Below are positions 1 to 64,000 of a stretch of 64,000 nucleotides of DNA, piece after piece. The notes beneath the pieces are model-generated. The model did no database searches. It saw only the letters and a list, made by a program, of their open reading frames with translations, and was not told the DNA's origin. Source of the stretch: an uncultured Acidimicrobiales bacterium (GTDB lineage: Bacteria; Actinomycetota; Acidimicrobiia; Acidimicrobiales; SZUA-35); the NCBI GenBank assembly GCA_937976305.1, contig CALJSB010000028.1, positions 1 through 64,000 on the forward strand, written 5' to 3'. Numbering within the stretch: the first letter of the stretch is position 1; each line of letters begins with the position of its first letter. The translations under genes and the position numbers were made by a program.

Positions 1-31
1 CGACTGCCGTTGGGCGATCTAACGTCATGAC

Positions 32-1843
32 ATGCTTCGCCTACAAACCCCAAAGTTCATTGCGGTGTTGGCCCTGCTCCTCGGCTTGGCGGTTGTTCCC
101 GGTGTCTCCACACCGGTGAGCGCATCGACCCAAGACGGCACGACAGCGGCTCTCACTGACGACTCCCCAAGCGCACAAGTTGTTCGGCTCTACGAGGCGT
201 TCTTCCTCCGCACACCACCGGATGCAGACCGTGAGTTCTGGGTCGGTCGCCTCAATGGCGGGCAGTCACTAAACGCCATCGCAGACATCTTCGCAGGCGG
301 CGATGAGTTCCAAGCCACCTACGGTGCGCTCGACAACGGTCAGTTCGTCCAGCTCGTGTACAACAACGTCCTCGGGCGCCCTGCTGACGCAGCCGGCCTC
401 GCTCACTGGACCGGCCAGCTCGACAGCGGAGCCCTCACCCGTGGCGACGTCATGGTTGGCTTCAGCAACGGCACCGAGTTCCGCGGCATCCTGCTTGCTC
501 GCTTCGACGACTCCGCCGTGTTCCGCCTCTACTGCGCCTACTTCCTCCGGGAGCCCGATGCAGGCGGCCGTGAGTTCTGGAAGACCTCCTTCGCCAACGG
601 CACGCCGATCGAAGACATCTCCGAAGCATTCGCTCAGTCACCTGAGTTCAACGCTCTCTACGGCACCTCGACTGGCACGAGCTTCGTCCAGTTGGTCTAC
701 GCAAACGTGCTCGACCGTGTCCCTGACGACCAGGGTCTTGCGTTCTGGGCCGGACAGATTGATATCGGGGCTCGCACTCGTGGCGCCGTGATGACCGGTT
801 TCTCTGAGGCTCCTGAGTACAAGGCTCGCTTCACCAACAACACGGACTGCCCGACCAACTCTGGTCCGCCTCCTGCACCGGCTCCGGTCGCAGTGAACGA
901 CACGGTTGTCGCTCAGACCGGCACCCAGATCGCGATCCCCGTAACGGCAAATGACACCGTCAACGGTGGCACGCTCAGCGTCACGGCCGCTCCGGCCAAC
1001 GGCACGGCCGTCGCTGCTGGCAACAAGATCAACTACACCTCCGGCGGCGGGTTCACCGGATCCGTCACCATCGGCTACACGCTGACCAACGGCAGTGGCT
1101 CGTCCTCAGCGACGGTCACCGTCAACGTGCAGACGTCGGTCCCCGCACCGACGGCGAATGACGACTCACATGTCGGCGCCAGCCGTCAGGGTGGAACGAT
1201 CACGATTCCGGTCACGAACAACGACATCGTCAACGGCGCAACGATCGACATCGTCGCCCAGCCGGCCCGTGGTGGTACCGCAGTGGTCAGCGCCGATGGC
1301 TTGAGCATCAACATCGAGCCTGACGTGAAGTCAGCGTGGGATGCCGATGCAATCACCGTTCAGTACCGACTCACCAACGGTGGCGGATCCTCGACTCCGG
1401 CCACGGTCACCATCGCCAACTGCGAGGTGTTCTACAACCCACCGATCGCTGGTCAGGATGATCACTTCCTCCTGTTCTTGAAGCAGAAGGGTTGCTCGAA
1501 CGAGTACATGACCATGCCTGGCCTGGTCGGCGAGCTCCGCTCCGAGTGGTCCGACATCACCGTCAACGGTGTTCCGATGGCCCACGTGCAGGACAGCCTC
1601 AGCGCTGCTCGAGTGCCGATCAACCCGGCCAGCTACCCGGCCAACACCTTGGTCAACATCAACTCGACCATGCGTCTCTTTGACGACATGGGCACTGCAG
1701 ACACTGCGGATGACCGCTTGCTGCTGACCAACGTCGGATTCCAGGCCAACTACTTCGCAGTGGATGTTCCTGGTGCCGCATGGATCGGTATCAACGGCAC
1801 CCAAAATGCCGTCGGCGTCGTGAACCCATTCACGGGTAGCTGA
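32..1843 (+). CDS. Secreted DUF4214 protein with Ig/cadherin-like repeats
   Basis: The product begins with a clear signal peptide (basic MLRLQTPK start, long hydrophobic run, then VSASTQDG near residue 33), so it is exported. Residues of about 45-270 hold two DUF4214-type copies, recognisable from paired motifs such as YEAFFLRTPPDADREFW and VYNNVLGRPADAAGLAHW, repeated as YCAYFLREPDAGGREFW and VYANVLDRVPDDQGLAFW. Two Ig/cadherin-like domains follow (VAVNDTVVAQTGTQI..., then PTANDDSHVG...), and a C-terminal domain of about 150 residues that I do not recognise. DUF4214 occurs in bacterial surface and S-layer-associated proteins; its function is not settled. There is no membrane anchor or sorting signal. 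The ATG lies at the window edge, so promoter and upstream context are not visible. Confidence 0.85.
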   Translation: MLRLQTPKFIAVLALLLGLAVVPGVSTPVSASTQDGTTAALTDDSPSAQVVRLYEAFFLRTPPDADREFWVGRLNGGQSLNAIADIFAGGDEFQATYGALDNGQFVQLVYNNVLGRPADAAGLAHWTGQLDSGALTRGDVMVGFSNGTEFRGILLARFDDSAVFRLYCAYFLREPDAGGREFWKTSFANGTPIEDISEAFAQSPEFNALYGTSTGTSFVQLVYANVLDRVPDDQGLAFWAGQIDIGARTRGAVMTGFSEAPEYKARFTNNTDCPTNSGPPPAPAPVAVNDTVVAQTGTQIAIPVTANDTVNGGTLSVTAAPANGTAVAAGNKINYTSGGGFTGSVTIGYTLTNGSGSSSATVTVNVQTSVPAPTANDDSHVGASRQGGTITIPVTNNDIVNGATIDIVAQPARGGTAVVSADGLSINIEPDVKSAWDADAITVQYRLTNGGGSSTPATVTIANCEVFYNPPIAGQDDHFLLFLKQKGCSNEYMTMPGLVGELRSEWSDITVNGVPMAHVQDSLSAARVPINPASYPANTLVNINSTMRLFDDMGTADTADDRLLLTNVGFQANYFAVDVPGAAWIGINGTQNAVGVVNPFTGS

Positions 1844-1874
1844 CCCCGACCGACCACATCGGTCAAGAAAACGA

Positions 1875-1910
1875 AAACAACCCCCGGTGCTCACGCACCG
1901 GGGGTTGTTT
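1875..1910 (+). terminator. Strong intrinsic terminator of the DUF4214 gene
   Basis: A perfect 16-bp stem (aaacaacccccggtgc paired with gcaccgggggttgttt) closes a 4-nt loop, 31 bases after the stop codon. The A and T tracts at its ends make it usable in both directions, which fits its position between converging genes. Confidence 0.93.
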
Positions 1911-1963
1911 GCTTTCCGGCAGATGCCGCCGCTCGATCGGCCGGACGACGTGTCGCTATTGGA

Positions 1964-2515
1964 TCAAGCGACCGGCTGGCTGAACAGGTAGGGCTCAGCC
2001 ACACCGAGGCTGTCGCCGACACGACCGATCATCACGAAGGTGGTGATGAGAGCGTTGAGCTCGACAAGCTGGCCCGCGTCGTAGTGCCTCTTGAGCTCGT
2101 CCCAGATGTCGTCGCCGACGTCGTTGGCGTCGAGAGCGATCTGGTCGACGAGGCGAAAGACCGCCTTCTCGGCGTCAGTGAAGTGCGCACTGGCGACCCA
2201 GAGAGAGTTGGCGACGTCGCCGATTCTCTCCGCAGAGTTTCCAAGCTCGGCGGCGATGCGTTCGTGGGCGCCGTAGCTGTAGTACGAGCCGATGGCTCGC
2301 AGAGTCTTCAGAATCACCAGTTCCTTGAACGACCAGGAGATCCTGCCTTCCTGGAGCGCCTGAACCACGAAGGCGGTGACCGAATGGCACATTTGGTCAT
2401 TCGCAGCCATCGCCTTGACCAAGTTCGGCACGTGGCCAAAGTGCTGTTCCGCCAGTTCAAAGGCGGCGATGGACATGTCTTTGGTCGGTTCTTCGACCAG
2501 TGTGACTGCTGGCAT
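1964..2515 (-). CDS. AhpD/carboxymuconolactone decarboxylase-like protein lacking the CxxC
   Basis: This 183-residue protein has the all-helical AhpD/CMD-like fold signature, with the helix SFKELVILKTLRAIGSYYSYGAH matching the catalytic helix of the family. Where AhpD-like peroxidases carry CxxCxxxH, this copy reads SYYSYGAH: both redox cysteines are replaced by Tyr while the His is kept. It therefore cannot do disulfide-based peroxide reduction. It is probably downstream of and cotranscribed with the neighbouring AhpD-like gene, which retains the CxxC; the gap is 12 bases. The two are clearly homologous and may form a mixed complex or be a duplicate with a new non-redox role; that is inference. 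Start ATG is at the base of a good hairpin-free leader. Confidence 0.8.
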   Translation of the reverse strand: MPAVTLVEEPTKDMSIAAFELAEQHFGHVPNLVKAMAANDQMCHSVTAFVVQALQEGRISWSFKELVILKTLRAIGSYYSYGAHERIAAELGNSAERIGDVANSLWVASAHFTDAEKAVFRLVDQIALDANDVGDDIWDELKRHYDAGQLVELNALITTFVMIGRVGDSLGVAEPYLFSQPVA

Positions 2516-2527
2516 TTGAAATCTCCT

Positions 2528-3166
2528 CTACTCGGCCGGCGCTTGGGCCAGGAACTCTTCGAAGTGGTGCTGAGCGGCGGCTGACGTAGGCGCCTCCGCG
2601 GCGAACAGGATGGGCTGATGACCGTGCCAGACGGGCTCAAGCTCGACACCCAGCGCATCGCCGAACTTCGAGACCTGGAGATAGGCACCGATCGTGGCAA
2701 CGATCTCGACGATTTGACCGTCGTCGTAGTGCTTCTTGACGCCTTCCCACACATCGGCGGGGATCTTCTCTGGGTTCAGCACGACGTGCTGACACAGGTC
2801 GAGGATGGCTCGTTCGTTGTCGGTGTAGTGGGGCGAGTTTCGATACTCGAAGCCGACGATGTCGGCCTGCTTCTCAGGAGTGACCCCGACCCGCTCGGCC
2901 ACGACCTCGTGCTGGGTGACGCAATACAGACAGTCCCCCATCTTGGTTGACTTCAGGATGAGTAGCTCCTTCGTGTACCAGTCGAGCTCGGGACCCTCCT
3001 GGAGGATGACAAAGAAGATCTGCCACATGTCTCGCGCCATCTCAGGGGCGTGGCCCGTGATCTTGAAGACGTTGAGGACCATTTCAAATCTGGCCTCGGC
3101 GTCCTCATAGATCTTTTTCGTGATTGGGTCGGCCTGCTCGGGCTCGACATATTCAAGTTTTGCCAT
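2528..3166 (-). CDS. AhpD-like carboxymuconolactone decarboxylase family protein
   Basis: The ORF track extends this to 3766, but the real start is the ATG at 3166 (MAKLEYVEPE), which has a GAAAGGA ribosome site upstream and gives 212 residues, the usual size for this family. The motif MGDCLYCVTQHE supplies the CxxC plus His of AhpD-type peroxidase/alkylhydroperoxidase proteins, so a redox role is plausible. Family members include AhpD and gamma-carboxymuconolactone decarboxylase, and the substrate cannot be told from sequence. It is the first gene of a two-gene unit with the cysteine-free homologue, divergent from a TetR regulator that is likely to control it. Confidence 0.83.
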   Translation of the reverse strand: MAKLEYVEPEQADPITKKIYEDAEARFEMVLNVFKITGHAPEMARDMWQIFFVILQEGPELDWYTKELLILKSTKMGDCLYCVTQHEVVAERVGVTPEKQADIVGFEYRNSPHYTDNERAILDLCQHVVLNPEKIPADVWEGVKKHYDDGQIVEIVATIGAYLQVSKFGDALGVELEPVWHGHQPILFAAEAPTSAAAQHHFEEFLAQAPAE

Positions 3167-3242
3167 GGACGGTCCTTTCGCTATGAGGACGGCCGGATCC
3201 GTCCCGCAGATCGCCATTCCAGGCGATGGAACGAACACTAGG

Positions 3243-3255
3243 GCTATTTCATAGC
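3243..3255. promoter_or_regulatory. Candidate TetR operator palindrome
   Basis: GCTAT-TTC-ATAGC is a perfect 5-bp inverted repeat around a 3-nt centre, in the 144-base gap between the divergent AhpD-like and TetR genes. The location suits an autoregulatory TetR operator covering both promoters. A further half-site-like CGCTATGAG lies at 3179. Assignment is inference from position and symmetry only. Confidence 0.45.
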
Positions 3256-3310
3256 GAGTGCTACAAAAACCCACCAACCCATCCAGTACTCCGCAAAGCG
3301 CGCACATAGA

Positions 3311-3943
3311 ATGGTTTCCGTGGCACAAGATTCGGCTGGCCGCGGTCGGCCGCGGACGTTCGACGAAGAGGTGGTACTCGGCGCTGCCATGGATCTCTTC
3401 TGGGAACGTGGCTACCGAGCCACCACCACGAGGGATCTCGAAGCCGCGCTGGGAATGAGCCAGCCGAGCATCTACAACGCGTTTGGCTCGAAGCAGGTGC
3501 TGCTGCTTCGAGCCGTCGAAAAGTATGAGGAGCGAGTAGAGACCGAGCTGTTGAGCCTGCTCGACGACGTCGGTGACGGCTACGAGGCTGTCAGCCTCTT
3601 CTTTCGCGAACTCGCCGATTGGGTAGCCAAGAACAAATACCGAGGCTGCCTGGTCGTCAATCTCATGGCTGCCGAGGTGGACGACCCAGTGATCGCCGAT
3701 CGTGTCCGGGACTATCGAGCCAAGATCCGAAGCGCCCTCGTCGCCGCGATCGAACGGACCGAGCATCGACCAGAGTTGGTGACCGCTCGCTCCGACCTCT
3801 TGCTGGCCGCAGTGCTCGGCCTACACATCACCGCCCGAACTGCGGGTGCCACCGGCGAAGTGTCCGCCATGGCCTCTGGCATCCAAACTCAGGTGGCTGC
3901 GTGGAGAAACGACCAGTTGGCCGCCGCCGCTGCTCAGGGCTAG
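3311..3943 (+). CDS. TetR/AcrR-family transcriptional regulator
   Basis: The 210-residue product has the N-terminal TetR helix-turn-helix at about residues 15-62 (RPRTFDEEVVLGAAMDLFWERGY, then TTTRDLEAALGMSQPSIYNAFGSKQ). The remaining helical domain would bind a ligand and dimerise; the ligand is unknown. An alternative GTG start three codons downstream (GTGGCACAAG) is possible. The gene is divergent from the AhpD-like pair, with a palindrome between them, which is the usual layout for a repressor controlling its neighbour. It converges on metF so tightly that the two stop codons overlap in a shared CTAG. Confidence 0.9.
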   Translation: MVSVAQDSAGRGRPRTFDEEVVLGAAMDLFWERGYRATTTRDLEAALGMSQPSIYNAFGSKQVLLLRAVEKYEERVETELLSLLDDVGDGYEAVSLFFRELADWVAKNKYRGCLVVNLMAAEVDDPVIADRVRDYRAKIRSALVAAIERTEHRPELVTARSDLLLAAVLGLHITARTAGATGEVSAMASGIQTQVAAWRNDQLAAAAAQG

Positions 3944-4800
3944 CTGGCCATCATCACCACTTGGTCGAAGACCGACAGCGTGGCTGCACTTCGATTCAGT
4001 GTGTAGAGATGCAAACCAGGAGCGCCCCCATCCAACAGCTCCCGGCACAGCTCGCCGGCAATCTCGATCCCGACGGCCCTCACTGCGTCGGGGTCGTCAG
4101 CAATCGGGGCGATGCGCCCGGAAACAGATTTGGGGATCTTCGCACCGGCCATCGCAGCAAACTTCTCGACTTGTGCCGCATTGACGATCGGAATCACGCC
4201 AGGCACGATCGGCTTGTGACACCCGAGCGAGCGAAGATCTTCAACAAGTGAGAAGTAGTCGGCGGCATCGAAGAAGAACTGGGTGATGGCGAAGTCGGCG
4301 TGCTCGAGCTTCTGGGCCAGCAACCGACGGTCGGTGTAGCGGCCGGACGACCTCGGGTGTCCTTCGGGATGGGCGGCGACACCGATGGAGAAGCGGCCAT
4401 CAGCGCGCAGGTGACGAACGAGGTCAGACGCGTACTGGTAGTCGCTCACCACAGGTTCTCCGCCCTTTGGCGGATCACCAGCGAGAGCGAGAATGTTCTC
4501 GACTCCGTTTGCGGCATACGTGTCGAGCATCTCGTCGACTTCAGCCACTGTGTGGCCCACGCAGGTGAGGTGAGCCATCGTCGACGCTGACCGCTCCCGC
4601 TCGATGGCCAGGACGGTGTCGACGGTGCGGTCACGGCCTGAGCCGCCCGCTCCGTAGGTGACACTCAAGAAGTCGGGCCGCAAGACCTCGAGCTCGTTGA
4701 GTGTTGTCGAGAGTTGAACGGCGCCCTCGATTGTCGCCGGTGGAAAGAACTCGAAGCTGACTGTCCGCGCGTTGGCGAGCAGGTCACAAATACGAGCCAT
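3940..4800 (-). CDS. metF: Methylenetetrahydrofolate reductase
   Basis: MetF reduces 5,10-methylene-THF to 5-methyl-THF using flavin and a nicotinamide cofactor, supplying methyl groups for methionine synthesis in the cytoplasm. The sequence shows the TIM-barrel family marks SFEFFPP near the start, SVTYGAGGSGRDRT, ILALAGDPP and FAITQFFFDA. I place the start at ATG 4800 (MARICDLLAN), not the track's 4830, because GGAGG lies 8 bases before it; this gives 286 residues, normal for bacterial MetF. The stop TAG overlaps the convergent tetR stop in CTAG. It appears to be transcribed alone. Confidence 0.95.
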   Translation of the reverse strand: MARICDLLANARTVSFEFFPPATIEGAVQLSTTLNELEVLRPDFLSVTYGAGGSGRDRTVDTVLAIERERSASTMAHLTCVGHTVAEVDEMLDTYAANGVENILALAGDPPKGGEPVVSDYQYASDLVRHLRADGRFSIGVAAHPEGHPRSSGRYTDRRLLAQKLEHADFAITQFFFDAADYFSLVEDLRSLGCHKPIVPGVIPIVNAAQVEKFAAMAGAKIPKSVSGRIAPIADDPDAVRAVGIEIAGELCRELLDGGAPGLHLYTLNRSAATLSVFDQVVMMAS

Positions 4801-5009
4801 GGTGGCCTCCGTAAGGTGTTGATCCTGCACGGTGCCTACGGCGGACGGATTCGCTACAACGAGCCGTCTACACCCGCAGACGCCAACGTGCGTCTACGAC
4901 CGTGTGCAGAGGATGATAGACCCACTCCCACGATCCGGCAAGGGGGTTGACAGCGTAGTCACCGCATCGTTTGCGTGGCGAGGGACGAGCCAGCCCCGAG
5001 CAAGCTCCT

Positions 5010-5047
5010 GATCGCGAGTAGCGGTCTGCGAAGCAGACCCAATGTGA
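5010..5047 (+). repeat. Dispersed intergenic hairpin repeat, copy 1
   Basis: The segment beginning GATCGCGAGTAGCGGTCTGC contains a perfect hairpin (GGTCTGC-GAA-GCAGACC). Almost the same sequence occurs in inverted orientation at 11219-11257, with one base inserted in the loop and one mismatch. It lies between metF and purH, in a 281-base non-coding stretch (4801-5081) that otherwise holds only this element and the purH terminator. Confidence 0.8.
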
Positions 5048-5051
5048 TCAG

Positions 5052-5087
5052 CACTAGGGAAAGCGAGGAACGAGCGAATCCCTAGTG
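5052..5087 (-). terminator. Hairpin terminator overlapping the purH stop codon
   Basis: CACTAGGGA and TCCCTAGTG form a perfect 9-bp inverted repeat with an 18-nt purine-rich centre. The arm nearest purH contains its TAG stop. No run of T follows, so termination efficiency is uncertain. Confidence 0.55.
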
Positions 5088-6629
5088 TTTAAATTGGCGT
5101 TCGCCGGTGAAGATCATCACCAGGCCGTGCTCATCTGCAGCGGCGATGGTGTCTTCGTCACGCACCGAGCCACCGGGCTGAATCACGATCGACACTCCGG
5201 CCGCAGCGGCGGCGTCGATGCCGTCGCGGAAGGGGTAGAAGGCGTCTGAGGCGCAGGCACCTCCGACTGCACGACCATCCGCTTTCGCCGCCGCGATCTC
5301 GCCAGACTCGACTCGGTTCTGCTGGCCAGCTCCGATGCCCCACGAGGTGCCATCTTTCGCCAACACGATGGCGTTCGAGGTGACGTGGCCACACACTCGC
5401 CATGCGAAGGCCGCATCACGGAGCTGGGCCTCGGTCGGCTCTGTCTTCGAGACCACCTGCCAGTCGTCTCGGGCTGAGGCGAACGAATGCGGTTCCTGCA
5501 CCAGATAGCTGTCAGACAGTTGTCGGATCGACAGCCCGGCAGCCGGTGGGGCCGAGGCTTGGAGGATGCGGGTGGTCTTCCGCTTCGCAATGATGCGATC
5601 GACAACACCGTCTGCGTACCCAGGGGCGATGATCAGATCGGCTTGGGCCGCGGCTTCGATCTCTTCGATCGTTTCGAGATCGACCACGCGGTTGAGCGCA
5701 ACGATGCCACCGAAGGCTGATCGTGGATCGCAAGCAAAGGCGTTGGCATAGGCCTCCGCCAGTGTGTCGGCTGTCGCCGCGCCGCACGGGTTGGCGTGCT
5801 TGATGATCGTGACGGCTGGCTGATCGCCGAGATCATGCACGAGCTTCCAAGCTGCGTCGGCATCGAAGATGTTGAGATAGCTGAGCGCCAGACCACTGTG
5901 CTGCTCAACCGCATCCCACCAGCTCGGCTGATTCTTGATGCCGTATCGGGCACCCCGCTGGTGAGGATTCTCGCCGTAGCGGAGCTCATCGCCCCGCTCG
6001 AGGGCAAGGTGGATCGAGGCCGGCAGAACCTCGTCGGGGTTGAGCACGCGCTCCTCGTCGTCGAACCACTGCACGATGGCCGCGTCGTAGGCCGCCGTGT
6101 GGGCGAAGGCCTTGCGGGCCAGGCGACGGCGGGTCGATGCCGAAGTGTTTCCCCCGGCCTCGATCTCGGCGAGCACGGCGCCGTAGTCGGCAGGATCAAC
6201 CAGGATCGTGACGAACTCGTGGTTCTTGGCCGCCGCCCTGGTGAGCGTTGGCCCACCGATATCGATCAGATCGGTGCTCGCTGCCGATTCGGCGTGAGCG
6301 AACGAGGACGGGTCGGCACCGAACGGGTAGAGATTCGATACCACGAGGTCGATCAGGTCGATCCCATGCTCCTCCACGTCTCGAAGATGGCCTGGGTCTC
6401 GACGGTCGGCCAGGATTCCGCCATGCACCTTGGGGTGCAGGGTCACGACGCGATGGCCCAGCATGGGTGGCGATCCCGTGAGATCAGCGATGTCGGTCAC
6501 CGGCAAGCCCGATTCGGCGATGGCGCGAGCCGTGCCGCCAGACGATACGAGTTCAACGCCGAGGTCATGGAGTGCCTTTGCGAACTCCCCCATCCCGGAC
6601 TTGTCATACACGGACAACAACGCACGCAT
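5082..6629 (-). CDS. purH: Bifunctional AICAR formyltransferase / IMP cyclohydrolase
   Basis: PurH carries out the last two steps of de novo IMP synthesis: formylation of AICAR from 10-formyl-THF, then ring closure. The N-terminal IMP cyclohydrolase (MGS-like) domain is visible from residue 1 (LLSVYDKSGM, ELVSSGGTARAIAESG, TGSPPMLGHRVVTLHPKVHGGIL). The AICAR transformylase domain follows, with RYGENPHQRGA, IIKHANPCGAA and SDAFYPFRDGID. The 515-residue length is normal. It is followed on the same strand, on the far side of its terminator, by metF. GMP-branch genes guaA and guaB3 lie 24 kb away in the same window. Confidence 0.97.
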   Translation of the reverse strand: MRALLSVYDKSGMGEFAKALHDLGVELVSSGGTARAIAESGLPVTDIADLTGSPPMLGHRVVTLHPKVHGGILADRRDPGHLRDVEEHGIDLIDLVVSNLYPFGADPSSFAHAESAASTDLIDIGGPTLTRAAAKNHEFVTILVDPADYGAVLAEIEAGGNTSASTRRRLARKAFAHTAAYDAAIVQWFDDEERVLNPDEVLPASIHLALERGDELRYGENPHQRGARYGIKNQPSWWDAVEQHSGLALSYLNIFDADAAWKLVHDLGDQPAVTIIKHANPCGAATADTLAEAYANAFACDPRSAFGGIVALNRVVDLETIEEIEAAAQADLIIAPGYADGVVDRIIAKRKTTRILQASAPPAAGLSIRQLSDSYLVQEPHSFASARDDWQVVSKTEPTEAQLRDAAFAWRVCGHVTSNAIVLAKDGTSWGIGAGQQNRVESGEIAAAKADGRAVGGACASDAFYPFRDGIDAAAAAGVSIVIQPGGSVRDEDTIAAADEHGLVMIFTGERQFKH

Positions 6630-6638
6630 GCGGCGACC

Positions 6639-7646
6639 TTAACCAAGCTCAGGGTCGACGCAACCGCCTGATCCGCCGGTGCCACCACCGGGGGTGAAGA
6701 ACCTGGGCTCGTTGGTAAAGCCGGACCCCGGATCGTCGGTGGTGAGGAACCTCTCAATGGCATCGGCCAACGCCATCGATGCCACGCTCTGGTACTCCTC
6801 AGTGAGGAACAGCTCAGCCTCGGGCGGGTTCGATAGGTATCCGAGCTCCGCCAAGACGGCCGGCATCTCGGGTCGCCGGACCATGCCGTATGCGTCTTCG
6901 CCGTCGCGGTTGAGCACCTCGAGTGCGCCGGCGTTGTCGCTCACCGTCCAGGCCACATCAAATTGATCGAGAGCGGCAACGGTTTCCTCGTAGACCAAGC
7001 CGCCAAGCCGTCGTGACTCGGGCGAGCCGGACTGGATGAATACCTCGCTACCGGGCTTGTCCGATTCGAGGAAGTTTGGTGCGTTGTGATGGATCGACAC
7101 CATGACTTCGGCGTCGAGTCGGTTGCCGATCTCGGCTCGGGTCGCAATCGTGATGCGGTAGTCGGCGGTCCGAGCGAGCACCACCGAGATTCCCCTGCTC
7201 TCCAACTCAGCCTTTGTGCGCTCAGCGAGCTCGAGATTGAGTTCCTTCTCGGTCAACCCGTTGGGGCCAACGGCCCCGATCTCTTCGCCGCCGTGACCCG
7301 GATCGAGCACGACCGTCGTCTCGGCGATCGGCATGCCGCCGGTGATCATCGAGGTCTCCCCACAGGGCGTCCTGACGACGTATTCGTTGTCGATGAAATC
7401 AAGCACAGGGACGACAACACCAGAAGGCGTGATCAAGGCTCGAGCAGCGGCAGGCTCGGGCACGGTCGACGTCGGCAGTGGCTCGACGACCTCTTCAGCG
7501 GCTGCGGGCAGCGCCTCGTCTTCGGTCTCGGACGCAGCCTGGGCAGTAGATGGTGGCAGCGTTTCGTCTGTCAACACCGGCCGCTCACCCGTAACGCACG
7601 CAGTGGTCAGCATCGAGAAGCCCGCCAACGCGGCCAGTTTGCGCAC
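6639..7646 (-). CDS. N-acetylmuramoyl-L-alanine amidase (Amidase_3), probable lipoprotein
   Basis: The catalytic domain starts near TTVVLDPGHGGEEIGAVG and includes the zinc ligands of the Amidase_3 family (DPGHGG, the Glu of LTEKELNLELAE, and VSIHHNA) and the late catalytic Glu in PAVLAELGYLSN. Such enzymes cleave the amide bond between MurNAc and the stem peptide during cell-wall remodelling. The track's start at 7751 lies inside sucD and upstream of its terminator, so I prefer the GTG at 7646, giving MRKLAALAGFSMLTTAC, a short signal peptide ending in a lipobox-like TTAC (position -3 is Thr rather than Leu, so lipidation is uncertain). An Ala/Glu/Pro-rich linker follows. purH starts 9 bases beyond its stop. 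Confidence 0.88.
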   Translation of the reverse strand: MRKLAALAGFSMLTTACVTGERPVLTDETLPPSTAQAASETEDEALPAAAEEVVEPLPTSTVPEPAAARALITPSGVVVPVLDFIDNEYVVRTPCGETSMITGGMPIAETTVVLDPGHGGEEIGAVGPNGLTEKELNLELAERTKAELESRGISVVLARTADYRITIATRAEIGNRLDAEVMVSIHHNAPNFLESDKPGSEVFIQSGSPESRRLGGLVYEETVAALDQFDVAWTVSDNAGALEVLNRDGEDAYGMVRRPEMPAVLAELGYLSNPPEAELFLTEEYQSVASMALADAIERFLTTDDPGSGFTNEPRFFTPGGGTGGSGGCVDPELG

Positions 7647-7672
7647 CGAGCTAGTGAAGCACCCACGCGACA

Positions 7673-7696
7673 GACCCGGGGCGATGGCCCCGGGTC
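7673..7696 (-). terminator. sucCD terminator
   Basis: GACCCGGGG and CCCCGGGTC make a perfect 9-bp GC-rich stem with a 6-nt loop, 33 bases after the sucD stop. It separates sucD from the amidase and argues that the amidase ORF cannot begin upstream of it. Confidence 0.75.
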
Positions 7697-7728
7697 GTGT
7701 GTCACGCAAGTCGATTGCGAAGGTTCTC

Positions 7729-8613
7729 TTAAAGGTTGGCCACGATCTCAACCATGAGCTCGCCAGCCTCGGTGGGATTGTGCCCGACCTTCACGCCAGC
7801 GTCGGTGAGGGCTTCCATCTTGGCCTTGGCCGTGCCCTTGCCACCCGACACGATGGCTCCGGCGTGACCCATCTTCTTTCCGGGAGGTGCCGTTACACCA
7901 GCGACGTAGCTGGAAACCGGCTTGGTCATGTGGTTCTTGATGAAGTCGGCTGCTTCTTCCTCGGCCGAACCACCGATCTCGCCGATCATCATGACGGCCT
8001 TGGTTTCTGGATCGGCTTCGAAGGCCTCGAGGCAATCGATGAAGCTGGTTCCGGGAACCGGATCGCCACCGATGCCGACACAGGTGGTGACACCGATGTC
8101 CTTTTGCTGCAGCTCGTAGAGCGCCTGATAGGTGAGCGTTCCTGATCGGCTGACGATGCCAACGGGACCGCCCGCCTTGGCGATATGGCCGGCGGTGATT
8201 CCCACGTTTGCCTTGCCGGGCGAGATGAGACCGGGGCAGTTGGGGCCGAGCAATCGAGTGTCGGGAAAGTCGCGCTTGAGAATGTTGTAGAACTCAGCCT
8301 CGTCGTGGGCGGGAACACCCTCGGTGATGCACACGATCAGATCCATGCCCGCTTCAGCAGCCTCGAGCACAGCGCCCTTGACGCCCGGTGCCGGAATGAA
8401 GATGCACGACGCGTTGGCGCCAACTTCGGCCTTTGCCTCAGCAACCGAAGCAAAGATGGGAACGCCATCAACGTCGGTTCCGGCCTTCTTGGGGTGGGTT
8501 CCGGCCACAACTTGGGTGCCGTACTCCTTGTTGAGGTTGCCGTAGTAGCGGCCGGTCGAGCCGGTCAACCCCTGGTAGACGACCTTGGTGTTTTCATCGA
8601 GAAAGATGCTCAT
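7729..8613 (-). CDS. sucD: Succinyl-CoA synthetase, alpha subunit
   Basis: SucD forms the phosphohistidine intermediate and binds CoA in the TCA-cycle enzyme that interconverts succinyl-CoA and succinate with nucleotide phosphorylation. The CoA-binding Rossmann part is seen in VVYQGLTGSTGRYYGNLNKEYG and the C-terminal ligase domain in GEIGGSAEEEAADFI; the active-site His is in KMGHAGAIVSGGKGTA. At 294 residues it has family length. It follows sucC by 11 bases and the pair is closed by a GC-rich terminator. Confidence 0.97.
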   Translation of the reverse strand: MSIFLDENTKVVYQGLTGSTGRYYGNLNKEYGTQVVAGTHPKKAGTDVDGVPIFASVAEAKAEVGANASCIFIPAPGVKGAVLEAAEAGMDLIVCITEGVPAHDEAEFYNILKRDFPDTRLLGPNCPGLISPGKANVGITAGHIAKAGGPVGIVSRSGTLTYQALYELQQKDIGVTTCVGIGGDPVPGTSFIDCLEAFEADPETKAVMMIGEIGGSAEEEAADFIKNHMTKPVSSYVAGVTAPPGKKMGHAGAIVSGGKGTAKAKMEALTDAGVKVGHNPTEAGELMVEIVANL

Positions 8614-8624
8614 GTGTCGGCTCC

Positions 8625-9764
8625 TCAGCTCGCAAGCTCGACGGCTTTACGGGCCGCATCAAGCATGGTGGGTTCCATCATCAACGTGTCACTGAGGGCG
8701 GGCTGCAAAATCTCGCGTCCCTCCTGGGCATTCGTGCCATCGAGGCGAATCACGATCGGCGAGTCGATATCGACTCGCTTCATGGCTTCGATGATGCCGT
8801 TCGCCACCTCTTCGCCGCGGGTGATGCCGCCGAAAATGTTGATGAAGATCGACTTGACCTTCGGGTCATTGTTGATGACCTCGAGCGCCCCGGCCATCAC
8901 GTCGGCATTTGCGCCGCCACCGATGTCAAGGAAGTTGGCCGGCTCGCCGCCGACCTGGTTGATGACGTCGACTGTGCTCATTGCGAGCCCAGCACCGTTG
9001 GCGATGACGCCTACCGAGCCATCGAGACCGACGTACTGCAGGCCCTTTTCGTGCGCCGCCTCTTCACGCTCATCGCGTGGCTGGGTGGCGTCGAACTGGG
9101 CGTAGTCCTCGTGGCGGAACACAGCGTTGCCGTCGAGACTCACTTTGGCGTCGAGCGCATGGACCTCGCCGGTTGGCTTGAGGATCAGCGGGTTGATCTC
9201 ACAGAGATCAGCATCGCCCTTGGTGTAGGCGTCGTAGAGCTTCATGAGAATGTCGACGGCACCGTCATTGGCATCGGGGTTGAGGTTTGCGGCCTCGACC
9301 CACGCACGGCAGTCGGCCTCGCTCAATCCCTCAGCAGGATCAACGTGGATCTTCGAGATGGCGTCGGGGTTTTCCTCCGCAACGGTTTCGATCTCGACGC
9401 CGCCCTCTGCGGAGAGCATGCCGAGGTGCTTCTTGGCTGAGCGGTCCAATGTGAAGCTGGCGTAGTACTCCTCGGCGATGTCGGAAGCGTTCTCGATCCA
9501 GATGATCTCAACGATGTGGCCCTTGATGTCGAGCCCCAAGATGTTGGAGGCGTGCTCGCGGCACTCATCGGCATTCTCGGCGAGCTTGACGCCACCAGCC
9601 TTGCCACGGCCGCCCGTGTGCACTTGGGCTTTCACAACCACCGGATAGCCGACGCGATCAGCGATTGCCACCGCAGCGTCGACATCCGAACACGCTTCGC
9701 CGTCCGAAACGGGGATCCCGTAGGTCGCGAAGAATTGCTTGCCTTGATACTCGAGTAGGTCCAC
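8625..9764 (-). CDS. sucC: Succinyl-CoA synthetase, beta subunit (ADP-forming type)
   Basis: SucC is the nucleotide-binding partner of SucD. The N-terminal ATP-grasp domain begins MDLLEYQGKQFFATYGIPV and continues with VVKAQVHTGGRGKAGGVKLA; the C-terminal CoA-ligase domain has IFGGITRGEEVANGI. The start is GTG with AAGG upstream, in a 104-base gap shared with a divergent plus-strand unit that probably holds promoters for both. Length (379) is slightly below the E. coli protein (388) and usual for actinobacteria. Confidence 0.96.
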   Translation of the reverse strand: MDLLEYQGKQFFATYGIPVSDGEACSDVDAAVAIADRVGYPVVVKAQVHTGGRGKAGGVKLAENADECREHASNILGLDIKGHIVEIIWIENASDIAEEYYASFTLDRSAKKHLGMLSAEGGVEIETVAEENPDAISKIHVDPAEGLSEADCRAWVEAANLNPDANDGAVDILMKLYDAYTKGDADLCEINPLILKPTGEVHALDAKVSLDGNAVFRHEDYAQFDATQPRDEREEAAHEKGLQYVGLDGSVGVIANGAGLAMSTVDVINQVGGEPANFLDIGGGANADVMAGALEVINNDPKVKSIFINIFGGITRGEEVANGIIEAMKRVDIDSPIVIRLDGTNAQEGREILQPALSDTLMMEPTMLDAARKAVELAS

Positions 9765-9868
9765 CCTGTGGCCTTCCGCTCGTGGGTCTTGTCAGGTTCG
9801 AGGCGATACTAGAGGCGTGCTTGCCCCGCTACAGATTCTGACCACCAGATTCATCGAGGAGGTGCGCG

Positions 9869-10372
9869 GTGCCAGTTGCTGAGAAGGGCTCAGGACAGGG
9901 CCGCCAAGCCTTCATCATCATGTTTGCCGGCCTTGCTGGCTTCCTCGCCATTGCGTTTCTCATCCAACGGCAGGGCAGCCTCGTGCAAGATTCTGGCGAC
10001 GAGCTTCTGGGGGCCGGTGCGGTCTTTGTTGCTGGGCCGACTGACGATCTCCTCGTCTCGATCGACGACACCGGGCCCATTCTGTTCAGCGATGTTGCCA
10101 GTCGGGACCGCGACGTGATTCTCCAGCACCTCGGCGACGACGAACAGAGCGGATGGATCGCCATGGCGGCCCGTCCGTTGTCTGCGGCCCGAGACTGCAC
10201 GCTCGAATGGCAGTCCGATACCGGCGACTTTCTCGAGCCCTGCAGCGGCGATCGATTCCCCGAAGATGGCGATGGCTTGATCACCTACCCGGTATCGATC
10301 AACGAAGATGGCGTACTGTCGATTGACATCAATGCAGCCTCGCGTGAGACAACCACGACCGTTGGCAACTGA
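9869..10372 (+). CDS. Hypothetical single-pass membrane protein
   Basis: The 167-residue protein starts at GTG 9869 behind a good CGAGGAGG ribosome site. One hydrophobic segment at about residues 14-32 (FIIMFAGLAGFLAIAFLI) would anchor it, leaving an acidic extracytoplasmic domain. That domain contains two cysteines (RDCTLEW and EPCSGDRFP) that could form a disulfide. The arrangement of the C-terminal part loosely recalls Rieske-like folds, but the Cys-His ligand pairs are absent, so I make no functional claim. The phosphodiesterase gene follows after 10 bases, so they are probably cotranscribed. Confidence 0.7.
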   Translation: MPVAEKGSGQGRQAFIIMFAGLAGFLAIAFLIQRQGSLVQDSGDELLGAGAVFVAGPTDDLLVSIDDTGPILFSDVASRDRDVILQHLGDDEQSGWIAMAARPLSAARDCTLEWQSDTGDFLEPCSGDRFPEDGDGLITYPVSINEDGVLSIDINAASRETTTTVGN

Positions 10373-10382
10373 GGATTTCCAC

Positions 10383-11213
10383 GTGCTCATCGGCCAAATC
10401 ACCGACACCCACATCGTCCAAGCCGATACGGACGAGGAGCTCTACGTCGACAACAACGGTCGGCTGGCAACGGCCGTCGCGATGATCAACGACGAGTCAC
10501 CAGCCGTCTCGGCCGTGTTGGCCACTGGTGATCTCACCAACTGGGGTCATCCCAGTGAATACGAGCAACTCGCCGAGCTCGTCGAACCGCTCGCCGCTCC
10601 CCTGCTCCCCATCGGCGGCAACCACGACGATCGGACGCTGCTGCGCGAGACGTTTCCGCACATGGCGTGGGCTGAGACCGAACACGCCAGCTGGGTCCAC
10701 GATCTCGACGGAGTTCGAATCATCGGGCTCGACTCGACGATTCCGGGCGAATCTGGCGCTGCGTTCGACGAGTCGAGAGATGCATGGCTTCGCGAGGTGC
10801 TCGCAGGGACCGACGCCGCAACGCCCATCGTCCTCGCGATGCACCACCCGCCGTTCGTCACGGGCATCACGTGGATGGATCAGAGCGGCTTCGACGGTCT
10901 CGACCGCCTGACGACGACGCTCGCCGATCCGGAGCTCAAACGAGTCGACCGCATCGTGTGCGGACACTTCCACCGGCCGATGACCTCCACCATTGCTGGC
11001 ATCACCGCACAGGTCGGGCTCTCAACCGTGCAACACGTCGACCTCGATCTCCAACCCAAGGCGCCGATCAAGCTCGTACTCGACCCGCCCGGGTATCAGA
11101 TCCACCGACTTTCGAACGTCGACTCAGACTTCTCGATGGTGAGCCACACCCGCTACCTCGAGACAGGCAACGACGGCTTCTTCCCCTTCTGGGCCGACGC
11201 TGACACCGCGTGA
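10383..11213 (+). CDS. CpdA-like metallophosphoesterase (class III cyclic nucleotide phosphodiesterase)
   Basis: All metal-binding motifs of the calcineurin-like phosphoesterase fold are present in order: DTHI, TGDLTN, GGNHDD, MHHPP and GHFH. Together with the size and the GHFHRP motif this fits the CpdA/Rv0805-like class III phosphodiesterases, which hydrolyse cAMP or related phosphodiesters; the actual substrate is not shown by sequence. I start it at GTG 10383 (MLIGQITDTHIV), since it has TGAGGA upstream and places the first Asp-x-His motif near the N terminus as in the family; the track start at 10308 lies inside the previous gene. 276 residues. Confidence 0.85.
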   Translation: MLIGQITDTHIVQADTDEELYVDNNGRLATAVAMINDESPAVSAVLATGDLTNWGHPSEYEQLAELVEPLAAPLLPIGGNHDDRTLLRETFPHMAWAETEHASWVHDLDGVRIIGLDSTIPGESGAAFDESRDAWLREVLAGTDAATPIVLAMHHPPFVTGITWMDQSGFDGLDRLTTTLADPELKRVDRIVCGHFHRPMTSTIAGITAQVGLSTVQHVDLDLQPKAPIKLVLDPPGYQIHRLSNVDSDFSMVSHTRYLETGNDGFFPFWADADTA

Positions 11214-11218
11214 CGCCG

Positions 11219-11257
11219 TGACATTGGGTCTGCTGTCGCAGACCGCTACTCGCGATC
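11219..11257 (-). repeat. Dispersed intergenic hairpin repeat, copy 2
   Basis: Reading the minus strand, this matches the element at 5010-5047 apart from one extra base in the loop and one mismatch. The hairpin GGTCTGC-TGTC-GCAGACC lies at 11227-11244. It sits between the converging phosphodiesterase and helicase genes. Confidence 0.8.
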
Positions 11258-11272
11258 GAGTGACGCTGTGAG

Positions 11273-11298
11273 AGCTTGTCGCCTCTGGCGACCAAGCT
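11273..11298. terminator. Convergent hairpin between phosphodiesterase and helicase genes
   Basis: AGCTTG-TCGCC and GGCGACCAAGCT pair around a TCT loop with one bulged base. It lies in a 190-base gap between converging genes, next to copy 2 of the dispersed repeat. The remaining 100 bases before the helicase stop show nothing else I can identify. Confidence 0.4.
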
Positions 11299-11404
11299 TG
11301 CAAACCGTCGAATGGTGAGGGTTGAGGGGTGGGCCGAGCGACGCGACTTCCGCAGCGCAGCAAGTAGGAGCAAGCCGGGCTGCCCCTCGACCCGAACGGC
11401 GGGC

Positions 11405-14400
11405 TCAGACTTTTTCGAGGGGGGCCCAGGCGAGGAGCAGGGTCTTTTCGCCGACGTCGGGGAAACGCACCACGGCTTCGGCTTTGTCGCCAGCACCGCG
11501 AATGTCGAGGATGACGCCTTCACCCCACTTGTTGTGGCGAACATCGTCGCCGGTCTTGAGGCCGATCTCTTCGGCTCCGGAGAGCGACGGACCCTTCGGC
11601 TTGAGCGCCGAATCGACCATGCGATTGCGTGATTCGGTAACCCGGGACGAGGACGTGCCACTCGAACCGAAGCTGGTCGACGACAAACGACGACCCTTGC
11701 CGCGGCTGCCCTCGGCCTCTTCCATGAGCTCACTCGGAATCTCATCAAGGAAGCGGCTCGGCGGGTTGTACTGACTCTGGCCGAACAACATACGGCTCCA
11801 GGCGTTGGTGAGATACAGCCGCTGTTCGGCCCGGGTGATGCCGACGTAACAGAGCCGGCGTTCTTCCTCGAGCTCGTCTGGGTCGGTGAGCGCTCGCATG
11901 TGGGGGAAGATGCCGTCTTCGAGACCGAGCACAAACACAACGGGGAACTCGAGCCCCTTGGCTGCGTGCAGGGTCATCAAGATGACAGCTGCATCTTCTT
12001 CGTCGATGGCGTCGGCATCGGACACCAAGCTCACCTGCTCGAGAAACTCATCGACCGTTTCGAACTGGCGGGCCACGCCGACGAGCTCTTGCAGGTTTTC
12101 GACCCGACTCTCGGCCTCGACCGAACGCTGATCTTCGAGCTCAGCGACATAGCCGGTGTCTCGCAGAATGGCCTCGAGCGTTGGCGCCGGTCCCTTCTCG
12201 AGATCGAGCGCAAACGACTGATGCAGCGACAAGAAAGCGGCGATGCCCTTCACGGCGGTGCCAGAGACGCCGGCGTCGTCTGCTCGCTCGAGCGCTTGGT
12301 AGAACGTATAGCCATGCATGGCCGCAAAGGCGTCGAGCTTCGACACTGAGGTGTCGCCGATTCCGCGCTTTGGCACGTTGAGAATGCGCTTGAGCGACAC
12401 CTCGTCTGCAGGGTTGGCCACGGCCTTCAAATAGGCGACGGCGTCTTTGATCTCTTTGCGGTCATAGAAGCGGGTGCCGCCGATGACCTTGTAGGGAATC
12501 CCCACTCGCATGAGGTATTCCTCGAGCACTCGGCTCTGCGCGTTTGTGCGGTAAAAGACCGCCATTTCGCCCCAGCGATGGTCGCCACCATCGTGCAAAC
12601 GGGCCAGCTCGTTGGCCACGAATTGGCTCTCGTCGACCTCGTCGTCTGCGTGGTAGTGGATGATCTTGTCGCCGGGGCCTTCGTCGGTCCAGAGGTTCTT
12701 CGGCTTGCGGCCGAAGTTGTTGCTGATGACCGCGTTGGCCGCATCGAGGATGGTTTGCGACGAGCGATAGTTCTGCTCGAGCAGGATGACGGTGGTGTCG
12801 GGGAAGGCTTCTTCGAACTGCAGGATGTTGCGAATGTCTGCACCGCGAAATCGGTAGACGCTGTTGTGGACCAGCACGTCCGACGCGACGTAGTTGTGCG
12901 TGTCGTTCACTTCGAGGTCGTACACCGGACCCTCGTGTTCGGAAGACTGCACAGCCTCAACGAGCACCGGCTCAAGGCGTCCGTCGCGCTCGACCACGAT
13001 CTCCATCCCCGGGCGTAGATGACTCATGGTTTGGTACTCGTAGATCGAGGACCCAACGCTCATACGTCGCCTGATCTGGAGGCCAGCGACATCGGCCATC
13101 GACTGAGCCATCGCCAGAGCTGCGGTGTACGACTTGTGAGACGTCTCGACCCGAGAGCTGCCAGCGGCCGTGGACTTGGCGGGTCGCACCTTGAAGCCGG
13201 CGTCTGCAAGCTTTTTCGCCAACTCATGGCGGTTCGACGACCACTGCACTCGGTGATAGGCCGACTTCGCACGCCGATCGCTGAACATCGTCAGATTGAC
13301 GGTCGCTCGTCGCGCTCCGTTCTGCGGTCGATAGTGCGGGAAGTCGGGATGGAGGTCGAGATCTTCCATCAAGTTCTTCGCCGCCGTCTCTGTATCGAGT
13401 TCATCGAAGAGTCGATCGATCTGGCTCTGGTCGAGCGCCAAGTTGCGGCCATTTCCATGGAAGATCAGCGTGGGAATCCCGTATCGGGCCGCATAAAGCG
13501 CTTCCCAATACTGAGCCTCTGCACGGTCCCCGGCGACTCGCAGCACCCAGAGGGCATCGGCCCGTTCCTGGTTCATGCGCACACGGATGCCAAGCGAATC
13601 GTTGCCGAACGCATCCTTTCGCGTGCCGGCGCAGAGACCAATACGGAAACCGCGATCGGCCCGGTACATCAGATAGACGAAGTGTTGCCCGTCTGGCAGC
13701 GGTTCGAGCCGTGCCGGAAGCATGTGATGCTCAGTTGCCGTGAGCTCGAGCCCTCCGGCCCTGACGGTGTACACGCGGCCGCGATGATGCGTTTCGCGTA
13801 CTTCCGCGATCGTGCTCGTTATGAGCTCTTGACCACCTGCGGTGCTCAGCACCTCATCGCCGACCGAGAGTTCCTCGATCGGGCGTGTTCCACCCGGCAC
13901 TCGTACAGGCGTCCCAGCGGGCAAACACTGGTCGTTGTCACCCACGACCGTGACCTGGCGGTGTTCGTCGGCCAACTTCAGCACGAATTCGTTCTGGACT
14001 GAGTTGGTGTCCTGGTACTCGTCGACCAACAGGTGCTTGAACCGTCGGCGGTAGTTCTCGGTGACCTCTGGCTTGGTGCGGAACAACGTGGTGGCGTTGA
14101 GCAGCAGATCGTCGAAATCCATCGCCCCGGCTTTGACGAGGCGCCGCTGGTACTCGTGGTACACCTCGGCGGCCTTCTTCTGCGGCGGTACCGAAGCGGC
14201 ATCGGCGTATTGCTCGGGGCTCATTCCCTCGTTCTTGCCCGCACTGATCATGTTGTGGATCGATCGCGGCGGAAAGCGCTTGGGATCGATGTTGAGATCG
14301 CGCAACACGTAGCCAACGAGCCGCTGGGCATCGGCCTGGTCGTAGATGGTGAAGTTGGACGGGTAGCCAAGAACCTGGGCTTCACGGCGCAGAATCCGCA

Positions 14401-14755
14401 CACACGCCGAGTGGAAGGTGGAGACCCACATCTTCTGGGCGATGGGCCCGATCAGGGCCTCGACGCGGTTCTTCATTTCCATCGCCGCTTTGTTGGTGAA
14501 CGTGATGGCGAGAATCTCGAACGGCGAATGGCCCTCGTCGATCAGCCACGCGATACGACGCGTGAGCACGCGGGTCTTGCCGGAACCAGCCCCGGCCACG
14601 ATCAGGAGCGGGCCGCCGGTGTGGGTGACCGCTTCGAGCTGATCGGGGTTGAGTCCTTCGAACAAACGAGGAGAACCAGGTCGCGCCGGCTGCTCGCCGT
14701 TGGCCTGGTTCGGGCTGGATTGGTCGTTGAGATTGGGTTCCGACTCCGCCATCAA
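11405..14755 (-). CDS. pcrA: UvrD/PcrA-family DNA helicase containing an intein
   Basis: This superfamily 1A 3'-5' helicase unwinds DNA in repair and replication restart. Motifs appear in order: Walker A VAGAGSGKTRVLT, FTNKAAMEMK, Walker B LVDEYQDTN, motif III VVGDNDQ//SVYRFRGAD, LEQNYRSSQTI, TLHAAKGLEFPVVF and CYVGITRAEQRLYL. The C-terminal KWGEGVILDI...VRFP segment resembles the Tudor-like tail of PcrA. The 1,116-residue precursor is interrupted by a 355-residue intein between Gln and Ser of motif III, leaving a 761-residue helicase of normal size after splicing. PcrA rather than UvrD is my preferred name because of actinobacterial usage; the assignment within the family is not certain. Confidence 0.95.
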   Translation of the reverse strand: MMAESEPNLNDQSSPNQANGEQPARPGSPRLFEGLNPDQLEAVTHTGGPLLIVAGAGSGKTRVLTRRIAWLIDEGHSPFEILAITFTNKAAMEMKNRVEALIGPIAQKMWVSTFHSACVRILRREAQVLGYPSNFTIYDQADAQRLVGYVLRDLNIDPKRFPPRSIHNMISAGKNEGMSPEQYADAASVPPQKKAAEVYHEYQRRLVKAGAMDFDDLLLNATTLFRTKPEVTENYRRRFKHLLVDEYQDTNSVQNEFVLKLADEHRQVTVVGDNDQCLPAGTPVRVPGGTRPIEELSVGDEVLSTAGGQELITSTIAEVRETHHRGRVYTVRAGGLELTATEHHMLPARLEPLPDGQHFVYLMYRADRGFRIGLCAGTRKDAFGNDSLGIRVRMNQERADALWVLRVAGDRAEAQYWEALYAARYGIPTLIFHGNGRNLALDQSQIDRLFDELDTETAAKNLMEDLDLHPDFPHYRPQNGARRATVNLTMFSDRRAKSAYHRVQWSSNRHELAKKLADAGFKVRPAKSTAAGSSRVETSHKSYTAALAMAQSMADVAGLQIRRRMSVGSSIYEYQTMSHLRPGMEIVVERDGRLEPVLVEAVQSSEHEGPVYDLEVNDTHNYVASDVLVHNSVYRFRGADIRNILQFEEAFPDTTVILLEQNYRSSQTILDAANAVISNNFGRKPKNLWTDEGPGDKIIHYHADDEVDESQFVANELARLHDGGDHRWGEMAVFYRTNAQSRVLEEYLMRVGIPYKVIGGTRFYDRKEIKDAVAYLKAVANPADEVSLKRILNVPKRGIGDTSVSKLDAFAAMHGYTFYQALERADDAGVSGTAVKGIAAFLSLHQSFALDLEKGPAPTLEAILRDTGYVAELEDQRSVEAESRVENLQELVGVARQFETVDEFLEQVSLVSDADAIDEEDAAVILMTLHAAKGLEFPVVFVLGLEDGIFPHMRALTDPDELEEERRLCYVGITRAEQRLYLTNAWSRMLFGQSQYNPPSRFLDEIPSELMEEAEGSRGKGRRLSSTSFGSSGTSSSRVTESRNRMVDSALKPKGPSLSGAEEIGLKTGDDVRHNKWGEGVILDIRGAGDKAEAVVRFPDVGEKTLLLAWAPLEKV
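12863..13927 (-). other. Intein in helicase motif III, with a GIY-YIG-like insert
   Basis: The insertion begins with Cys (CLPAGTPVRVPGGTRPIEELSVGDEVL, block A), has the block B TxxH in LTATEHHML, and ends in block F GPVYDLEVNDTHNYVA and block G VLVHN followed by Ser. These are all the residues needed for class 1 protein splicing. Between the splicing halves lies about 250 residues with no LAGLIDADG motif. It contains VYLMYRADRGFRIG followed about 50 residues on by RAEAQYWEALYAARYG, which resembles the spaced Tyr, Ile-Gly and Glu pattern of GIY-YIG nucleases. The splice assignment is firm; the nuclease assignment is tentative. Confidence 0.92.
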
Positions 14756-14837
14756 TCAGACCCTACTGGCCACCCCCGACAGAGGGGCCGTTGGCCATCG
14801 ATCCTTGAGTTGAGACCGCACGAGCCGATGGGACCGT

Positions 14838-15749
14838 GTGACTCCTCCGGCTCCGAAGTCTTCGACGATCGCCCACGAAACCGCCGATCTCGAATCTCCG
14901 ACGCGTGTCGAGGCTCGGACACCTCCTGCTCCGGTCAAACGCGCTGCTCCTGCTCCCCCGCAGGTGGATCTTGGGTCAGCCGTTCAGCCCGGCGAATCGC
15001 TCGAGGTCGAAGCGTTCGACCTGCTCGAACAACGGCGCTTCAGCGAGGCGTCTGTCGTGGCTGGGGCACTGGCACGAATTCGCCCAGACGACATCATCCC
15101 CGACGCGATCATTGCGGTCGCCGGGGCGAACAGCCGCTGGAAGCGCTCGGGCTCGGCCGCTGCCTCCCGGCTCCAAGAACGCCTCATGACCCCAGCGGCA
15201 CTCAAAACAGCCGACGCCGAAACCGTCCGCCGCCACGCCATCGGGTGGGGGGCTCTGAGCTCTTACTTTCTTGCCTTCAACGACAACGCATCGGCTGACC
15301 ACGCTGCCCGACAGCTCTTGGACATCGATCCCGATTCAGCTACGGCATGGTGGCAACTCGCAGCGAGCTACGCAGGGCTCGGGTGGTTCGATGAGGCCGA
15401 GGAGTGCGTGACGACGGCGTGCGCCAAGGCTCCGTTGGCGATCGCCCCGCTTGCTCGCTGGCAGGTTGGCAGAGGGGTCAACCGCTGGGCCATGACAAAG
15501 ACACCCGCCATCTTCGTCTCGGCCATCATGTGGGTGTTTGTCGGCCTCTTGGCCTTCGCCGTGTATCTCACCGTTCCGTTTCTGGCTCGTGAGCTGCGAG
15601 TGATGCGGCTGGAAGGAGCAGTGCGAGAACTCGCCCGCGAGCACTGGGCAACCGATGCCAAACGCCGAGCCCTCACGGCGCTCGCCGTGCTGTGCGTTGT
15701 TGTGATCTGGATCGCGGGACTGGTGTTTTTGGCCCCCGTGAGCGGGTAA
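14838..15749 (+). CDS. TPR-like protein with two C-terminal membrane segments
   Basis: The 303-residue product opens with a Pro/Ala-rich, probably disordered region (residues 1-45). The middle (about 55-205) has helical repeats of the TPR kind, clearest in ADHAARQLLDIDPDSATAWWQLAASYAGLGWFDEAEE. Two hydrophobic segments at about residues 231-253 (FVSAIMWVFVGLLAFAVYL) and 279-299 (ALTALAVLCVVVIWIAGLVFL) make it an inner-membrane protein. The start is GTG with a weak ribosome site. It lies 68 bases upstream of the giant DUF11 gene on the same strand, so cotranscription is possible; a role in presenting or exporting that protein is speculation from position. Confidence 0.7.
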   Translation: MTPPAPKSSTIAHETADLESPTRVEARTPPAPVKRAAPAPPQVDLGSAVQPGESLEVEAFDLLEQRRFSEASVVAGALARIRPDDIIPDAIIAVAGANSRWKRSGSAAASRLQERLMTPAALKTADAETVRRHAIGWGALSSYFLAFNDNASADHAARQLLDIDPDSATAWWQLAASYAGLGWFDEAEECVTTACAKAPLAIAPLARWQVGRGVNRWAMTKTPAIFVSAIMWVFVGLLAFAVYLTVPFLARELRVMRLEGAVRELAREHWATDAKRRALTALAVLCVVVIWIAGLVFLAPVSG

Positions 15750-15817
15750 TTCGGCCTACGCCCATCGCACCGAACACAACCACTCAGATTGGGCGTCTCT
15801 GGGCCGATCTGTATCAG

Positions 15818-18800
15818 ATGGCTCGGCCTACCGCGTTGTCGTTGCAGCGACAAGGACCGTCACAGCTTCGGACAATCTGGGTTCGTTGTGTTGCCGCCCT
15901 GCTGGTCGTCGCCACCCTCGTTGTCGGTACTCCGCCAACACCGGCAGGCGCTCAAACCGCATTCGGCACACCCGTTTTCAGCACCAATACGACTGGCGAC
16001 ATCGTGTACGCCGCCAACACCTTGTTGACCTGTCCGGCTTCGGCGGCCTGCACCGATGCTCAGTCAAACCTTGGTGGTACTGCGCAGGCCAACAACAGTT
16101 TCACCATGATGGATGTCGATGTCGACGGCGACCCTTCGACGTTCAACTCTTCTTCTGCCAACTTCACCCTGCCTGCAGGCGCCAACGTGCAGTGGGCCGG
16201 CCTCTTCTGGGGGGCGAGCTCCAACAACGCAAGCAGGAACCAAGTACTGTTCGAGACCCCAACCAGCGCTGGCTACCTTCCGATCACCGCTCCGGGCGGC
16301 CAGCTCTACAACCTCGGCGGTCCGTATCAGGGTTGGGCCGACGTGACGTCGCAGGTGCAAGCCGCTGGCTCTGGTACCTACACGGTGGCCAACGTCCAGC
16401 GCTCGACCGGCCGTGGTCAATACGCAGGTTGGAGCCTCGTTGTGGTCGTCGAGGATCCAAACGAGCCGTTTCGCAACCTTGCCGTGTTCCCAGGTCTCGA
16501 GCGGGTCAACAGTGCGAACCCTGTCGACATCACGGTCTCTGGCTTTCTGAGCCCTCCGGTTGGACCCGTCACAGCCGAGATCGGCTTCGTTGCCTACGAA
16601 GGTGACGAGCGCTTCACCGGTGACTTCGCTGAGCTGAACGGCACCCGGCTCGGTGATGCGCTCAACCCGACCACCAACTTCTTCAACTCCCGCATCTCTG
16701 ACGGGGGATCACTTCCCACCGGCTCAAACCCCAACTACCTCGACCAGCTCGGTTTCGACGCGAAGATCGTCAACACCGTCGGCATCGTTCCCCCCGGCGC
16801 AACGTCGGCCACAGTGCAGCTGCGCTCCGCCGGCGACTGGTACTACCCCGGCGTCGTCACCACAGCCATCGACATCTTCGTTCCCAACCTCGTCCTGGAC
16901 CTCGAAAAGAGCGTCGATGACATCAACGGCGGCGACGTCAACCCCGGCGACACACTGACGTACGAGATCACCTTCACCAACCAGGGCGAAGATGCGGCGC
17001 TCGACACAATCCTGACCGACGCCATCCCCGCCGGCACGACCTACCTCGCGGGCTCTGGCGAGATCCTGTCTGGCGACAACGTCGGCACCTCGAACGTCGT
17101 GTTCGACGCCGTGAACGACGAGTTGGTGTTCTACCTGGGCACTGGGGCCAGCGCTGGAACCGGCGGTCGCGTTGCGCCATTCTCCTCAACCGGTACGACC
17201 TACACGGTGCAGTTTCAGGTGACAGTTGATGCCGGCACCGAGGGCACGACGATCGACAACACCGGCACACTCGGTTACACCGCTGAGACGCTTGGCGAGT
17301 CGTATACCGCCGACACCAACACGGTCAGCGATCCGGTCGAGGCCCTGTCGAATGTGGTCCTCGACGACAAAACCGACTCCGTTGATTCCGTAGTTGCTGG
17401 CGAGTCGACCGTCTACACGATCACGTTCTCGAACGATGGCCCCTCGTCTGCCGACAACACCACCGTTGTCGACACCCTCCCTGTCGGCTTTGTGTTTGAC
17501 CCAGCAACGAGCTCCGCCAGCTGCTCAGTCACAAGTGGCAGCCCGGCGACCGGACAGACCGTCTCGTGCAACGTCGGCGCTCTCGCCGCAGGGGCGAACG
17601 GCAGTGTTGATATCGGTGTCGACGTCGAGGGCGCCGTGGCGGCTGGGACGTATGCGAACAGAGCTGAGGTCACCACGACCACCGCCGAGTCAAACCCGTC
17701 AGACAACTTCGGCCGAGAGGCAACGACCGTCACCCGGCTCGTCGACCTGGCCCTGGACAAGGCGTTCGCGCCCAACCCAGCATCGGCCGGTGGCCAGATC
17801 ACCTACACGCTGACCGCCACCAACAACGGGCCATCAGACGCACAGAACGTCATGATCGTTGACGGTTTGCCTGGTGGCGTCACGTTCAGTTCCGTCGACG
17901 ACCCGGCCTGTAGCCACACTGCGGGAACGATCACGTGCTCCTACGCCTCGCTCGCGGCTGGCGACACCGTCGTGGCCACCATCACGGTCGACGTGCCCGC
18001 GTCAACTCCCGACGGCACGGTCTTCACCAACAAAGCCTCGATCAGCTCGAGCGATCCGGAAGACCCAGCGGGTGATCCCAACACCGACTCGACCAACACC
18101 CCAGTCGGGCGGGCCGCCGACCTCGAGATCGCAAAGACCTCTGCCGGGCCCTTCGTGGCCGGAACAACCGTGTTGTTTGACCTCGAGATCAGCAACGCCG
18201 GCCCCTCCGATGCCACCAACGTTGTCGTGCAGGACAATCTTCCAGAAGGCACCATCTTCAACGCCGGGCTGAGCTCATCGGGTTGCTCGCTGAGCGGCAC
18301 CACCGTGACGTGCAACCTGGCAGCGCTCGCCGCAGGAGACACGGCCAGCTTCACCATCGCTGTCGATCTTCCCGAAACACTGGCTGACGGGACCGACCTC
18401 ACCAACTCGGCAAGCGTCGAGGCCGACGAGCTCGATCCCACGCCCGAAAACAACACAGACGAGGTCGACTTCACTGTCGAGCGCGAGGCCGACCTGGCCA
18501 TCGTGAAGTCGGTGACCCCCGGCAACGTCGCCGCCGGCGGCGACCTCACCTATGTGATCGACGTGACCAACAACGGGCCGTCTGAGGCCACCGGCGTCAC
18601 CGTGACCGACACGCTCCCCGCTGGCGTCACGCTGGTGTCGGCTCCCGGTTGCGCCAGCACCTCGACCCTCACCTGCGCCATCGGAACCGTCGCATCGGGT
18701 GGCACTGCGCAGATCACCATCGTCGTCAACGTGCAAGGCACGACCCCAGACGGGACCGACCTGGTCAATGCCGCCAGCGTCAGCGGGAACGAGACCGACC

Positions 18801-21800
18801 CCGAAGCAACAAACAACGACTCACAGGCGACCGCCACTGTCGATCGCACAACCGTTCTTGAGATAACCAAAGCCGAGTCATCTGGCATCGTCGACCCGGC
18901 CCTCGCAGGCACTGCCATCAGCTGGGATCTAGCGGTCATCAACCTCGGCACTTCAACCGACACCAACGTCGTGATCACCGACGACCTGTCGGCCTTCCCC
19001 CTCACCAACATCGCAGCAACCATCACGGGCACGGCAAACAGCTGCTCGGTCACCGGCGGCGTCGTGACGTGTTCTGTCCCGTCGCTTCAAGGCACCCCCG
19101 GGGCACCGGCCAACGCCGTGACCGTGACCATCACCGCCGATCTCGACGCCGACATCGTCGATGGCACCGTGCTGGAGAACACAGCGACCGCAGACGGCGA
19201 CTTCTCGAACGAAGCCACCGGCATCGAGGAAACAACCATCAACCGCCGCGCCGACCTCGAACTCGAGAAGACCGGGCCGGGTGAAATCACTGCTGGCACC
19301 TCGGCCACCTGGATCGTCACCGTTACCAACAACGGCCCGGGCCAAGCCGACAACGTCGAGATCACTGACGTGCTGCCGCCGAGCGCAACGTATGTGAGTC
19401 ACACCGTCACCGCCGGGTCGGCAACATGTGTGGCCTCGGCACCAGTTGTGTGTGACGCCGGCGATCTCGCTCCTGGCGCCGTCGTCACAATCGAGTTCGT
19501 CGCCGAGATCGCGCCAACCGACGCCGACGGCTCATCGGTGACGAACACGGCATTCGTCGAAACCGACACGATCGACCCCGACCCCACCAATGACGAAGAC
19601 TCCGTCGATGCAGACATCGTCCGGTCGGCTGATCTCGAAATCGCCAAGACCGTCTTGGATGACCCTGTCACCGCAGGCGAAGGCGTTCGCTTCACCGTGT
19701 CGGTCAACAACAACGGCCCATCGGTCGCCACCGGCGTCACCGTGACCGACCCGATCCCGGCTGGAATGACATTCGACGCAGCCGCGAGCGACGCCACGTG
19801 TTCCCAGGTTGGTTCCGACGTCGTGTGTCCGGTGGGTTCACTCAACCCAGGCGCGCCGCCCGTCGACATCGTGATCGCATTCACCGTGGATCCGTCGCAG
19901 CCAGTCGGCGACATCACCAACACCGCATCTGTCGCAGGCAACGAGGACGATCCGGACACCTCGAACGGCTCGGCGAGCGACGATGTCACGGTTGAAACGG
20001 TTGCCGACGTCGAATTGACCAAATCATCAAGTGCAACACCGATGACGCCGGGTGAGCCCTATTCGTGGGATCTCGAGGTCACCAATAACGGCCCATCTGA
20101 CGCCCTCAACGCAATCGCCACCGACACCCTGCCGCCGGGAGCCACGTTCAACCCCGCAACCTCCTCAACCGGATGCACCGTCACCGCAGGCACACCAACC
20201 ACCGGACAAACCATCACGTGCACACTCGGAACACTGACCCCAGCCGAGATCGTCAATCTCACCATCGGCGCCGACATCGATCCAGCCCTCACCACATCAC
20301 CGGTCGTCAACAGTGCCTCGATCGACTCTGATACGACCGACCCGACTCCCGGCAACAACGACAGCGACGACTCGTCTCCGGTCGTCCCAGCGGCCGACCT
20401 CGAACTCACGAAGACCGGCGATGCAGTCGCTCTTGCCGGAAACGACGTGACCTGGGAGCTCACCGTCACCAATAACGGCCCGTCAGATGCTGCCAACGTG
20501 GTCGTCACCGACACGCTGCCCATCGGCGTGACCTTCGATCCGGCCACCTCGGACGCGACGTGTGTCGTCACGGCCGGCACCCCGGGCACCGGTCAAACCG
20601 TCACCTGCACACTCAACACCGTCAGCGCCGGCAGTGTGATCGCCCTCGCGGTCTCCGGTACGTCCGATCCCACACTGCTCGACGGCGCGACGATCACCAA
20701 CGACGCAAGCGTCGACTCCGACACAAACGATCCTGACCCCTCGAACAACGACGACGATCACGACACAGAGATCGACCGCAGCGCAGATCTCGCCGTCACG
20801 AAACTGGCCGATCCGACCACGGTGACAGCGGGTGGGCAGGTCACCTACACGCTGACCCTCACCAACAACGGCCCATCGGCGGCAACACTGCCGACCCTTG
20901 CCGACCCCCTTGCCGCCGGACTCACGCTCGATAGCTTCACGCTGCTCACCCCAGGATCATGCTCCGGCGCAATCTCCTGCTCGATCACCGAACTCCTGCC
21001 GGGCGACTCCATCGAGGTCGAGCTGACGGTCACGGTCGATCCGACGGCCGCAGCGGGAACCATCACCAACACCGCAACCGGAACGGCACCAGAGGACCCA
21101 GACGGTGCGTCCGCAACCGAAGACATCACGGTCACGCTGTCGGCCGACCTCGCCGTCACGAAGGTGGCTGACCCCATCACGGTCAACGCCGGCGAGCAGG
21201 TCACCTTCACGATCACCGTCGACAACCTCGGGTTGTCCCAAGCCACGGGTGTCACGATCACCGACCCGATTCCGGCCGGTATGACCTTCGTCCCGACCGG
21301 TTCCGACCCGAGCTGCTCACAAGTAGGCAGCAACATCGTGTGCAACCTCGGCACGATCCAGCCAAGCGCGACAGCCGTCTCCGTCGATCTCGTGTTTGTC
21401 GTCGACAGCGCGGCCGCAACGAGCACCCTCACCAATACGGCGACGGCATCGGCCAACGAGCCAGACCCTGATCCAGACAACGACGCTGACAGCGTTGATG
21501 TCGACATCACCAACGCGGCTGATCTTTCACTTACCAAGACCTCACCGGCGACGGCGCCCGTCCCTGGCGAGTCCTACGAGTGGAATCTCGAGGTCACCAA
21601 CGACGGGCCATCGAACGCCGCCGCCGTGATCGTCACCGACACCCTGCCGCCAGGGGCGACGTTCGATCCGGCAAGTTCCTCACCTGCATGCAGCGTCACC
21701 GGAGGCACACCAGCCACCGGACAGACCATTACTTGTGTGCTCGGCACCATCACAGCTGATGGCGTGGTCAACCTGACGATCGCCACGGATCTCGACTCTG

Positions 21801-24800
21801 ATCTCACGGGATCGCTCACCAACGCCGCCAGCGTCGATTCGGACACGACCGACCCTAATCCGAGCAACAACGACGACACGGATGACTCCACACTCGAACC
21901 GGCTGCTGATCTCAGCCTCGTCAAAACGGCACCGACAACCGCCACGGCGGGCGAACCGATCTCGTGGCTCGTCGATGTCGCCAACAACGGCCCATCTGAC
22001 GCCGTCAATGCCACCGTCACCGACACCCTCCCGGTGGGCGTGGCCTTTGACCCCGCAACCTCCTCAACCGGATGCACCGTCACCGCAGGCACACCAACCA
22101 CCGGAGAAACGATCACCTGCACACTTGGCAACATCGCGCCGGGTGACGTCGTCAACCTCACCATTGGCGCCGACATCGACCCGACGACCACCGGGCCCAT
22201 CGCCAACAGCGCAACGACCGATTCGGACACTCCCGACCCCGACTCGTCGAACAACGACGACGACACCTCAACCGACGTCGACCGCATCGCCGACTTGGCG
22301 GTCAGCAAGACAGCGGACCCCACCACCGTGACGCCCGGCGGCCAAGTCATCTACACCATTCGGGTCACGAACGACGGTCCATCGTCGGCAACGAACATCT
22401 CGGTGACTGACCCGATGGCGGCTGGCCTCACCGCAGTCTCTGCGACACCTTTGGGCGCAGGTTTGTGCACGATCACGGGAGGCGTCGTGACGTGCGACGT
22501 GGCAACGTTGGCCGTCGGCACGTCCGCAACCTTTGAGATCGTCGCCAGCATCGACAGTTCAATTGCCAACGGGGCGACACTCACGAACACCGCATCTGCA
22601 TCCTCAGACGAGGACGACCCAGACGGTGCATCCGCAAGTGAAGACATCACGAATGACCGGTCGGCTGATCTTGTCTTCGACAAGGTACTCACCACCGCTG
22701 CCCCCGTGGCCGGCGAACCCGTCTCGTTCAACCTCGACGTCACCAACAACGGCTTGTCCGATGCCTCAAACATCGTCATCACCGACCCGTTGCCCGCCGG
22801 CACCACCTTTGATGCGGCGACAAGCAGCCCGCTGTGCTCGCTCGTCGGCAGCAGCATCGTGTGTTCGATCACCACGCTCGTGGTCGGCAACTCGATCTCT
22901 GTTCCCATCACGCTGATCATCGATAGCGACGTTCCTGACGGCTCGACCTTCACCAACAGCGCATCTGTGACGGCCGATGAGGATGATCCCGACACCACCA
23001 ACAACGACGACGACGCGGATGTCGACGTCGAACGGCTCGTCGACCTGAGTGTCGACAAGGTCGCCCCAGCGGCGCCGCCAATCCCAGGCACGACAACGTC
23101 GTGGACGATCAACGTCGCGAACGCCGGCCCATCGGACGCCAACAACGTCGTAGTCACCGACACGCTCCCCGTAGGCCTGACATTCGACCCAGCGACCTCG
23201 GACGCTCGATGCGCCGTCAGCGCTGGCACCCCGGCATCTGGCGAAACCGTCACCTGTGTGATTCCGCTCCTCGCTGACGGAGCGAGCGAGTCGCTCCTCA
23301 TCGGCGCCGATGTCGCAGCCGACCTCACGGGAGAGATCTCGAACACGGCGGCTGCCGATTCTGACGAGACCGACAGTGATCCGTCGAATAACTCAGACAC
23401 CGCGTCCTCAACCGCCGAACCCTCCGCCGACCTCGCCCTCACCAAGACTGCCGTCACCGATCCGATCGTGGCTGGTGAACCGGTCGAGTACACGATCGAG
23501 ATCACCAATGCCGGCCCGTCAGACGCCACCAACGTCGTGGTCGCCGACACCTTCCCATCGGTGCTGACGTTCGATGATCCCGCCTCAGATGCGAGCTGCG
23601 ATCTCGTCGGAGCCGATGTTGTGTGTGCGATCGGATCCATCGCCGCCGGTGCCTCTACCTCGATCACCCTCAGCTTCGATCTCGATGAGTCGAGCATCGA
23701 CGGCTCGACCATCACGAACACTGCGACGGTCGGATCTGATGTGCCGGACCCCAACAGCACGAACGACAGTGACGATGATGAGTCGGTCGTTACCCGATCG
23801 GCCGATCTCTGGATCGACAAGACCGGCCCAGCCACGCTGACCGCAGGCGGAACCGGCACCTACACGGTCACCGCTGGTAACGACGGCCCGTCAACGGCAA
23901 CCGGCGTTGTGTTCAGCGACGCCGTCCCCGCAGGCCTCACTGTCACCGGCATCTCGGGCCCAGCCTTCTGTAGCTTCACGGCCTCGGCCGTCACGTGCAC
24001 AGTCGGCACCGTCGCCCCCGGCACGAGCTTCACACTCATCGTCGACGTCGCAGTTGACGCATCAGTTGCCGATCTCGCCACGCTCACCAATTCAGCCAGC
24101 ATCTCGGGCAACGAGCCGGACCCAGACCCAGACGACAACGACGATGCTGTCAGCTCGACCGTCGAGCGCTCAGCGGACCTCGAAACCGCCAAGACCGTGC
24201 TCACCGATCCGATCGTTCCGGGTGAGCCCGCGCTGTTCGAGATCACCGTGACCAACAACGGACCTTCTGACGCCAGCGGTGTCACGATCACCGACACCCT
24301 CGCCACCGGCCTGACCTTCCGCCCCGACCTCTCATCGGTCGACTGTGTTGCTGGCGTCACCTGCTCGCTCGCCACGCTCCCTGCCGGTACCGACGTCACC
24401 TTCATCGTCGGAGTCGACGTCATCTCGACGTTGCCGGATGGCTCGACCGTCGCAAACACGGCCGCCGCGGCCGCCAACGAGACGGATCCGGACCCCACAA
24501 ACGACGCCGGCTCCGACGCAGGGCCGGTCACGCGATCAGCCGATCTCGCCATCGTGAAGTCGGGTCCAGCGACGCCAGCCACAGCCGGCACCCAGCTCAC
24601 GTGGACGCTCGACATCATAAACGAAGGCCCATCGGACGCCACGAATGTCGTGGTGACCGATACCTTGCCGGCCGGAGCATCCTTCGACGTCGCCGGCTCT
24701 GACAGCCGTTGCGTCGTGGCCACCGGCGCCATCGAGTGCACGATCGGAACGATGGCTGACGGCGCAACCGACCAGCTGGTGATCGTCGTCGATGTCTCGT

Positions 24801-27310
24801 CGACACTCAGCGACGGCTCGCTGCTCACGAACACCGCCGCTATCAGCGGCGACGAGAACGACCCGAACGCAGACAACAACAGCTCAGAACACACCGCTGA
24901 CATTGAGCGATTGACCGGTTTGAGCCTCACCAAGTTCGACGTCGACGACATCGTGGTTGCGGGCGAAACGATCGGCTGGGATCTCACCGTCGAGAACCTC
25001 GGACCATCTGCTTCTGACAACGTCGTCATCACCGACACGCTGCCCATCGGCGTGACGTTCGATCCGGCCGCGTCCGATGCCGTGTGTCTCGTCACGGCGG
25101 GCACGCCGACCAGCGGCCAGACCGTCACGTGCACGCTCGGCACGCTCGATACGGGCGACACCGTCACCGTTCGGATCGGCGGCGGACTCGACCAGGCCTT
25201 GCTCGATGGCCAACAGCTCATCAATGAGGCACTTGCCAGCGGCGACAACGCCACAGACGGCACAGCGCAGGAAGAAACCACCATCGATCGAGTCGCCGAT
25301 GTCACCGTCATCAAGGAAACGACGACCTCGCCGATCGTGCCTGGTGTGCCGGTGACCTACTCGATCACCGTGACCAACAACGGGCCATCCCAAGCCACCA
25401 ACGTCGAAATGACGGACCTGCTCCCCGCGGGGGCGTCGCTGCTCGACATCACCGGACCGGTCACCTGCGCGACGACGAGCGGGACGGCCGTTTGTCCGGT
25501 CGGGACACTCGACAACGGCGAGAGCGCCGCGTTCACCATCCAACTCCTCCCGGCGAGCTACCTCGTCACGGGTGACGACTTCGTCAACCAGGCGTCAATT
25601 ACCGCAGACGAGGACGAAGACGGTGACGCCGACGACTCGACCGAACCCATCGCCCGCTCGGTTGACCTGAGCATTACCAAGACCGCCTCAACAGCCGACG
25701 TTGCTGCCGGTGCTGGCCTCACGTTCGAGCTGACCGTCACGAACACTGGACCATCCGATGCGTCAAACGTCGTCGTCACCGACAACCTTCCCGACGGCCT
25801 GACGTTCGACCCGGCAACATCGGCCGCCGACTGCACCGCCAGCGGCCAGATTGTCACCTGCACCACACTCACGGTCGCGGCCAACACCAGCGCCTCCTTC
25901 GTTGTTGGTGTGATCGTCGACTCGACCGTCACCGGTACTCTCACAAACACGGCGGCCGTTGCGAGCGACGAGCCAAACACCAACTCCGATCCCACCGACG
26001 ACGCCACCGTCGCCGTCGGCGAAGAGGCTGATCTCGAGCTGACCAAGGTTGGACCCACCACGGTGATCGCCGGCGAGAGCGTTACCTACTCATTTGCTGT
26101 GTCGAATGCCGGTCCCTCGGTCGCCCGAAACGTCACCATCACCGACATCCTCCCGGCTGAGTTGAGCGTCACCACACTCCCGAGCGAGTGTTCGGCCGCG
26201 GGCACCCCGGCCACGATCACCTGCCTCGTCGGCGACATCGCCCCTGGTGACACGATCGAATTCGAGTTCGACGTCCTCCTCGATTCGACCGCCAACTCCA
26301 CGGTGCGCAACGTCGCGACCGTGTCGTCAAATGCCACCGATCCAAACCCGGACAACGACGTTGCAACCACTCTTGCCGACGTCGACCGCGTGGCTGACCT
26401 CGATGTGTCGAAGACGCTTGATACTGACGATGTCGTCGCCGGTGGCACGGCCGTTTGGACCGTCACGGTGACCAACAACGGGCCGTCATCGGCCACCAAC
26501 GTGGTCGTCACCGACGATCTGCCAGCGGGTCTCACCTTTGTCGCGGGAGACTCGAGCGCTTTGTGTGACGAAGACTCGACGGGTCTTGTCAGCTGCAACG
26601 TTCCGGGTCTCGCAGTCGGCGATTCGGCTGAGCTCACGATCACCACCGACGTCGACGACACGCTCAACGGATCGATCACCAACAGCGCAACCGCTGTCGC
26701 CGACGAAGCCGATTCGGATGGCGCTGAAGCTGAAGCGACCGGTGCTGTACGCCGTTCGATCGCGGATCTCCAGATCAGAAAGAGCGTGGTTGCAGCCGAC
26801 CTGACAACGAACGGGCTCACGACCTGGTCTGTCGTCGTCTCCAACAACGGGCCGGACGACATCATCACCCCGCTGACCATCAGCGACTCGCTGCCGCCGA
26901 GTGTCACCTACGTGAGCCACACCATCACGGGCGCCACCCCGTGTACGGTCACCGGCCAGCTCCTCAGCTGCACACTCGAAAACGGTTTGGCATCAGACGG
27001 CTCCATCACCCTCGAGATCGTGACCCGAACGGTCACAACAACCGACCTCGTCGAAAACACGGCTCGGGTGTCGGCGAGCGGCCTCGCCGGTGAGCCCGAT
27101 GGTGTCGTCGAGATTGCTGCCGCTGCCGCCGCTCAGCGACCCGCAACGCCCCCATCGCCCTTGGCGTTCACCGGCTCCACGACGAGCACGATTGTGTCGA
27201 CTGCCCTGCTCCTGCTGCTCATGGGTGGCGGAGCGCTACTCCTCAGCCGTCGTCAACGCCGAGCCGTCCGGGTAACAGCGGCAGAAAGCGCCCAACGCGA
27301 CAACCGGTGA
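15818..27310 (+). CDS. Giant LAxTG-anchored surface protein with 27 DUF11 repeats
   Basis: I start this at ATG 15818 (MARPTALSLQ) because the signal peptide follows it (VRCVAALLVVATLVVGTPPTPAGAQT); the track's 15692 overlaps the previous gene. There is no obvious ribosome site, so the start is uncertain. The protein is about 3,830 residues: an N-terminal domain of about 330 residues of the kind preceding DUF11 repeats, then 27 repeats of about 120 residues, each marked by patterns like ADLAVTK...VTNNGPSDATNVVVTDTLPAG. The C terminus has PLAFTG (LAxTG, the signal used by actinobacterial class E sortases), one membrane helix, and a basic RRQRR tail. It should be a wall-anchored adhesin-like fibre. 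Asp/Glu-rich repeats suggest calcium binding, which is unproven. Confidence 0.93.
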   Translation: MARPTALSLQRQGPSQLRTIWVRCVAALLVVATLVVGTPPTPAGAQTAFGTPVFSTNTTGDIVYAANTLLTCPASAACTDAQSNLGGTAQANNSFTMMDVDVDGDPSTFNSSSANFTLPAGANVQWAGLFWGASSNNASRNQVLFETPTSAGYLPITAPGGQLYNLGGPYQGWADVTSQVQAAGSGTYTVANVQRSTGRGQYAGWSLVVVVEDPNEPFRNLAVFPGLERVNSANPVDITVSGFLSPPVGPVTAEIGFVAYEGDERFTGDFAELNGTRLGDALNPTTNFFNSRISDGGSLPTGSNPNYLDQLGFDAKIVNTVGIVPPGATSATVQLRSAGDWYYPGVVTTAIDIFVPNLVLDLEKSVDDINGGDVNPGDTLTYEITFTNQGEDAALDTILTDAIPAGTTYLAGSGEILSGDNVGTSNVVFDAVNDELVFYLGTGASAGTGGRVAPFSSTGTTYTVQFQVTVDAGTEGTTIDNTGTLGYTAETLGESYTADTNTVSDPVEALSNVVLDDKTDSVDSVVAGESTVYTITFSNDGPSSADNTTVVDTLPVGFVFDPATSSASCSVTSGSPATGQTVSCNVGALAAGANGSVDIGVDVEGAVAAGTYANRAEVTTTTAESNPSDNFGREATTVTRLVDLALDKAFAPNPASAGGQITYTLTATNNGPSDAQNVMIVDGLPGGVTFSSVDDPACSHTAGTITCSYASLAAGDTVVATITVDVPASTPDGTVFTNKASISSSDPEDPAGDPNTDSTNTPVGRAADLEIAKTSAGPFVAGTTVLFDLEISNAGPSDATNVVVQDNLPEGTIFNAGLSSSGCSLSGTTVTCNLAALAAGDTASFTIAVDLPETLADGTDLTNSASVEADELDPTPENNTDEVDFTVEREADLAIVKSVTPGNVAAGGDLTYVIDVTNNGPSEATGVTVTDTLPAGVTLVSAPGCASTSTLTCAIGTVASGGTAQITIVVNVQGTTPDGTDLVNAASVSGNETDPEATNNDSQATATVDRTTVLEITKAESSGIVDPALAGTAISWDLAVINLGTSTDTNVVITDDLSAFPLTNIAATITGTANSCSVTGGVVTCSVPSLQGTPGAPANAVTVTITADLDADIVDGTVLENTATADGDFSNEATGIEETTINRRADLELEKTGPGEITAGTSATWIVTVTNNGPGQADNVEITDVLPPSATYVSHTVTAGSATCVASAPVVCDAGDLAPGAVVTIEFVAEIAPTDADGSSVTNTAFVETDTIDPDPTNDEDSVDADIVRSADLEIAKTVLDDPVTAGEGVRFTVSVNNNGPSVATGVTVTDPIPAGMTFDAAASDATCSQVGSDVVCPVGSLNPGAPPVDIVIAFTVDPSQPVGDITNTASVAGNEDDPDTSNGSASDDVTVETVADVELTKSSSATPMTPGEPYSWDLEVTNNGPSDALNAIATDTLPPGATFNPATSSTGCTVTAGTPTTGQTITCTLGTLTPAEIVNLTIGADIDPALTTSPVVNSASIDSDTTDPTPGNNDSDDSSPVVPAADLELTKTGDAVALAGNDVTWELTVTNNGPSDAANVVVTDTLPIGVTFDPATSDATCVVTAGTPGTGQTVTCTLNTVSAGSVIALAVSGTSDPTLLDGATITNDASVDSDTNDPDPSNNDDDHDTEIDRSADLAVTKLADPTTVTAGGQVTYTLTLTNNGPSAATLPTLADPLAAGLTLDSFTLLTPGSCSGAISCSITELLPGDSIEVELTVTVDPTAAAGTITNTATGTAPEDPDGASATEDITVTLSADLAVTKVADPITVNAGEQVTFTITVDNLGLSQATGVTITDPIPAGMTFVPTGSDPSCSQVGSNIVCNLGTIQPSATAVSVDLVFVVDSAAATSTLTNTATASANEPDPDPDNDADSVDVDITNAADLSLTKTSPATAPVPGESYEWNLEVTNDGPSNAAAVIVTDTLPPGATFDPASSSPACSVTGGTPATGQTITCVLGTITADGVVNLTIATDLDSDLTGSLTNAASVDSDTTDPNPSNNDDTDDSTLEPAADLSLVKTAPTTATAGEPISWLVDVANNGPSDAVNATVTDTLPVGVAFDPATSSTGCTVTAGTPTTGETITCTLGNIAPGDVVNLTIGADIDPTTTGPIANSATTDSDTPDPDSSNNDDDTSTDVDRIADLAVSKTADPTTVTPGGQVIYTIRVTNDGPSSATNISVTDPMAAGLTAVSATPLGAGLCTITGGVVTCDVATLAVGTSATFEIVASIDSSIANGATLTNTASASSDEDDPDGASASEDITNDRSADLVFDKVLTTAAPVAGEPVSFNLDVTNNGLSDASNIVITDPLPAGTTFDAATSSPLCSLVGSSIVCSITTLVVGNSISVPITLIIDSDVPDGSTFTNSASVTADEDDPDTTNNDDDADVDVERLVDLSVDKVAPAAPPIPGTTTSWTINVANAGPSDANNVVVTDTLPVGLTFDPATSDARCAVSAGTPASGETVTCVIPLLADGASESLLIGADVAADLTGEISNTAAADSDETDSDPSNNSDTASSTAEPSADLALTKTAVTDPIVAGEPVEYTIEITNAGPSDATNVVVADTFPSVLTFDDPASDASCDLVGADVVCAIGSIAAGASTSITLSFDLDESSIDGSTITNTATVGSDVPDPNSTNDSDDDESVVTRSADLWIDKTGPATLTAGGTGTYTVTAGNDGPSTATGVVFSDAVPAGLTVTGISGPAFCSFTASAVTCTVGTVAPGTSFTLIVDVAVDASVADLATLTNSASISGNEPDPDPDDNDDAVSSTVERSADLETAKTVLTDPIVPGEPALFEITVTNNGPSDASGVTITDTLATGLTFRPDLSSVDCVAGVTCSLATLPAGTDVTFIVGVDVISTLPDGSTVANTAAAAANETDPDPTNDAGSDAGPVTRSADLAIVKSGPATPATAGTQLTWTLDIINEGPSDATNVVVTDTLPAGASFDVAGSDSRCVVATGAIECTIGTMADGATDQLVIVVDVSSTLSDGSLLTNTAAISGDENDPNADNNSSEHTADIERLTGLSLTKFDVDDIVVAGETIGWDLTVENLGPSASDNVVITDTLPIGVTFDPAASDAVCLVTAGTPTSGQTVTCTLGTLDTGDTVTVRIGGGLDQALLDGQQLINEALASGDNATDGTAQEETTIDRVADVTVIKETTTSPIVPGVPVTYSITVTNNGPSQATNVEMTDLLPAGASLLDITGPVTCATTSGTAVCPVGTLDNGESAAFTIQLLPASYLVTGDDFVNQASITADEDEDGDADDSTEPIARSVDLSITKTASTADVAAGAGLTFELTVTNTGPSDASNVVVTDNLPDGLTFDPATSAADCTASGQIVTCTTLTVAANTSASFVVGVIVDSTVTGTLTNTAAVASDEPNTNSDPTDDATVAVGEEADLELTKVGPTTVIAGESVTYSFAVSNAGPSVARNVTITDILPAELSVTTLPSECSAAGTPATITCLVGDIAPGDTIEFEFDVLLDSTANSTVRNVATVSSNATDPNPDNDVATTLADVDRVADLDVSKTLDTDDVVAGGTAVWTVTVTNNGPSSATNVVVTDDLPAGLTFVAGDSSALCDEDSTGLVSCNVPGLAVGDSAELTITTDVDDTLNGSITNSATAVADEADSDGAEAEATGAVRRSIADLQIRKSVVAADLTTNGLTTWSVVVSNNGPDDIITPLTISDSLPPSVTYVSHTITGATPCTVTGQLLSCTLENGLASDGSITLEIVTRTVTTTDLVENTARVSASGLAGEPDGVVEIAAAAAAQRPATPPSPLAFTGSTTSTIVSTALLLLLMGGGALLLSRRQRRAVRVTAAESAQRDNR
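20151..20206 (+). repeat. 56-base identical block within DUF11 repeat 9
   Basis: The run starting ACCCCGCAACCTCCTCAACC is identical over 56 bases to 22050-22105 in repeat 14, including synonymous positions, whereas flanking bases differ. Confidence 0.9.
22050..22105 (+). repeat. 56-base identical block within DUF11 repeat 14
   Basis: Identical partner of 20151-20206. Preceding and following bases diverge (CTTTG versus TTCA before; GAAAC versus CAAAC after), so the identity is sharply bounded. Confidence 0.9.
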
Positions 27311-27358
27311 TCCGACTCAGCTCGTTCAGGTTTGGCTGCACTGGGCCGATAAAGGCGT

Positions 27359-29884
27359 ATGGGAGCGGTATCGAACGATTCGTCCCCCGCCAGCGTGTTG
27401 TCGGGGAACCCCACGGCCATCGAGGTCGTGCGGGCCGCGAGCCGACTCACCAACTCAGAAGCAAACATCGTTGTCTTCGACGGCCTGCGGGCCTCGGTCG
27501 TTGCGTCGCTCGACAGCAGCCTCTTTCAGCCTCGCCCCTATCGACCGGCTGAAGATGCCATCCGCAATGGTGACCGGGCAACAGAAGGCTCGGCGTACGT
27601 CACCGACAGCGGCGTCAGCTACCCGATCGTCAACAGCTCAGGAACCGCGATCGGAGCGCTGAGCGTCGGCCGGCACGATGCAGATCACGAGACGCTTGCC
27701 GGACTGGCACGAATTTGTTCGATGGTGGTCCCTGCGGTCCCATCGGACACGCACATCGAGGAAGCACTGATCGATTCACTGCGAGATGCCGTGATCGTGG
27801 TCGACAACAACTGGATCGTCACCTACGCCAACAAGGCAGTCGGTATCCAGATGGGGCGCTCACCCGTCGAAGTCGTGGGCACGAACGCTGTTGACCTCAT
27901 CCACCCAGACGACATCCCCAAGGCACTTGAGGCGATGGAGCGCCTGGCCAAGGGTGATGAGGTCTACCGCGTCATCGTCCGAACGATGATGGGTTCAGGG
28001 GACTACGGCCGACTCGAAGTGACCGGTCGCGACCTCACCGACGATCCTCGAATCAACGGGATCGTTCTGAGCCTCCGCAACGGCGACCACGACCTGGAGC
28101 TCGAAGCTGCGCTGTCTCGCACCGAGCAAGTCGGCAACACCGTTGTCGAACAACTGCACGATGGCATCATCGCCACCGATGCCGTGGGCACCATGACCGT
28201 GGTCAATAGCGCAGCCAGGAAGATGTTTGGTCTCGACCTGGAGGTGCCACTGGCCAGCATCGAGGTCGACCACCTCGCCTTCCGCGACAGCGATTCTCGC
28301 CCCTTGAAGGGTGAGGATCACCCGATCCGGCGTCTTCTCGACGGTGCAGTGATCTTCGAGGAGGAGGCGATCGTTGTTGCCGGCGGCTCAACTCGAAACG
28401 TCACCGTGTCTGGCCGACCCGTACTCGACACCAATGGCGCACAGATCGGCACGGCAATCGGTGTTCACGATGTCACGAGCTCGAAGCGAGCCGAGCGAGA
28501 TCTGCTGACCCGAGCCCTGCACGATCAGCTGACCGGCCTCCCGAATCGACGACGACTCGACGAGCACCTCATGATGCTCAGTCAGCGGAGTCGCCGAAGC
28601 GACGACAAGCCGATCCTCATCGCCGGCTGCCTCGTTGACGTCGACAATTTCAAGTTGATCAACGACACCCACGGCCACCGCGCCGGCGACATGGTCCTAC
28701 GGTCGGTCGCCGACCGCCTGCTCGTCGGCCGCAGCGAGGGCGACCTCGTCGCGAGGCTCGGCGGCGATGAGTTCATCGTGGTCTTCGAAGCCGACAGCCG
28801 CGCAGAAATCGACGAGGTTGCCGAATCGATCCGAGAGTTGATCGCCGGACCCTTCAACACTTCAGAACAAGAGGTTCTGCTCACGGTTTCTGTCGGTGTC
28901 ACCGTGTCAACGCCGGCCGATCTTCGACAAGACGCCTTTCTTCGATCCGCCGACATTGCGCTCTACGCGGCGAAAGAGGCCGGCCGCAACCGTGTGGTGA
29001 CGTTCGACAATGCGCTGGCCCAGGCAAACCACGTTGCTGAGGCACAGCGCACCATGCTCCGTCGAGCGCTCGAAGACGACGGCCTGGTCATGCAGTTCCA
29101 GCCGCTTGTGTCGACGATTGACCACCGCCTGATCGGATTCGAATCGCTCGCCCGATGTCGCACCGCGGACGGATCACTTGTCGGACCGTCGCGATTCGTC
29201 GGCGCCGCCGCTGGATCTGGACTGGTGTGGGCGCTCGACCGGCAAGCCTTCGAGCTCGCTTGTGACGCCGCAGCCATGATCACGAACATTGCGCCCGAAC
29301 TCACCGTTGCGAGCAACTTCTCCGCCTTGTCGATCCAACAAGGCGACTTTCTCGATGAGATCCAGGCATCACTCGAACGACATCAGCTGCGCCCCGAGTC
29401 AGTATGTGTCGAGATCACCGAGAGCGCGGCGTTCGAGGCCGGACCGGAAGCTCTTGATGTGCTCCAACAGATCTCCGACCTCGGGATCCGGCTTGCGCTC
29501 GACGACTTCGGGACCGGCTACTCGTCGTTGGCCCACCTGAGAGATTTGCCGTTGTCGATCGTCAAGGTCGATCGAAGCTTCATCAAGAACCTGACCGACA
29601 CGTCGTCGGATCTCTCCATCGTCAAGGCCATCGTCGCCCTGGCCGCCGAACTGGACCTCGCCGTCGTAGCCGAGGGCGTGGAGACAACGACCCAGCTGCA
29701 CGTCGCCAAAGACATCGGCTTCGACACCATCCAGGGCTACTACTTCTCCGCCGCGCTCGATCTCCAAACCATCATCGACATGCTGGCGAGCCAGACAAAC
29801 ACGGCCCGGTTCGAGTTGCCAGCGATCTTAGGGGTGGATCACTCCCATTCGATCGTGCCCGGCGGCTTCGACGTGATGTCGTAA
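27359..29884 (+). CDS. PAS-GGDEF-EAL cyclic-di-GMP signalling protein
   Basis: The 841-residue protein has a GAF-like N-terminal region (about 15-130), two PAS-like modules ([21 protein letters not shown] and [18 protein letters not shown]), a GGDEF domain with intact [12 protein letters not shown], and an EAL domain. In the EAL domain the signature reads FESLAR rather than EAL, but the other metal and catalytic residues are kept: [37 protein letters not shown] and IQGYYFS. It may both make and degrade c-di-GMP, with the phosphodiesterase activity probable. There is no membrane segment, so it is cytoplasmic. The C-terminal 46 bases overlap guaA on the other strand. AAAGG precedes the ATG. Confidence 0.93.
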
Positions 29885-31398
29885 GCCACTCTGTTGACCC
29901 CGTCGACCTCATTGATGATCCGGCTCGACATCGTTTCGAGCAGCTCGTAGGGCAATCGCGACCAGTCGGCCGTCATGACATCATCGGAGTTCACCGCACG
30001 AATGATGATCGGATGGGCGTAGGTCCGCTCGTCGCCCATCACGCCGACCGTGCGAATGTCGGCGAGCACCGCAAAGCTCTGGAAGATCTCTCGCTCGAGG
30101 CCCGCCGCTGCGATTTCTTCCCGCACGATGGCATCGGCATGCTGCAGAATCGCCACTTTGTCTGGGGTGACTTCGCCAATGATGCGAACGCCGAGCCCGG
30201 GGCCCGGAAAGGGCTGGCGCCACACGATTTCGTCTGGCAATCCCAACTCCGAGCCGACCCGTCGTACCTCGTCTTTGAAAAGGTTCCGAAGCGGTTCGAC
30301 CAGCTCGAAGTCGACATCTTCTGGTAGCCCACCGACGTTGTGGTGGCTCTTGATTGTGGCCGTGGTGTCACCGGTACCGGATTCGACGACATCGGAATAC
30401 AACGTTCCTTGCACCAAGAACCCCGCATCGTTGAGCCCAGCCTTGGCCTCTTCGAATACCCGAATGAAGGTCTCGCCGATGATCTTGCGCTTGGTTTCTG
30501 GTTCGACGACGCCCGCGAGCGGATCGAAGAACCGCTTGGCGGCATCGACGTGTATCAGCTCGATGCCCTGGTGTTTCTCAAACGTCTCAACGACCTGGTC
30601 GGATTCATTGAGTCGCATGAGACCGGTGTCGACGTAGACACAGGTGAGGCGATCGCCGATGGCCCGGTGGACAAGCGCAGCAGCAACGGCGGAGTCGACA
30701 CCACCGGACAGTCCACAAATGGCTCTGCCGTCGCCGACCTGGGCTCGAATGGCCTCGACGGACGAATCGATGATCGACCCCATGGTCCACGCCGGCTCGA
30801 TCATCGCCTCGCGCCAAAGGAACTGCTCGAGGACATCCTGGCCAAACTCCGAGTGCACCACCTCGGGGTGGTGCTGCACGCCATAGATCCGTCGCTCGGT
30901 GTCCTCAAAGGCGGCGACCGGACTGTTCGCGGTTGATGCCGTGGCACGAGCCCCCGATGGGGGCCGATTGATGGCATCGAAGTGGCTCATCCAGACGGTG
31001 AACTCACTCTCGATGCCGTCGTGGAGCAGTGACGACTCAGCGGTGCGTGTGAGCTGCGTGCGACCATACTCGCCGGCCTCGAATCGACCGACCTCACCGC
31101 CCAGTTGTTGGGCCAAGAGCTGGGCGCCGTAGCAAATGCCGAGCGTTGGAACGCCAAGCTCGAAGATCGCTGGGTCGAGGAGCGGCGCGCCTTCGACGTT
31201 CACGCTTGCAGGACCGCCGGAGAGAATCAGTGCCGATGGCTTCTTGGCGATGAGCTCATCAGCGGTGATTGAGTGGGGAACAATTTCGGAATAGACGTTG
31301 AGCTCGCGCACGCGGCGAGCAATCAACTGCGCGTATTGCGCCCCGAAGTCGACGACGTAGACAGCCTGCTCGGGTGGAGCGGCGGTTCCGTCAGCCAC
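29839..31398 (-). CDS. guaA: GMP synthase (glutamine-hydrolysing)
   Basis: GuaA aminates XMP to GMP with ATP and glutamine. The N-terminal class I glutaminase has the catalytic Cys in [10 protein letters not shown] and the His/Glu of [11 protein letters not shown]; the synthetase domain has the P-loop [13 protein letters not shown]; the dimerisation domain has the signature [15 protein letters not shown] and the C-terminal [10 protein letters not shown]. At 519 residues it is full length. It overlaps the end of guaB3 by 8 bases, so the two are translationally coupled in the order guaB3-guaA, and it converges on the GGDEF/EAL gene with a 46-base overlap. Confidence 0.97.
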
Positions 31399-32503
31399 CG
31401 GAGATCACCAGCTCGGCCTTCTGGAGCTCCTTGACCGTTTCGTATCCCAGTGTTGCCATCGCCTGGCGTAGAGCGCCGAAGATGTTGGCTCGACCGTCAG
31501 CACGATCACTCGGTCCGGACACAACCTCGGCCAACGTGCCCGCGAGCGGCAACTGCACGACGTCGCCCTGCGGCAGCGTCGGGTGGAAGGCGGTGCGGCC
31601 CCAGTGCCACTCGCCTCCGGGGGCACCCTCAGTCGCTGCGAGTGCGGAGCCAAGCACGACGGCATCGGCACCGCACGCAATGGCCTTTGCGATGTCGCCT
31701 CCGGAGCGAAGTCCGCCGTCGGCGATCACCTGCACGTAGACGCCGGTTTCGTCGAGGTGGCGCATGCGGGCGGCACGCACGTCTGCGATCGCCGTGGCCA
31801 TCGGTGAACCAACACCGGTCACGCTGCCGGTCGTGGCGGAACGACCGCCATCGACACCGACGAGTACTCCGGCGGCGCCGGTACGCATGAGATGCAGGGC
31901 GGCCTGGTAGCTGGCGCACCCGCCAACGATGACGGGAGTCTCGAGTTCGCGAACGAACTGCTTGAGGTTGAGCGTGTTGTCTGAGTCAGACACGTGCTCG
32001 GCCGAAATCACCGTGCCCGAGATGACGAGCAAGTCGAGTTCGGCTCGAAGCAACGTCTCGGCCATGGACGCAACCCGCTTCGGCGACACCGAGCCAGCGG
32101 CATAGGCCCCCTCGGCCTTGATGGCCTTGATCCGCTGGGTGACGAGGTCATGATCGACAGGAGCCTCGTAGAGCTTCCTGAGTTGTGAGCGAGCGGCGAC
32201 AACGTCGTGTTCACCGGCAACCTCGGCCAGAGCAAGACTCGGGTCTTCATGGCGAACCCACACACCCTCGAGATCGAGGACGCCCAACCCTCCGAGCTGA
32301 TCAATCTCCGCTGCCCGTTGCGGTGAGATCACCGAGTCCATCGGCGAGGTCAGAAACGGGAGATCGAATTGGTAGGCATCGATCTGCCACGACAAGTCGA
32401 CCTTGTCGAGATCTCGGGTTCGGCGGCTCGGAACGAGCGCCACTTGGTCGAGGCTGAAGCCCCGTCGACCTGACTTACCCAACCCGATGTCGATCTCGGA
32501 CAT
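31391..32503 (-). CDS. guaB3: GuaB3-family IMP dehydrogenase-like protein
   Basis: This is the IMPDH/GMPR-fold paralogue typical of actinobacteria. It has the barrel framework [13 protein letters not shown], a phosphate loop (VIVGGCAS) and [24 protein letters not shown], but lacks the CBS pair and reads [12 protein letters not shown] where IMPDH has the catalytic Cys (SxCTTR). Loss of that Cys is usual in GuaB3 proteins. It sits immediately upstream of guaA with an 8-base overlap, so it is clearly part of the GMP branch, but whether it has IMP dehydrogenase activity, another reaction or a regulatory role is not decided by sequence. A separate classical guaB should exist elsewhere in the genome. 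Confidence 0.9.
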
Positions 32504-32572
32504 ATTCGAGACTCCTCGCTCTCTGGGAAGCGTGACAGCCTAATGGGTCGGGACGGCCATCGTGGTCTCGAT

Positions 32573-33226
32573 TCACCGGTCCCCTGGCCGAACGATCCGC
32601 TGCTCGTACGCCCACACAACAGCTTGCGTTCGGTTGATGGCACCGATCTTGGCCAAGATGCTTCGCACGTGGGTGCGAACCGTGGAAACCCCAATATGCA
32701 AAACGTCGCCGACCTCGGCGTTGGAACATCCAGTGGCCACGAGTCTGAGTACCTCGAGTTCCCGGTCGGTGAGACCCTTGAAATCAACAGCATCAGCCAT
32801 CGGCTCGTCGTTCAAGGCATCAACGAGCGTTCCAATCGCGGTGGAGTTGTACACCTGCTGGCCGTGAGCGACAGCAAGAACGGCGTCAGCCAATTGGTCG
32901 GCGGCTTCGACCTTCAGCAAAAACCCTGACGCTCCGGCTCGAATGGCCGCCCGCACATCGCGATCGAGATCAAAGGTTGTCACGATGAGGACCGCCGTGT
33001 CTGTCCGTTCGAAGATGAGCTTGGTTGCTTCGATACCGGTCAACTGGGGCATGCGCACGTCGACCACGGCGACATCAGGGCGCACCGACGCCACCATTGC
33101 GACCAAATCGGCCCCGTCGTGGGCCATGCCGACGATGTCGCACCGACCATCGTGTTCGAGAAGTCGTCTGAAGTCTTGCCGAACAGAAAGGTCATCGTCA
33201 GCGATCACCACCGATGGGCGTTTCAT
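32573..33226 (-). CDS. NarL/LuxR-type response regulator
   Basis: The 217-residue protein has a receiver domain (VVIADDDLSVRQDF, phosphoacceptor Asp in VAVVDVRMPQLTG, Lys in FLLKVEAADQL) and a C-terminal LuxR helix-turn-helix (LTDRELEVLRLVATGCSNAEVGDVLHIGVSTVRTHV). It is phosphorylated by the kinase encoded directly upstream, whose 3' end it overlaps by 4 bases (ATGA), so they form a coupled pair. Regulated genes are unknown; autoregulation of the operon is plausible. Confidence 0.95.
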   Translation of the reverse strand: MKRPSVVIADDDLSVRQDFRRLLEHDGRCDIVGMAHDGADLVAMVASVRPDVAVVDVRMPQLTGIEATKLIFERTDTAVLIVTTFDLDRDVRAAIRAGASGFLLKVEAADQLADAVLAVAHGQQVYNSTAIGTLVDALNDEPMADAVDFKGLTDRELEVLRLVATGCSNAEVGDVLHIGVSTVRTHVRSILAKIGAINRTQAVVWAYEQRIVRPGDR

Positions 33227-34449
33227 CGCTCCGCCGCCTCGGCATCGGATTCGGCAGTCGAGTCAGGCAACAGCGGGAGCCGCGCCATCACGGTCCACCC
33301 ACCTTCGCTGTTCGGGCCAACCTCGACGAGACCCCCAAGGGATTCGAGGCGTTCCTGCATACCCCGCAGGCCGAAGCCACTGCCGATGGTCTCGGTCGGC
33401 TTCGGCGGGCCGGGATCAGTAACAACGAGCCGTACCTCCTCGAGGGGTCGCCCGCCGTCGATGACCGGAACGTCCGGGCCCGTTACCAACACCACCTCGA
33501 CAGTGGCTTCCGTGGCGTCGCTGTGCTGGACAACATTGGCCAGCGCTTCTTGTGTCACCCGAGACAGCGCAAGATCGGCAAAGCTGGTGAGCCGTGCCGG
33601 CACCGAGTGGTCGACATCGACGGACACCTGAAGGCCAGCCGCTCGCGAGGTTTCGGCGATTCTCTCGAGATCAGCCAGTCCCGGAGCCACAATGTCTTGT
33701 TCGTTGCGCAGGATTGTCACGATCTGCCGCATTGCATTGAGCGCTTCGTTCGCCTGGTCACCGGCGAACGACACTGCTTCGTTCATGTCGGCTGAGTTCC
33801 CGAGCTTCTCGGCTGTCGAGGTGCGCACGACGATCGACGACAGGTGGTGTGCGGCCACATCATGAAGGTCCCGAGCAATGCGGTGACGTTGGGCGTCGAG
33901 TTCCATTCGGCCGTTGGCTCGTTCGAGGCCAACCACGGCAGCCGATTGCCGACGCGTGAGTGCGACTGCCCGGCCCAAACCCACGATCAGCAACGAGATC
34001 ACGATGGCTTCGATGACAGCCGGCACAACAAACCAGAACTCCTCGACGTCGCGCCACGAGCCGCCATCTTCCGCTGCCTCCTCGAAGAGCTCTGCCGCGA
34101 TCTCGTTGACGGCGAGCACGGTCACGCCGATTGCCATGCTCAGCCATGCGATCGTCGCGTCCTGCCAGGCGTAGATGATCAGGGCGGCGATGAAGGCGTA
34201 GATCACACTCGTGGCGCTGTCGACGAGGAAGGGCGCGGCAATCGTGACGACGCTCGACAGTGCGACGCTGAGCGAAGGCGCCCGAGGGGCGGCCAACAGG
34301 GGCAGTGCAGAAGCCGCGCCGACAAGGAAGGCAGCGACCGGCCGATCCGTGTTGAACCCCACCAGCAGGATGACCGATTGGGTCCCGAGCACCGCGGCCA
34401 CGATCGCCGCCTTCGAGCGAGTTGGCTGCAGCCAGTCAGAGTGTTTCAT
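33223..34449 (-). CDS. NarL-type sensor histidine kinase
   Basis: The N-terminal half has about six to seven hydrophobic segments (residues 14-170), so sensing probably occurs in or near the membrane. The HisKA_3 phosphoacceptor is in HRIARDLHDVAAHHLSSIVV and the ATPase has ALANVVQHSDAT (N box) and GSGFGLRGMQERLESLGG (G box), as in NarX/DesK-like kinases. A short acidic EEAAEDGGSWRDVEEF loop lies between membrane segments. It is translated just upstream of its regulator with ATGA overlap, and its own start overlaps the upstream desaturase-like gene by 14 bases, so the three form one unit. Confidence 0.93.
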   Translation of the reverse strand: MKHSDWLQPTRSKAAIVAAVLGTQSVILLVGFNTDRPVAAFLVGAASALPLLAAPRAPSLSVALSSVVTIAAPFLVDSATSVIYAFIAALIIYAWQDATIAWLSMAIGVTVLAVNEIAAELFEEAAEDGGSWRDVEEFWFVVPAVIEAIVISLLIVGLGRAVALTRRQSAAVVGLERANGRMELDAQRHRIARDLHDVAAHHLSSIVVRTSTAEKLGNSADMNEAVSFAGDQANEALNAMRQIVTILRNEQDIVAPGLADLERIAETSRAAGLQVSVDVDHSVPARLTSFADLALSRVTQEALANVVQHSDATEATVEVVLVTGPDVPVIDGGRPLEEVRLVVTDPGPPKPTETIGSGFGLRGMQERLESLGGLVEVGPNSEGGWTVMARLPLLPDSTAESDAEAAER

Positions 34450-35281
34450 CGTCTCCTAGCAATGAGCCTGCGCCGGCCATTGCTGGTCCGGTGGAGCGGC
34501 GCTGGCCCGATCGGTTGGTCCGCTTGATCCGCTCGTTGAGCTCGGAGCGAACCTCGGCGCAGTCGTCGAACTCGGTGCCCATCCACCGGTCCCACCATGT
34601 GAAGTACAACGCATAGTTCCCTCGAACCCGGTCGTGGTGCATGTTGTGATGCAACGACGTGGTCTTGTAGCGAAGGATCGGCAACTTCTCCCAGAAGGTC
34701 GGCAGAAGCTCAAACCCGCCATGAGCGTAGATGTTGTTGAGCAGCGAGAAGACAAACCCTGCCACGTACCAGCGCTCATCGAGAAGAAACACCATCGGCA
34801 AGATCGCATTCGGCAACGGGATGAGGAACAGCTCGACCGGATGAAAGCGCTGCCCGGCGAGTGGTGTGACGTCCTTGCTTCCGTGATGGATGAGGTGCAC
34901 CTTGCGGTACGCCCACCGATTGGTGTGAAGCCATCGATGGAACCAGTAGAACCACGCATCGCTCGCAAAGAGCATGGCGAAGAAGCCGAGTGCACCGACG
35001 AACCACGGACTCGTCGAGAGGTCGACAACGGGCGACACCGTCTCGGTCCACAGCAACGAGAGACCGAGCAGCGTCGAGCCGACCGCAGCAACAAGCGACC
35101 ACCACACCTCGTCGAGCCACTGCCGAGGCCCGGCACGCTGTGTCTCCTGAATCTTGCGGTGGCGCAAAAGCGGCTTGGCCAGCACCCACAGCAAGAGGAA
35201 GGCGCCGCCGAACACAACGGAGTATTCGACTGCTTCCTCGATCAGTTCTTCGAAGATTTCGTCTTGGATGAAGTCGTTCAT
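34436..35281 (-). CDS. Sterol desaturase / fatty-acid hydroxylase family protein
   Basis: The 281-residue membrane protein carries the eight-histidine di-iron signature of the family: WFHRWLHTN, VHLIHHGS, and LHHNMHHD, with several hydrophobic segments between. Members hydroxylate or desaturate lipids such as carotenoids, sterols and fatty acids; the substrate here cannot be told. Its 3' end overlaps the start of the sensor kinase by 14 bases, suggesting the kinase responds to membrane lipid state; that link is inference from operon structure. Confidence 0.88.
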   Translation of the reverse strand: MNDFIQDEIFEELIEEAVEYSVVFGGAFLLLWVLAKPLLRHRKIQETQRAGPRQWLDEVWWSLVAAVGSTLLGLSLLWTETVSPVVDLSTSPWFVGALGFFAMLFASDAWFYWFHRWLHTNRWAYRKVHLIHHGSKDVTPLAGQRFHPVELFLIPLPNAILPMVFLLDERWYVAGFVFSLLNNIYAHGGFELLPTFWEKLPILRYKTTSLHHNMHHDRVRGNYALYFTWWDRWMGTEFDDCAEVRSELNERIKRTNRSGQRRSTGPAMAGAGSLLGDDETL

Positions 35282-35352
35282 CGCTTCATCTCACGACAAA
35301 TCGAGCCGGCTTTCATCAGCCGCAGGGCTGAACAATCGGCCCTATGGGCGGT

Positions 35353-35745
35353 TCAGCTCTTCGATGCGGCCGACTTCACGATCTGCTTCGCGATGGCCGA
35401 GTTGATCTGCCACACCGCCTTTGCCCCCTGCTCGGCAACGTTCTTCACCACAGAACCACCCGTTGCCGTTTCGATAGCGTCGAGCCCAGACAAGGTTGCT
35501 GATCGCGTGGTGTCTGTTGCCTTGTAACCCATCGTCGTGAGGGCCTTGACCAGTTCGGTTTCCTTCATCGGCCCCGACGACCGGGCGAGAACTTGCAGGG
35601 CGTCCTTGGTCAACTCAGCCGATTGGTTCACCACATCGGCCATGCCGAGTGGGCCAGCGATCTCGCCGTCGACAGAAGCCAAGTAGCGGCGAACTTTCTG
35701 CACGATTTCGTCGTGGGTTTCACCATCGAAGGAGAGTGTCGGCAT
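35353..35745 (-). CDS. Conserved hypothetical small protein
   Basis: I recognise no family. The 130-residue product (MPTLSFDGETHDEIVQ) has no signal or membrane segment. A segment near residues 55-75 (SGPMKETELVKALTTMGYK) has a helix-turn-helix-like pattern resembling small winged-helix proteins. The ATG at 35745 gives the compact protein; the track's GTG at 35772 would add nine residues. It lies between the desaturase-like gene and the YcaQ-like gene on the same strand with 71- and 39-base gaps. Confidence 0.6.
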   Translation of the reverse strand: MPTLSFDGETHDEIVQKVRRYLASVDGEIAGPLGMADVVNQSAELTKDALQVLARSSGPMKETELVKALTTMGYKATDTTRSATLSGLDAIETATGGSVVKNVAEQGAKAVWQINSAIAKQIVKSAASKS

Positions 35746-35784
35746 GCGCCCGACACTACTCCAGCCCGCCACACGCCCGTTTGG

Positions 35785-36990
35785 CTAGCCCACCGCCTCG
35801 GCCACGGCGCCGGCGAGATCGCCCTTCTTGCCAACCTCAACACCATCGAGGCCGAGCCACTCAGCCATCTCGGCAAGGTTCTTGGCCATGGCCGGGGCAA
35901 CAACATCGGGATCAGCACCGGCCTCGCCGAAAACACCCTTCGCCAGCAACATTCCGGCTTGTCGATCGGCTTTGATGTCGGCCCGGCCAACGAGCCGATC
36001 ACCGTGGAGGAACGGCAACACGTAGTAGCCGTAAACCCGCTTGGGTTCAGGAACGTAGATCTCGATGCGGTAGTGAAAGTCGAAGAGGCGTTCGGCTCGG
36101 GGGCGAAACCAGCAGACCGGATCAAACGGGGTGAGGAAGGTGGAGGCCGAGATCGATCGTGGGGTCTTGGCCTCGGGGTGCAGGTAGGCAGGTTCGGTCC
36201 AGCCCTCGACCTGCACCATCTCGAGTTCACCATCAGCCACCAACTGTTTGAGGGCTGGTCGAGCCTGGGGCATCTTGAGGCGGAAGTAGTCGGCAAGATC
36301 GGTCGCAGTGCCGATGCCGTGGCTCTTGGCCCCGAGCATGAGCAAGGCTTTGAAGCTGTCTTCGGGTGTTGGGGTGGGCTGCTGTGCGATCTCAATCGGC
36401 AGGACCTCGTTTGGCGTGTCGTAGACAAGTTTGAAGTTCTTGTCTCGGTTGGAGATCATCAGCTGGCCAGTCAAGTACAGGTACTCCAAGGCGATCTTGC
36501 CCTTTGAATACCCCCACCATGGACCGGTTCGACCGCCCGGGTCATCGAGATCGCCAACCGACAAACCACCTCGTTCGTCGATCTCGGTGAGTACCGACTC
36601 GACATACCCCGGCTTCTCACGTTCGAAGTCGGCCAAGCCCTTCACCCAACGAGGGTGATGCATGCGAAAGCGGATGTTGGGCTGGTGTTCGACGCTCGTG
36701 AGTGATGCGACGTGGTTGAAGTACTCGAAGTTCTCGCGTGACTGCCACAACCAGTGATCGAGCTTGTCTCGGTCATAGGAGCCCAACCGAGCGAACATGG
36801 GCAGGAAGTGCGAGCGGCAGATGACGTTGACCGAGTCGACCTGGAGGATCGTCATCCGATCCATGGCCCGTCGGAAGTGCCGCACGTTGGCAGCACCCGT
36901 TGGTTTGGCATCGGCGAAGCCCTGCGCTCCCAACGCAATCCGTCTGGCTCGGTCGAGAGGAATGGTACGGAGATCAGATGCAGAGGCCAT
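35785..36990 (-). CDS. YcaQ-family (HTH_42) winged-helix DNA glycosylase-like protein
   Basis: The 401-residue protein matches the winged-helix family that includes E. coli YcaQ and Streptomyces AlkZ, enzymes that remove crosslinked or bulky alkylated bases. The QxD catalytic motif is present in TILQVDSVNVICRSH, and ANVRHFRRAMDRM, YDRDKLDHWLW and LDHWLWQSRENFEYFNH fit the family. Activity on crosslinks is known for some members only, so specificity is inference. It begins 16 bases after the stop of the NUDIX gene and is probably expressed with it. Confidence 0.87.
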   Translation of the reverse strand: MASASDLRTIPLDRARRIALGAQGFADAKPTGAANVRHFRRAMDRMTILQVDSVNVICRSHFLPMFARLGSYDRDKLDHWLWQSRENFEYFNHVASLTSVEHQPNIRFRMHHPRWVKGLADFEREKPGYVESVLTEIDERGGLSVGDLDDPGGRTGPWWGYSKGKIALEYLYLTGQLMISNRDKNFKLVYDTPNEVLPIEIAQQPTPTPEDSFKALLMLGAKSHGIGTATDLADYFRLKMPQARPALKQLVADGELEMVQVEGWTEPAYLHPEAKTPRSISASTFLTPFDPVCWFRPRAERLFDFHYRIEIYVPEPKRVYGYYVLPFLHGDRLVGRADIKADRQAGMLLAKGVFGEAGADPDVVAPAMAKNLAEMAEWLGLDGVEVGKKGDLAGAVAEAVG

Positions 36991-37006
36991 GAGCGCTCAG
37001 TTCCTG

Positions 37007-37696
37007 TCAGGAGGTGGTGGTGGCTCGCTCGAGCAGGTCACGGACCATGCGAGCGGTCGCTCCCCAAAGGGTGTCACCGATCAACTCAAAGAAGGTGATC
37101 TCCATCGCTTGACCATCGCGATGCCAAAGTTCTTGCCGGTAGATATCGGGGTCGAGAAGCTCAGCCACGGGCACGTGCAACACGTCATCGACCTCGCCGG
37201 GGTTGATCGTGGTGCTCGGACGCTCGGCCAGATGCCCGACAAAGGGGACGATGTAGGCCGGCGAAGACACGGTGGTGAGCCGGGTGATCTCACCGGCGAC
37301 GGTGATGAGACTGCGATCGACCCCGATCTCTTCTTCGGTCTCCCGAAGGGCGGTGGTCATGAGGTCTGGATCGTCGGGCTCGAGGCGGCCACCCGGAAAG
37401 CTGACCTCGCCAGTGTGGTTGCGCATGTGCCAGGCCCGGCGGGTGAAGAGGATCTCGGGTCCGTCAGGGCCGGGTGAGATCGGAATGAGCACCGCGGACG
37501 GCGGCTTGCCATCGACGACGACCGCAGGCGGTGCGTCGGCCGGTGGGGGGCCAGCGCCGGCAATCAGATGTTCGACGGTGAGCACGCGCTGGTCGGCAGA
37601 CAATGACGACCAAGGCGGTGGTTCGCCAAGAACTGCGTTGTCTGGGCGTGGAATGAACTGCGGTCCACCCCGTCCCGGGGGTGGATCAAAGCTCAG
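37007..37696 (-). CDS. NUDIX hydrolase, NudL-like (CoA pyrophosphatase type), probable CTG start
   Basis: The NUDIX box is FPGGRLEPDDPDLMTTALRETEEEIGV, in the arrangement of NudL-type coenzyme A diphosphatases, with VSFPGGR before it. The track's start (37816, GTG) lies inside a small upstream gene in another frame. Homologues of this family in actinobacteria begin near RGGPQ-IPRP, here RGGPQFIPRPD, and no ATG, GTG or TTG lies just upstream in this frame. A CTG at 37696 overlaps the upstream gene's TGA as CTGA and has GGAG 7 bases before it, so I propose a coupled CTG start (229 residues). YcaQ-like gene follows. Confidence 0.82.
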   Translation of the reverse strand: MSFDPPPGRGGPQFIPRPDNAVLGEPPPWSSLSADQRVLTVEHLIAGAGPPPADAPPAVVVDGKPPSAVLIPISPGPDGPEILFTRRAWHMRNHTGEVSFPGGRLEPDDPDLMTTALRETEEEIGVDRSLITVAGEITRLTTVSSPAYIVPFVGHLAERPSTTINPGEVDDVLHVPVAELLDPDIYRQELWHRDGQAMEITFFELIGDTLWGATARMVRDLLERATTTS

Positions 37697-37866
37697 GACG
37701 AGGCTCCGCTGGCGTCGTCTTCTGCCGTGCCGGCGGCGGCCTCGAGGATGTCGCGCATGCCACCGTTCTTCAGGTTCTTGAGCACGGTGCCCGGCGTGGT
37801 GTCTCCCCGCTCCCACTCCATCCAGAACTCGAGGAGCTTTGCTGGGTCTGCAGGGGGTCGATCCAT
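37693..37866 (-). CDS. Small conserved protein upstream of the NUDIX gene
   Basis: This 57-residue ORF is below the track's cutoff. It starts at ATG 37866 (MDRPPADPAKLLEFWMEWERG) and ends KNGGMRDILEAAAGTAEDD...SS. The pattern LLEFWMEWERGDTTPG...LKNGGMRDILE is like small conserved actinobacterial proteins found next to NudL-like genes; I know of no function. Its TGA overlaps the proposed NUDIX start, so the two would be translationally coupled. Confidence 0.75.
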   Translation of the reverse strand: MDRPPADPAKLLEFWMEWERGDTTPGTVLKNLKNGGMRDILEAAAGTAEDDASGASS

Positions 37867-37913
37867 TGCCGCAGGCTATCCATTCTGCCTGTGGTCAGGA
37901 ACGCCGGTCCCGT

Positions 37914-38399
37914 TCAGAGCGCAAGCTCCCACGTTTGGCCGACGAGATCGTGACCAAAGCTGTGATGAGACTCCTCGTCGACCAGCTCGAACCCATGGTG
38001 CTGGTAAATACATCTGGCGTCGGTGAGCACACTGTTCGTCCACAACCGGAGGCACGAGTAGCCGGTCGAGCGGGCGAATTCGATCACTTCGCCAACGAGA
38101 CGATTGCCGAGGCCCGTCCCACGAGCCGCAGGGTCAACGATCAACAATCGCAGCTGGGCCGTGTCCGCATCGACCGCTCGACAGAACACTGAGCCAACTC
38201 GTTCGCCGTTTCGGTGGGCGATCCACGCCCGCTCGCGCTCGGCATCGAAGTCGGTGACGAACTCGGCCAGGATTCTTGCAACAAGGGCTTCGTAGTCGCC
38301 GTTCCAGCCGAACTCGCGTGCGTAGATCTCGCCGTTGGCCATCACGACCCATCCGAGGTCGCCGGGTTCGAGATGCCTGAGCTCGACCTGTTCGCTCAC
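37914..38399 (-). CDS. GNAT-family N-acetyltransferase
   Basis: The track's 434-residue ORF is a fusion of unrelated frame with a real gene; the GTG at 38399 (MSEQVELRHLEPG) gives 161 residues with a full GNAT fold. The acetyl-CoA site is RLLIVDPAARGTGLGNRLVGE and the C-terminal YQHHGFELV is the usual late strand. Substrate unknown. It is divergent from the lipoprotein gene that starts 28 bases away, so the promoters overlap. Confidence 0.82.
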   Translation of the reverse strand: MSEQVELRHLEPGDLGWVVMANGEIYAREFGWNGDYEALVARILAEFVTDFDAERERAWIAHRNGERVGSVFCRAVDADTAQLRLLIVDPAARGTGLGNRLVGEVIEFARSTGYSCLRLWTNSVLTDARCIYQHHGFELVDEESHHSFGHDLVGQTWELAL

Positions 38400-38426
38400 A
38401 GCCCCAGAGTAGGGCAGGCTTGGGCG

Positions 38427-39095
38427 ATGGCTGGCATGACCAAACGAACACTCAGCGCCATCTGCGCCCTCGTGGCTCTGGCGCTGATCTCGGCCAGCTG
38501 CAGCTTTGGCGACACCGGCGAAGCTGAGCTTGCAACCGAAGACGCCCGCAGTGGCATCGCCGCACTCACCCAGGACACGACCGAGTTTGTCGAGCTGGGG
38601 AACTGCCCGTTCGACCCGAGCGGCACGCTCCTGCTCCAGTCGGTGGCAGATGTCGACTCGCCTGACGTCTCCGTGGCCGTGGTGGCACCATCGACTTCGG
38701 CAACCGACGTGATCGAGAACGACGTCGGGGTGATCAACCCGTTCGTGGCCTGCGATCGCGCAGGCGACACCGGCGAATCCTTTGGCTTGGTCGTTGCTGA
38801 GCCACCGGGTGACTTTGACCGCTATCTCGACGTGCTCACCGACGCAGAGGGTGATCCCGATCGCTACACGATCGAGCGTTCCGAGTCGAGCGAACACCGG
38901 GGCGGCACGTTCGAATCGTTGTGCGTCAACGACGTGAGTGAGCCGGAGTTCAGCTGGTGCGAGGTCAACTGGATCGACGAGAACCTCCACGTGACTCTCT
39001 ACATCGGTGGGCCAGCTACGCGGCCTTCGGATCTCGACTCGATGCAGGCAGGGCTTGCTGGTGTGCTCGATCAGGTGGTCGCCAACCTGGTGTGA
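38427..39095 (+). CDS. Probable lipoprotein, hypothetical
   Basis: The 222-residue product (start MAGMTKRTLSAICALVA) has a type II signal peptide with lipobox ISASC, so lipidation at Cys near residue 24 is expected, with an Asp/Glu-rich extracytoplasmic domain. Four further cysteines (GNCPFD, FVACDR, ESLCVN and FSWCEV) could form two disulfides. No domain recognised. Its stop overlaps the next gene's start as GTGA. Confidence 0.8.
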   Translation: MAGMTKRTLSAICALVALALISASCSFGDTGEAELATEDARSGIAALTQDTTEFVELGNCPFDPSGTLLLQSVADVDSPDVSVAVVAPSTSATDVIENDVGVINPFVACDRAGDTGESFGLVVAEPPGDFDRYLDVLTDAEGDPDRYTIERSESSEHRGGTFESLCVNDVSEPEFSWCEVNWIDENLHVTLYIGGPATRPSDLDSMQAGLAGVLDQVVANLV

Positions 39096-39904
39096 AGCTG
39101 GCAAGCTACGGCGTGTCGTTCTTGTCGAAGCTGTTCTCTGGGTTGACCAGCCAGCCGTCGGTTGTGTCGGGCCCGAGAATGTCAGGGCCTCCGACATCGT
39201 CAAACGGCGCCTCTTCAATGCACCTGTTCTGGGATCTTCCGTCTCAAGATCTCGTCGAGGTTCGCGCCACCATCGAGATCGTGGTGCCGCCGCCCGCGAA
39301 CCGCTTGGTGTTCTGGGCGCTCCAGGCCAGTTTCAGCGACCGCCGGGGCCAACTCGGCGCCGGCCACTTCGGACTCCAACACCACCCCGACTACCCCGCC
39401 CGGTGCGCGATCAACTGGGGTGGCTACTACTCCAAGGCCAGTGGCCGTTCCGGTGAACTCCCCGGCTCGGCTCTTGCCGCCCCGTCGGCGTTGTCGAACC
39501 CCAACACCTGCAACTTCTCGTGGCAGGCGGGCGTGCCCTACACCTATCGCATCAGTCGCTCACCGAGGGAGGGCTGGCAGGGTTCGGTCATCGGGCCGGA
39601 TGGTGTAGAGACAGTGATCCGCGATCTCCACAGCGACGGCGACCGCCTGACGAGCCCGATGGTATGGACCGAGTCGTTCGCTCACTGCGACGACGCAAGC
39701 TCAACCGTTCGCTGGAGCAACTTCGTGGGGGTCGAGTCGAACGGTGCTCAGGTGACGCCTCGGTCGGTGCGCATCAACTATCAGAAGGAATCAGACGGCG
39801 GCTGTTCGAACACGTCGATCGAACCTCTGGGCAGCGGTTTCGCCCAGCGAACGAACGCGGCTCGTGTCCACCTCTCTGGCACCCGATTGGACGTCAGCCG
39901 ATGA
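39092..39904 (+). CDS. Hypothetical protein with a possible lectin-like beta fold
   Basis: The product starts at GTG 39092, overlapping the previous stop as GTGA, and has 270 residues (MKLASYGVSFLSKLFSG). It lacks a clear signal peptide. The part from HLFWDLPSQDLVEVRATIEIVV through FGLQHHPDYPARCAINWGGYY to VRWSNFVGVESNG looks like a beta-sandwich, resembling domains that bind carbohydrates (DUF3472-like), but I cannot name the family. The stop overlaps the next start as ATGA, so the three genes are coupled. Confidence 0.65.
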   Translation: MKLASYGVSFLSKLFSGLTSQPSVVSGPRMSGPPTSSNGASSMHLFWDLPSQDLVEVRATIEIVVPPPANRLVFWALQASFSDRRGQLGAGHFGLQHHPDYPARCAINWGGYYSKASGRSGELPGSALAAPSALSNPNTCNFSWQAGVPYTYRISRSPREGWQGSVIGPDGVETVIRDLHSDGDRLTSPMVWTESFAHCDDASSTVRWSNFVGVESNGAQVTPRSVRINYQKESDGGCSNTSIEPLGSGFAQRTNAARVHLSGTRLDVSR

Positions 39905-40467
39905 TGGTCAAGTTGGTGCAGATGCGCTTCATCGCCGGAGCGCTCGTCAGTTCGTTCGTCGGAATGGCCGTGGCCGGGTCGTCCCGCGGGTTCGGCGGCC
40001 TGCTGTTCTTGCTGGCCATCGGGTTGTGCGTGCTCGCGGCCCGAGACACCCTCCCGCCACGCACCGGTGCCGGCAACCGTGGCCCCGACCGTTTCGCGGG
40101 GCTCGGTGCGCTCATGGCGCTGGGGTCGGTGTCGCTCTTTGGGCACAAAGTCACTGCAAACTCAGCAGAGACACTCGATGCGCTGTCCCTCATCGTGGCC
40201 CCCACCGCCGGTCTCGCGACCGTGTGGTGGGCCGGGCACACCTTCTATCGAGATCGCCTTCGCTGGATGCCAACGGTGATCGGCATGGGTTGGGTGTTCA
40301 TCATGGCCGTGGCCCTGCTCATCGCTGGGTGGCAATCAAACCGAGGTTTGGCCCGCATCGAAACCGTCGCTGCCGGGGTCGGCTGCATGCTGGCCTTCAC
40401 GTTGTGCGCCAGTGGCCTCATCGGCGCAGTGAGCCAAGCCCGAGCCGGCCTGTCGAGCAACGACTGA
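39901..40467 (+). CDS. Integral membrane protein, hypothetical
   Basis: 188 residues (MMVKLVQMRFIAGALVSSF) with four to six hydrophobic segments, two near the N terminus and others at about residues 75-95, 100-115, 125-145 and 155-175. No family recognised. It is the last of three tightly overlapping genes with the lipoprotein and the beta-sandwich-like protein, suggesting one envelope-related unit. Confidence 0.7.
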   Translation: MMVKLVQMRFIAGALVSSFVGMAVAGSSRGFGGLLFLLAIGLCVLAARDTLPPRTGAGNRGPDRFAGLGALMALGSVSLFGHKVTANSAETLDALSLIVAPTAGLATVWWAGHTFYRDRLRWMPTVIGMGWVFIMAVALLIAGWQSNRGLARIETVAAGVGCMLAFTLCASGLIGAVSQARAGLSSND

Positions 40468-40471
40468 GCGG

Positions 40472-41011
40472 CTACTCGACCCGGCCGCCTGAGCGCCAAT
40501 ACTCGCCACCCTCGCGATCGAGGAAGCCCTCGTCGACGAGGTAGCGGCGCAGCGTGGCAGTGTCGTCGTTGAAGGTGCGCAGCATCGAGTTGACCTGCCG
40601 TTCGCCGTACCGCTCCCCCGGCTCAAACTGCTGAGCCAAGTAGTCGAGCACGACCAGTCGCTTGGCTCGCTTGGTGGGCAGCTTCTCGAGTCGGCCATCG
40701 ACAATGGCCCGGTCGAGCACTCTCTGGTGGTCTTCGGGTTCGTCCGAGTGTTGACCCGATGGCGCAACCGGGGCGGCCTCGCGGGCTGCGAGCTTGAAGG
40801 TCTCTTCGAGAATGACATACGAGCCGTCGCTCCCCGTTTCAACCAGGCCAGAGCTGACCAGGCGTGAGAGCGCGTCGATGCCTTCGCGTTTGGTCAAGCC
40901 TGCCGTCCGACAGATGTCGTCGAGCTCGTGTGCCCCGAGGATCATGGCGGCAACGACCCGGCGACGGTCGGGTTCGGCGAGCAGAGCGGCAAGTCGGCCG
41001 GCGTCGAGCAT
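40472..41011 (-). CDS. Winged-helix regulator with C-terminal DUF2087
   Basis: The start is ATG 41011 (MLDAGRLAALLAEP) with GGAGC upstream; the track's extension to 41122 overlaps the next gene. About residues 1-70 look like an ArsR-type winged helix (HELDDICRTAGLTKREGIDALSRLVSSGLVE) and the C terminus is DUF2087 (RLVVLDYLAQQFEPGERYGERQVNSMLRTFNDDTATLRRYLVDEGFLDREGGEYWR). DUF2087 occurs with HTH regulators; the ligand is unknown. The DUF1330-like gene starts 415 bases upstream and its stop is 4 bases before this start, so they form an operon. Confidence 0.78.
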   Translation of the reverse strand: MLDAGRLAALLAEPDRRRVVAAMILGAHELDDICRTAGLTKREGIDALSRLVSSGLVETGSDGSYVILEETFKLAAREAAPVAPSGQHSDEPEDHQRVLDRAIVDGRLEKLPTKRAKRLVVLDYLAQQFEPGERYGERQVNSMLRTFNDDTATLRRYLVDEGFLDREGGEYWRSGGRVE

Positions 41012-41015
41012 CGCG

Positions 41016-41426
41016 TCAGCTCCGTTCAACCACAGGGAGCAGCCGGCTGTCGGCGAGCGCGGCCGCGCGGTGTCCCATGCCAGCGAGGTACGCCTCGTTG
41101 CTGGCAAAGGCGAAGAAGTCATCGATTGAGTTCTGTTTGATGAGCATCACGACGTCCCATCGTTCGTCTGCTGGCCCGATGAACATGTGCCCGCCGTCGC
41201 CGAGGAACGTGATCGAGCCGCCCGACTCCATCAGATAGGGCCGCGTGTGTTCGATGTAGAGGTCGTAGGCCTCGTGGCCGCTCAACGGATGAGTGGGAGC
41301 CAGTTCGGGGCTCACCGAGTAGTCCGCCACCTCGCGAAACCTCAGCAGGTTGAGCATCGTGACGGGTCCATCGATACCGCGCTCGATCAGGCGGGCCACG
41401 TTGGCGTCATCGGGGTCGAGAAACAC
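41016..41426 (-). CDS. DUF1330-like protein
   Basis: 136 residues starting at GTG 41426 (MFLDPDDANVARLIERG). The sequence MLNLLRFREVADY, YDLYIEHTRPYLMESGGSITFLGDG and RWDVVMLIKQNSIDDFFAFASNEAYL matches the DUF1330 ferredoxin-like alpha/beta fold, whose function is not established. First gene of a two-gene unit with the DUF2087 regulator. Confidence 0.75.
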   Translation of the reverse strand: MFLDPDDANVARLIERGIDGPVTMLNLLRFREVADYSVSPELAPTHPLSGHEAYDLYIEHTRPYLMESGGSITFLGDGGHMFIGPADERWDVVMLIKQNSIDDFFAFASNEAYLAGMGHRAAALADSRLLPVVERS

Positions 41427-41469
41427 CCGACAAACCTACTGGGTCGTTCACGTGCCAGGCTGAGAGTTG

Positions 41470-42015
41470 ATGACTCGGGACTTCACACTCACGACGGCAC
41501 GGCTCACGATGCGTCGTTGGCAGGATGCTGATCGTGATGCGTTTGCGGAGATGAACGCCGACCCCGAGGTCATGGCCGATCTGGGTGGGCCTCTGTCGCG
41601 GGCAGCGAGTGACGCCAAGCTCGCGAGCTTCGATGCGGCCTTTGACTCACACGGCTTTGGGCGATGGCTCGTGCAGGGATCGCCGGGTGGCGAGCCCGAG
41701 TTCCTTGGCTACGCCGGCATCAAGCCGCACGATGCGTCGCACCCGCTGGGCGCACACAACGACATCGGCTGGCGACTTCGCCGACGAGCCTGGGGACACG
41801 GTTTCGCCACCGAAGCCGCCACAGCTGCGCTCGACGATGCCTTCGGGAGAGTCGGCCTCGACGCCGTGTACGCCTACACCGCAGCAGACAACATCCGATC
41901 TCAGCGCGTGATGGCCCGACTCGGCCTCGATCGCGCCGAGCAGCTCGATTTCACCATGCCCGACGAGGTCCTCGGCGAATGGCACGGTCTCGTGTGGGTC
42001 GCCTCGGCGCCTTAG
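41470..42015 (+). CDS. GNAT-family acetyltransferase (RimJ/RimL-like)
   Basis: 181 residues from the ATG at 41470; the track's TTG at 41467 adds one residue. The sequence TTARLTMRRWQDADRDAFAEMNADPEVM is the typical RimJ/RimL opening, with the acetyl-CoA region IGWRLRRRAWGHGFATEAATAALDDAF and NIRSQRVMARLGL. Substrate unknown. It converges with a small membrane protein on the other strand (6 bases apart). Confidence 0.85.
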   Translation: MTRDFTLTTARLTMRRWQDADRDAFAEMNADPEVMADLGGPLSRAASDAKLASFDAAFDSHGFGRWLVQGSPGGEPEFLGYAGIKPHDASHPLGAHNDIGWRLRRRAWGHGFATEAATAALDDAFGRVGLDAVYAYTAADNIRSQRVMARLGLDRAEQLDFTMPDEVLGEWHGLVWVASAP

Positions 42016-42021
42016 CGCTCG

Positions 42022-42186
42022 TCACGGCAAGCTCCGGTGGGTCGCAAACGGGGCGAGCGCCATCGCTGCCGACAGTAACAAGAGCGCAGCTCCCACTTGC
42101 GGGTGCACCCACATGCCGACGCAGAATCCAGCGATCAAGGCAACAACGGAACCGGCCCATGAGAGCGCGCGCCAGTGCTTCATCAT
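42022..42186 (-). CDS. Small membrane protein, hypothetical
   Basis: The track shows a 118-residue ORF here, but the segment outside the methyltransferase gene is a 54-residue protein starting at ATG 42186 (MMKHWRALSWAGSVV). Two hydrophobic segments (WAGSVVALIAGFCVGMWV and AALLLLSAAMALAPFA) fit a small two-pass membrane protein. It begins 17 bases after the methyltransferase stop. No family recognised, and the coding status is moderately secure. Confidence 0.5.
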   Translation of the reverse strand: MMKHWRALSWAGSVVALIAGFCVGMWVHPQVGAALLLLSAAMALAPFATHRSLP

Positions 42187-42203
42187 GCGGAGCCGATCAT
42201 CCG

Positions 42204-42893
42204 TCAGTCCTTGGTGGCCCGCAACGAGAGCGTGATCGGTGTCGGTGCGGCACCCTCGGCGAACTCCTCGAATCGGAAGCCATTGGCCGCGAACATGTTG
42301 AGCAAGGCAGCCAAGGGGAAGTGGGACGCGCCGAGCTTGTCTCGTATCCCCTCGTTGGTCCAGGAGTCCCGGGTCCAACTGTTGTCGAGGTATCCCGGCT
42401 TGATGATCACCCCGGTTGCCGGGTCACTTGCGTCAGCGAAACCACCACAGAAGCAAGGATGCACCCCGATGTGTACCAAGACGCCACCCGGCTCGAGTAC
42501 CCGGTAGATCTCTCGTAGCGTCGAGTCGTAGTCGGGCATGTCGGTGTGCGTCATCACGCTGACGACCGCCGGCACCGAGCCTGTTGCGAACGGCAACGAC
42601 GCAGCGTCGCCTTGGACGACCGGAAGCCTTGGCTTGGCGTATCCCAACATGGCGGACGAGATGTCGACGCCAACGGGATCTCGGCCAAGCGATGCGATGC
42701 GCTCGGCGTAGATACCTGTGCCGCATCCGACTTCAAGACACGTGCCGGTGCCCGGACCGAGAAGCTCGGCCAGTGCTTGGTCGATGCCGAGACGATCGGA
42801 AAAGACCGCTTCGTCGCCAACGGTTCGTTGGCGGACAAGGAACTCGTTCTCGTACCAGTCGGCGATTTCGTCGTACGGCGCTGCGGTCGGCAT
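42204..42893 (-). CDS. SAM-dependent class I methyltransferase
   Basis: 229 residues (MPTAAPYDEIADWYENEF). Motif I is CLEVGCGTGIYAERIASLG, with VGVDISSAML as motif Post-I, GDAASLPFATGS as motif II and LEPGGVLVHIG as motif III. It is a small-molecule-type methyltransferase with unknown acceptor. An ATG at 42893 is preferred to the track's GTG two codons upstream. It lies between the small membrane protein and the acyl-CoA dehydrogenase, 50 bases from the latter. Confidence 0.88.
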   Translation of the reverse strand: MPTAAPYDEIADWYENEFLVRQRTVGDEAVFSDRLGIDQALAELLGPGTGTCLEVGCGTGIYAERIASLGRDPVGVDISSAMLGYAKPRLPVVQGDAASLPFATGSVPAVVSVMTHTDMPDYDSTLREIYRVLEPGGVLVHIGVHPCFCGGFADASDPATGVIIKPGYLDNSWTRDSWTNEGIRDKLGASHFPLAALLNMFAANGFRFEEFAEGAAPTPITLSLRATKD

Positions 42894-42943
42894 GGCCACG
42901 ACACTATTCGCCGACGGCGAAGCCCGGCGATCCGCCTACCCGC

Positions 42944-44176
42944 TCAGTTCGTTGACGATCGGCGCTCTTGCTGGCGCCGGCGCTCGCGTCGAGCAATGGC
43001 CGACAGGTGCACCTCGTCTGGCCCATCGGCGATTCGCAGGCCCCGCAGGTTGGCGTACCACCGGGCAAGCGGGGTGTCTGGGGAGACCCCGGCCGCGCCG
43101 TGGACTTGGATCGCTCGATCAACAACGGTGGTCGCGGTTCGCATTACCTGCACCTTGATCACCGACATTTCAGGAGCGGCAGCCTTGTCTCCGTCGCGAT
43201 CCATCACGCCTGCGGTTCGCAGGGTGAGCAGCCGAGCGGCATCGATGTCGATACGGGCTTCGGCGATCCAATCTTGAATGTTGGCGCGATCAGCAACGGG
43301 CGCACCGAACGTCACTCGATCTTCGGCCCGCTCGCACAACAGGCTGAGCGCGGCCTCAGCCAGCCCAATGGTCCGCATGCAGTGGTGCACCCGAGCCGGG
43401 CCGAGTCGAGCCGGGCCGAGTCGAGCCTGGCCGATGGCAAATCCGCCACCGACATCGCCCAACACCGCCTCGGCCGGCAGACGGACTCGATCGAAGCGCA
43501 GCTCGCAATGGCCGTGCGGGTCGACGTAGCCAAACTTCGACAGGTTCCGCACCACCTCGAGTCCTTCTGCGTCTCGGGGAACCACAAACACGGTGTGACG
43601 GCGGTGCGACGATGCGTCTGCGTCGGTTTGGGCCATCACCAGGAGGTAGCCGCAGTTGGGGTGAAGCACGCCCGAGATCCACCACTTGCGGCCCTCCAGA
43701 ATCCAGTCGGAGCCATCGCGAGCGGCCGTCATCGCGATGTTTGACGCGTCCGATGATGCAACGTCTGGCTCGGTCATTCCGAAAGCCGACCGAATCTCGC
43801 CGTCGAGCTGTGGCTCGAGCCAACGACCTCGCTGTTCAGTAGACCCGAATGCAATCAGCGCATCACCGTTGATACTCGACGGCGCATCGCAGTTCAGCGC
43901 TTCTTGCAGCACAGGGCTGGTGCCCATCGCTTCCGCCAGGGGCGCGTAGTCGGTCATGGGCAACGCCGGGCCGTAGTCGGGGTGGCGAACACACAGATTC
44001 CACAGCCCAGCTGCTTTGGCCTTCACCTTGAGGTCCTCCATCGCTGATGGCTGGACCGTCGGCTCAGTCTCATGCTGTTCGAGGATCGATGCCTCAACCG
44101 GGGCGACCTCCTCGCGGCGAAAGGCATCGAGCTGGTCGAGAAGCTGCTGGGCCCGCTCGCTTGGTTGATCGTTCAC
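42944..44176 (-). CDS. Acyl-CoA dehydrogenase (ACAD10/11-like)
   Basis: The 410-residue protein has the FAD acyl-CoA dehydrogenase fold: AFGMTEPDVASSDASNI, GSDWILEGRKWWISG, CELRFDRVRLPAEAVLG and QVHGAAGVSPDTPLARWYANLRGLRIADGPDEVHLSAIAR at the C-terminal end, as in the ACAD10/11-like branch that handles branched or hydroxylated acyl-CoAs. The substrate is not determinable. An in-frame 15-base tandem duplication (see separate entry) inserts ARLGP near the substrate/FAD segment. The upstream gene is the DUF5655 protein, 13 bases away. Confidence 0.92.
   Translation of the reverse strand: MNDQPSERAQQLLDQLDAFRREEVAPVEASILEQHETEPTVQPSAMEDLKVKAKAAGLWNLCVRHPDYGPALPMTDYAPLAEAMGTSPVLQEALNCDAPSSINGDALIAFGSTEQRGRWLEPQLDGEIRSAFGMTEPDVASSDASNIAMTAARDGSDWILEGRKWWISGVLHPNCGYLLVMAQTDADASSHRRHTVFVVPRDAEGLEVVRNLSKFGYVDPHGHCELRFDRVRLPAEAVLGDVGGGFAIGQARLGPARLGPARVHHCMRTIGLAEAALSLLCERAEDRVTFGAPVADRANIQDWIAEARIDIDAARLLTLRTAGVMDRDGDKAAAPEMSVIKVQVMRTATTVVDRAIQVHGAAGVSPDTPLARWYANLRGLRIADGPDEVHLSAIARRERRRQQERRSSTN
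43393..43422 (-). repeat. In-frame 15-base tandem duplication in acyl-CoA dehydrogenase
   Basis: GAGCCGGGCCGAGTC occurs twice in tandem, with a third partial copy (GAGCCTGGCCGA) after it. The protein reads QARLGPARLGPARVHHCMR where ACAD10/11 proteins normally read QxRLGPGRIHHCMR. The duplication therefore adds five residues to a conserved stretch. Confidence 0.85.
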
Positions 44177-44189
44177 TGTGCGACCTCGT

Positions 44190-44615
44190 CTATTCGTCGA
44201 CGGCCAGATAGGCCTGCGTCAGCCAATCAAGCAGCTGGTCATCAATCTCTGACACGTCCGCCACGTTGACAACGTGGTACCACAGGCCACCGCTGCCCGA
44301 CCCGCTTGCGTTGATGACCTTGCGAGACAGTCGGGGCGACGTCAGCTTCTCGGGCAGCTTGAACGTGACGGCAACCCACTTCTTCTTTGGTCGAAGTTCT
44401 ACGACGACCGGGCCGTTCTTGAAGAAGATGCCGACCTGCACCGCTTCGATCGTGACGTCGCCGATCGACAACAGGTGCTCACTTACGATGTCGTAGATCG
44501 GCCGTTCCCGTTCGTGGCTCGATGCGAAGAACTCTTCGAGGCTCAGCCCCGGCGCGCACATGTGGCTCTGGTTTGTCTTGCCGAACGGTCGATCACACTC
44601 CTGACACGTCCACAT
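44190..44615 (-). CDS. DUF5655 domain protein with zinc-ribbon-like N terminus
   Basis: I start it at ATG 44615 (MWTCQECDRPFGKTNQSHMC) rather than the track's 44753, because upstream sequence is groEL terminator DNA. The opening CxxC...HxC looks like a small zinc-binding ribbon, followed by YDIVSEHLL...VTIEAVQVGIFFKNGPVVVELRPKKKWVAVTFKLP, which is the DUF5655 pattern; the function of DUF5655 is not known. 141 residues. Acyl-CoA dehydrogenase starts 13 bases after its stop. Confidence 0.72.
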   Translation of the reverse strand: MWTCQECDRPFGKTNQSHMCAPGLSLEEFFASSHERERPIYDIVSEHLLSIGDVTIEAVQVGIFFKNGPVVVELRPKKKWVAVTFKLPEKLTSPRLSRKVINASGSGSGGLWYHVVNVADVSEIDDQLLDWLTQAYLAVDE

Positions 44616-44694
44616 CTCGCCAGCTTTGCACGCCAGCCGAGCGTTGGTCGACGGCGTTGGCGATGTCGGCGGTGTCGGCGGTGCGAAAACGAGC

Positions 44695-44720
44695 TTGGCC
44701 GGCCCCGAAGGACCGGCCAA
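44695..44720. terminator. Hairpin downstream of groEL
   Basis: TTGGCCGG and CCGGCCAA make a perfect 8-bp stem with a 10-nt loop, 84 bases after the groEL stop, in the 188-base gap before the DUF5655 gene. It could end groESL transcription from the right; no poly-T follows. Confidence 0.45.
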
Positions 44721-44737
44721 ACCACGTTCTTGCACTG

Positions 44738-44783
44738 TTCTGGAGGCATGCACCGACGGAAACGCCGGTGGCAGACTCCAGAA
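44738..44783. terminator. Long nested hairpin downstream of groEL
   Basis: TTCTGGAG and CTCCAGAA form the outer stem with an inner CACCG/CGGTG stem. This is the first hairpin after groEL, 20 bases past its stop, so I take it as the main groESL terminator. Confidence 0.6.
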
Positions 44784-44803
44784 CGGGGAATCCCCGGGGG
44801 GAT

Positions 44804-46441
<1,638 letters not shown>

Positions 46442-46729
46442 TTACTTGACGATCGCGAGCACGTCGCGAGCGTTGAGAATCAGGAGATCTTCGCCATCAA
46501 TAGCGATCTCGGTTCCGCCGTACTTCGAGTAGACGACTGTGTCACCGGTGCTCACATCCATGGGGATGAGGTCTCCGGACTCAGAGCGACGGCCGCCGCC
46601 GACAGCAAGGACTTCGCCCTGCTGGGGTTTCTCTTTTGCGGTGTCAGGAATGACAAGGCCGCTTGCCGTTGTTGATTCGGCGTCGTTGGGTCGGACAATG
46701 ATCCGATCCTCAAGTGGTTGCAGGTTCAT
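46442..46729 (-). CDS. groES: Co-chaperonin GroES
   Basis: GroES caps the GroEL cavity. The 95-residue product begins [19 protein letters not shown], has the mobile loop [25 protein letters not shown] and the [14 protein letters not shown] barrel, all normal. GGAGG lies upstream. A perfect CIRCE element and a promoter precede it, so expression is controlled by HrcA and heat. Confidence 0.98.
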
Positions 46730-46750
46730 GCGCAGGTCGCCTCCGTGGCG

Positions 46751-46777
46751 TTAGCACTCTCTATGGACGAGTGCTAA
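46751..46777 (-). promoter_or_regulatory. CIRCE element (HrcA operator)
   Basis: TTAGCACTC-N9-GAGTGCTAA is an exact match to the consensus, 22 bases upstream of groES. HrcA binds this inverted repeat to repress heat-shock chaperonin operons; established from well-studied bacteria. Confidence 0.97.
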
Positions 46778-46805
46778 TGCTAAGGGGGCCGCCCCGCTGG
46801 TCCAA
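46777..46805 (-). promoter_or_regulatory. groESL promoter
   Basis: On the minus strand TTGGAC (46800-46805) and TAGCAT (46777-46782) are separated by 17 bases, and CIRCE begins directly after the -10, so HrcA would block the start site. The elements also lie just downstream of terC. Confidence 0.65.
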
Positions 46806-46812
46806 CCTCGAT

Positions 46813-47823
46813 TTACGCGTTCTGCTTTTCGGTCTCGAGGCGGCGGTTCTTGGCCTCGCTGAACACGACAGCGCCAACGAGCATCGCCACGATGATGGCG
46901 AGCGAGATGAATGTGTTGAGGTGGTACCAGCGGCTGATCGTCATCTTGATGCCGACAAAGATCAGGATGCCGCCAAGACCATGCGACAGATAGTGGAACC
47001 GCTCGCGAGCGTTGGCCAACAAGAAGTACATCGCACGTAGGCCGAGGATGGCGAAGGCATTCGAGGCAAACACGATGAAGGGTTCGTTGGACACGGCGAG
47101 CACGGCGGGAACTGAGTCGAAAGCGAAGACGACGTCGGTGAGCTCGATGACGATGAGGGCGGCGAAGAGCGGCGTGGCGTGCTTGACGCCGTCGATCACC
47201 GTGAAGAAGTTCTGGCCGTCGAGTTCTTCGGATACGGGCATGAACCGTTTCAACGTGCCCAGTCCAGCCGTTGAGGTGTTCTCGCCCTCGTCTTCTCGGT
47301 GACGAATGATCTTGAGTCCGCTCCAGATGAGAAACAGGCCAAAGAACACCAGTACGAAGGCGAACCGCTTGATCAGTTCGCTACCGATCAAGATGAAGAC
47401 AAGCCGCAGCACGAGGGCGCCGAAGATGCCCCAGAACAGCACCCGGTGCTGATACTTGAGCGGGATCTTCATGGTCGAGAACAAGATCGACCACACGAAG
47501 ACGTTGTCGATGCTGAGCGATTTCTCAATCAAATAGCCAGAGATGTATTCGCCGAATGCCGCTCCGCCATCGTCGCCGAAGCCGAGCAGCACGACGATTG
47601 AGAAGGCAAGGCCGAACCCAATCCACACGAGCGTTTCCATCGTTGCTTCTCGGGGAGACGATTCGTGGTTGTCGCGGTGTCGGTACAGGTCGGCTGCGAG
47701 CATCAGCGAGATCACCACAGCGAGCCCGATCCACCAGTTGACGCCTACGTCGAGATCAACGAAGTTGTCGCGTTCGGATTCAACAGCGAACATGAGGTTC
47801 GCAGCAGCGGGCAGCGGGGGCAT
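46813..47823 (-). CDS. TerC-family membrane protein
   Basis: TerC proteins are multi-pass membrane proteins linked to manganese/metal homeostasis and tellurite resistance. The 336 residues show repeated hydrophobic segments, with the conserved acidic SLSIDNVFVWSILFS and ELTDVVFAFDSVPAVLAVS motifs and several charged residues in the membrane. The start at ATG 47823 has GGTGGGG upstream and suits better than the track's GTG one codon earlier. No Mn riboswitch is seen upstream. It converges on groESL control region and is divergent from the HAD gene. Confidence 0.88.
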   Translation of the reverse strand: MPPLPAAANLMFAVESERDNFVDLDVGVNWWIGLAVVISLMLAADLYRHRDNHESSPREATMETLVWIGFGLAFSIVVLLGFGDDGGAAFGEYISGYLIEKSLSIDNVFVWSILFSTMKIPLKYQHRVLFWGIFGALVLRLVFILIGSELIKRFAFVLVFFGLFLIWSGLKIIRHREDEGENTSTAGLGTLKRFMPVSEELDGQNFFTVIDGVKHATPLFAALIVIELTDVVFAFDSVPAVLAVSNEPFIVFASNAFAILGLRAMYFLLANARERFHYLSHGLGGILIFVGIKMTISRWYHLNTFISLAIIVAMLVGAVVFSEAKNRRLETEKQNA

Positions 47824-47919
47824 CACCCCACCATTCTGGCCCCTCGAGCGGTTGATCGGACGGAAGCCCGCTCAGAACTCTGTCGATCGGCACAACCGGC
47901 TGCCTCTACGGTGCAGATC

Positions 47920-48675
47920 ATGACGACAGCCTCCCCGAGTTCCGCCCCCGGCCCGACGTTCGATCCCGCAACGGTCGAGGCCGTGGTGTTCGACATCGGT
48001 GGGGTATTCACCTACCCCCACTTTGGTCCGGTCGAGGCCAAGCTGACCGAGCTCGGGCTCGACCTTCCCGGCGACCAGACCGCTTACCGGAAGGCCCACC
48101 ACGTCGGCGTTCACGCGTTGGCTAACGCCACGGGGCCATTCGATGAGTTCGACGAACGGCTCCAGGATTTCTGGAAGGTGTACGACGATGCCTACGCCCG
48201 ATCGCTCGGCGTTCCGGACGAACATCTCGACGCCAGTCGGGTTGCCATTCGTGGGGCCTGGAATTGGCCCCACCAAGAGAACATCGAGGCCTTCCACCGT
48301 CTGCACGCCACCGGCATGCCAACCGCCATCGTGTCGAACAACAGCGGCACAGCACCCGAGCAGATGATCGAGCACGGGGTCTGCCAGGTGCAGGCGGGCG
48401 GGCCGCTCCCCCGGGTGCACGCCATCATCGACTCATCGCTCGTTGGTGTGGCAAAGCCCGATCCGATGATCATGGCTCCTGCGCTGTACGCCCTCGGGGT
48501 CGAGGCGGGCAACGCGTTGTACGTCGGTGACACCGTGCAGGCTGACGTCATCGGCGCACGCAATGCCGGCATGCAGGTCGTGCAACTCGACCCGTTCGAC
48601 ACCCACGCCGACTACACCCACACCCGACTACCTGACGTCGCCACCATCGTCGACCAGCTGGCCTCCGCCTCCTGA
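47920..48675 (+). CDS. HAD-superfamily hydrolase
   Basis: 251 residues from ATG 47920 (MTTASPSSAPG). Motif I is VVFDIGGVFTYP, motif II TAIVSNNSG, motif III Lys in GVAKPDPMIM, motif IV NALYVGDTVQADVIGARNAGM, all as in phosphatase-like HAD proteins (cap type unclear). It carries FDIGGV in place of DxDxT, so the second acidic nucleophile partner is missing; many active or inactive relatives of this branch share this. Substrate unknown. Its stop lies in the outer arm of the terminator shared with tsaD. Confidence 0.87.
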   Translation: MTTASPSSAPGPTFDPATVEAVVFDIGGVFTYPHFGPVEAKLTELGLDLPGDQTAYRKAHHVGVHALANATGPFDEFDERLQDFWKVYDDAYARSLGVPDEHLDASRVAIRGAWNWPHQENIEAFHRLHATGMPTAIVSNNSGTAPEQMIEHGVCQVQAGGPLPRVHAIIDSSLVGVAKPDPMIMAPALYALGVEAGNALYVGDTVQADVIGARNAGMQVVQLDPFDTHADYTHTRLPDVATIVDQLASAS

Positions 48676-48743
48676 ACCAGCAAGTTCACGAACTGGCAGA
48701 TTTCTGCACGAGGGCCGAGCACGAATCTGCCAATTCGGTTCAG
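48672..48743. terminator. Bidirectional terminator nested between two converging stop codons
   Basis: Outer arms CTGAAC/GTTCAG contain the TGA stops of the HAD gene and tsaD; the inner stem TGGCAGATT/AATCTGCCA gives 9 bp. A small AGTTC/GAACT palindrome also lies inside. Confidence 0.65.
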
Positions 48744-49771
48744 GCGAGTTCGGGTAGTCGCAGGTTTGGCGTCGCTCCGCCGTCGAGGTCGTGCCCGCCC
48801 TCTTGGTCGAGGCGCCACAATCCGGCAGCTCCGATCATGGCCGCGTTGTCGGTACAAAACGCCCGATCAGGGATCAGCGCATCGAGATCTCGCCGCTCGG
48901 CTTCTTCGGCAAAGCGCTCACGCAGTCGAGAGTTCGCAGCCACGCCACCACCGAGGCACACGCCACGGGCACCAACCTGCTCGGCCGCCCGCATTGTCTT
49001 GGTGACCAACACGTCGACCACGGCTTCTTGGAATCCGGCGCACAGATCGGCGTCGGACGCATCGGGGTTGGCCCTCACGTAGTTGATCACTGCAGTCTTC
49101 ATACCGCTGAAGGAGAAATCGAGGCCCTCGTCCATCATTCCCCGAGGGAATCGGATGGCCTCACGGTCGCCTGTGCTGGCGAGTCGATCGACAAGCGGGC
49201 CGCCCGGATAGCCAAGGCCGAGGTAACGAGCGACCTTGTCGAAGGCTTCGCCGGCAGCGTCGTCGATCGTTGAACCAAGGATGCGATAGCGACCGAGATC
49301 TTCGAGATGGACGATCAGCGTGTGGCCACCCGAAACCAGCAGGACGACGAGCGGCGGTTTGAGATCGGGCCGTTCGAGGAAGGTGGCAAACAGGTGCCCT
49401 TCCATGTGGTTGACACCGACGTAGGGAACGCCCCAGGCCAGTGCAAGGGCTTTCGCCTCGCTGACTCCGATGAGCAGGGCACCGATGAGGCCCGGACCGT
49501 GCGTGGCGACGACCGCATCAATGTCTGACCGGCCGACGCCAGCTTCGGAAAGAGCGCTCGTCAAGACCGGCTCAAGCATCTCGAGGTGGGCCCGGCTCGC
49601 CACTTCGGGCACAACACCACCGAACTCGGCGTGTTGCTCTACCTGGCTCGACACGATGTTCGAGAGCACCTCGAGCCGATCGTTACCGCTGTCTCGGTAG
49701 CGGCGGACAACGGCGACCGACGTCTCGTCGCAGCTGGTTTCGATCGCGAGCACCGTCGTGACCTCAGACAT
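48740..49771 (-). CDS. tsaD: tRNA N6-threonylcarbamoyladenosine transferase TsaD
   Basis: TsaD moves the threonylcarbamoyl group onto A37 of ANN-decoding tRNAs with TsaB and TsaE. Sequence marks are VLAIETSCDETSVAVV at the start, the iron ligands in GVNHMEGHLFA, and LLVSGGHTLIV. The track starts at 49852 but the family start is ATG 49771 (MSEVTTVLAIETSCD), giving 343 residues and overlapping rimI by 8 bases. Last gene of tsaE-tsaB-rimI-tsaD. Confidence 0.97.
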   Translation of the reverse strand: MSEVTTVLAIETSCDETSVAVVRRYRDSGNDRLEVLSNIVSSQVEQHAEFGGVVPEVASRAHLEMLEPVLTSALSEAGVGRSDIDAVVATHGPGLIGALLIGVSEAKALALAWGVPYVGVNHMEGHLFATFLERPDLKPPLVVLLVSGGHTLIVHLEDLGRYRILGSTIDDAAGEAFDKVARYLGLGYPGGPLVDRLASTGDREAIRFPRGMMDEGLDFSFSGMKTAVINYVRANPDASDADLCAGFQEAVVDVLVTKTMRAAEQVGARGVCLGGGVAANSRLRERFAEEAERRDLDALIPDRAFCTDNAAMIGAAGLWRLDQEGGHDLDGGATPNLRLPELA

Positions 49772-50321
49772 CTGACGGCTCACCTTCTGCCTCGTTTCCT
49801 TCTGCAGCTGCGGCCGCGCTCTGTGGCCCGGACGCAACGCTTTGGAGATCATGAAGCCACATCACCAGCGCGTCTTCACCGTGGCCGTAGTAGCCAGAGC
49901 GCACGCCGACGGGAGCGAAGCCCGCTCGGCGATACAACGCAAGCGCCGCCTTGTTGTCGACCCGCACTTCGAGGGTCAACGACTCTGCGCCCCGCTCCTT
50001 GGACACGCCAACGAGCTCATCGAGTAGACGACGTCCGAGCCCGTGGCCCTGCCGCTCGGGGTCGACCGCAACGTTCATGATGTGACCCTCGACGATGCGG
50101 CCATCAGCGGCGACGAACATCACGCCGCCGAAGCCGACCAGATCGCTGGTGACGCTGTCGATCGCGACCACCCAGTGGCGCTCGGCCCCCGACATCTTCA
50201 GCTCGCCAGCAAAGAGATCCTCTGACCATGGTCGAGGGCTGACCGTTGCCTCGAGGCGCGCCATCGAACCAACATCGCCACGGGTCATCTCGCGAAACGT
50301 CACGGCAGCGGTCGAGCTCAT
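49764..50321 (-). CDS. rimI: Ribosomal protein S18-alanine N-acetyltransferase-like protein
   Basis: The GNAT fold is visible in AVDPERQGHGLGRRLLDELV (acetyl-CoA site) and ALYRRAGFAPVGVRSGYY (RimI-type GFxxxGxRxxYY). RimI acetylates the N terminus of ribosomal protein S18 and in many bacteria other proteins. Its ATG overlaps the tsaB stop as ATGA. The C terminus has an Ala/Glu/Ser tail of about 30 residues. Confidence 0.92.
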   Translation of the reverse strand: MSSTAAVTFREMTRGDVGSMARLEATVSPRPWSEDLFAGELKMSGAERHWVVAIDSVTSDLVGFGGVMFVAADGRIVEGHIMNVAVDPERQGHGLGRRLLDELVGVSKERGAESLTLEVRVDNKAALALYRRAGFAPVGVRSGYYGHGEDALVMWLHDLQSVASGPQSAAAAAEGNEAEGEPSDV

Positions 50322-50995
50322 GAGTTGTGCCGTGTCTTGATGTTGATCTGCACATCGGGATCGCGCAGATAGAGCGGACGCACGTCGGGGCCGGTTTGAT
50401 CCGGCCGACCGAGGCTCAAGCGACCAATCTGCTCGGCTGTCGGCTCAAATCCAATCGCATGCTCGAAGTCGAGCTCGGCAAAGACATCGGCGTATCGGTC
50501 AGCACCATCGCCGATGACCAGGTCTCCAGCATCGAATCGCTCGGCCATCGCTGCCGGCTCGCCGTAGGCCGGTTGATCGAGTTCGTTCGGCGTGCCATCA
50601 CTGCCGACAGCGAAGCGTTGTTGGAACACCTCTGCTCTTCGGGCATCGATGACGGCAGCGACCGTGCGCCCCGGATGAGCAGCAGCGAGAGCTTCGAGAC
50701 TCGTCACACCAACTAGCGGGCGATCGGTTGCCAGGGCGAGAGTTCGAGCCGTCGTGATACCGACTCGTAGTCCGGTGAATCGCCCGGGTCCAACATCGAC
50801 GGCAAACCGATCAACCTCGTCGATGCTTACACCGCCCTCGTCAAGCACGGCGGCGACCATAGGGGTCAGTTCCTCGGCGTGGCGGCGGTCGGTCAACGAC
50901 CCCATCGCGGCCAACAGCTCCGGCGCACCATCGGCGCGGCTCAGGAGCGCCACACCCACCATGGCCGTTGACGACGTGAGGGCAAGCGTCAGCAC
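50318..50995 (-). CDS. tsaB: tRNA threonylcarbamoyladenosine biosynthesis protein TsaB
   Basis: TsaB is the non-catalytic partner that activates TsaD. The family signature is DVGPGRFTGLRVGITTARTLALATDRPLVGVTSLEAL. The track start at 51043 is replaced by GTG 50995 with GAGGGGGC upstream, giving MLTLALTSSTAMVGVALL, so the usual ILAIDTST opening lacks its Asp. It overlaps tsaE by 7 bases and rimI by 4 bases. Confidence 0.93.
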   Translation of the reverse strand: MLTLALTSSTAMVGVALLSRADGAPELLAAMGSLTDRRHAEELTPMVAAVLDEGGVSIDEVDRFAVDVGPGRFTGLRVGITTARTLALATDRPLVGVTSLEALAAAHPGRTVAAVIDARRAEVFQQRFAVGSDGTPNELDQPAYGEPAAMAERFDAGDLVIGDGADRYADVFAELDFEHAIGFEPTAEQIGRLSLGRPDQTGPDVRPLYLRDPDVQINIKTRHNS

Positions 50996-51516
50996 GACGC
51001 CCCCTCGCCAAAACCGTCCATCCCAGCGAGCCGTTCTTGCCACCGCGGGTCGGATGACTCAAAAGAGAGGGTTCGATCGTCGTCTGCGTCACCGAACTCG
51101 ATGCGCACGACGAGATGGTCGGGCAACACGGGGTCGATCTGTTCGCCCCACTCGATCACCGTCACGCCAGATTCGAGCAGTTCGGGTAGATCGAGATCGA
51201 GCGTGTCTTCGAGTTGGTCGATGCGATACACGTCGAGGTGGTTGAGCGTGAGGCGACCGCGATACTGACTGTGGATCGTGAACGTCGGGCTCGTGATTCG
51301 ATCGGCAACCTGGAGGCCACGCCCCAATCCCTGGGTGAAGCAGGTTTTGCCCGCTCCGAGGTCGCCAGCCAACACGATGAGATCCCCATCGGCGACCACC
51401 GCAGCAAGCCGCTCAGCCACCTGCTGAGTCTCGGCCGCGCTGGCAGTTCCGACGCGCAGAAAAGCCGCAGGATTCGTGGGATTGGAATCCCCTGGTTGAT
51501 CAGATGGGCTCGCCAC
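50989..51516 (-). CDS. tsaE: tRNA threonylcarbamoyladenosine ATPase TsaE
   Basis: TsaE is the ATPase of the TsaBDE complex. Walker A is VLAGDLGAGKTCFTQGLGR, Walker B-like is LNHLDVYRI, and SPTFTIHSQY and VIEWGEQID match the family. 175 residues. First gene of the tsa operon; its leader contains two mutually exclusive hairpins. Confidence 0.95.
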   Translation of the reverse strand: MASPSDQPGDSNPTNPAAFLRVGTASAAETQQVAERLAAVVADGDLIVLAGDLGAGKTCFTQGLGRGLQVADRITSPTFTIHSQYRGRLTLNHLDVYRIDQLEDTLDLDLPELLESGVTVIEWGEQIDPVLPDHLVVRIEFGDADDDRTLSFESSDPRWQERLAGMDGFGEGASC

Positions 51517-51559
51517 AGCCCCCAGAAGGCTAGAGCCTCCGCCTGAAATGGCCTTACCG

Positions 51560-51600
51560 GCGCACCAATCACACTGGTCGGTGCGCCTACCGGCGCACCT
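51560..51600 (-). promoter_or_regulatory. Three-armed alternative hairpin upstream of tsaE
   Basis: Arms at 51560-51567 and 51593-51600 (both GGCGCACC) can each pair with the single 51581-51588 arm (GGTGCGCC), so two perfect 8-bp hairpins exclude each other. On the minus strand they lie after the CDP-alcohol transferase gene and before tsaE, so one may terminate and the other allow read-through; alternatively this is simply a terminator with a duplicated arm. Confidence 0.5.
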
Positions 51601-51601
51601 C

Positions 51602-52279
51602 CTACGGCCGAGGCGCGTTGTCGACGTTGGCGTCGTAGTCGATCTGCCAGAGATTGCGGCTCGTCTGCACCGTCAGGATGAGCAACGCAACGAGGTTGAG
51701 GGCGACAATCACCGGCACACCCCAGCTGAAAATCTCGGTGCCCACGAAGAACACGAAGGTGTTGAGAGCGATGTAGCCGATACGAATCTCGGTGGGCCCG
51801 ATGCCGTAGTAGGCGATCTGAAACTGGTTCGTTGCTGCAAACGAGAGGAACGACACCGCCATGGTGGCGCAAGTGATCAGCAGCAGAATCAGAAAGAGGA
51901 ACTCCAGCCACCACACCTCGACGAGGAATGAGTAGCCGATCACGATCGACCCGGCGAAGAAGAAGTCGAGCAGGTGATCCATGAAGAACCCCCACTTCAC
52001 GAGCCCCTGCTTTCGGTATTTGCCAAGTGAACCATCAAAGGAGTCCGTGAACCACTGGCCGAACACCATGAAGGACATGGCGTGGAGCCACATGCGGTTG
52101 TCGACGGCGAGCCAGCCGAACAACACAGTGCCCGCCGACCACAGAATCGTGATGTAGGTCAGGTGATGGCTGAGGATTGGCTTGGGGATCTTCGGCACAC
52201 CCCAGTCAATGAACGTGCGCTCGAGCGGCCCGAGGAGCGACTGCCCCTTCTTCTTGTCGCCGGCAAAGCTCTCAGCCAT
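51602..52279 (-). CDS. CDP-alcohol phosphotransferase family protein
   Basis: Integral membrane protein, 225 residues, with several hydrophobic segments and the CDP-alcohol phosphotransferase motif FTDSFDGSLGKYRKQGLVKWGFFMDHLLD. This keeps all four metal-binding Asp residues and both Gly, but has Gly-Lys where the motif usually has Ala-Arg. Such enzymes transfer phospho-alcohols from CDP carriers in phospholipid synthesis; the alcohol is unknown. It lies apart from the operon starting at 53195. Confidence 0.85.
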   Translation of the reverse strand: MAESFAGDKKKGQSLLGPLERTFIDWGVPKIPKPILSHHLTYITILWSAGTVLFGWLAVDNRMWLHAMSFMVFGQWFTDSFDGSLGKYRKQGLVKWGFFMDHLLDFFFAGSIVIGYSFLVEVWWLEFLFLILLLITCATMAVSFLSFAATNQFQIAYYGIGPTEIRIGYIALNTFVFFVGTEIFSWGVPVIVALNLVALLILTVQTSRNLWQIDYDANVDNAPRP

Positions 52280-52322
52280 GTCCCATCCTTCTACGAACGT
52301 CAGTCATGAGTTCTGACGTCTT

Positions 52323-53195
52323 TCATCGGCGATCGGTTCGCGAAATCGAGCGAATGGCACCGGCGACGGCCTGCTGCGCGAGCACACGGACATGGGCTGG
52401 ATTGGCTTCGACCTCTTGGGTGGCGAGCACCACGAGCGCATCACCGTCGGCAGCCGAGTGGGCCGGCAACAACGCCCGAGCCAGACCATCGTGCGCACTC
52501 TGGGCAGCAAGATGGCAGGTCACTTTGTCGATCGCTGCGTTGGTGGCAACGACCCCGATGGTGGTGTTCGCGAAGGCATCGCCGAGCTCTGCCGAGTCGG
52601 CGCTCACTGGTGGGCCGGGATCGTCGACTTCCGAACCGTCGCTGATGGCACCGAGCGCATTCACCGCCACCAAGGCGCTCACAACGAGGTCATCAGCCCG
52701 GAGGGTCGCGGAGACAATGCCGCCGTCAACCGCAGCCTCTTTGCCCCACCACTTGCCCAGCGTGGCGCCGGTGCCGGCACCGACCAGGCCAAGGGCGACC
52801 TCACCCGTTGTGGCGGCGAGGGCTGCTTCACGCCCTTCGGTTGAGCTTGGCCGCACGCTTGGGTCGCCGACTCCCAAGTCGAACAAGCTCATGCCAACCA
52901 CAATCGGCACGGGCCCTACCGCCGTCTCAAAGCCTCGGCCCTGTTCTTCGAGCACACCCATCACACCGTCTGCTGCTGCAAGACCAAAGGCAGAGCCGCC
53001 GGACAAGACAACCGCATCAACGTGGCCAACCGTTCGGGTGGGGTCGAGCAGTGCAAACTCTCGAGTCGCCGGCGCACCGCCCCGAACCTCGCCCGAGCCG
53101 ATAGTGCCCGGTGGAGCAAGGACGACCGTGCAGCCGGTCCGAGCCTCTGTCTGGGTCCAATGGCCAACGCGGATGCCCGCGACCTCAGTGATCAC
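52323..53195 (-). CDS. P1-family (S58) peptidase
   Basis: 290 residues similar to DmpA/aminopeptidase-type P1 peptidases: AVVLSGGSAFGLAAADGVM, GAAFDLG-like GMSLFDLGVGDPSVRP, and the autoprocessing region FANTTIGVVATNA in which the chain is cut before Thr/Ser. ATCHL-type VTCHLAAQSAHDGLARAL is the usual C-terminal signature. Substrates in this family include D-amino-acid amides and beta-peptides. Last gene of the four-gene minus-strand operon, 9 bases after the glycosyltransferase. Confidence 0.87.
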   Translation of the reverse strand: MITEVAGIRVGHWTQTEARTGCTVVLAPPGTIGSGEVRGGAPATREFALLDPTRTVGHVDAVVLSGGSAFGLAAADGVMGVLEEQGRGFETAVGPVPIVVGMSLFDLGVGDPSVRPSSTEGREAALAATTGEVALGLVGAGTGATLGKWWGKEAAVDGGIVSATLRADDLVVSALVAVNALGAISDGSEVDDPGPPVSADSAELGDAFANTTIGVVATNAAIDKVTCHLAAQSAHDGLARALLPAHSAADGDALVVLATQEVEANPAHVRVLAQQAVAGAIRSISRTDRR

Positions 53196-53204
53196 GGGCC
53201 GAGA

Positions 53205-54314
53205 CTAGCTCCGGCACGCGGCGCTGAGCCGGGCATCGAGTTGCGGGCCCACCTCGCGCCACGAGAAGCGCTGCATCGCGTCGGCAAGACCAACGCAGTT
53301 CGCATGGGCTGCCTCGAAATCGCTGACCACCTGCTCGAGTCGGGTGCCAAAGCTGCCGGGCTCGTAGAGAGCGTCGGCGTGCCACGGCTCGGGCACGATC
53401 TCGGGATAGGCCAATGCGTGCGGCAGAACGGGCACGCAGCCAGCAGCGATCGCTTCGACCATTGCGACGCCGAAAAACTCATGCTTGGCGCAACTCACCA
53501 CGATGTCGCTCTCGATCAAGAGATTGCGATAGCGGCTGCGATCAAACGGGCCGACAGCAACCGCCCAGTCGTCGAACTCTTCGAGAATCCTCGAGCGAAC
53601 CTCTGATGGCACCACCGACTCTCGGCCTGCCAGCGCAAGCCGAACCCGATGCCCACCCTGGCGGAGCCGCCGCAAGGCCGAGAGGAACGCCGCCGGATCC
53701 TTGTCGTTCTCCCAACGATGGGGCCACAGGACCAACGGACCATCAGGAGACGCTGCCACCGGGCCGCCCTCACGATCAGACGTGGGTTCCAACTCAACGC
53801 CGACGGGCATCACTTCGAATCGGGCGAGCACTTCGTCGAGGGCAAAGAGTTGGTCGGCCTCGGGGCGCTGGTAGAGGAACACCGGGAGCGTGTCGATCAC
53901 CGCTTGGCGGTGGAAAGCCGAGTTGAAGAGCACAACGTCGGCACTGCACCACGACATCCAGTTTCGCAACACCGCTTCGGCGTCGACGTTGCCCGAAGTA
54001 GTCGGATAGACGATCTGGCTCTCGTGTTGGAACACCACGACGGGAGTTGACGCCAGATCACGCCGACACAGGCCCAACAGCTGAGCGACGTCGACAAGCC
54101 CGCTGACCAGCAGCACATCGGGTGCACCGTGCTCGGCCACATGACGGCCGATGTCGGCCGACAACGGAACGGCTCCCGCCCGAAGACGCCAGCGCCACGG
54201 GCCCTCCGAGAGCGACACGATCGAGACGTCGTGAGCGCTCGCGTGCTGGTATCCCTCGGCCCATCGCCGGTGCGAGCCGCTGAACCAGGGCTCGACGAGC
54301 AACACATGTGCCAT
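53205..54314 (-). CDS. Glycosyltransferase, DUF3524/GTDC1 (QTMAN)-like
   Basis: The 369-residue protein begins LLVEPWFSGSHRRWAEGYQ, which is the DUF3524 N-terminal pattern of the GTDC1 family, with HRWENDKDPAAFL, AKHEFFGVAMVEAIAAGCVPVLPHALAYPEI as its GT4-type C-terminal half. Animal GTDC1 (QTMAN) adds mannose to queuosine in tRNA-Asp; a bacterial homologue could do this or modify another acceptor. The similarity is strong across the length, the function is inference. It overlaps the hydrolase stop by one base (TGATG), so it is translationally coupled. Confidence 0.85.
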   Translation of the reverse strand: MAHVLLVEPWFSGSHRRWAEGYQHASAHDVSIVSLSEGPWRWRLRAGAVPLSADIGRHVAEHGAPDVLLVSGLVDVAQLLGLCRRDLASTPVVVFQHESQIVYPTTSGNVDAEAVLRNWMSWCSADVVLFNSAFHRQAVIDTLPVFLYQRPEADQLFALDEVLARFEVMPVGVELEPTSDREGGPVAASPDGPLVLWPHRWENDKDPAAFLSALRRLRQGGHRVRLALAGRESVVPSEVRSRILEEFDDWAVAVGPFDRSRYRNLLIESDIVVSCAKHEFFGVAMVEAIAAGCVPVLPHALAYPEIVPEPWHADALYEPGSFGTRLEQVVSDFEAAHANCVGLADAMQRFSWREVGPQLDARLSAACRS

Positions 54315-55336
54315 CAGTCAGCGCCAGCTGCATCGGTCGGGTCACGAGGGTCGTCAGCCTGCGCCCGCTCGACCAAATCGACGATGAAGTCGTTGACTCC
54401 ATCCGGCCGTTCGAGCATCAGCTGGTGCCCGGCATCGGGGAGCACCTCGAGCGTGGCTCCGGTGATCGAAGCGGCCAGAAGCTCGCTCTCTTCCGGCTCG
54501 GTCACGAGGTCTCGGGATCCCACCGTGACACCGACCGGAAGGTCGACAAACTGCAGCCGCTCGAGCACATCGTGGTCAAAGATTGATGGAGCAATCGTCA
54601 ACAGCTCTTCTGGTGGCAACGCCTCGAATGCCAACGCGGTTTCTCGCACGTCATCAGGATGAGCGGCCAGCCCAAACGTGGAGCGCACGGCGATCTCGCC
54701 GAGGTCCGAGGGCGGAATCTTGGCGATTCGGGCGGCGAGCGCCGGACGGGAACGAGCCAGCTTGCCGAGCCGACCGGCAAGTGGGGCAAGCAAGCCGGTG
54801 GGCACGCGAGCCGGATTGCGACCGGCTGACGACACAAACCCGGCCGAGCCGACACGATCAGAAACGATCTTCGGGTGATCAACGAGGAATCGACCGAGAA
54901 CCATCCCGCCCATCGAGTGACCCACGATCGTGGCCGAGGTCAGGTCGAAGTGCTCGAGGATGGTCACGAGGTCACGGGCGTTGGCGGGCAGCGTTGGGCC
55001 GTCAGTGCCCGCGACCGAGTCACCGTGGGCCCGAAGGTCAACGGCGAAGATCCGATATCGATCTGCGAGTTCGAACTGGTGGTGCCACACCGTGGCCCGC
55101 AGAGTGACGCCGTGCAGGAGCACAACCGGGTGCCCCTCCCCCGCCTCGATCACGTTGATCTCGCCACCGTCGTGTGAGGTCAGGCGATGTTGCGTGGCTT
55201 CAGCGAGGAGCATCTCAGGGCCGGTTTCGCCGAGCTGTTCGAGGTCGTCAGCTGCAGAGCCTCGGAGCTTGCGAAGTGTGAGCCGTTCGACGCCGAACCC
55301 GAGAGCGATGCCAGCGGCCAGAGTTCCGATCTTCAT
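54314..55336 (-). CDS. Alpha/beta hydrolase
   Basis: 340 residues, beginning with a hydrophobic stretch (KIGTLAAGIALGFGVERL) that may anchor or export it. The hydrolase core has HGVTLRATVWHHQF as oxyanion region, GHSMGG as nucleophile elbow, and the Asp/His in GSRDLVTEP and DAGHQLMLERPD. Substrate unknown. The family has many esterases, haloperoxidases and lipases. It is followed by the glycosyltransferase with overlapping codons. Confidence 0.88.
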   Translation of the reverse strand: MKIGTLAAGIALGFGVERLTLRKLRGSAADDLEQLGETGPEMLLAEATQHRLTSHDGGEINVIEAGEGHPVVLLHGVTLRATVWHHQFELADRYRIFAVDLRAHGDSVAGTDGPTLPANARDLVTILEHFDLTSATIVGHSMGGMVLGRFLVDHPKIVSDRVGSAGFVSSAGRNPARVPTGLLAPLAGRLGKLARSRPALAARIAKIPPSDLGEIAVRSTFGLAAHPDDVRETALAFEALPPEELLTIAPSIFDHDVLERLQFVDLPVGVTVGSRDLVTEPEESELLAASITGATLEVLPDAGHQLMLERPDGVNDFIVDLVERAQADDPRDPTDAAGAD

Positions 55337-55339
55337 CGG

Positions 55340-55945
55340 CTACAACAGCCGATCGAAAACATCACTCAGCTCGCCTTCGGCAAGGTGCACCCCGCCCACG
55401 AGCGTGAGACCAAACACCACCGGTTCGCTGGCGGCCCAGGCCAGCACCTGTTCCCGCTTGTCGGGTACCGCATCCCACGCCTCACCACGCAGCCCGTCGA
55501 GAACGAGGGCGGCCAAGTGTCGGGCTGACGGTCCATCGAGATCGGCCAGCCACGGCTCGAGCCAGCGCACCAGCGGCTCATCGGTTTGGGCCAATGCTCC
55601 GAGTACTGCGCTGGCGGGTGGGGTGTCTCGACCAGGTTCGGCCTCATCAAGGGCCAACGTCGTGTGCCACCACGCATCGAGCACATCGATCACAACCTTG
55701 CGCTCCGACCCTCGCTCAACGAGAAGGGGGCGCAACCGACGAATGAGCCCGTGAGCGCCATCGCGCCCTGCCTGCCCTGAGACAGCCAGCTCCAACAGGC
55801 GGGGAGCGGCCGCAGTGAGTTCACCCGTGTCAGCTCGGGCCACCACGGCATCGGCGTCAAGATCCGGCATGAGCGACTCGCGATCACCCAACTCATCCCA
55901 CGCCACCTTCAACGCTGCATCGACCGGACTCGCCATTGTCGACAT
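55340..55945 (-). CDS. Hypothetical HEAT-like helical protein
   Basis: 201 residues from ATG 55945 (MSTMASPVDAALKVAWDEL); the track's 56560 extends over an unrelated strand. The sequence is rich in Leu/Ala/Glu and looks all-helical, resembling HEAT-type scaffold proteins, but no domain is certain. It is the first gene of a minus-strand operon with the hydrolase (3-base gap), glycosyltransferase and P1 peptidase. Divergent from the SDR gene, 69 bases away. Confidence 0.6.
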   Translation of the reverse strand: MSTMASPVDAALKVAWDELGDRESLMPDLDADAVVARADTGELTAAAPRLLELAVSGQAGRDGAHGLIRRLRPLLVERGSERKVVIDVLDAWWHTTLALDEAEPGRDTPPASAVLGALAQTDEPLVRWLEPWLADLDGPSARHLAALVLDGLRGEAWDAVPDKREQVLAWAASEPVVFGLTLVGGVHLAEGELSDVFDRLL

Positions 55946-56014
55946 TCTCTCACGTTGCGGGCTCCTCCCAACTAGATGACACTCTGGCGTCCGCATCAGA
56001 AAGAGAGCATTGCC

Positions 56015-56824
56015 ATGACGCCAACCGCAGCAGACGAGTCGGCGACCCGGGGCCGAGTGGCCGGGCGGGTCGCTCTCATCACCGGCGCGGCATCCGGTCT
56101 CGGCAAAGCCGACGCCCTTCGCTTGGCCGATGAGGGTGCCCGAGTCGTCCTCACCGACGTGAACGAGCAGGCAGGCCGAGACGTGGCAGATGCCTGCGGT
56201 GGAGAGTTCGTTCTCCAAGACGTCGCAGACGTGACCACGTGGGTGCCGCTGATCGAACACGTCGTGGACGCCTACGGAGGGCTCGACATCCTTGTCAACA
56301 ATGCGGGGATCGCGCCGATTGCCAACATCGAGACAACGACCACAGACGAGTGGCGACGAGTGATGGGTGTCCACCTCGACGGCACCTTCTTCGGATGTCG
56401 AGCGGCCATACCAGCGATGGCCAGCAGCGGTGGCGGGTCGATCATCAACATGTCCTCCATCGCGGCGCGAGTCGGCCTGTCGGAGCACCTCACCTATTCC
56501 GCGGCCAAGGGCGCCATCGCAGCAATGACGAGATCGATTGCAGTGCACTGTCGGCAACAAAAGAACCTCGTTCGCTGCAACGCGCTACAGCCCGGGAGCA
56601 TTTCGACGCCGATGGTCCACGCTGCAGTCGAAACAGTCACGGGCCTGAACATGATGGATCAGCCCGACCCTGAAGCCTTTCGCATAGCGATGGGGATCGG
56701 CGAACCGATTGACGTCGCCAACATGGTGTTGTTCTTGGCCTCCGACGAGTCCAAGCACATCAACGGCGCCGAGATCGTGATCGACAACGGCGATTCAGTG
56801 GAGTACTCGGTGAGTTCATCATGA
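56015..56824 (+). CDS. Short-chain dehydrogenase/reductase
   Basis: 269 residues from ATG 56015 (MTPTAADESATRG), behind an AAAGAGAGC site; the track's 55976 start is unlikely. The nucleotide motif is TGAASGLG, the NNAG motif DILVNNAGIAP, and the catalytic triad Ser-Tyr-Lys is in NMSSIAARV...YSAAK. The C-terminal part has GSISTPMVHAAVETVTGL, as in steroid/alcohol dehydrogenases. It is coupled to the VOC protein by an ATGA overlap. Confidence 0.9.
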   Translation: MTPTAADESATRGRVAGRVALITGAASGLGKADALRLADEGARVVLTDVNEQAGRDVADACGGEFVLQDVADVTTWVPLIEHVVDAYGGLDILVNNAGIAPIANIETTTTDEWRRVMGVHLDGTFFGCRAAIPAMASSGGGSIINMSSIAARVGLSEHLTYSAAKGAIAAMTRSIAVHCRQQKNLVRCNALQPGSISTPMVHAAVETVTGLNMMDQPDPEAFRIAMGIGEPIDVANMVLFLASDESKHINGAEIVIDNGDSVEYSVSSS

Positions 56825-57276
56825 CCATCACCGGACTCATCCACGTCAACATCAACTGCAGCGACTTCGATCGGTCACTCGCCTTCTACGAACTGCTCGG
56901 GTTTAGCAAGGCCATCGACGTGCCGCCCACGAACACCCCGGAAGTCGCTGCTGCAGTCGGCATGCCGCCATACCGGGTGAAAGGGGCCCTCCTGGCCCTC
57001 CCAACCCCGACTGGCGTCTTCATGCTCGATCTCCTTGAGTGGCAGGAACCCAACGATCTGTCGCCGCCCTATCCCCACCTCTACCACCTCGGGATTGCTC
57101 GCATCGCTCTCGCCACCGACGATCTCGATGGAGACATGGCGCGCCTCGAGAAGCACGGGGTTGTTTTTCTTTCCGAACCCGCCGCTGTCACCATCGACGA
57201 CCGACCAACGGTGCGCTTCGTGTGCTTTCGCGACCCAGACGGCACCGTGCTGGAGCTCGTCGAGCAAGTGAGCTAG
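56821..57276 (+). CDS. VOC-family (glyoxalase/dioxygenase-like) protein
   Basis: 151 residues (MTITGLIHVNINCSDFDRSLAFYELLGFS). Two betaalphabetabetabeta modules are visible, with the metal-ligand pattern HVNIN...YHLGIARIALATDD...GTVLELVE. Member proteins include glyoxalase I, extradiol dioxygenases and methylmalonyl-CoA epimerases; I cannot choose. Coupled to the SDR gene, so they act on one pathway. Its stop shares CTAG with acpS on the other strand. Confidence 0.83.
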   Translation: MTITGLIHVNINCSDFDRSLAFYELLGFSKAIDVPPTNTPEVAAAVGMPPYRVKGALLALPTPTGVFMLDLLEWQEPNDLSPPYPHLYHLGIARIALATDDLDGDMARLEKHGVVFLSEPAAVTIDDRPTVRFVCFRDPDGTVLELVEQVS

Positions 57277-57704
57277 GAGACGCTCAGCTCGGCGGTGGTG
57301 AGCACCACGGCAAGGGCGGACAGGTCGCTGTGCGACAGGGTGATGAGCCAGTTCGACACGCCGCGGGACTCGGCCAGCTTTTTGGCCCGGCCGGTCACGA
57401 TCAGCTCGGGCTGGCCAGAGTGGTGCTTGGTCACCTCAAAGTCGTGAAAGTCGGCGCCGCCGAGTCCCACCCCGAGCGCCTTCAACCCTGCCTCTTTGGC
57501 CGCAAACCGGGCGGCGAATCGTTGTGCTGCATCAGCGGCTTCCCGGCAGTAGCTCTGCTCGGCATCGGTGAAAACACGGCTGACGAAGCTCGGACGACGG
57601 GCCACGATCTGACGCATCCGGTCGACGTCGACAATGTCGGCACCAACCGACAGGATCGGCGCCCCAGCGGCCAGCCCGATCAGCGGGGTCAGGTCTGGGT
57701 CCAC
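57273..57704 (-). CDS. acpS: Holo-[acyl-carrier-protein] synthase
   Basis: AcpS transfers phosphopantetheine from CoA to acyl carrier protein. Metal and substrate motifs are SVGADIVDVDRMRQ and RFAAKEAGLKALGVG. The C-terminal SLSHSDLSALAVVL is normal for the family. 143 residues, GTG start, overlapping the giant glmS-like gene by 16 bases; this glmM-glmS-acpS order is the actinobacterial one. It converges with the VOC gene. Confidence 0.92.
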   Translation of the reverse strand: MDPDLTPLIGLAAGAPILSVGADIVDVDRMRQIVARRPSFVSRVFTDAEQSYCREAADAAQRFAARFAAKEAGLKALGVGLGGADFHDFEVTKHHSGQPELIVTGRAKKLAESRGVSNWLITLSHSDLSALAVVLTTAELSVS

Positions 57705-60700
57705 CGGGCTGCAACGTCAGAAATTGGGGCGGTGAGCAGCTCGACCGTAGACACGTCCGCCAACAGGTCTTCGCGGAACGACGGCTCGCGCTCGGTGACA
57801 ACATCGACGAGCTGGCGGTATCGGTTGCGGTAACCCTGGAGGATCGAACGAGCGGTCGGCACACCGAGATCGTCAACAAGCGAGACGTGACACAGGGTAA
57901 GACCCGTCGTTGTCCCGTCTTTCACCTCGGGAACGATCATCACGATTCGTCCGTCAGAACCAACCGTGACAATCGGTACCCGTTCGACGGCAACCCGATG
58001 CTTGTTACCTCGCAACGTCGGATCCTTGTCGGTCCGCGACCGCATGTTCGTGGCGATGCCGCCCTTGTCGGCCACGAAGATCTGTGCACCGTCGCCGACG
58101 TCTCCTTCGACCCGGTAACGGGTGAAGCCAGAGATCTCGCCAATGGCGGGTGTGATCGCCGCCAGGGTTCGCAACGTGCGGTAGGAGAGCCTGTCTCGAG
58201 GGCACCCAGTGGCCAGTACACCCTGGATGAGATCAGACTGCAGCAAACTCTCATCAGCTCGAGAGATTCCAACGGTGACGGTCTTGGCCTGGTGCTTGAT
58301 GGCATCGACTGGTCGGGTGAGCTCTTCGATCGCCAACGTCAACGCCGCGGCAAGATCCTCGACGATGACGCCAGGAGTTCCGACCTTGCCGAACTCGACT
58401 TGGTAGGACTCAAACCGGGTCGAACCGCCAGCGAATCGTAGAAGCGAAGCAACCCGTGTTGCGGTGGAGGCCTCCAAGTGTCCGTTGTACTGACCGACAC
58501 GCAACGAATCGAAGAATCGAGCCGCGTGGGTTTCGATGTTCTTGCCGAACTCAACGAACCAGTTCGGCCCGGCGGCGCCGACGTAACTCTCGATGACGGC
58601 GCGGATCTCACGAAGTGGTCGGGCCGACGCGTCGATCGACAGGGCGGCTTCGTATCCGAAGAGGTGACCGACAACGGTCGACAGCACGAACGCCAGCTGC
58701 GGGTGAGTCTCAGGAACGCCGATGACCTCGAGAGCAGAGCTGAAGCGGTTCTCCCCTTCGGTGGCGATCACAATCGGGGCTGCTTTGTGGGCCCGGAAGA
58801 TGGCAACTTCCTTCGCAACGTCGTCGGCATTGGAGCCGACAAGGCCAGCAGCGCACACCAGGATCATCGGCTCAGACGAGAGGTCGATGTGCTTTTTGTC
58901 TTCGGTCACATCGCACGCGATCGACTTGTAGCAGAGCTCAGAAAGCTTGACCCGCAGCTCACGGGCGGCCACGACATTCGGACCGTTGCCGACCATGGCC
59001 CAGTAGCGGCGGCTTTGGGCGTGTCGTTCGGCGGCCCGAGCGATCTCTTCTCGCTTGGCCAGCGTGCCTCGCATGGCATCGGGAAGATCTCGCAGCGCAG
59101 CGAGAAGTGCCTGGTTCGCCTCATGGTCCATGACGACGTTTGGCAGAACCTCGGCGACACCGATGGCCAACAGGTTGCCGGCTGCAATCTGGGCGTAGAA
59201 CGCCTTGGTGGAGGCCACGCTCATCTCAACGTCACGACCATCAGAGGTGTAGAGGACGCCATCTGACTTGTCGACGAGGTCGCTGCCCCGCCGGTTGACG
59301 ATCGCGATCACGGTGGCGCCGCGGCCGCGGATGAGATCGACGGTGCGGTTGGTGTCTGTGGTGGTACCGGACTGTGAGATTGCGACCACCAAGGTGTCGC
59401 TCATGTCATCTCGCAGATGGAACCCAGAGAGTTCGGTGGCCGTGATGGCTCGAACGTTCACTTCGGAGTTCACGAGCGCCGACTCGAAGGCAGCAGCCAC
59501 CGCTTGGCCCGCGATCGCTGCGGTGCCCTGCCCGATCACTTCGACACGACGAATCTGTCCCGACTCGAGATCCGCCCTGACTTCAGCCGTGAGCGTCTCG
59601 GAGGGGAGGCGAACATCGAGATGATCACCCTTGTTGACCAGCCGTCCACGAAGGGTCTTCGCAAACGAAACCGGTGACTCGCTGATCTCTTTGAGCAGGA
59701 AGTGCGGAGCGTCTCCGCGATCGATGTCTCGGGTGGTGACAGCGGGCGGCAGCCACTCATCTGAACCAACCGGCAGCTGCGTGCCGTCATAGGCGAAGCG
59801 GCTGACACCGGCGTCGTCACCGGCCTCGGCGCCCGAAATCCGAATGATCTGACCTTGACTGGCCACCGGATTGTCTGGATCGGCCGGCGTCTCGCCATCC
59901 ATCCGCATGTACTGCGTTGCATCTTCGACAACGCCGTAGGGCTCAGAGGCCACGACAAAGGCGTCCTCGCATCGGCCGACGAACACACCCTGGCCGCTGC
60001 CGCGAAGGCAGAGGTGAAGATCTTCCGGAGCCGACGTTGTGCTCACGCCGATGGCGACCGACCCCTCGAACTGAGCGACGGCACGCCGCACCGACTCATC
60101 GAGATCGAAACCTTCGGCGAGGCCACGGCTGACCAGCGTCGGGATCACCTTTGCGTCCGTGGTGATTTCGCCCGCGATCGAGAGCTTCTCGGCTGCGATC
60201 AGATCGGCGTAGTTGTCGACATCGCCGTTGAGCGTCGCTGTGACGTACGGACCCTGCACACCGAGCGTGCGCTCGGTCTCATCGCTATTGACCGGGTGAG
60301 CGTTCGGTTCGCTGATGATGCCGACCGAGGCCCAGCGGGTGTGGCCCAGAACGGTGATCTCTGCCTCTTCGTTTTCGAGTGCCTTGTGCAGGAGGTTGTC
60401 GGCCACGATGGCGGATCGCATGGCCGCGGTGTTGTCGCCGAGTTCGCCGATCTCCGCTGCGGCCTTGTAGACGAAGCTGAGGTAACCCTGGGGTGTCCGA
60501 ATCGCTCCGTTGGTGAACAGTCCTCCGCCGTTTCGCTCGTTGAGCAATGTGGCGATGCCGGGGCTCTCGAGATCGAGGTCGTGGTTACGCACGAGCAGAT
60601 GAAGGCCAGCCGAGTCACGACCACGCACCTCGAGGCGATCGATCGCGCTCAGAGCCTGCTGGACGCTCAGGAGCCCTGCCACTGCCGCCGAACTCGGATC

Positions 60701-61120
60701 GGGACCCGCAAGCGCCGCCACTTCACGAGCGGTCCGCAAACGGTCGCGTTCGATCGCCCACGTCGCATCCTTGGCCGCAATCAACGCCGCATTGACGGCT
60801 TCGAGATCTTCGACTCGATCACCCTCGGCTTCGAGCCATGCTTCGATCGCAGCCAAGCTCTCGTTGATCTGATCGAGTCGGCTGGTCAGCTCTGCTGGCA
60901 AGGTGGAATCGGCCAGCAAGGCAATAAGCCCGGGCTCACCACGAAGGCTCAGGTCGACATCGGCGAGCTTGTTCGCTCGCTCCAGCAGAACAGCTGAAAG
61001 CCCGGCAGATCCGGCCGTCGGGAAGTCGCGAAGCGCGTCATCGACTGCTGACAGAATCTCCGCCGTTGTTGGGGGCCGCCGAGTGGACCGGCGACGCGTG
61101 ATGGCGATGATGCCGCACAT
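57689..61120 (-). CDS. glmS: Giant glucosamine-6-phosphate synthase (GlmS-like)
   Basis: GlmS makes glucosamine-6-P from fructose-6-P and glutamine. Here the enzyme is 1,143 residues against about 610 normally. The glutaminase begins MCGII (Cys2 nucleophile), then about 140 extra residues precede RLEVRGRDSAG; GHTRWASVG, LNGDVDNY and TTDAKVI follow. PHFLLKEISESP and SQSGTTTDT mark the isomerase, and the E. coli catalytic residues Glu488, His504 and Lys603 align with Glu728 (LSELCY), His744 (EDKKH) and Lys946 (QAKTVTV). About 100 residues are inserted between the last two, and about 195 follow the normal end. It lies between glmM and acpS, where glmS is expected. Activity is inferred, not shown. 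Confidence 0.85.
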   Translation of the reverse strand: MCGIIAITRRRSTRRPPTTAEILSAVDDALRDFPTAGSAGLSAVLLERANKLADVDLSLRGEPGLIALLADSTLPAELTSRLDQINESLAAIEAWLEAEGDRVEDLEAVNAALIAAKDATWAIERDRLRTAREVAALAGPDPSSAAVAGLLSVQQALSAIDRLEVRGRDSAGLHLLVRNHDLDLESPGIATLLNERNGGGLFTNGAIRTPQGYLSFVYKAAAEIGELGDNTAAMRSAIVADNLLHKALENEEAEITVLGHTRWASVGIISEPNAHPVNSDETERTLGVQGPYVTATLNGDVDNYADLIAAEKLSIAGEITTDAKVIPTLVSRGLAEGFDLDESVRRAVAQFEGSVAIGVSTTSAPEDLHLCLRGSGQGVFVGRCEDAFVVASEPYGVVEDATQYMRMDGETPADPDNPVASQGQIIRISGAEAGDDAGVSRFAYDGTQLPVGSDEWLPPAVTTRDIDRGDAPHFLLKEISESPVSFAKTLRGRLVNKGDHLDVRLPSETLTAEVRADLESGQIRRVEVIGQGTAAIAGQAVAAAFESALVNSEVNVRAITATELSGFHLRDDMSDTLVVAISQSGTTTDTNRTVDLIRGRGATVIAIVNRRGSDLVDKSDGVLYTSDGRDVEMSVASTKAFYAQIAAGNLLAIGVAEVLPNVVMDHEANQALLAALRDLPDAMRGTLAKREEIARAAERHAQSRRYWAMVGNGPNVVAARELRVKLSELCYKSIACDVTEDKKHIDLSSEPMILVCAAGLVGSNADDVAKEVAIFRAHKAAPIVIATEGENRFSSALEVIGVPETHPQLAFVLSTVVGHLFGYEAALSIDASARPLREIRAVIESYVGAAGPNWFVEFGKNIETHAARFFDSLRVGQYNGHLEASTATRVASLLRFAGGSTRFESYQVEFGKVGTPGVIVEDLAAALTLAIEELTRPVDAIKHQAKTVTVGISRADESLLQSDLIQGVLATGCPRDRLSYRTLRTLAAITPAIGEISGFTRYRVEGDVGDGAQIFVADKGGIATNMRSRTDKDPTLRGNKHRVAVERVPIVTVGSDGRIVMIVPEVKDGTTTGLTLCHVSLVDDLGVPTARSILQGYRNRYRQLVDVVTEREPSFREDLLADVSTVELLTAPISDVAARWTQT

Positions 61121-61138
61121 GTAGTGATTGACTCCTCG

Positions 61139-62479
61139 TCAGGACTGGATCAACTCGTGAACCCGCTGGATCAGTTGATCACAGATTGCATCAGCGGTGG
61201 CGGCGTCAACGTGTTCGACCATCACGCGCATCAAGGATTCGGTGCCAGAGGCTCGGACCAAGATTCGGCCGTCGTCCCCCATTGTCTTTTCGGCCGCCTC
61301 AACATCGAGTTGAAGACGGTCGACGAGCTCAGGATCGCGCTCGGGCAAGCGCACATTCTTCAGTACTTGCGGAACGGTGGTCATCGCCGCAGCCGCAAGG
61401 TCGGCAAGCGACGAACCGGATCGCGCTACGGCATCCATCAACTGCACCCCGGCGAGGACACCGTCGCCGGTGGTGGCGAGATCGCGGCAGATCACGTGAC
61501 CCGACTGTTCGCCTCCGAGCGAGAACGGCCCGTCGTTGAGCGCTTCGAGCACGTAGCGGTCACCCACACCAGTGGTGACGACGTTGACGTCGGCCGACGC
61601 CATCGCGCGATGGAAACCCAGGTTCGACATCACTGTGACAACGACGGTGTTTGCGGCGAGGCGACCGGAGGCTTTCCAATCCAAGGCGAGCAGAGCCAAG
61701 ACATGATCGCCGTCAACGATCACTCCATTGCCATCAACCGCGATCAGCCGATCGGCGTCGCCGTCGAAGGCCAGCCCGGCGTCGGCCCCGGCGGAGATCA
61801 CGGTCTCGCAGAGGGTCTCTGGCGCTGTGGACCCAAAGCCGTCGTTGATGTTGGTTCCGTCGGGGTCAGCGCCGATCAAGGTCACCGTGGCGCCGAGCCG
61901 TTCAAACACCGGTTGGGCTACGGCGTGCGCCGAGCCGTGGGCTGCGTCGAGCACGAGATGCATGCCATTGAGAGCGCTGGGGCTGACGGAGCCAATGACC
62001 GACTCGAGCCAACCATCGCTTCCCGCACCGGTGGTGATGGCACCAACCGCTTCACCGGTCGGCCCGTCGTCGGCGCCGTCGGTGAGCAGTTCGGCAAACC
62101 GAGCCTGCACCTTGGCCTCGATCTCATCGGTGAGCTTCAGACCACCAGCAGCAAAGAGCTTGATGCCGTTGTCGCCAAAGGGATTGTGCGACGCCGAGAT
62201 CATCGCGCCGGTGGTGCTGTCGGCACCAGCGGCCCATGCCACCGTCGGCGTTGGCACGACGCCGAGGAGCTCGACGTCAACGCCGGCGGCGGTGTAACCA
62301 GCAACGAGACCAGCCTCGAGCATGTGTCCGGAACGACGAGTGTCACGGCCGATCACGGCCCGCGACCCGCCCAGCACTTCGGCGGCAGCCCGACCGAGCG
62401 CGACAGCAACCTCAGGAGTGAGCGCGACATTGGCAACACCCCGGATGCCGTCGGTACCGAAGGAGGGGATCTTGGCCAT
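61139..62479 (-). CDS. glmM: Phosphoglucosamine mutase
   Basis: GlmM isomerises glucosamine-6-P to glucosamine-1-P in UDP-GlcNAc synthesis. It starts MAKIPSFGTDGIRGVANV, has the phosphoserine loop ISASHNPFGDNGIK, the metal loop FDGDADRLIAVD, and the sugar site GGEQSGHVI; RASGTESLMRVMVE is the phosphate-binding end. 446 residues. It lies 18 bases upstream of the giant glmS-like gene, its pathway partner. Confidence 0.97.
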   Translation of the reverse strand: MAKIPSFGTDGIRGVANVALTPEVAVALGRAAAEVLGGSRAVIGRDTRRSGHMLEAGLVAGYTAAGVDVELLGVVPTPTVAWAAGADSTTGAMISASHNPFGDNGIKLFAAGGLKLTDEIEAKVQARFAELLTDGADDGPTGEAVGAITTGAGSDGWLESVIGSVSPSALNGMHLVLDAAHGSAHAVAQPVFERLGATVTLIGADPDGTNINDGFGSTAPETLCETVISAGADAGLAFDGDADRLIAVDGNGVIVDGDHVLALLALDWKASGRLAANTVVVTVMSNLGFHRAMASADVNVVTTGVGDRYVLEALNDGPFSLGGEQSGHVICRDLATTGDGVLAGVQLMDAVARSGSSLADLAAAAMTTVPQVLKNVRLPERDPELVDRLQLDVEAAEKTMGDDGRILVRASGTESLMRVMVEHVDAATADAICDQLIQRVHELIQS

Positions 62480-62497
62480 CGATGACGTTCTACCGCG

Positions 62498-62512
62498 TTC
62501 GCCGAGCGAACC
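62498..62512 (-). terminator. Small hairpin between rpsI and glmM
   Basis: GTTCGC-CGA-GCGAAC is a perfect 6-bp hairpin in the 47-base gap after rpsI. It is short, has no poly-T and is doubtful as a terminator. Confidence 0.3.
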
Positions 62513-62526
62513 GGCGGCAGAAGGGT

Positions 62527-62913
62527 TTAGCGCTTCGAGTACTGCGGAGCCTTACGAGCCTTCTTGAGGCCGTACTTCTTGGACTCCTTCTTGCGATCGT
62601 CACGAGTGAGCAGGCCTTCGGCCTTCACTGCCGGACGATGCTCTTCGTCGATCTCGACGAGGGCTCGGGCGATGCCGAGACGAAAGGCGCCAGCCTGGCC
62701 GGAGAGCCCGCCACCGTGGAGGGTGACGTCGATGTCGTAGGAACCTTCGAGGTCGGTGACCCGGAGCGGTTCGGTGATGACCTGGCGGTGCACGGCGTTC
62801 GGGAAGTACACCTCGAACTCAGAGCCGTTGGCCGTGATCTTGCCTTCACCTGGGGTCATACGGACCCGGGCAACGGCCCGCTTGCGGCGACCTGTAGCGA
62901 TTGTGGTGCTCAT
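62527..62913 (-). CDS. rpsI: 30S ribosomal protein S9
   Basis: S9 lies in the small subunit head, its C-terminal tail reaching the P-site t[48 protein letters not shown] and the conserved C-terminal YSKR identify it. Its ATG overlaps the rplM stop as ATGA. Confidence 0.98.
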
Positions 62914-63365
62914 ACCTTGACCTCACGACGGGCGCCGGGACTCTCGAGTGTTTTGGGGTTCTGTGCCTGATGGGGATGCGTGGGTCCGGCGTAGACCTTC
63001 AGCTTCGTTGCCATCTGGCGGCCGAGACGATTCTTCGGCAGCATGCCGGTGATGCTCTTGCGGACGGTGTCGGCTGGACGGCGAGCCATCGAGTCGGCGT
63101 AGGTTCGCGTGGTGAGACCACCTGGGTACCCGGAGTGGGTGTGGATGAGCTTGCGCTCAGCCTTGTCTGACGTCAGCACGATCTTGGAGGCATTGATCAC
63201 GATCACGTGATCGCCCATGTCCATGTGTGGAGCGAACGTTGGCTTGTGCTTGCCCCGCAGAATGCGTGCAATTTCGGTAGCCATACGGCCAAGGGTGAGA
63301 CCTTCGGCGTCGACGACATACCAGTCGCGCACGATGTCTGCTTTTTTCGGGCTGTAGGTCTTCAC
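62910..63365 (-). CDS. rplM: 50S ribosomal protein L13
   Basis: L13 is an early-assembly protein of the large subunit. It starts at GTG 63365 ([22 protein letters not shown]), and has [26 protein letters not shown] and [25 protein letters not shown] lies upstream. rplM-rpsI is the universal order. A promoter and leader hairpin precede it. Confidence 0.98.
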
Positions 63366-63408
63366 GGGTTCCTATTTCTCGGCCACGAAAGAGGGTGACC
63401 TGTTCAGG

Positions 63409-63430
63409 GTCGGCCTGGTCACAGGCCGAC
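63409..63430 (-). promoter_or_regulatory. rplM leader hairpin
   Basis: GTCGGCCT-GTGACC-AGGCCGAC is a perfect 8-bp hairpin, just after the predicted promoter and about 45 bases before the rplM start. It may be an L13 autoregulatory leader, known for rplM in other bacteria, or only a transcript-stability structure. Confidence 0.45.
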
Positions 63431-63435
63431 TGGCA

Positions 63436-63464
63436 AGCATACGCCCGCCACGAAGCCACTCCAA
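63436..63464 (-). promoter_or_regulatory. rplM-rpsI promoter
   Basis: TTGGAG (63459-63464) and TATGCT (63436-63441), on the minus strand, are spaced by 17 bases, close to the sigma-70-type consensus. The rest of the 266-base gap up to 63631 shows no gene or other feature I recognise. Confidence 0.6.
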
Positions 63465-63631
63465 CCGGCCGTCGGACTCGATGAGGGAATCGAGCCCGAC
63501 GGCCGATCATGGCGCGAGCCTGACCGATTTCTCGGTCCGCCGAGGACTCGCATCCGCCACCACGGGACATGGCGACGATCTTGGATTCGGCGCTGCCGTT
63601 CAGCTTTCGCCAAACCCGCTGTCTGAACCAG

Positions 63632-63943
63632 CTAGTGCTGGCCTAACCCGCTCTGCTGACCTAACCCATAGTGCTGGGCCAACAAACTGCGCTCGTTGGA
63701 GGTCAACACGTGGGTTCCACTCGCCTTTGGAGCCGAACCGATCATGCGCTGGTCAAACGGGACGACCAGCTTGTTGGTCACCGTCGCGTACGACCCACGA
63801 ACCGGGACATACCTGGCAGCCCGGAATGGGCCCTTCTTGACCACCAACCACGTGGGTTTGGCATCGGTGCCTTCAAACAGCACGTCCCGGACCTTGCCGA
63901 GTGAGTTGCCGTTGGTGTCGATGACCCGACGCTCGCTGTACAC
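63632..63943 (-). CDS. PRC-barrel protein, possibly 5' truncated by window edge
   Basis: 103 residues (MYSERRVIDTNGNSLGKVRDVLFEG), matching a PRC-barrel, a small fold found in ribosome-maturation and photosynthetic proteins; here GxxLGKVRDVLF is its mark. The frame stays open upstream to the window edge (...DLPIVYSERRV), so the protein may be longer. The C terminus has a repeated GLGQ. No function claimed. Confidence 0.65.
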   Translation of the reverse strand: MYSERRVIDTNGNSLGKVRDVLFEGTDAKPTWLVVKKGPFRAARYVPVRGSYATVTNKLVVPFDQRMIGSAPKASGTHVLTSNERSLLAQHYGLGQQSGLGQH

Positions 63944-64000
63944 GATCGGCAGATCGGCCTCGTGAGTGTCTGTGTCGAGCTCGTCCGGCGCTGCCCGTTT

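Follow-up and report, generated by a model that had tools for sequence, protein, structure and literature searches.

Does an uncultured actinobacterium attach a sugar to the queuosine of its tRNA? The question was raised by a gene in the window, a 64,000-nucleotide stretch of an Acidimicrobiales contig, whose product had been predicted to be a bacterial homologue of the animal queuosine-tRNA mannosyltransferase QTMAN/GTDC1. The animal reaction uses GDP-mannose as the donor, forms an alpha link to the allylic hydroxyl of queuosine in tRNA-Asp and requires QTMAN (PMC8654956, PMC12518689). Sugar-modified queuosine is described only for animals in the papers that we found. The QTMAN family is already named in Pfam, where bacterial proteins are covered, and is widespread in bacteria. 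We found no experimental report on bacterial QTMAN/DUF3524 in the literature searched, of which coverage was partial, and no test of the bacterial enzymes seems to have been published. Here, we add the co-occurrence of the family with queuosine genes across phyla, an order-specific group of members in a t6A slot, and a control showing that this slot is optional.

The gene product and its predicted fold

The open reading frame was confirmed exactly at the coordinates given in Table 1, starts with ATG and has a clear coding signal by codon usage. Animal QTMAN was compared with the window protein through the Pfam model PF12038 (QTMAN_N), which matched nearly over its full length (profile positions 2–168 of 168) at 133 bits against a cut-off of 25 (E=1.2e-38). 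C-terminal of this domain, the GT4 models PF00534 and PF13692 both scored above cut-off, and the E-x7-E motif of GT4 enzymes was present as E279...E287. These matches, together with a conserved catalytic core, bore out the predicted membership of the QTMAN/GTDC1 family. The window protein resembles the animal enzyme in the full-length N-terminal domain, the GT4 domain and E-x7-E, and its genome holds the substrate pathway. It differs in being bacterial, in belonging to a divergent clade and in reading HESQ for the usual HENQ.

Table 1. Genes around the QTMAN-family gene and queuosine genes of the same genome (coordinates refer to the window unless a contig is named)
Feature	Coordinates	Strand	Details
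QTMAN-family GT4 glycosyltransferase	53205..54314	-	369 aa; QTMAN_N residues 4-173, GT4 about 190-318
Alpha/beta hydrolase	54314..55336	-	Pfam Abhydrolase_6 E=7.5e-21
P1/S58 peptidase (DmpA-like)	52323..53195	-	Pfam Peptidase_S58 E=1.2e-34
CDP-alcohol phosphatidyltransferase-like protein	51602..52279	-	Pfam E=1.7e-6; between P1 peptidase and tsaE
tsaE (t6A37 synthesis)	50989..51516	-	Pfam TsaE E=5.4e-36
tsaB (t6A37 synthesis)	50318..51043	-	Pfam TsaD-family domain E=2.3e-25; syntenic tsaB cluster
rimI-like GNAT acetyltransferase	49764..50321	-	Pfam Acetyltransf_1 E=1.2e-17; syntenic
tsaD (t6A37 synthesis)	48740..49852	-	Pfam TsaD E=3.1e-97
SDR-like and glyoxalase-like genes (two, by eye)	55976..57276	+	
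GlmS-like protein	57689..61120	-	1143 aa; Pfam SIS domain only, 1e-5
queA	C87:24983-25978		single copy
tgt	C87:26032-27081		single copy
queG	C7:65302-66279		240.7 bits, above curated cut-off

Residue conservation was read, in window numbering, across 114 family members, 91 outside the window group and 23 inside it. S14, H15, W40, R43, H97, E98, Q100, R200, D204, K205 and E287 were invariant in the 91 other members and kept in the window protein; these positions, along with W201, G230, E279, G282 and G292, were fixed or nearly so in all 114. By analogy with GT4 enzymes, R200, K205 and the E-x7-E pair would presumably bind the sugar nucleotide.

An AlphaFold model built from the window protein and 34 relatives was confident (pLDDT 91.6, pTM 0.90), and the fold that it predicts is GT-B. 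Foldseek matched the model to the GT-B enzymes BshA, MshA, PimA and glycogen synthase (TM-score up to 0.74, 12–19% identity); the best solved matches were GT4-type enzymes, with the GDP-mannose enzyme PimA among them. PimA, BshA and MshA shared the predicted fold at TM-scores of about 0.66–0.74, apart from one crystal form of MshA that superposed worse (0.45). A PDB sequence search with the window protein alone matched nothing, whereas a family profile retrieved GT4 enzymes, including PimA and WaaG/RfaG, through the C-terminal half; no solved QTMAN structure was found in the PDB by sequence. PimA, BshA, MshA and WaaG/RfaG are similar in sequence to the window protein in the C-terminal half, but identity in the fold matches is low, the N-terminal (acceptor) domain has no sequence match in GT4 enzymes of known structure, and the acceptors of those four enzymes are lipids or small molecules.

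Queuosine genes in this genome and in others

The original prediction proposed a search of the genome for queuosine genes and would have counted the lack of the pathway against itself. In this assembly (4.42 Mb, 160 contigs, 91.6% complete), queA, tgt and queG were all present, with queA and tgt adjoining in the order ruvA-ruvB-queA-tgt-secD-secF. Their only matches lay on contigs C87 and C7 and the window lies on C28, in agreement with the earlier statement that the window holds no queuosine gene, and the glycosyltransferase gene is physically unlinked to them. We ruled out QueH as the last step of queuosine synthesis, with queH in none of 20 genomes, this one included, and QueG in all 20. 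Since queF was not found in this incomplete assembly, preQ1 may be salvaged, or queF may have been missed.

Because the gene is a QTMAN relative and the genome carries queuosine-making genes, the bacterium probably glycosylates its tRNA. Three lines support the proposal of tRNA-queuosine glycosylation in an actinobacterium: membership of the family, conservation of the catalytic core and presence of the queuosine pathway. In our best explanation, to which we give a probability of roughly 0.7 with the tRNA reaction included, the product is a retaining QTMAN-family enzyme of the GT4 type with a GT-B fold; from sequence, model and analogy, it is probably a queuosine-tRNA glycosyltransferase that transfers mannose. 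Tgt would insert preQ1 at G34 of GUN tRNAs, QueA and QueG would convert it into queuosine, and the QTMAN-family enzyme would then attach a hexose to the cyclopentene diol of queuosine-34, with mannose donated by GDP-mannose as the likeliest sugar. The target would be a tRNA with a GUN anticodon, tRNA-Asp by analogy with animals, and we infer the allylic hydroxyl as the site of attachment. GluQ-RS, the bacterial glutamyl-queuosine synthetase, is known to decorate this diol at Q34 of tRNA-Asp; it is an unrelated, aminoacyl-tRNA synthetase-like protein that adds glutamate instead of a sugar.

Across the phylum Actinomycetota, QTMAN_N was detected in 16 of 297 genomes, and all 16 carried both tgt and queA, while tgt scored above cut-off in 187 of the 297 overall (Fisher p=4.8e-4, by genome counts). 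Within the window's order, 41 of 248 genomes had QTMAN_N; tgt was present in 40 of these, as against 148 of the remaining 207 (p=6e-5), and the sole exception (G466) is 60% complete. Counted by taxonomic family, the order-level significance weakened to p=0.017, so relatedness matters for these statistics, which are genome counts, or family counts within the order, uncorrected for the species tree. Among 50 genomes of several phyla taken from the genome-collection scan, 45 had tgt and four of the other five had queA, leaving one small MAG with neither (tgt or queA in 49/50). Genomes with QTMAN_N carry the queuosine pathway almost always.

These counts also bear on another reading, in which a GT4 enzyme with this fold acts on a lipid, polysaccharide or small molecule and the co-occurrence reflects lineage only. 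The GT4 family is very large and covers many acceptors, and the family-level count inside the order lowers the significance to p=0.017. The tgt/queA link nevertheless recurs across the phylum and again in the genomes of several phyla, the QTMAN_N match is full-length, and no recurrent glycan gene cluster surrounded QTMAN in 41 loci; we consider such an acceptor improbable.

In the Actinomycetota sample, we also observed many genomes that lack tgt and whose QueA-family match is weaker (E about 1e-60 to 1e-75), and others with tgt but without queA. These mismatches suggest that some QueA paralogues have another role and that Tgt can be used differently.

An order-specific clade

The genome-collection scan gave at least 589 confirmed bacterial relatives, the best 80 of which span about nine phyla: Desulfobacterota, Planctomycetota, Chloroflexota, Spirochaetota, Bacteroidota, Nitrospirota, Bdellovibrionota, candidate division TA06 and Actinomycetota. 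Cultivated bacteria are among these 80, for example Desulfopila aestuarii DSM 18488 and Desulfatibacillum alkenivorans DSM 16219. Should the bacterial enzymes prove active, glycosyl-queuosine would be common among bacteria as a modification of the wobble base; the enzyme of animals might then have come from bacteria, and hosts with simple genetics could serve to study its function. Two other origins or roles were rejected: a scan of viral contigs gave no relative that would point to a phage, and as a defence gene it had no PADLOC match, the Pfam GT4-conflict hit being only a weak generic GT4 match.

A tree of 54 proteins separated the window protein and 22 relatives of its order from the other members by a branch with support of 100/98 (bootstrap 100), and this clade was restricted to its own order in the sample. 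A quick tree agreed except for one additional long-branch row, L085, that the 54-protein tree omits. The other bacterial QTMAN_N proteins share the two domains, the core residues and the tgt/queA association with the window protein, but they lie on the far side of the branch and outside the t6A cluster, and their QTMAN_N scores are mostly higher (174–202 bits for most, against 133–135 for the window protein).

Within the clade, K41 is replaced by R in 22 of 23 members, the window protein included, and N99 is substituted in 9 of 23: the window protein and the members closest to it carry S at this site, and two others carry T. The window protein retains H, E and Q of the HENQ motif. Y103 is variable in the group, and W119 is nearly fixed there. 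The N-terminal domain of GT-B enzymes holds the acceptor, and the group differences fall in this domain, so a shifted acceptor detail is possible. Given the lower QTMAN_N scores and the changes at otherwise near-invariant positions, the sequences suggest that the specificity of the clade may have shifted.

One form of such a shift would be a Q34 glycosyltransferase using another sugar, another hydroxyl or Q-tRNAs other than tRNA-Asp. It would fit the separation of the t6A-linked clade from all other sampled bacterial members and the differences at positions 41, 99, 103 and 119, in or near conserved N-terminal motifs, while the core residues stay; moreover, being homologous to GT4 enzymes does not by itself determine which sugar is donated. 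Nothing positive points to another sugar or tRNA, however, and the conserved core is common to the whole family; we judge altered specificity unlikely. That the order-specific clade in the t6A cluster makes a glycosyl-queuosine unlike animal manQ in its sugar, hydroxyl or tRNA set, which would be the first sugar-decorated queuosine of bacteria, is a tentative idea that we hold to be rather unlikely.

An optional slot in the t6A cluster

The original prediction placed the glycosyltransferase as the third gene of an operon with an alpha/beta hydrolase and a P1 peptidase. The geometry of the trio stood, with the hydrolase immediately upstream (1-nt stop/start overlap) and the peptidase 9 nt downstream; the position did not, as the QTMAN gene is second. 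All 23 window-group members lie in, or beside pieces of, one housekeeping cluster with the order glmS-acpS-nnrD-alr-[hydrolase]-QTMAN-[P1 peptidase]-[uracil-DNA glycosylase]-tsaE-tsaB-rimI-tsaD-groES-groEL, whereas family members outside the group are located elsewhere, unlinked to t6A genes. On inspection of the sequences by eye, no recurrent queuosine gene was recognised among the neighbour clusters in other phyla.

As a control, we read the tsaE region of 27 genomes from the order that lack QTMAN_N. The cluster was present in all 27, and the slot was tightly closed in most, in tgt-positive and tgt-negative genomes alike. The alpha/beta hydrolase was an optional member, also found in relatives without QTMAN. 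The P1 peptidase occurred in 17 of 23 linked QTMAN-positive loci as against 8 of the 27 QTMAN-negative clusters, one of the latter in a tgt-negative genome; we rejected this enriched but optional neighbour as a functional partner or as evidence of the acceptor. Relatives lacking the gene have the slot closed and keep the cluster all the same, so the neighbours say little about the substrate, and the operon turned out to be a weak pointer to function: hydrolase, peptidase and t6A genes keep their order where the glycosyltransferase is missing.

From the conserved place of the gene upstream of tsaE-tsaB-rimI-tsaD, seen in 23 loci, one might suppose instead a joint role with the neighbouring t6A genes, such as glycosylation of t6A37 or control of its synthesis. 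We consider this very improbable, since the QTMAN-negative relatives keep the t6A cluster without the gene, members outside the clade are unlinked to it, and the slot is accounted for simply by gene order within a housekeeping cluster.

Several minor features of the region were also recorded. No RNA families or tRNAs were found in the window. Directly upstream, tsaE is repeatedly preceded by a uracil-DNA glycosylase-like gene (L052, L053, L077–L080 and several QTMAN-negative clusters), and the CDP-alcohol phosphatidyltransferase-like gene was not among the recurrent neighbour clusters of relatives. Neither alr nor nnrD was seen at its usual cluster place in the window; two opposite-strand genes, SDR-like and glyoxalase-like, stand where relatives have them. 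At the glmS position, the window encodes an unusually large GlmS-like protein, whose cluster has members in 15 loci and a median-length example of 1147 aa.

Follow-up and report, generated by a model that had tools for sequence, protein, structure and literature searches.

The window, a 64,000-nucleotide stretch of an uncultured Acidimicrobiales genome, contains on its minus strand (57689‒61120) a gene encoding a probable glutamine‒fructose-6-phosphate aminotransferase (GlmS) of double length, and the ORF and its translation confirm the 1,143 residues initially annotated. Ordinary GlmS has approximately 610 residues and makes glucosamine-6-phosphate, the first step towards the amino sugars of the cell wall, and is regarded as fairly uniform among bacteria. 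As annotated, the gene for this long form lies in the glmM‒acpS locus, between glmM (phosphoglucosamine mutase; 61139‒62479, minus strand; Pfam PGM_PMM I‒IV) upstream and acpS (holo-ACP synthase; 57273‒57704, minus strand; Pfam ACPS) downstream. Since rplM, rpsI, and glmM precede it, with a gap of 18 nt to glmM, and since it overlaps the start of the acpS frame by approximately 16 nt, the gene looks like part of a single operon. The frame opens with ATG, 5′ of which is a GAGGAG motif resembling a ribosome site, and CGII follows straight after the Met. An Rfam search of 48‒64 kb of the window found no RNA of any kind, including the glmS ribozyme, and no defence-system profile matched.

Domain architecture and catalytic residues

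The anatomy of the long form was derived from an alignment of E. coli GlmS, 30 ordinary GlmS of Acidimicrobiia, and 110 long forms, together with predicted models; all segments lie on the minus strand. The strand of the Cys1 nucleophile, MCGII (residues 1‒12; 61085‒61120), carries C2 in 110/110 long forms. It is followed by an N-terminal insert of 139 residues (13‒151; 60668‒61084), which the AlphaFold model predicts as a helical bundle or hairpin (helices 19‒30, 41‒58, 61‒70, 74‒99, and 106‒138). The remaining glutaminase (Ntn) domain (152‒445; 59786‒60667) retains invariant R166, R262, W263, N298, G299, and D322 and contains smaller family-specific inserts of 33 (184‒216), 16 (233‒248), 11 (280‒290), and 13 residues (411‒423). 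Two SIS (isomerase) domains (446‒828; 58637‒59785), supported by one Pfam SIS match (5e-19) and by Foldseek, include S582, Q583, S584, T587, E728, and H744. A second, helical insert (829‒940; 58301‒58636), which relative to E. coli GlmS comprises 100 residues (829‒928) and five more at 933‒937, lies ahead of the C-loop IKHQAKTVTVG (941‒951; 58268‒58300). This loop bears K946, equivalent to Lys603 and present in 110/110 long forms, and is internal here: a C-terminal extra domain of 192 residues (952‒1143; 57692‒58267), hereafter the tail, extends beyond it. Conservation is highest in the C-loop stretch 941‒954 (99% mean identity to the window protein) and lowest in the N-terminal insert (37%). 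The extra material had initially been put at about 140, 100, and 195 residues; these sizes agree with the 139, 100, and 192 from the alignment, but the four smaller glutaminase inserts had been overlooked.

The main catalytic and sugar-site residues of GlmS are retained throughout. In E. coli numbering, Cys1, Arg26, Arg73, Trp74, Asn98, Gly99, Asp123, Ser347, Gln348, Ser349, Thr352, Lys485, Glu488, His504, and Lys603 are invariant in 110/110 long forms. They include those of the Cys1 glutaminase (C2, N298 and G299 for the oxyanion, R262, W263, and D322) and those of the isomerase, namely the SQSxxT phosphate loop (S582-Q583-S584-T587) and E728, H744, and K946, which correspond to Glu488, His504, and Lys603 as first proposed. 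Around these residues the sequence has changed. Tyr28, Thr76, and Cys300 are replaced by Arg, Ser, and Gln, respectively, in all 110 long forms, Ser303 is Ala in all those aligned, and at His77, 84 of the 110 carry Val and 22 carry Ile. The GELKHGP motif reads EDKKHID in long forms (one Asn among them). In the core, long forms share 27% identity with E. coli GlmS and 30% with ordinary GlmS, compared with 45% between ordinary and E. coli GlmS.

TIGR01135 matches the long form with E = 4e-62, but the score of 210.6 bits is below the equivalog cut-off of 418.05 bits; likewise, the NCBIfam match to NF001484 (2e-67) is far under the curated cut-off. Pfam recognizes one SIS domain and nothing else in the protein, and among the sequences in the PDB it matches E. 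coli GlmS and human GFAT-1. Given the strong E-value and the sub-threshold score, the protein is homologous to GlmS and likely GlmS-like in function, yet outside the curated equivalog family.

The suggested comparison of a predicted structure with E. coli GlmS gave a match. AlphaFold, run on the full-length protein with a 16-row alignment (mean pLDDT 81.7, pTM 0.60), yields a model with the glutaminase and two SIS domains of the GlmS fold, and Foldseek aligns this model with two full-length enzymes, human GFAT-1 at E = 3.5e-27 and E. coli GlmS at about 1e-27 (TMt 0.71 for 1jxa). Isolated isomerase domains match it with TMt of 0.80‒0.88. Segment 945‒957 has pLDDT below 50, and the model thus does not place the internal C-loop.

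Distribution and phylogeny of the long form

The initial annotation implied that such a protein is rare, which turned out to be wrong. A search for homologues with the same inserts across Acidimicrobiia found the long form in 99 of 247 genomes, making it the GlmS of approximately 40% of those sampled, and the inserts are common to more than 100 intact relatives. Ordinary GlmS above the family cut-off occurs in 130 of the same 247 genomes, and a comparison of the two genome lists by hand gave no genome with both; nor does any family code contain both kinds. The rest of the genomes have mostly fragments of long or ordinary GlmS. Within the class, both kinds occupy the same locus, in the order rplM-rpsI-glmM-long form-acpS-nnrD-alr or glmM-ordinary glmS-acpS-nnrD. 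The second, normal glmS that was to be looked for in the window genome (91.6% complete) was not found, and the long form is its sole GlmS-like gene. Other matches in this genome cover the glutaminase part only and seem to be class II amidotransferases of other kinds. Its best GlmU match, a 437-aa frame (G000:C37:19024-20163; 3e-31), is under the TIGR01173 cut-off, and another amino-sugar enzyme may thus be divergent in this organism.

In a scan of all phyla, nearly all of the best 80 of 508 relatives are labelled Actinomycetota/Acidimicrobiia. Viral contigs contained no relatives, and the plasmid matches were ordinary-GlmS-like only. Nine genomes from other Actinomycetota groups, outside Acidimicrobiia, also have the long form. 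A 49-row tree, built by a quick method with SH-aLRT support only, places the long forms in one group (support 100) on a very long branch. Since the out-of-class members included in the tree nest inside this group, their sequences suggest transfer or close kinship rather than a separate origin.

Several individual records deserve mention. Among the nine out-of-class genomes, G287 alone also has ordinary GlmS; its long copy (L143, G287:C313) lies beside a GH38 alpha-mannosidase gene, the contamination of the bin is 5%, and this is either a second copy or a contaminating contig. Four long forms at 56‒61% identity (L085, L090, L094, and L108) come from records whose titles name Acidobacteria, Bifidobacterium breve, and Thermoanaerobacterales; these are probably mislabelled Acidimicrobiia genomes from metagenomes. 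In a 2-contig assembly, the long form L151 (G149:C1:1179749-1183184) is interrupted near residue 740 and reads as two neighbouring frames, owing to a frameshift or a sequencing error. In the 98% complete genome G181 (L174/L176; G181:C10, glmM at 42787‒44070), neither long nor ordinary GlmS is detectable, and glmM is directly followed by a gene for a RarA-like ATPase. This bacterium is possibly an amino-sugar auxotroph, or the assembly may have a gap elsewhere.

The C-terminal tail and the function of the enzyme

By sequence and prediction, the long form is a genuine GlmS variant, divergent and widespread, that is very probably functional. Since the main catalytic residues are kept, the gene is the only GlmS-like one in the genome and occupies the glmS locus, and no sampled genome of the class combines a long form with an ordinary one, we infer with high confidence that the protein is the working glucosamine-6-phosphate synthase of the window bacterium. 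Cys1 of the glutaminase domain would free ammonia from glutamine as in E. coli, the two SIS domains would hold fructose-6-phosphate, K946 on the C-loop would form the Schiff base, and E728 and H744 would perform the isomerization and ring opening. The C-loop, which is usually the free C-terminus of the enzyme, would be tethered on both sides, by the helical insert before it and by the tail after it.

The model of residues 830‒1143 (76-row alignment; mean pLDDT 94.6) runs from a long helix through two strands and further helices to three strands, and ends in helices at the C-terminus. The top Foldseek match of the tail in the PDB is the large GDH L-GDH180 (E = 7e-3), followed mainly by GAF-/PAS-like sensor domains. 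Many matches of the GAF/PAS type have probabilities of 0.8‒1.0, although none reaches E = 0.001 and the rmsd values are mostly large. Since no Foldseek match is significant alone, we describe the predicted domain as GAF/PAS-like only tentatively. The tail has no sequence relatives in Pfam or the PDB. In searches covering 79 genomes from the order and 297 from the phylum, the tail module turned up in long GlmS alone. Two weak matches elsewhere (6e-4) cover the same part of the profile, look like methylmalonyl-CoA mutase by sequence, and were taken as chance.

Approximately 20 residues of the tail are near-invariant, and several of them are charged (R1029, K1040, D1056, R1058, E1065, and R1100). 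These charged residues may line a pocket that binds an anionic ligand. The tail is retained in nearly all long forms seen. One natural exception is a protein of 1,038 residues (L141:3404-6520, G242:C38), which stops right after HQAKTVTVGISRR, just past the C-loop; the whole tail is gone, the remainder is retained, nnrD is the next gene, and the sister L116 is full length. Because exactly the tail has been lost, it is probably not needed for catalysis, and L141 provides a natural control for its role. Loss of function in this lineage is a possible alternative reading. The genome G181 described above belongs to the same genus as G242.

The C-loop of human GFAT-1 is made up of its C-terminal residues and covers the sugar site, and tags at the termini disturb activity (PMC7000685); a domain fused at this loop is thus well placed to affect activity. 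We propose an allosteric sensor role for the tail and consider it quite possible, if short of probable, that a small metabolite, probably an anionic one, is sensed by the predicted domain and that this alters how easily the C-loop shuts over the sugar site. That the long form is a lineage-specific GlmS with a sensor fused to the Schiff-base C-loop, in which a metabolite gates active-site closure, is a more doubtful proposal and, as such, rather unlikely. The earlier suggestion that the tail regulates the enzyme stays plausible but unproven, with the weak GAF/PAS-like layout of the model in its favor, whereas its suggestion of UDP-GlcNAc as the ligand is unsupported. In the isomerase domain of GFAT-1, UDP-GlcNAc is contacted by Arg343, Thr447, Thr458, Gly461, and His463 (PMC7000685). 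In a profile alignment inspected by hand, the long form has V608, V622, and Y624 at the positions of Thr447, Gly461, and His463, respectively, and the only similar contacts are those of Arg343 (R493) and Thr458 (S619). By sequence, the eukaryotic site is mostly not kept.

The tail and inserts may instead be structural, binding no ligand and helping a drifted GlmS to keep its quaternary structure or its stability. We regard this as a realistic possibility, although a minority one. GAF/PAS-like folds also act as dimerization modules, the N-terminal insert is helical and poorly conserved, and L141 has dispensed with the whole tail and kept the rest; the near-invariant, partly charged residues rather suggest a pocket, and the presence of the tail in nearly all long forms seen also argues against a purely structural role. 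It is very unlikely that the protein has ceased to be GlmS and, as a related amidotransferase, now acts on another sugar phosphate, with glucosamine-6-phosphate coming from another route. The very long branch, the low core identity to E. coli GlmS, and the altered residues around His504 and the CGTS loop would fit such a change, but the position beside glmM is fixed, long and ordinary GlmS are mutually exclusive, Glu488, His504, Lys603, and SQSxxT are retained, and nagB, which might have served as a substitute, was not detected in the window genome. An assembly artefact, a frameshift gene fusion, or a degenerate copy is practically untenable, since, fragmented as the window assembly is (160 contigs), the same frame, approximately 1,100‒1,190 aa long, recurs at more than 100 independent loci, single-contig genomes included (G002 and Aquihabitans sp. 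G128), and these intact relatives rule out a chance or frameshift fusion.

Taken as a whole, a divergent double-length GlmS that stands in for ordinary GlmS in a large part of the Acidimicrobiia is the best explanation, and we consider it probable, with the sensor role of the tail as its more tentative part.

Comparison with known GlmS enzymes and sensor domains

The long form is a known enzyme in a variant not described in the literature found; no paper on a long GlmS was found. A large actinobacterial group, with many soil and water bacteria of the Acidimicrobiia, has a strongly diverged GlmS of double length and no ordinary one. Annotation that depends on the TIGR01135 cut-off would overlook this enzyme, and the pathway would be called incomplete. 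A whole domain is placed on the C-loop in a family where terminal tags reportedly interfere (human GFAT-1, PMC7000685). If the sensor reading is true, a metabolite-gated C-loop would be a form of bacterial amino-sugar control not in the literature found, in which a sensor tail would replace RNA-based controls or those of the eukaryotic UDP-GlcNAc site.

The secondary-structure order predicted for the tail (residues 955‒1143), helix-ββ-α-βββ-helix, fits the antiparallel ββ-α-βββ fold of GAF/PAS-like domains, and repeated but weak Foldseek matches tentatively link it to sensors such as the PtsP GAF domain, CodY, phosphodiesterase GAF domains, and the KinD sensor. It has no sequence match to those families, and its best E-value is 7e-3. 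The long form shares the glutaminase-SIS-SIS-C-loop order and the main catalytic residues with bacterial GlmS (E. coli, TIGR01135/NF001484), and its site adjoining glmM with the ordinary GlmS of Acidimicrobiia. It differs from E. coli GlmS in its 27% core identity, the inserts of 139 and approximately 100 residues, the 192-residue C-terminal domain, and in having Arg in place of Tyr28, Val in place of His77 in most members, and EDKKHID in place of GELKHGP. Human GFAT-1 is the best Foldseek match, and the loops of the glutaminase domain are extended in both proteins. However, GFAT-1 terminates at the C-loop, whereas the long form continues beyond it.
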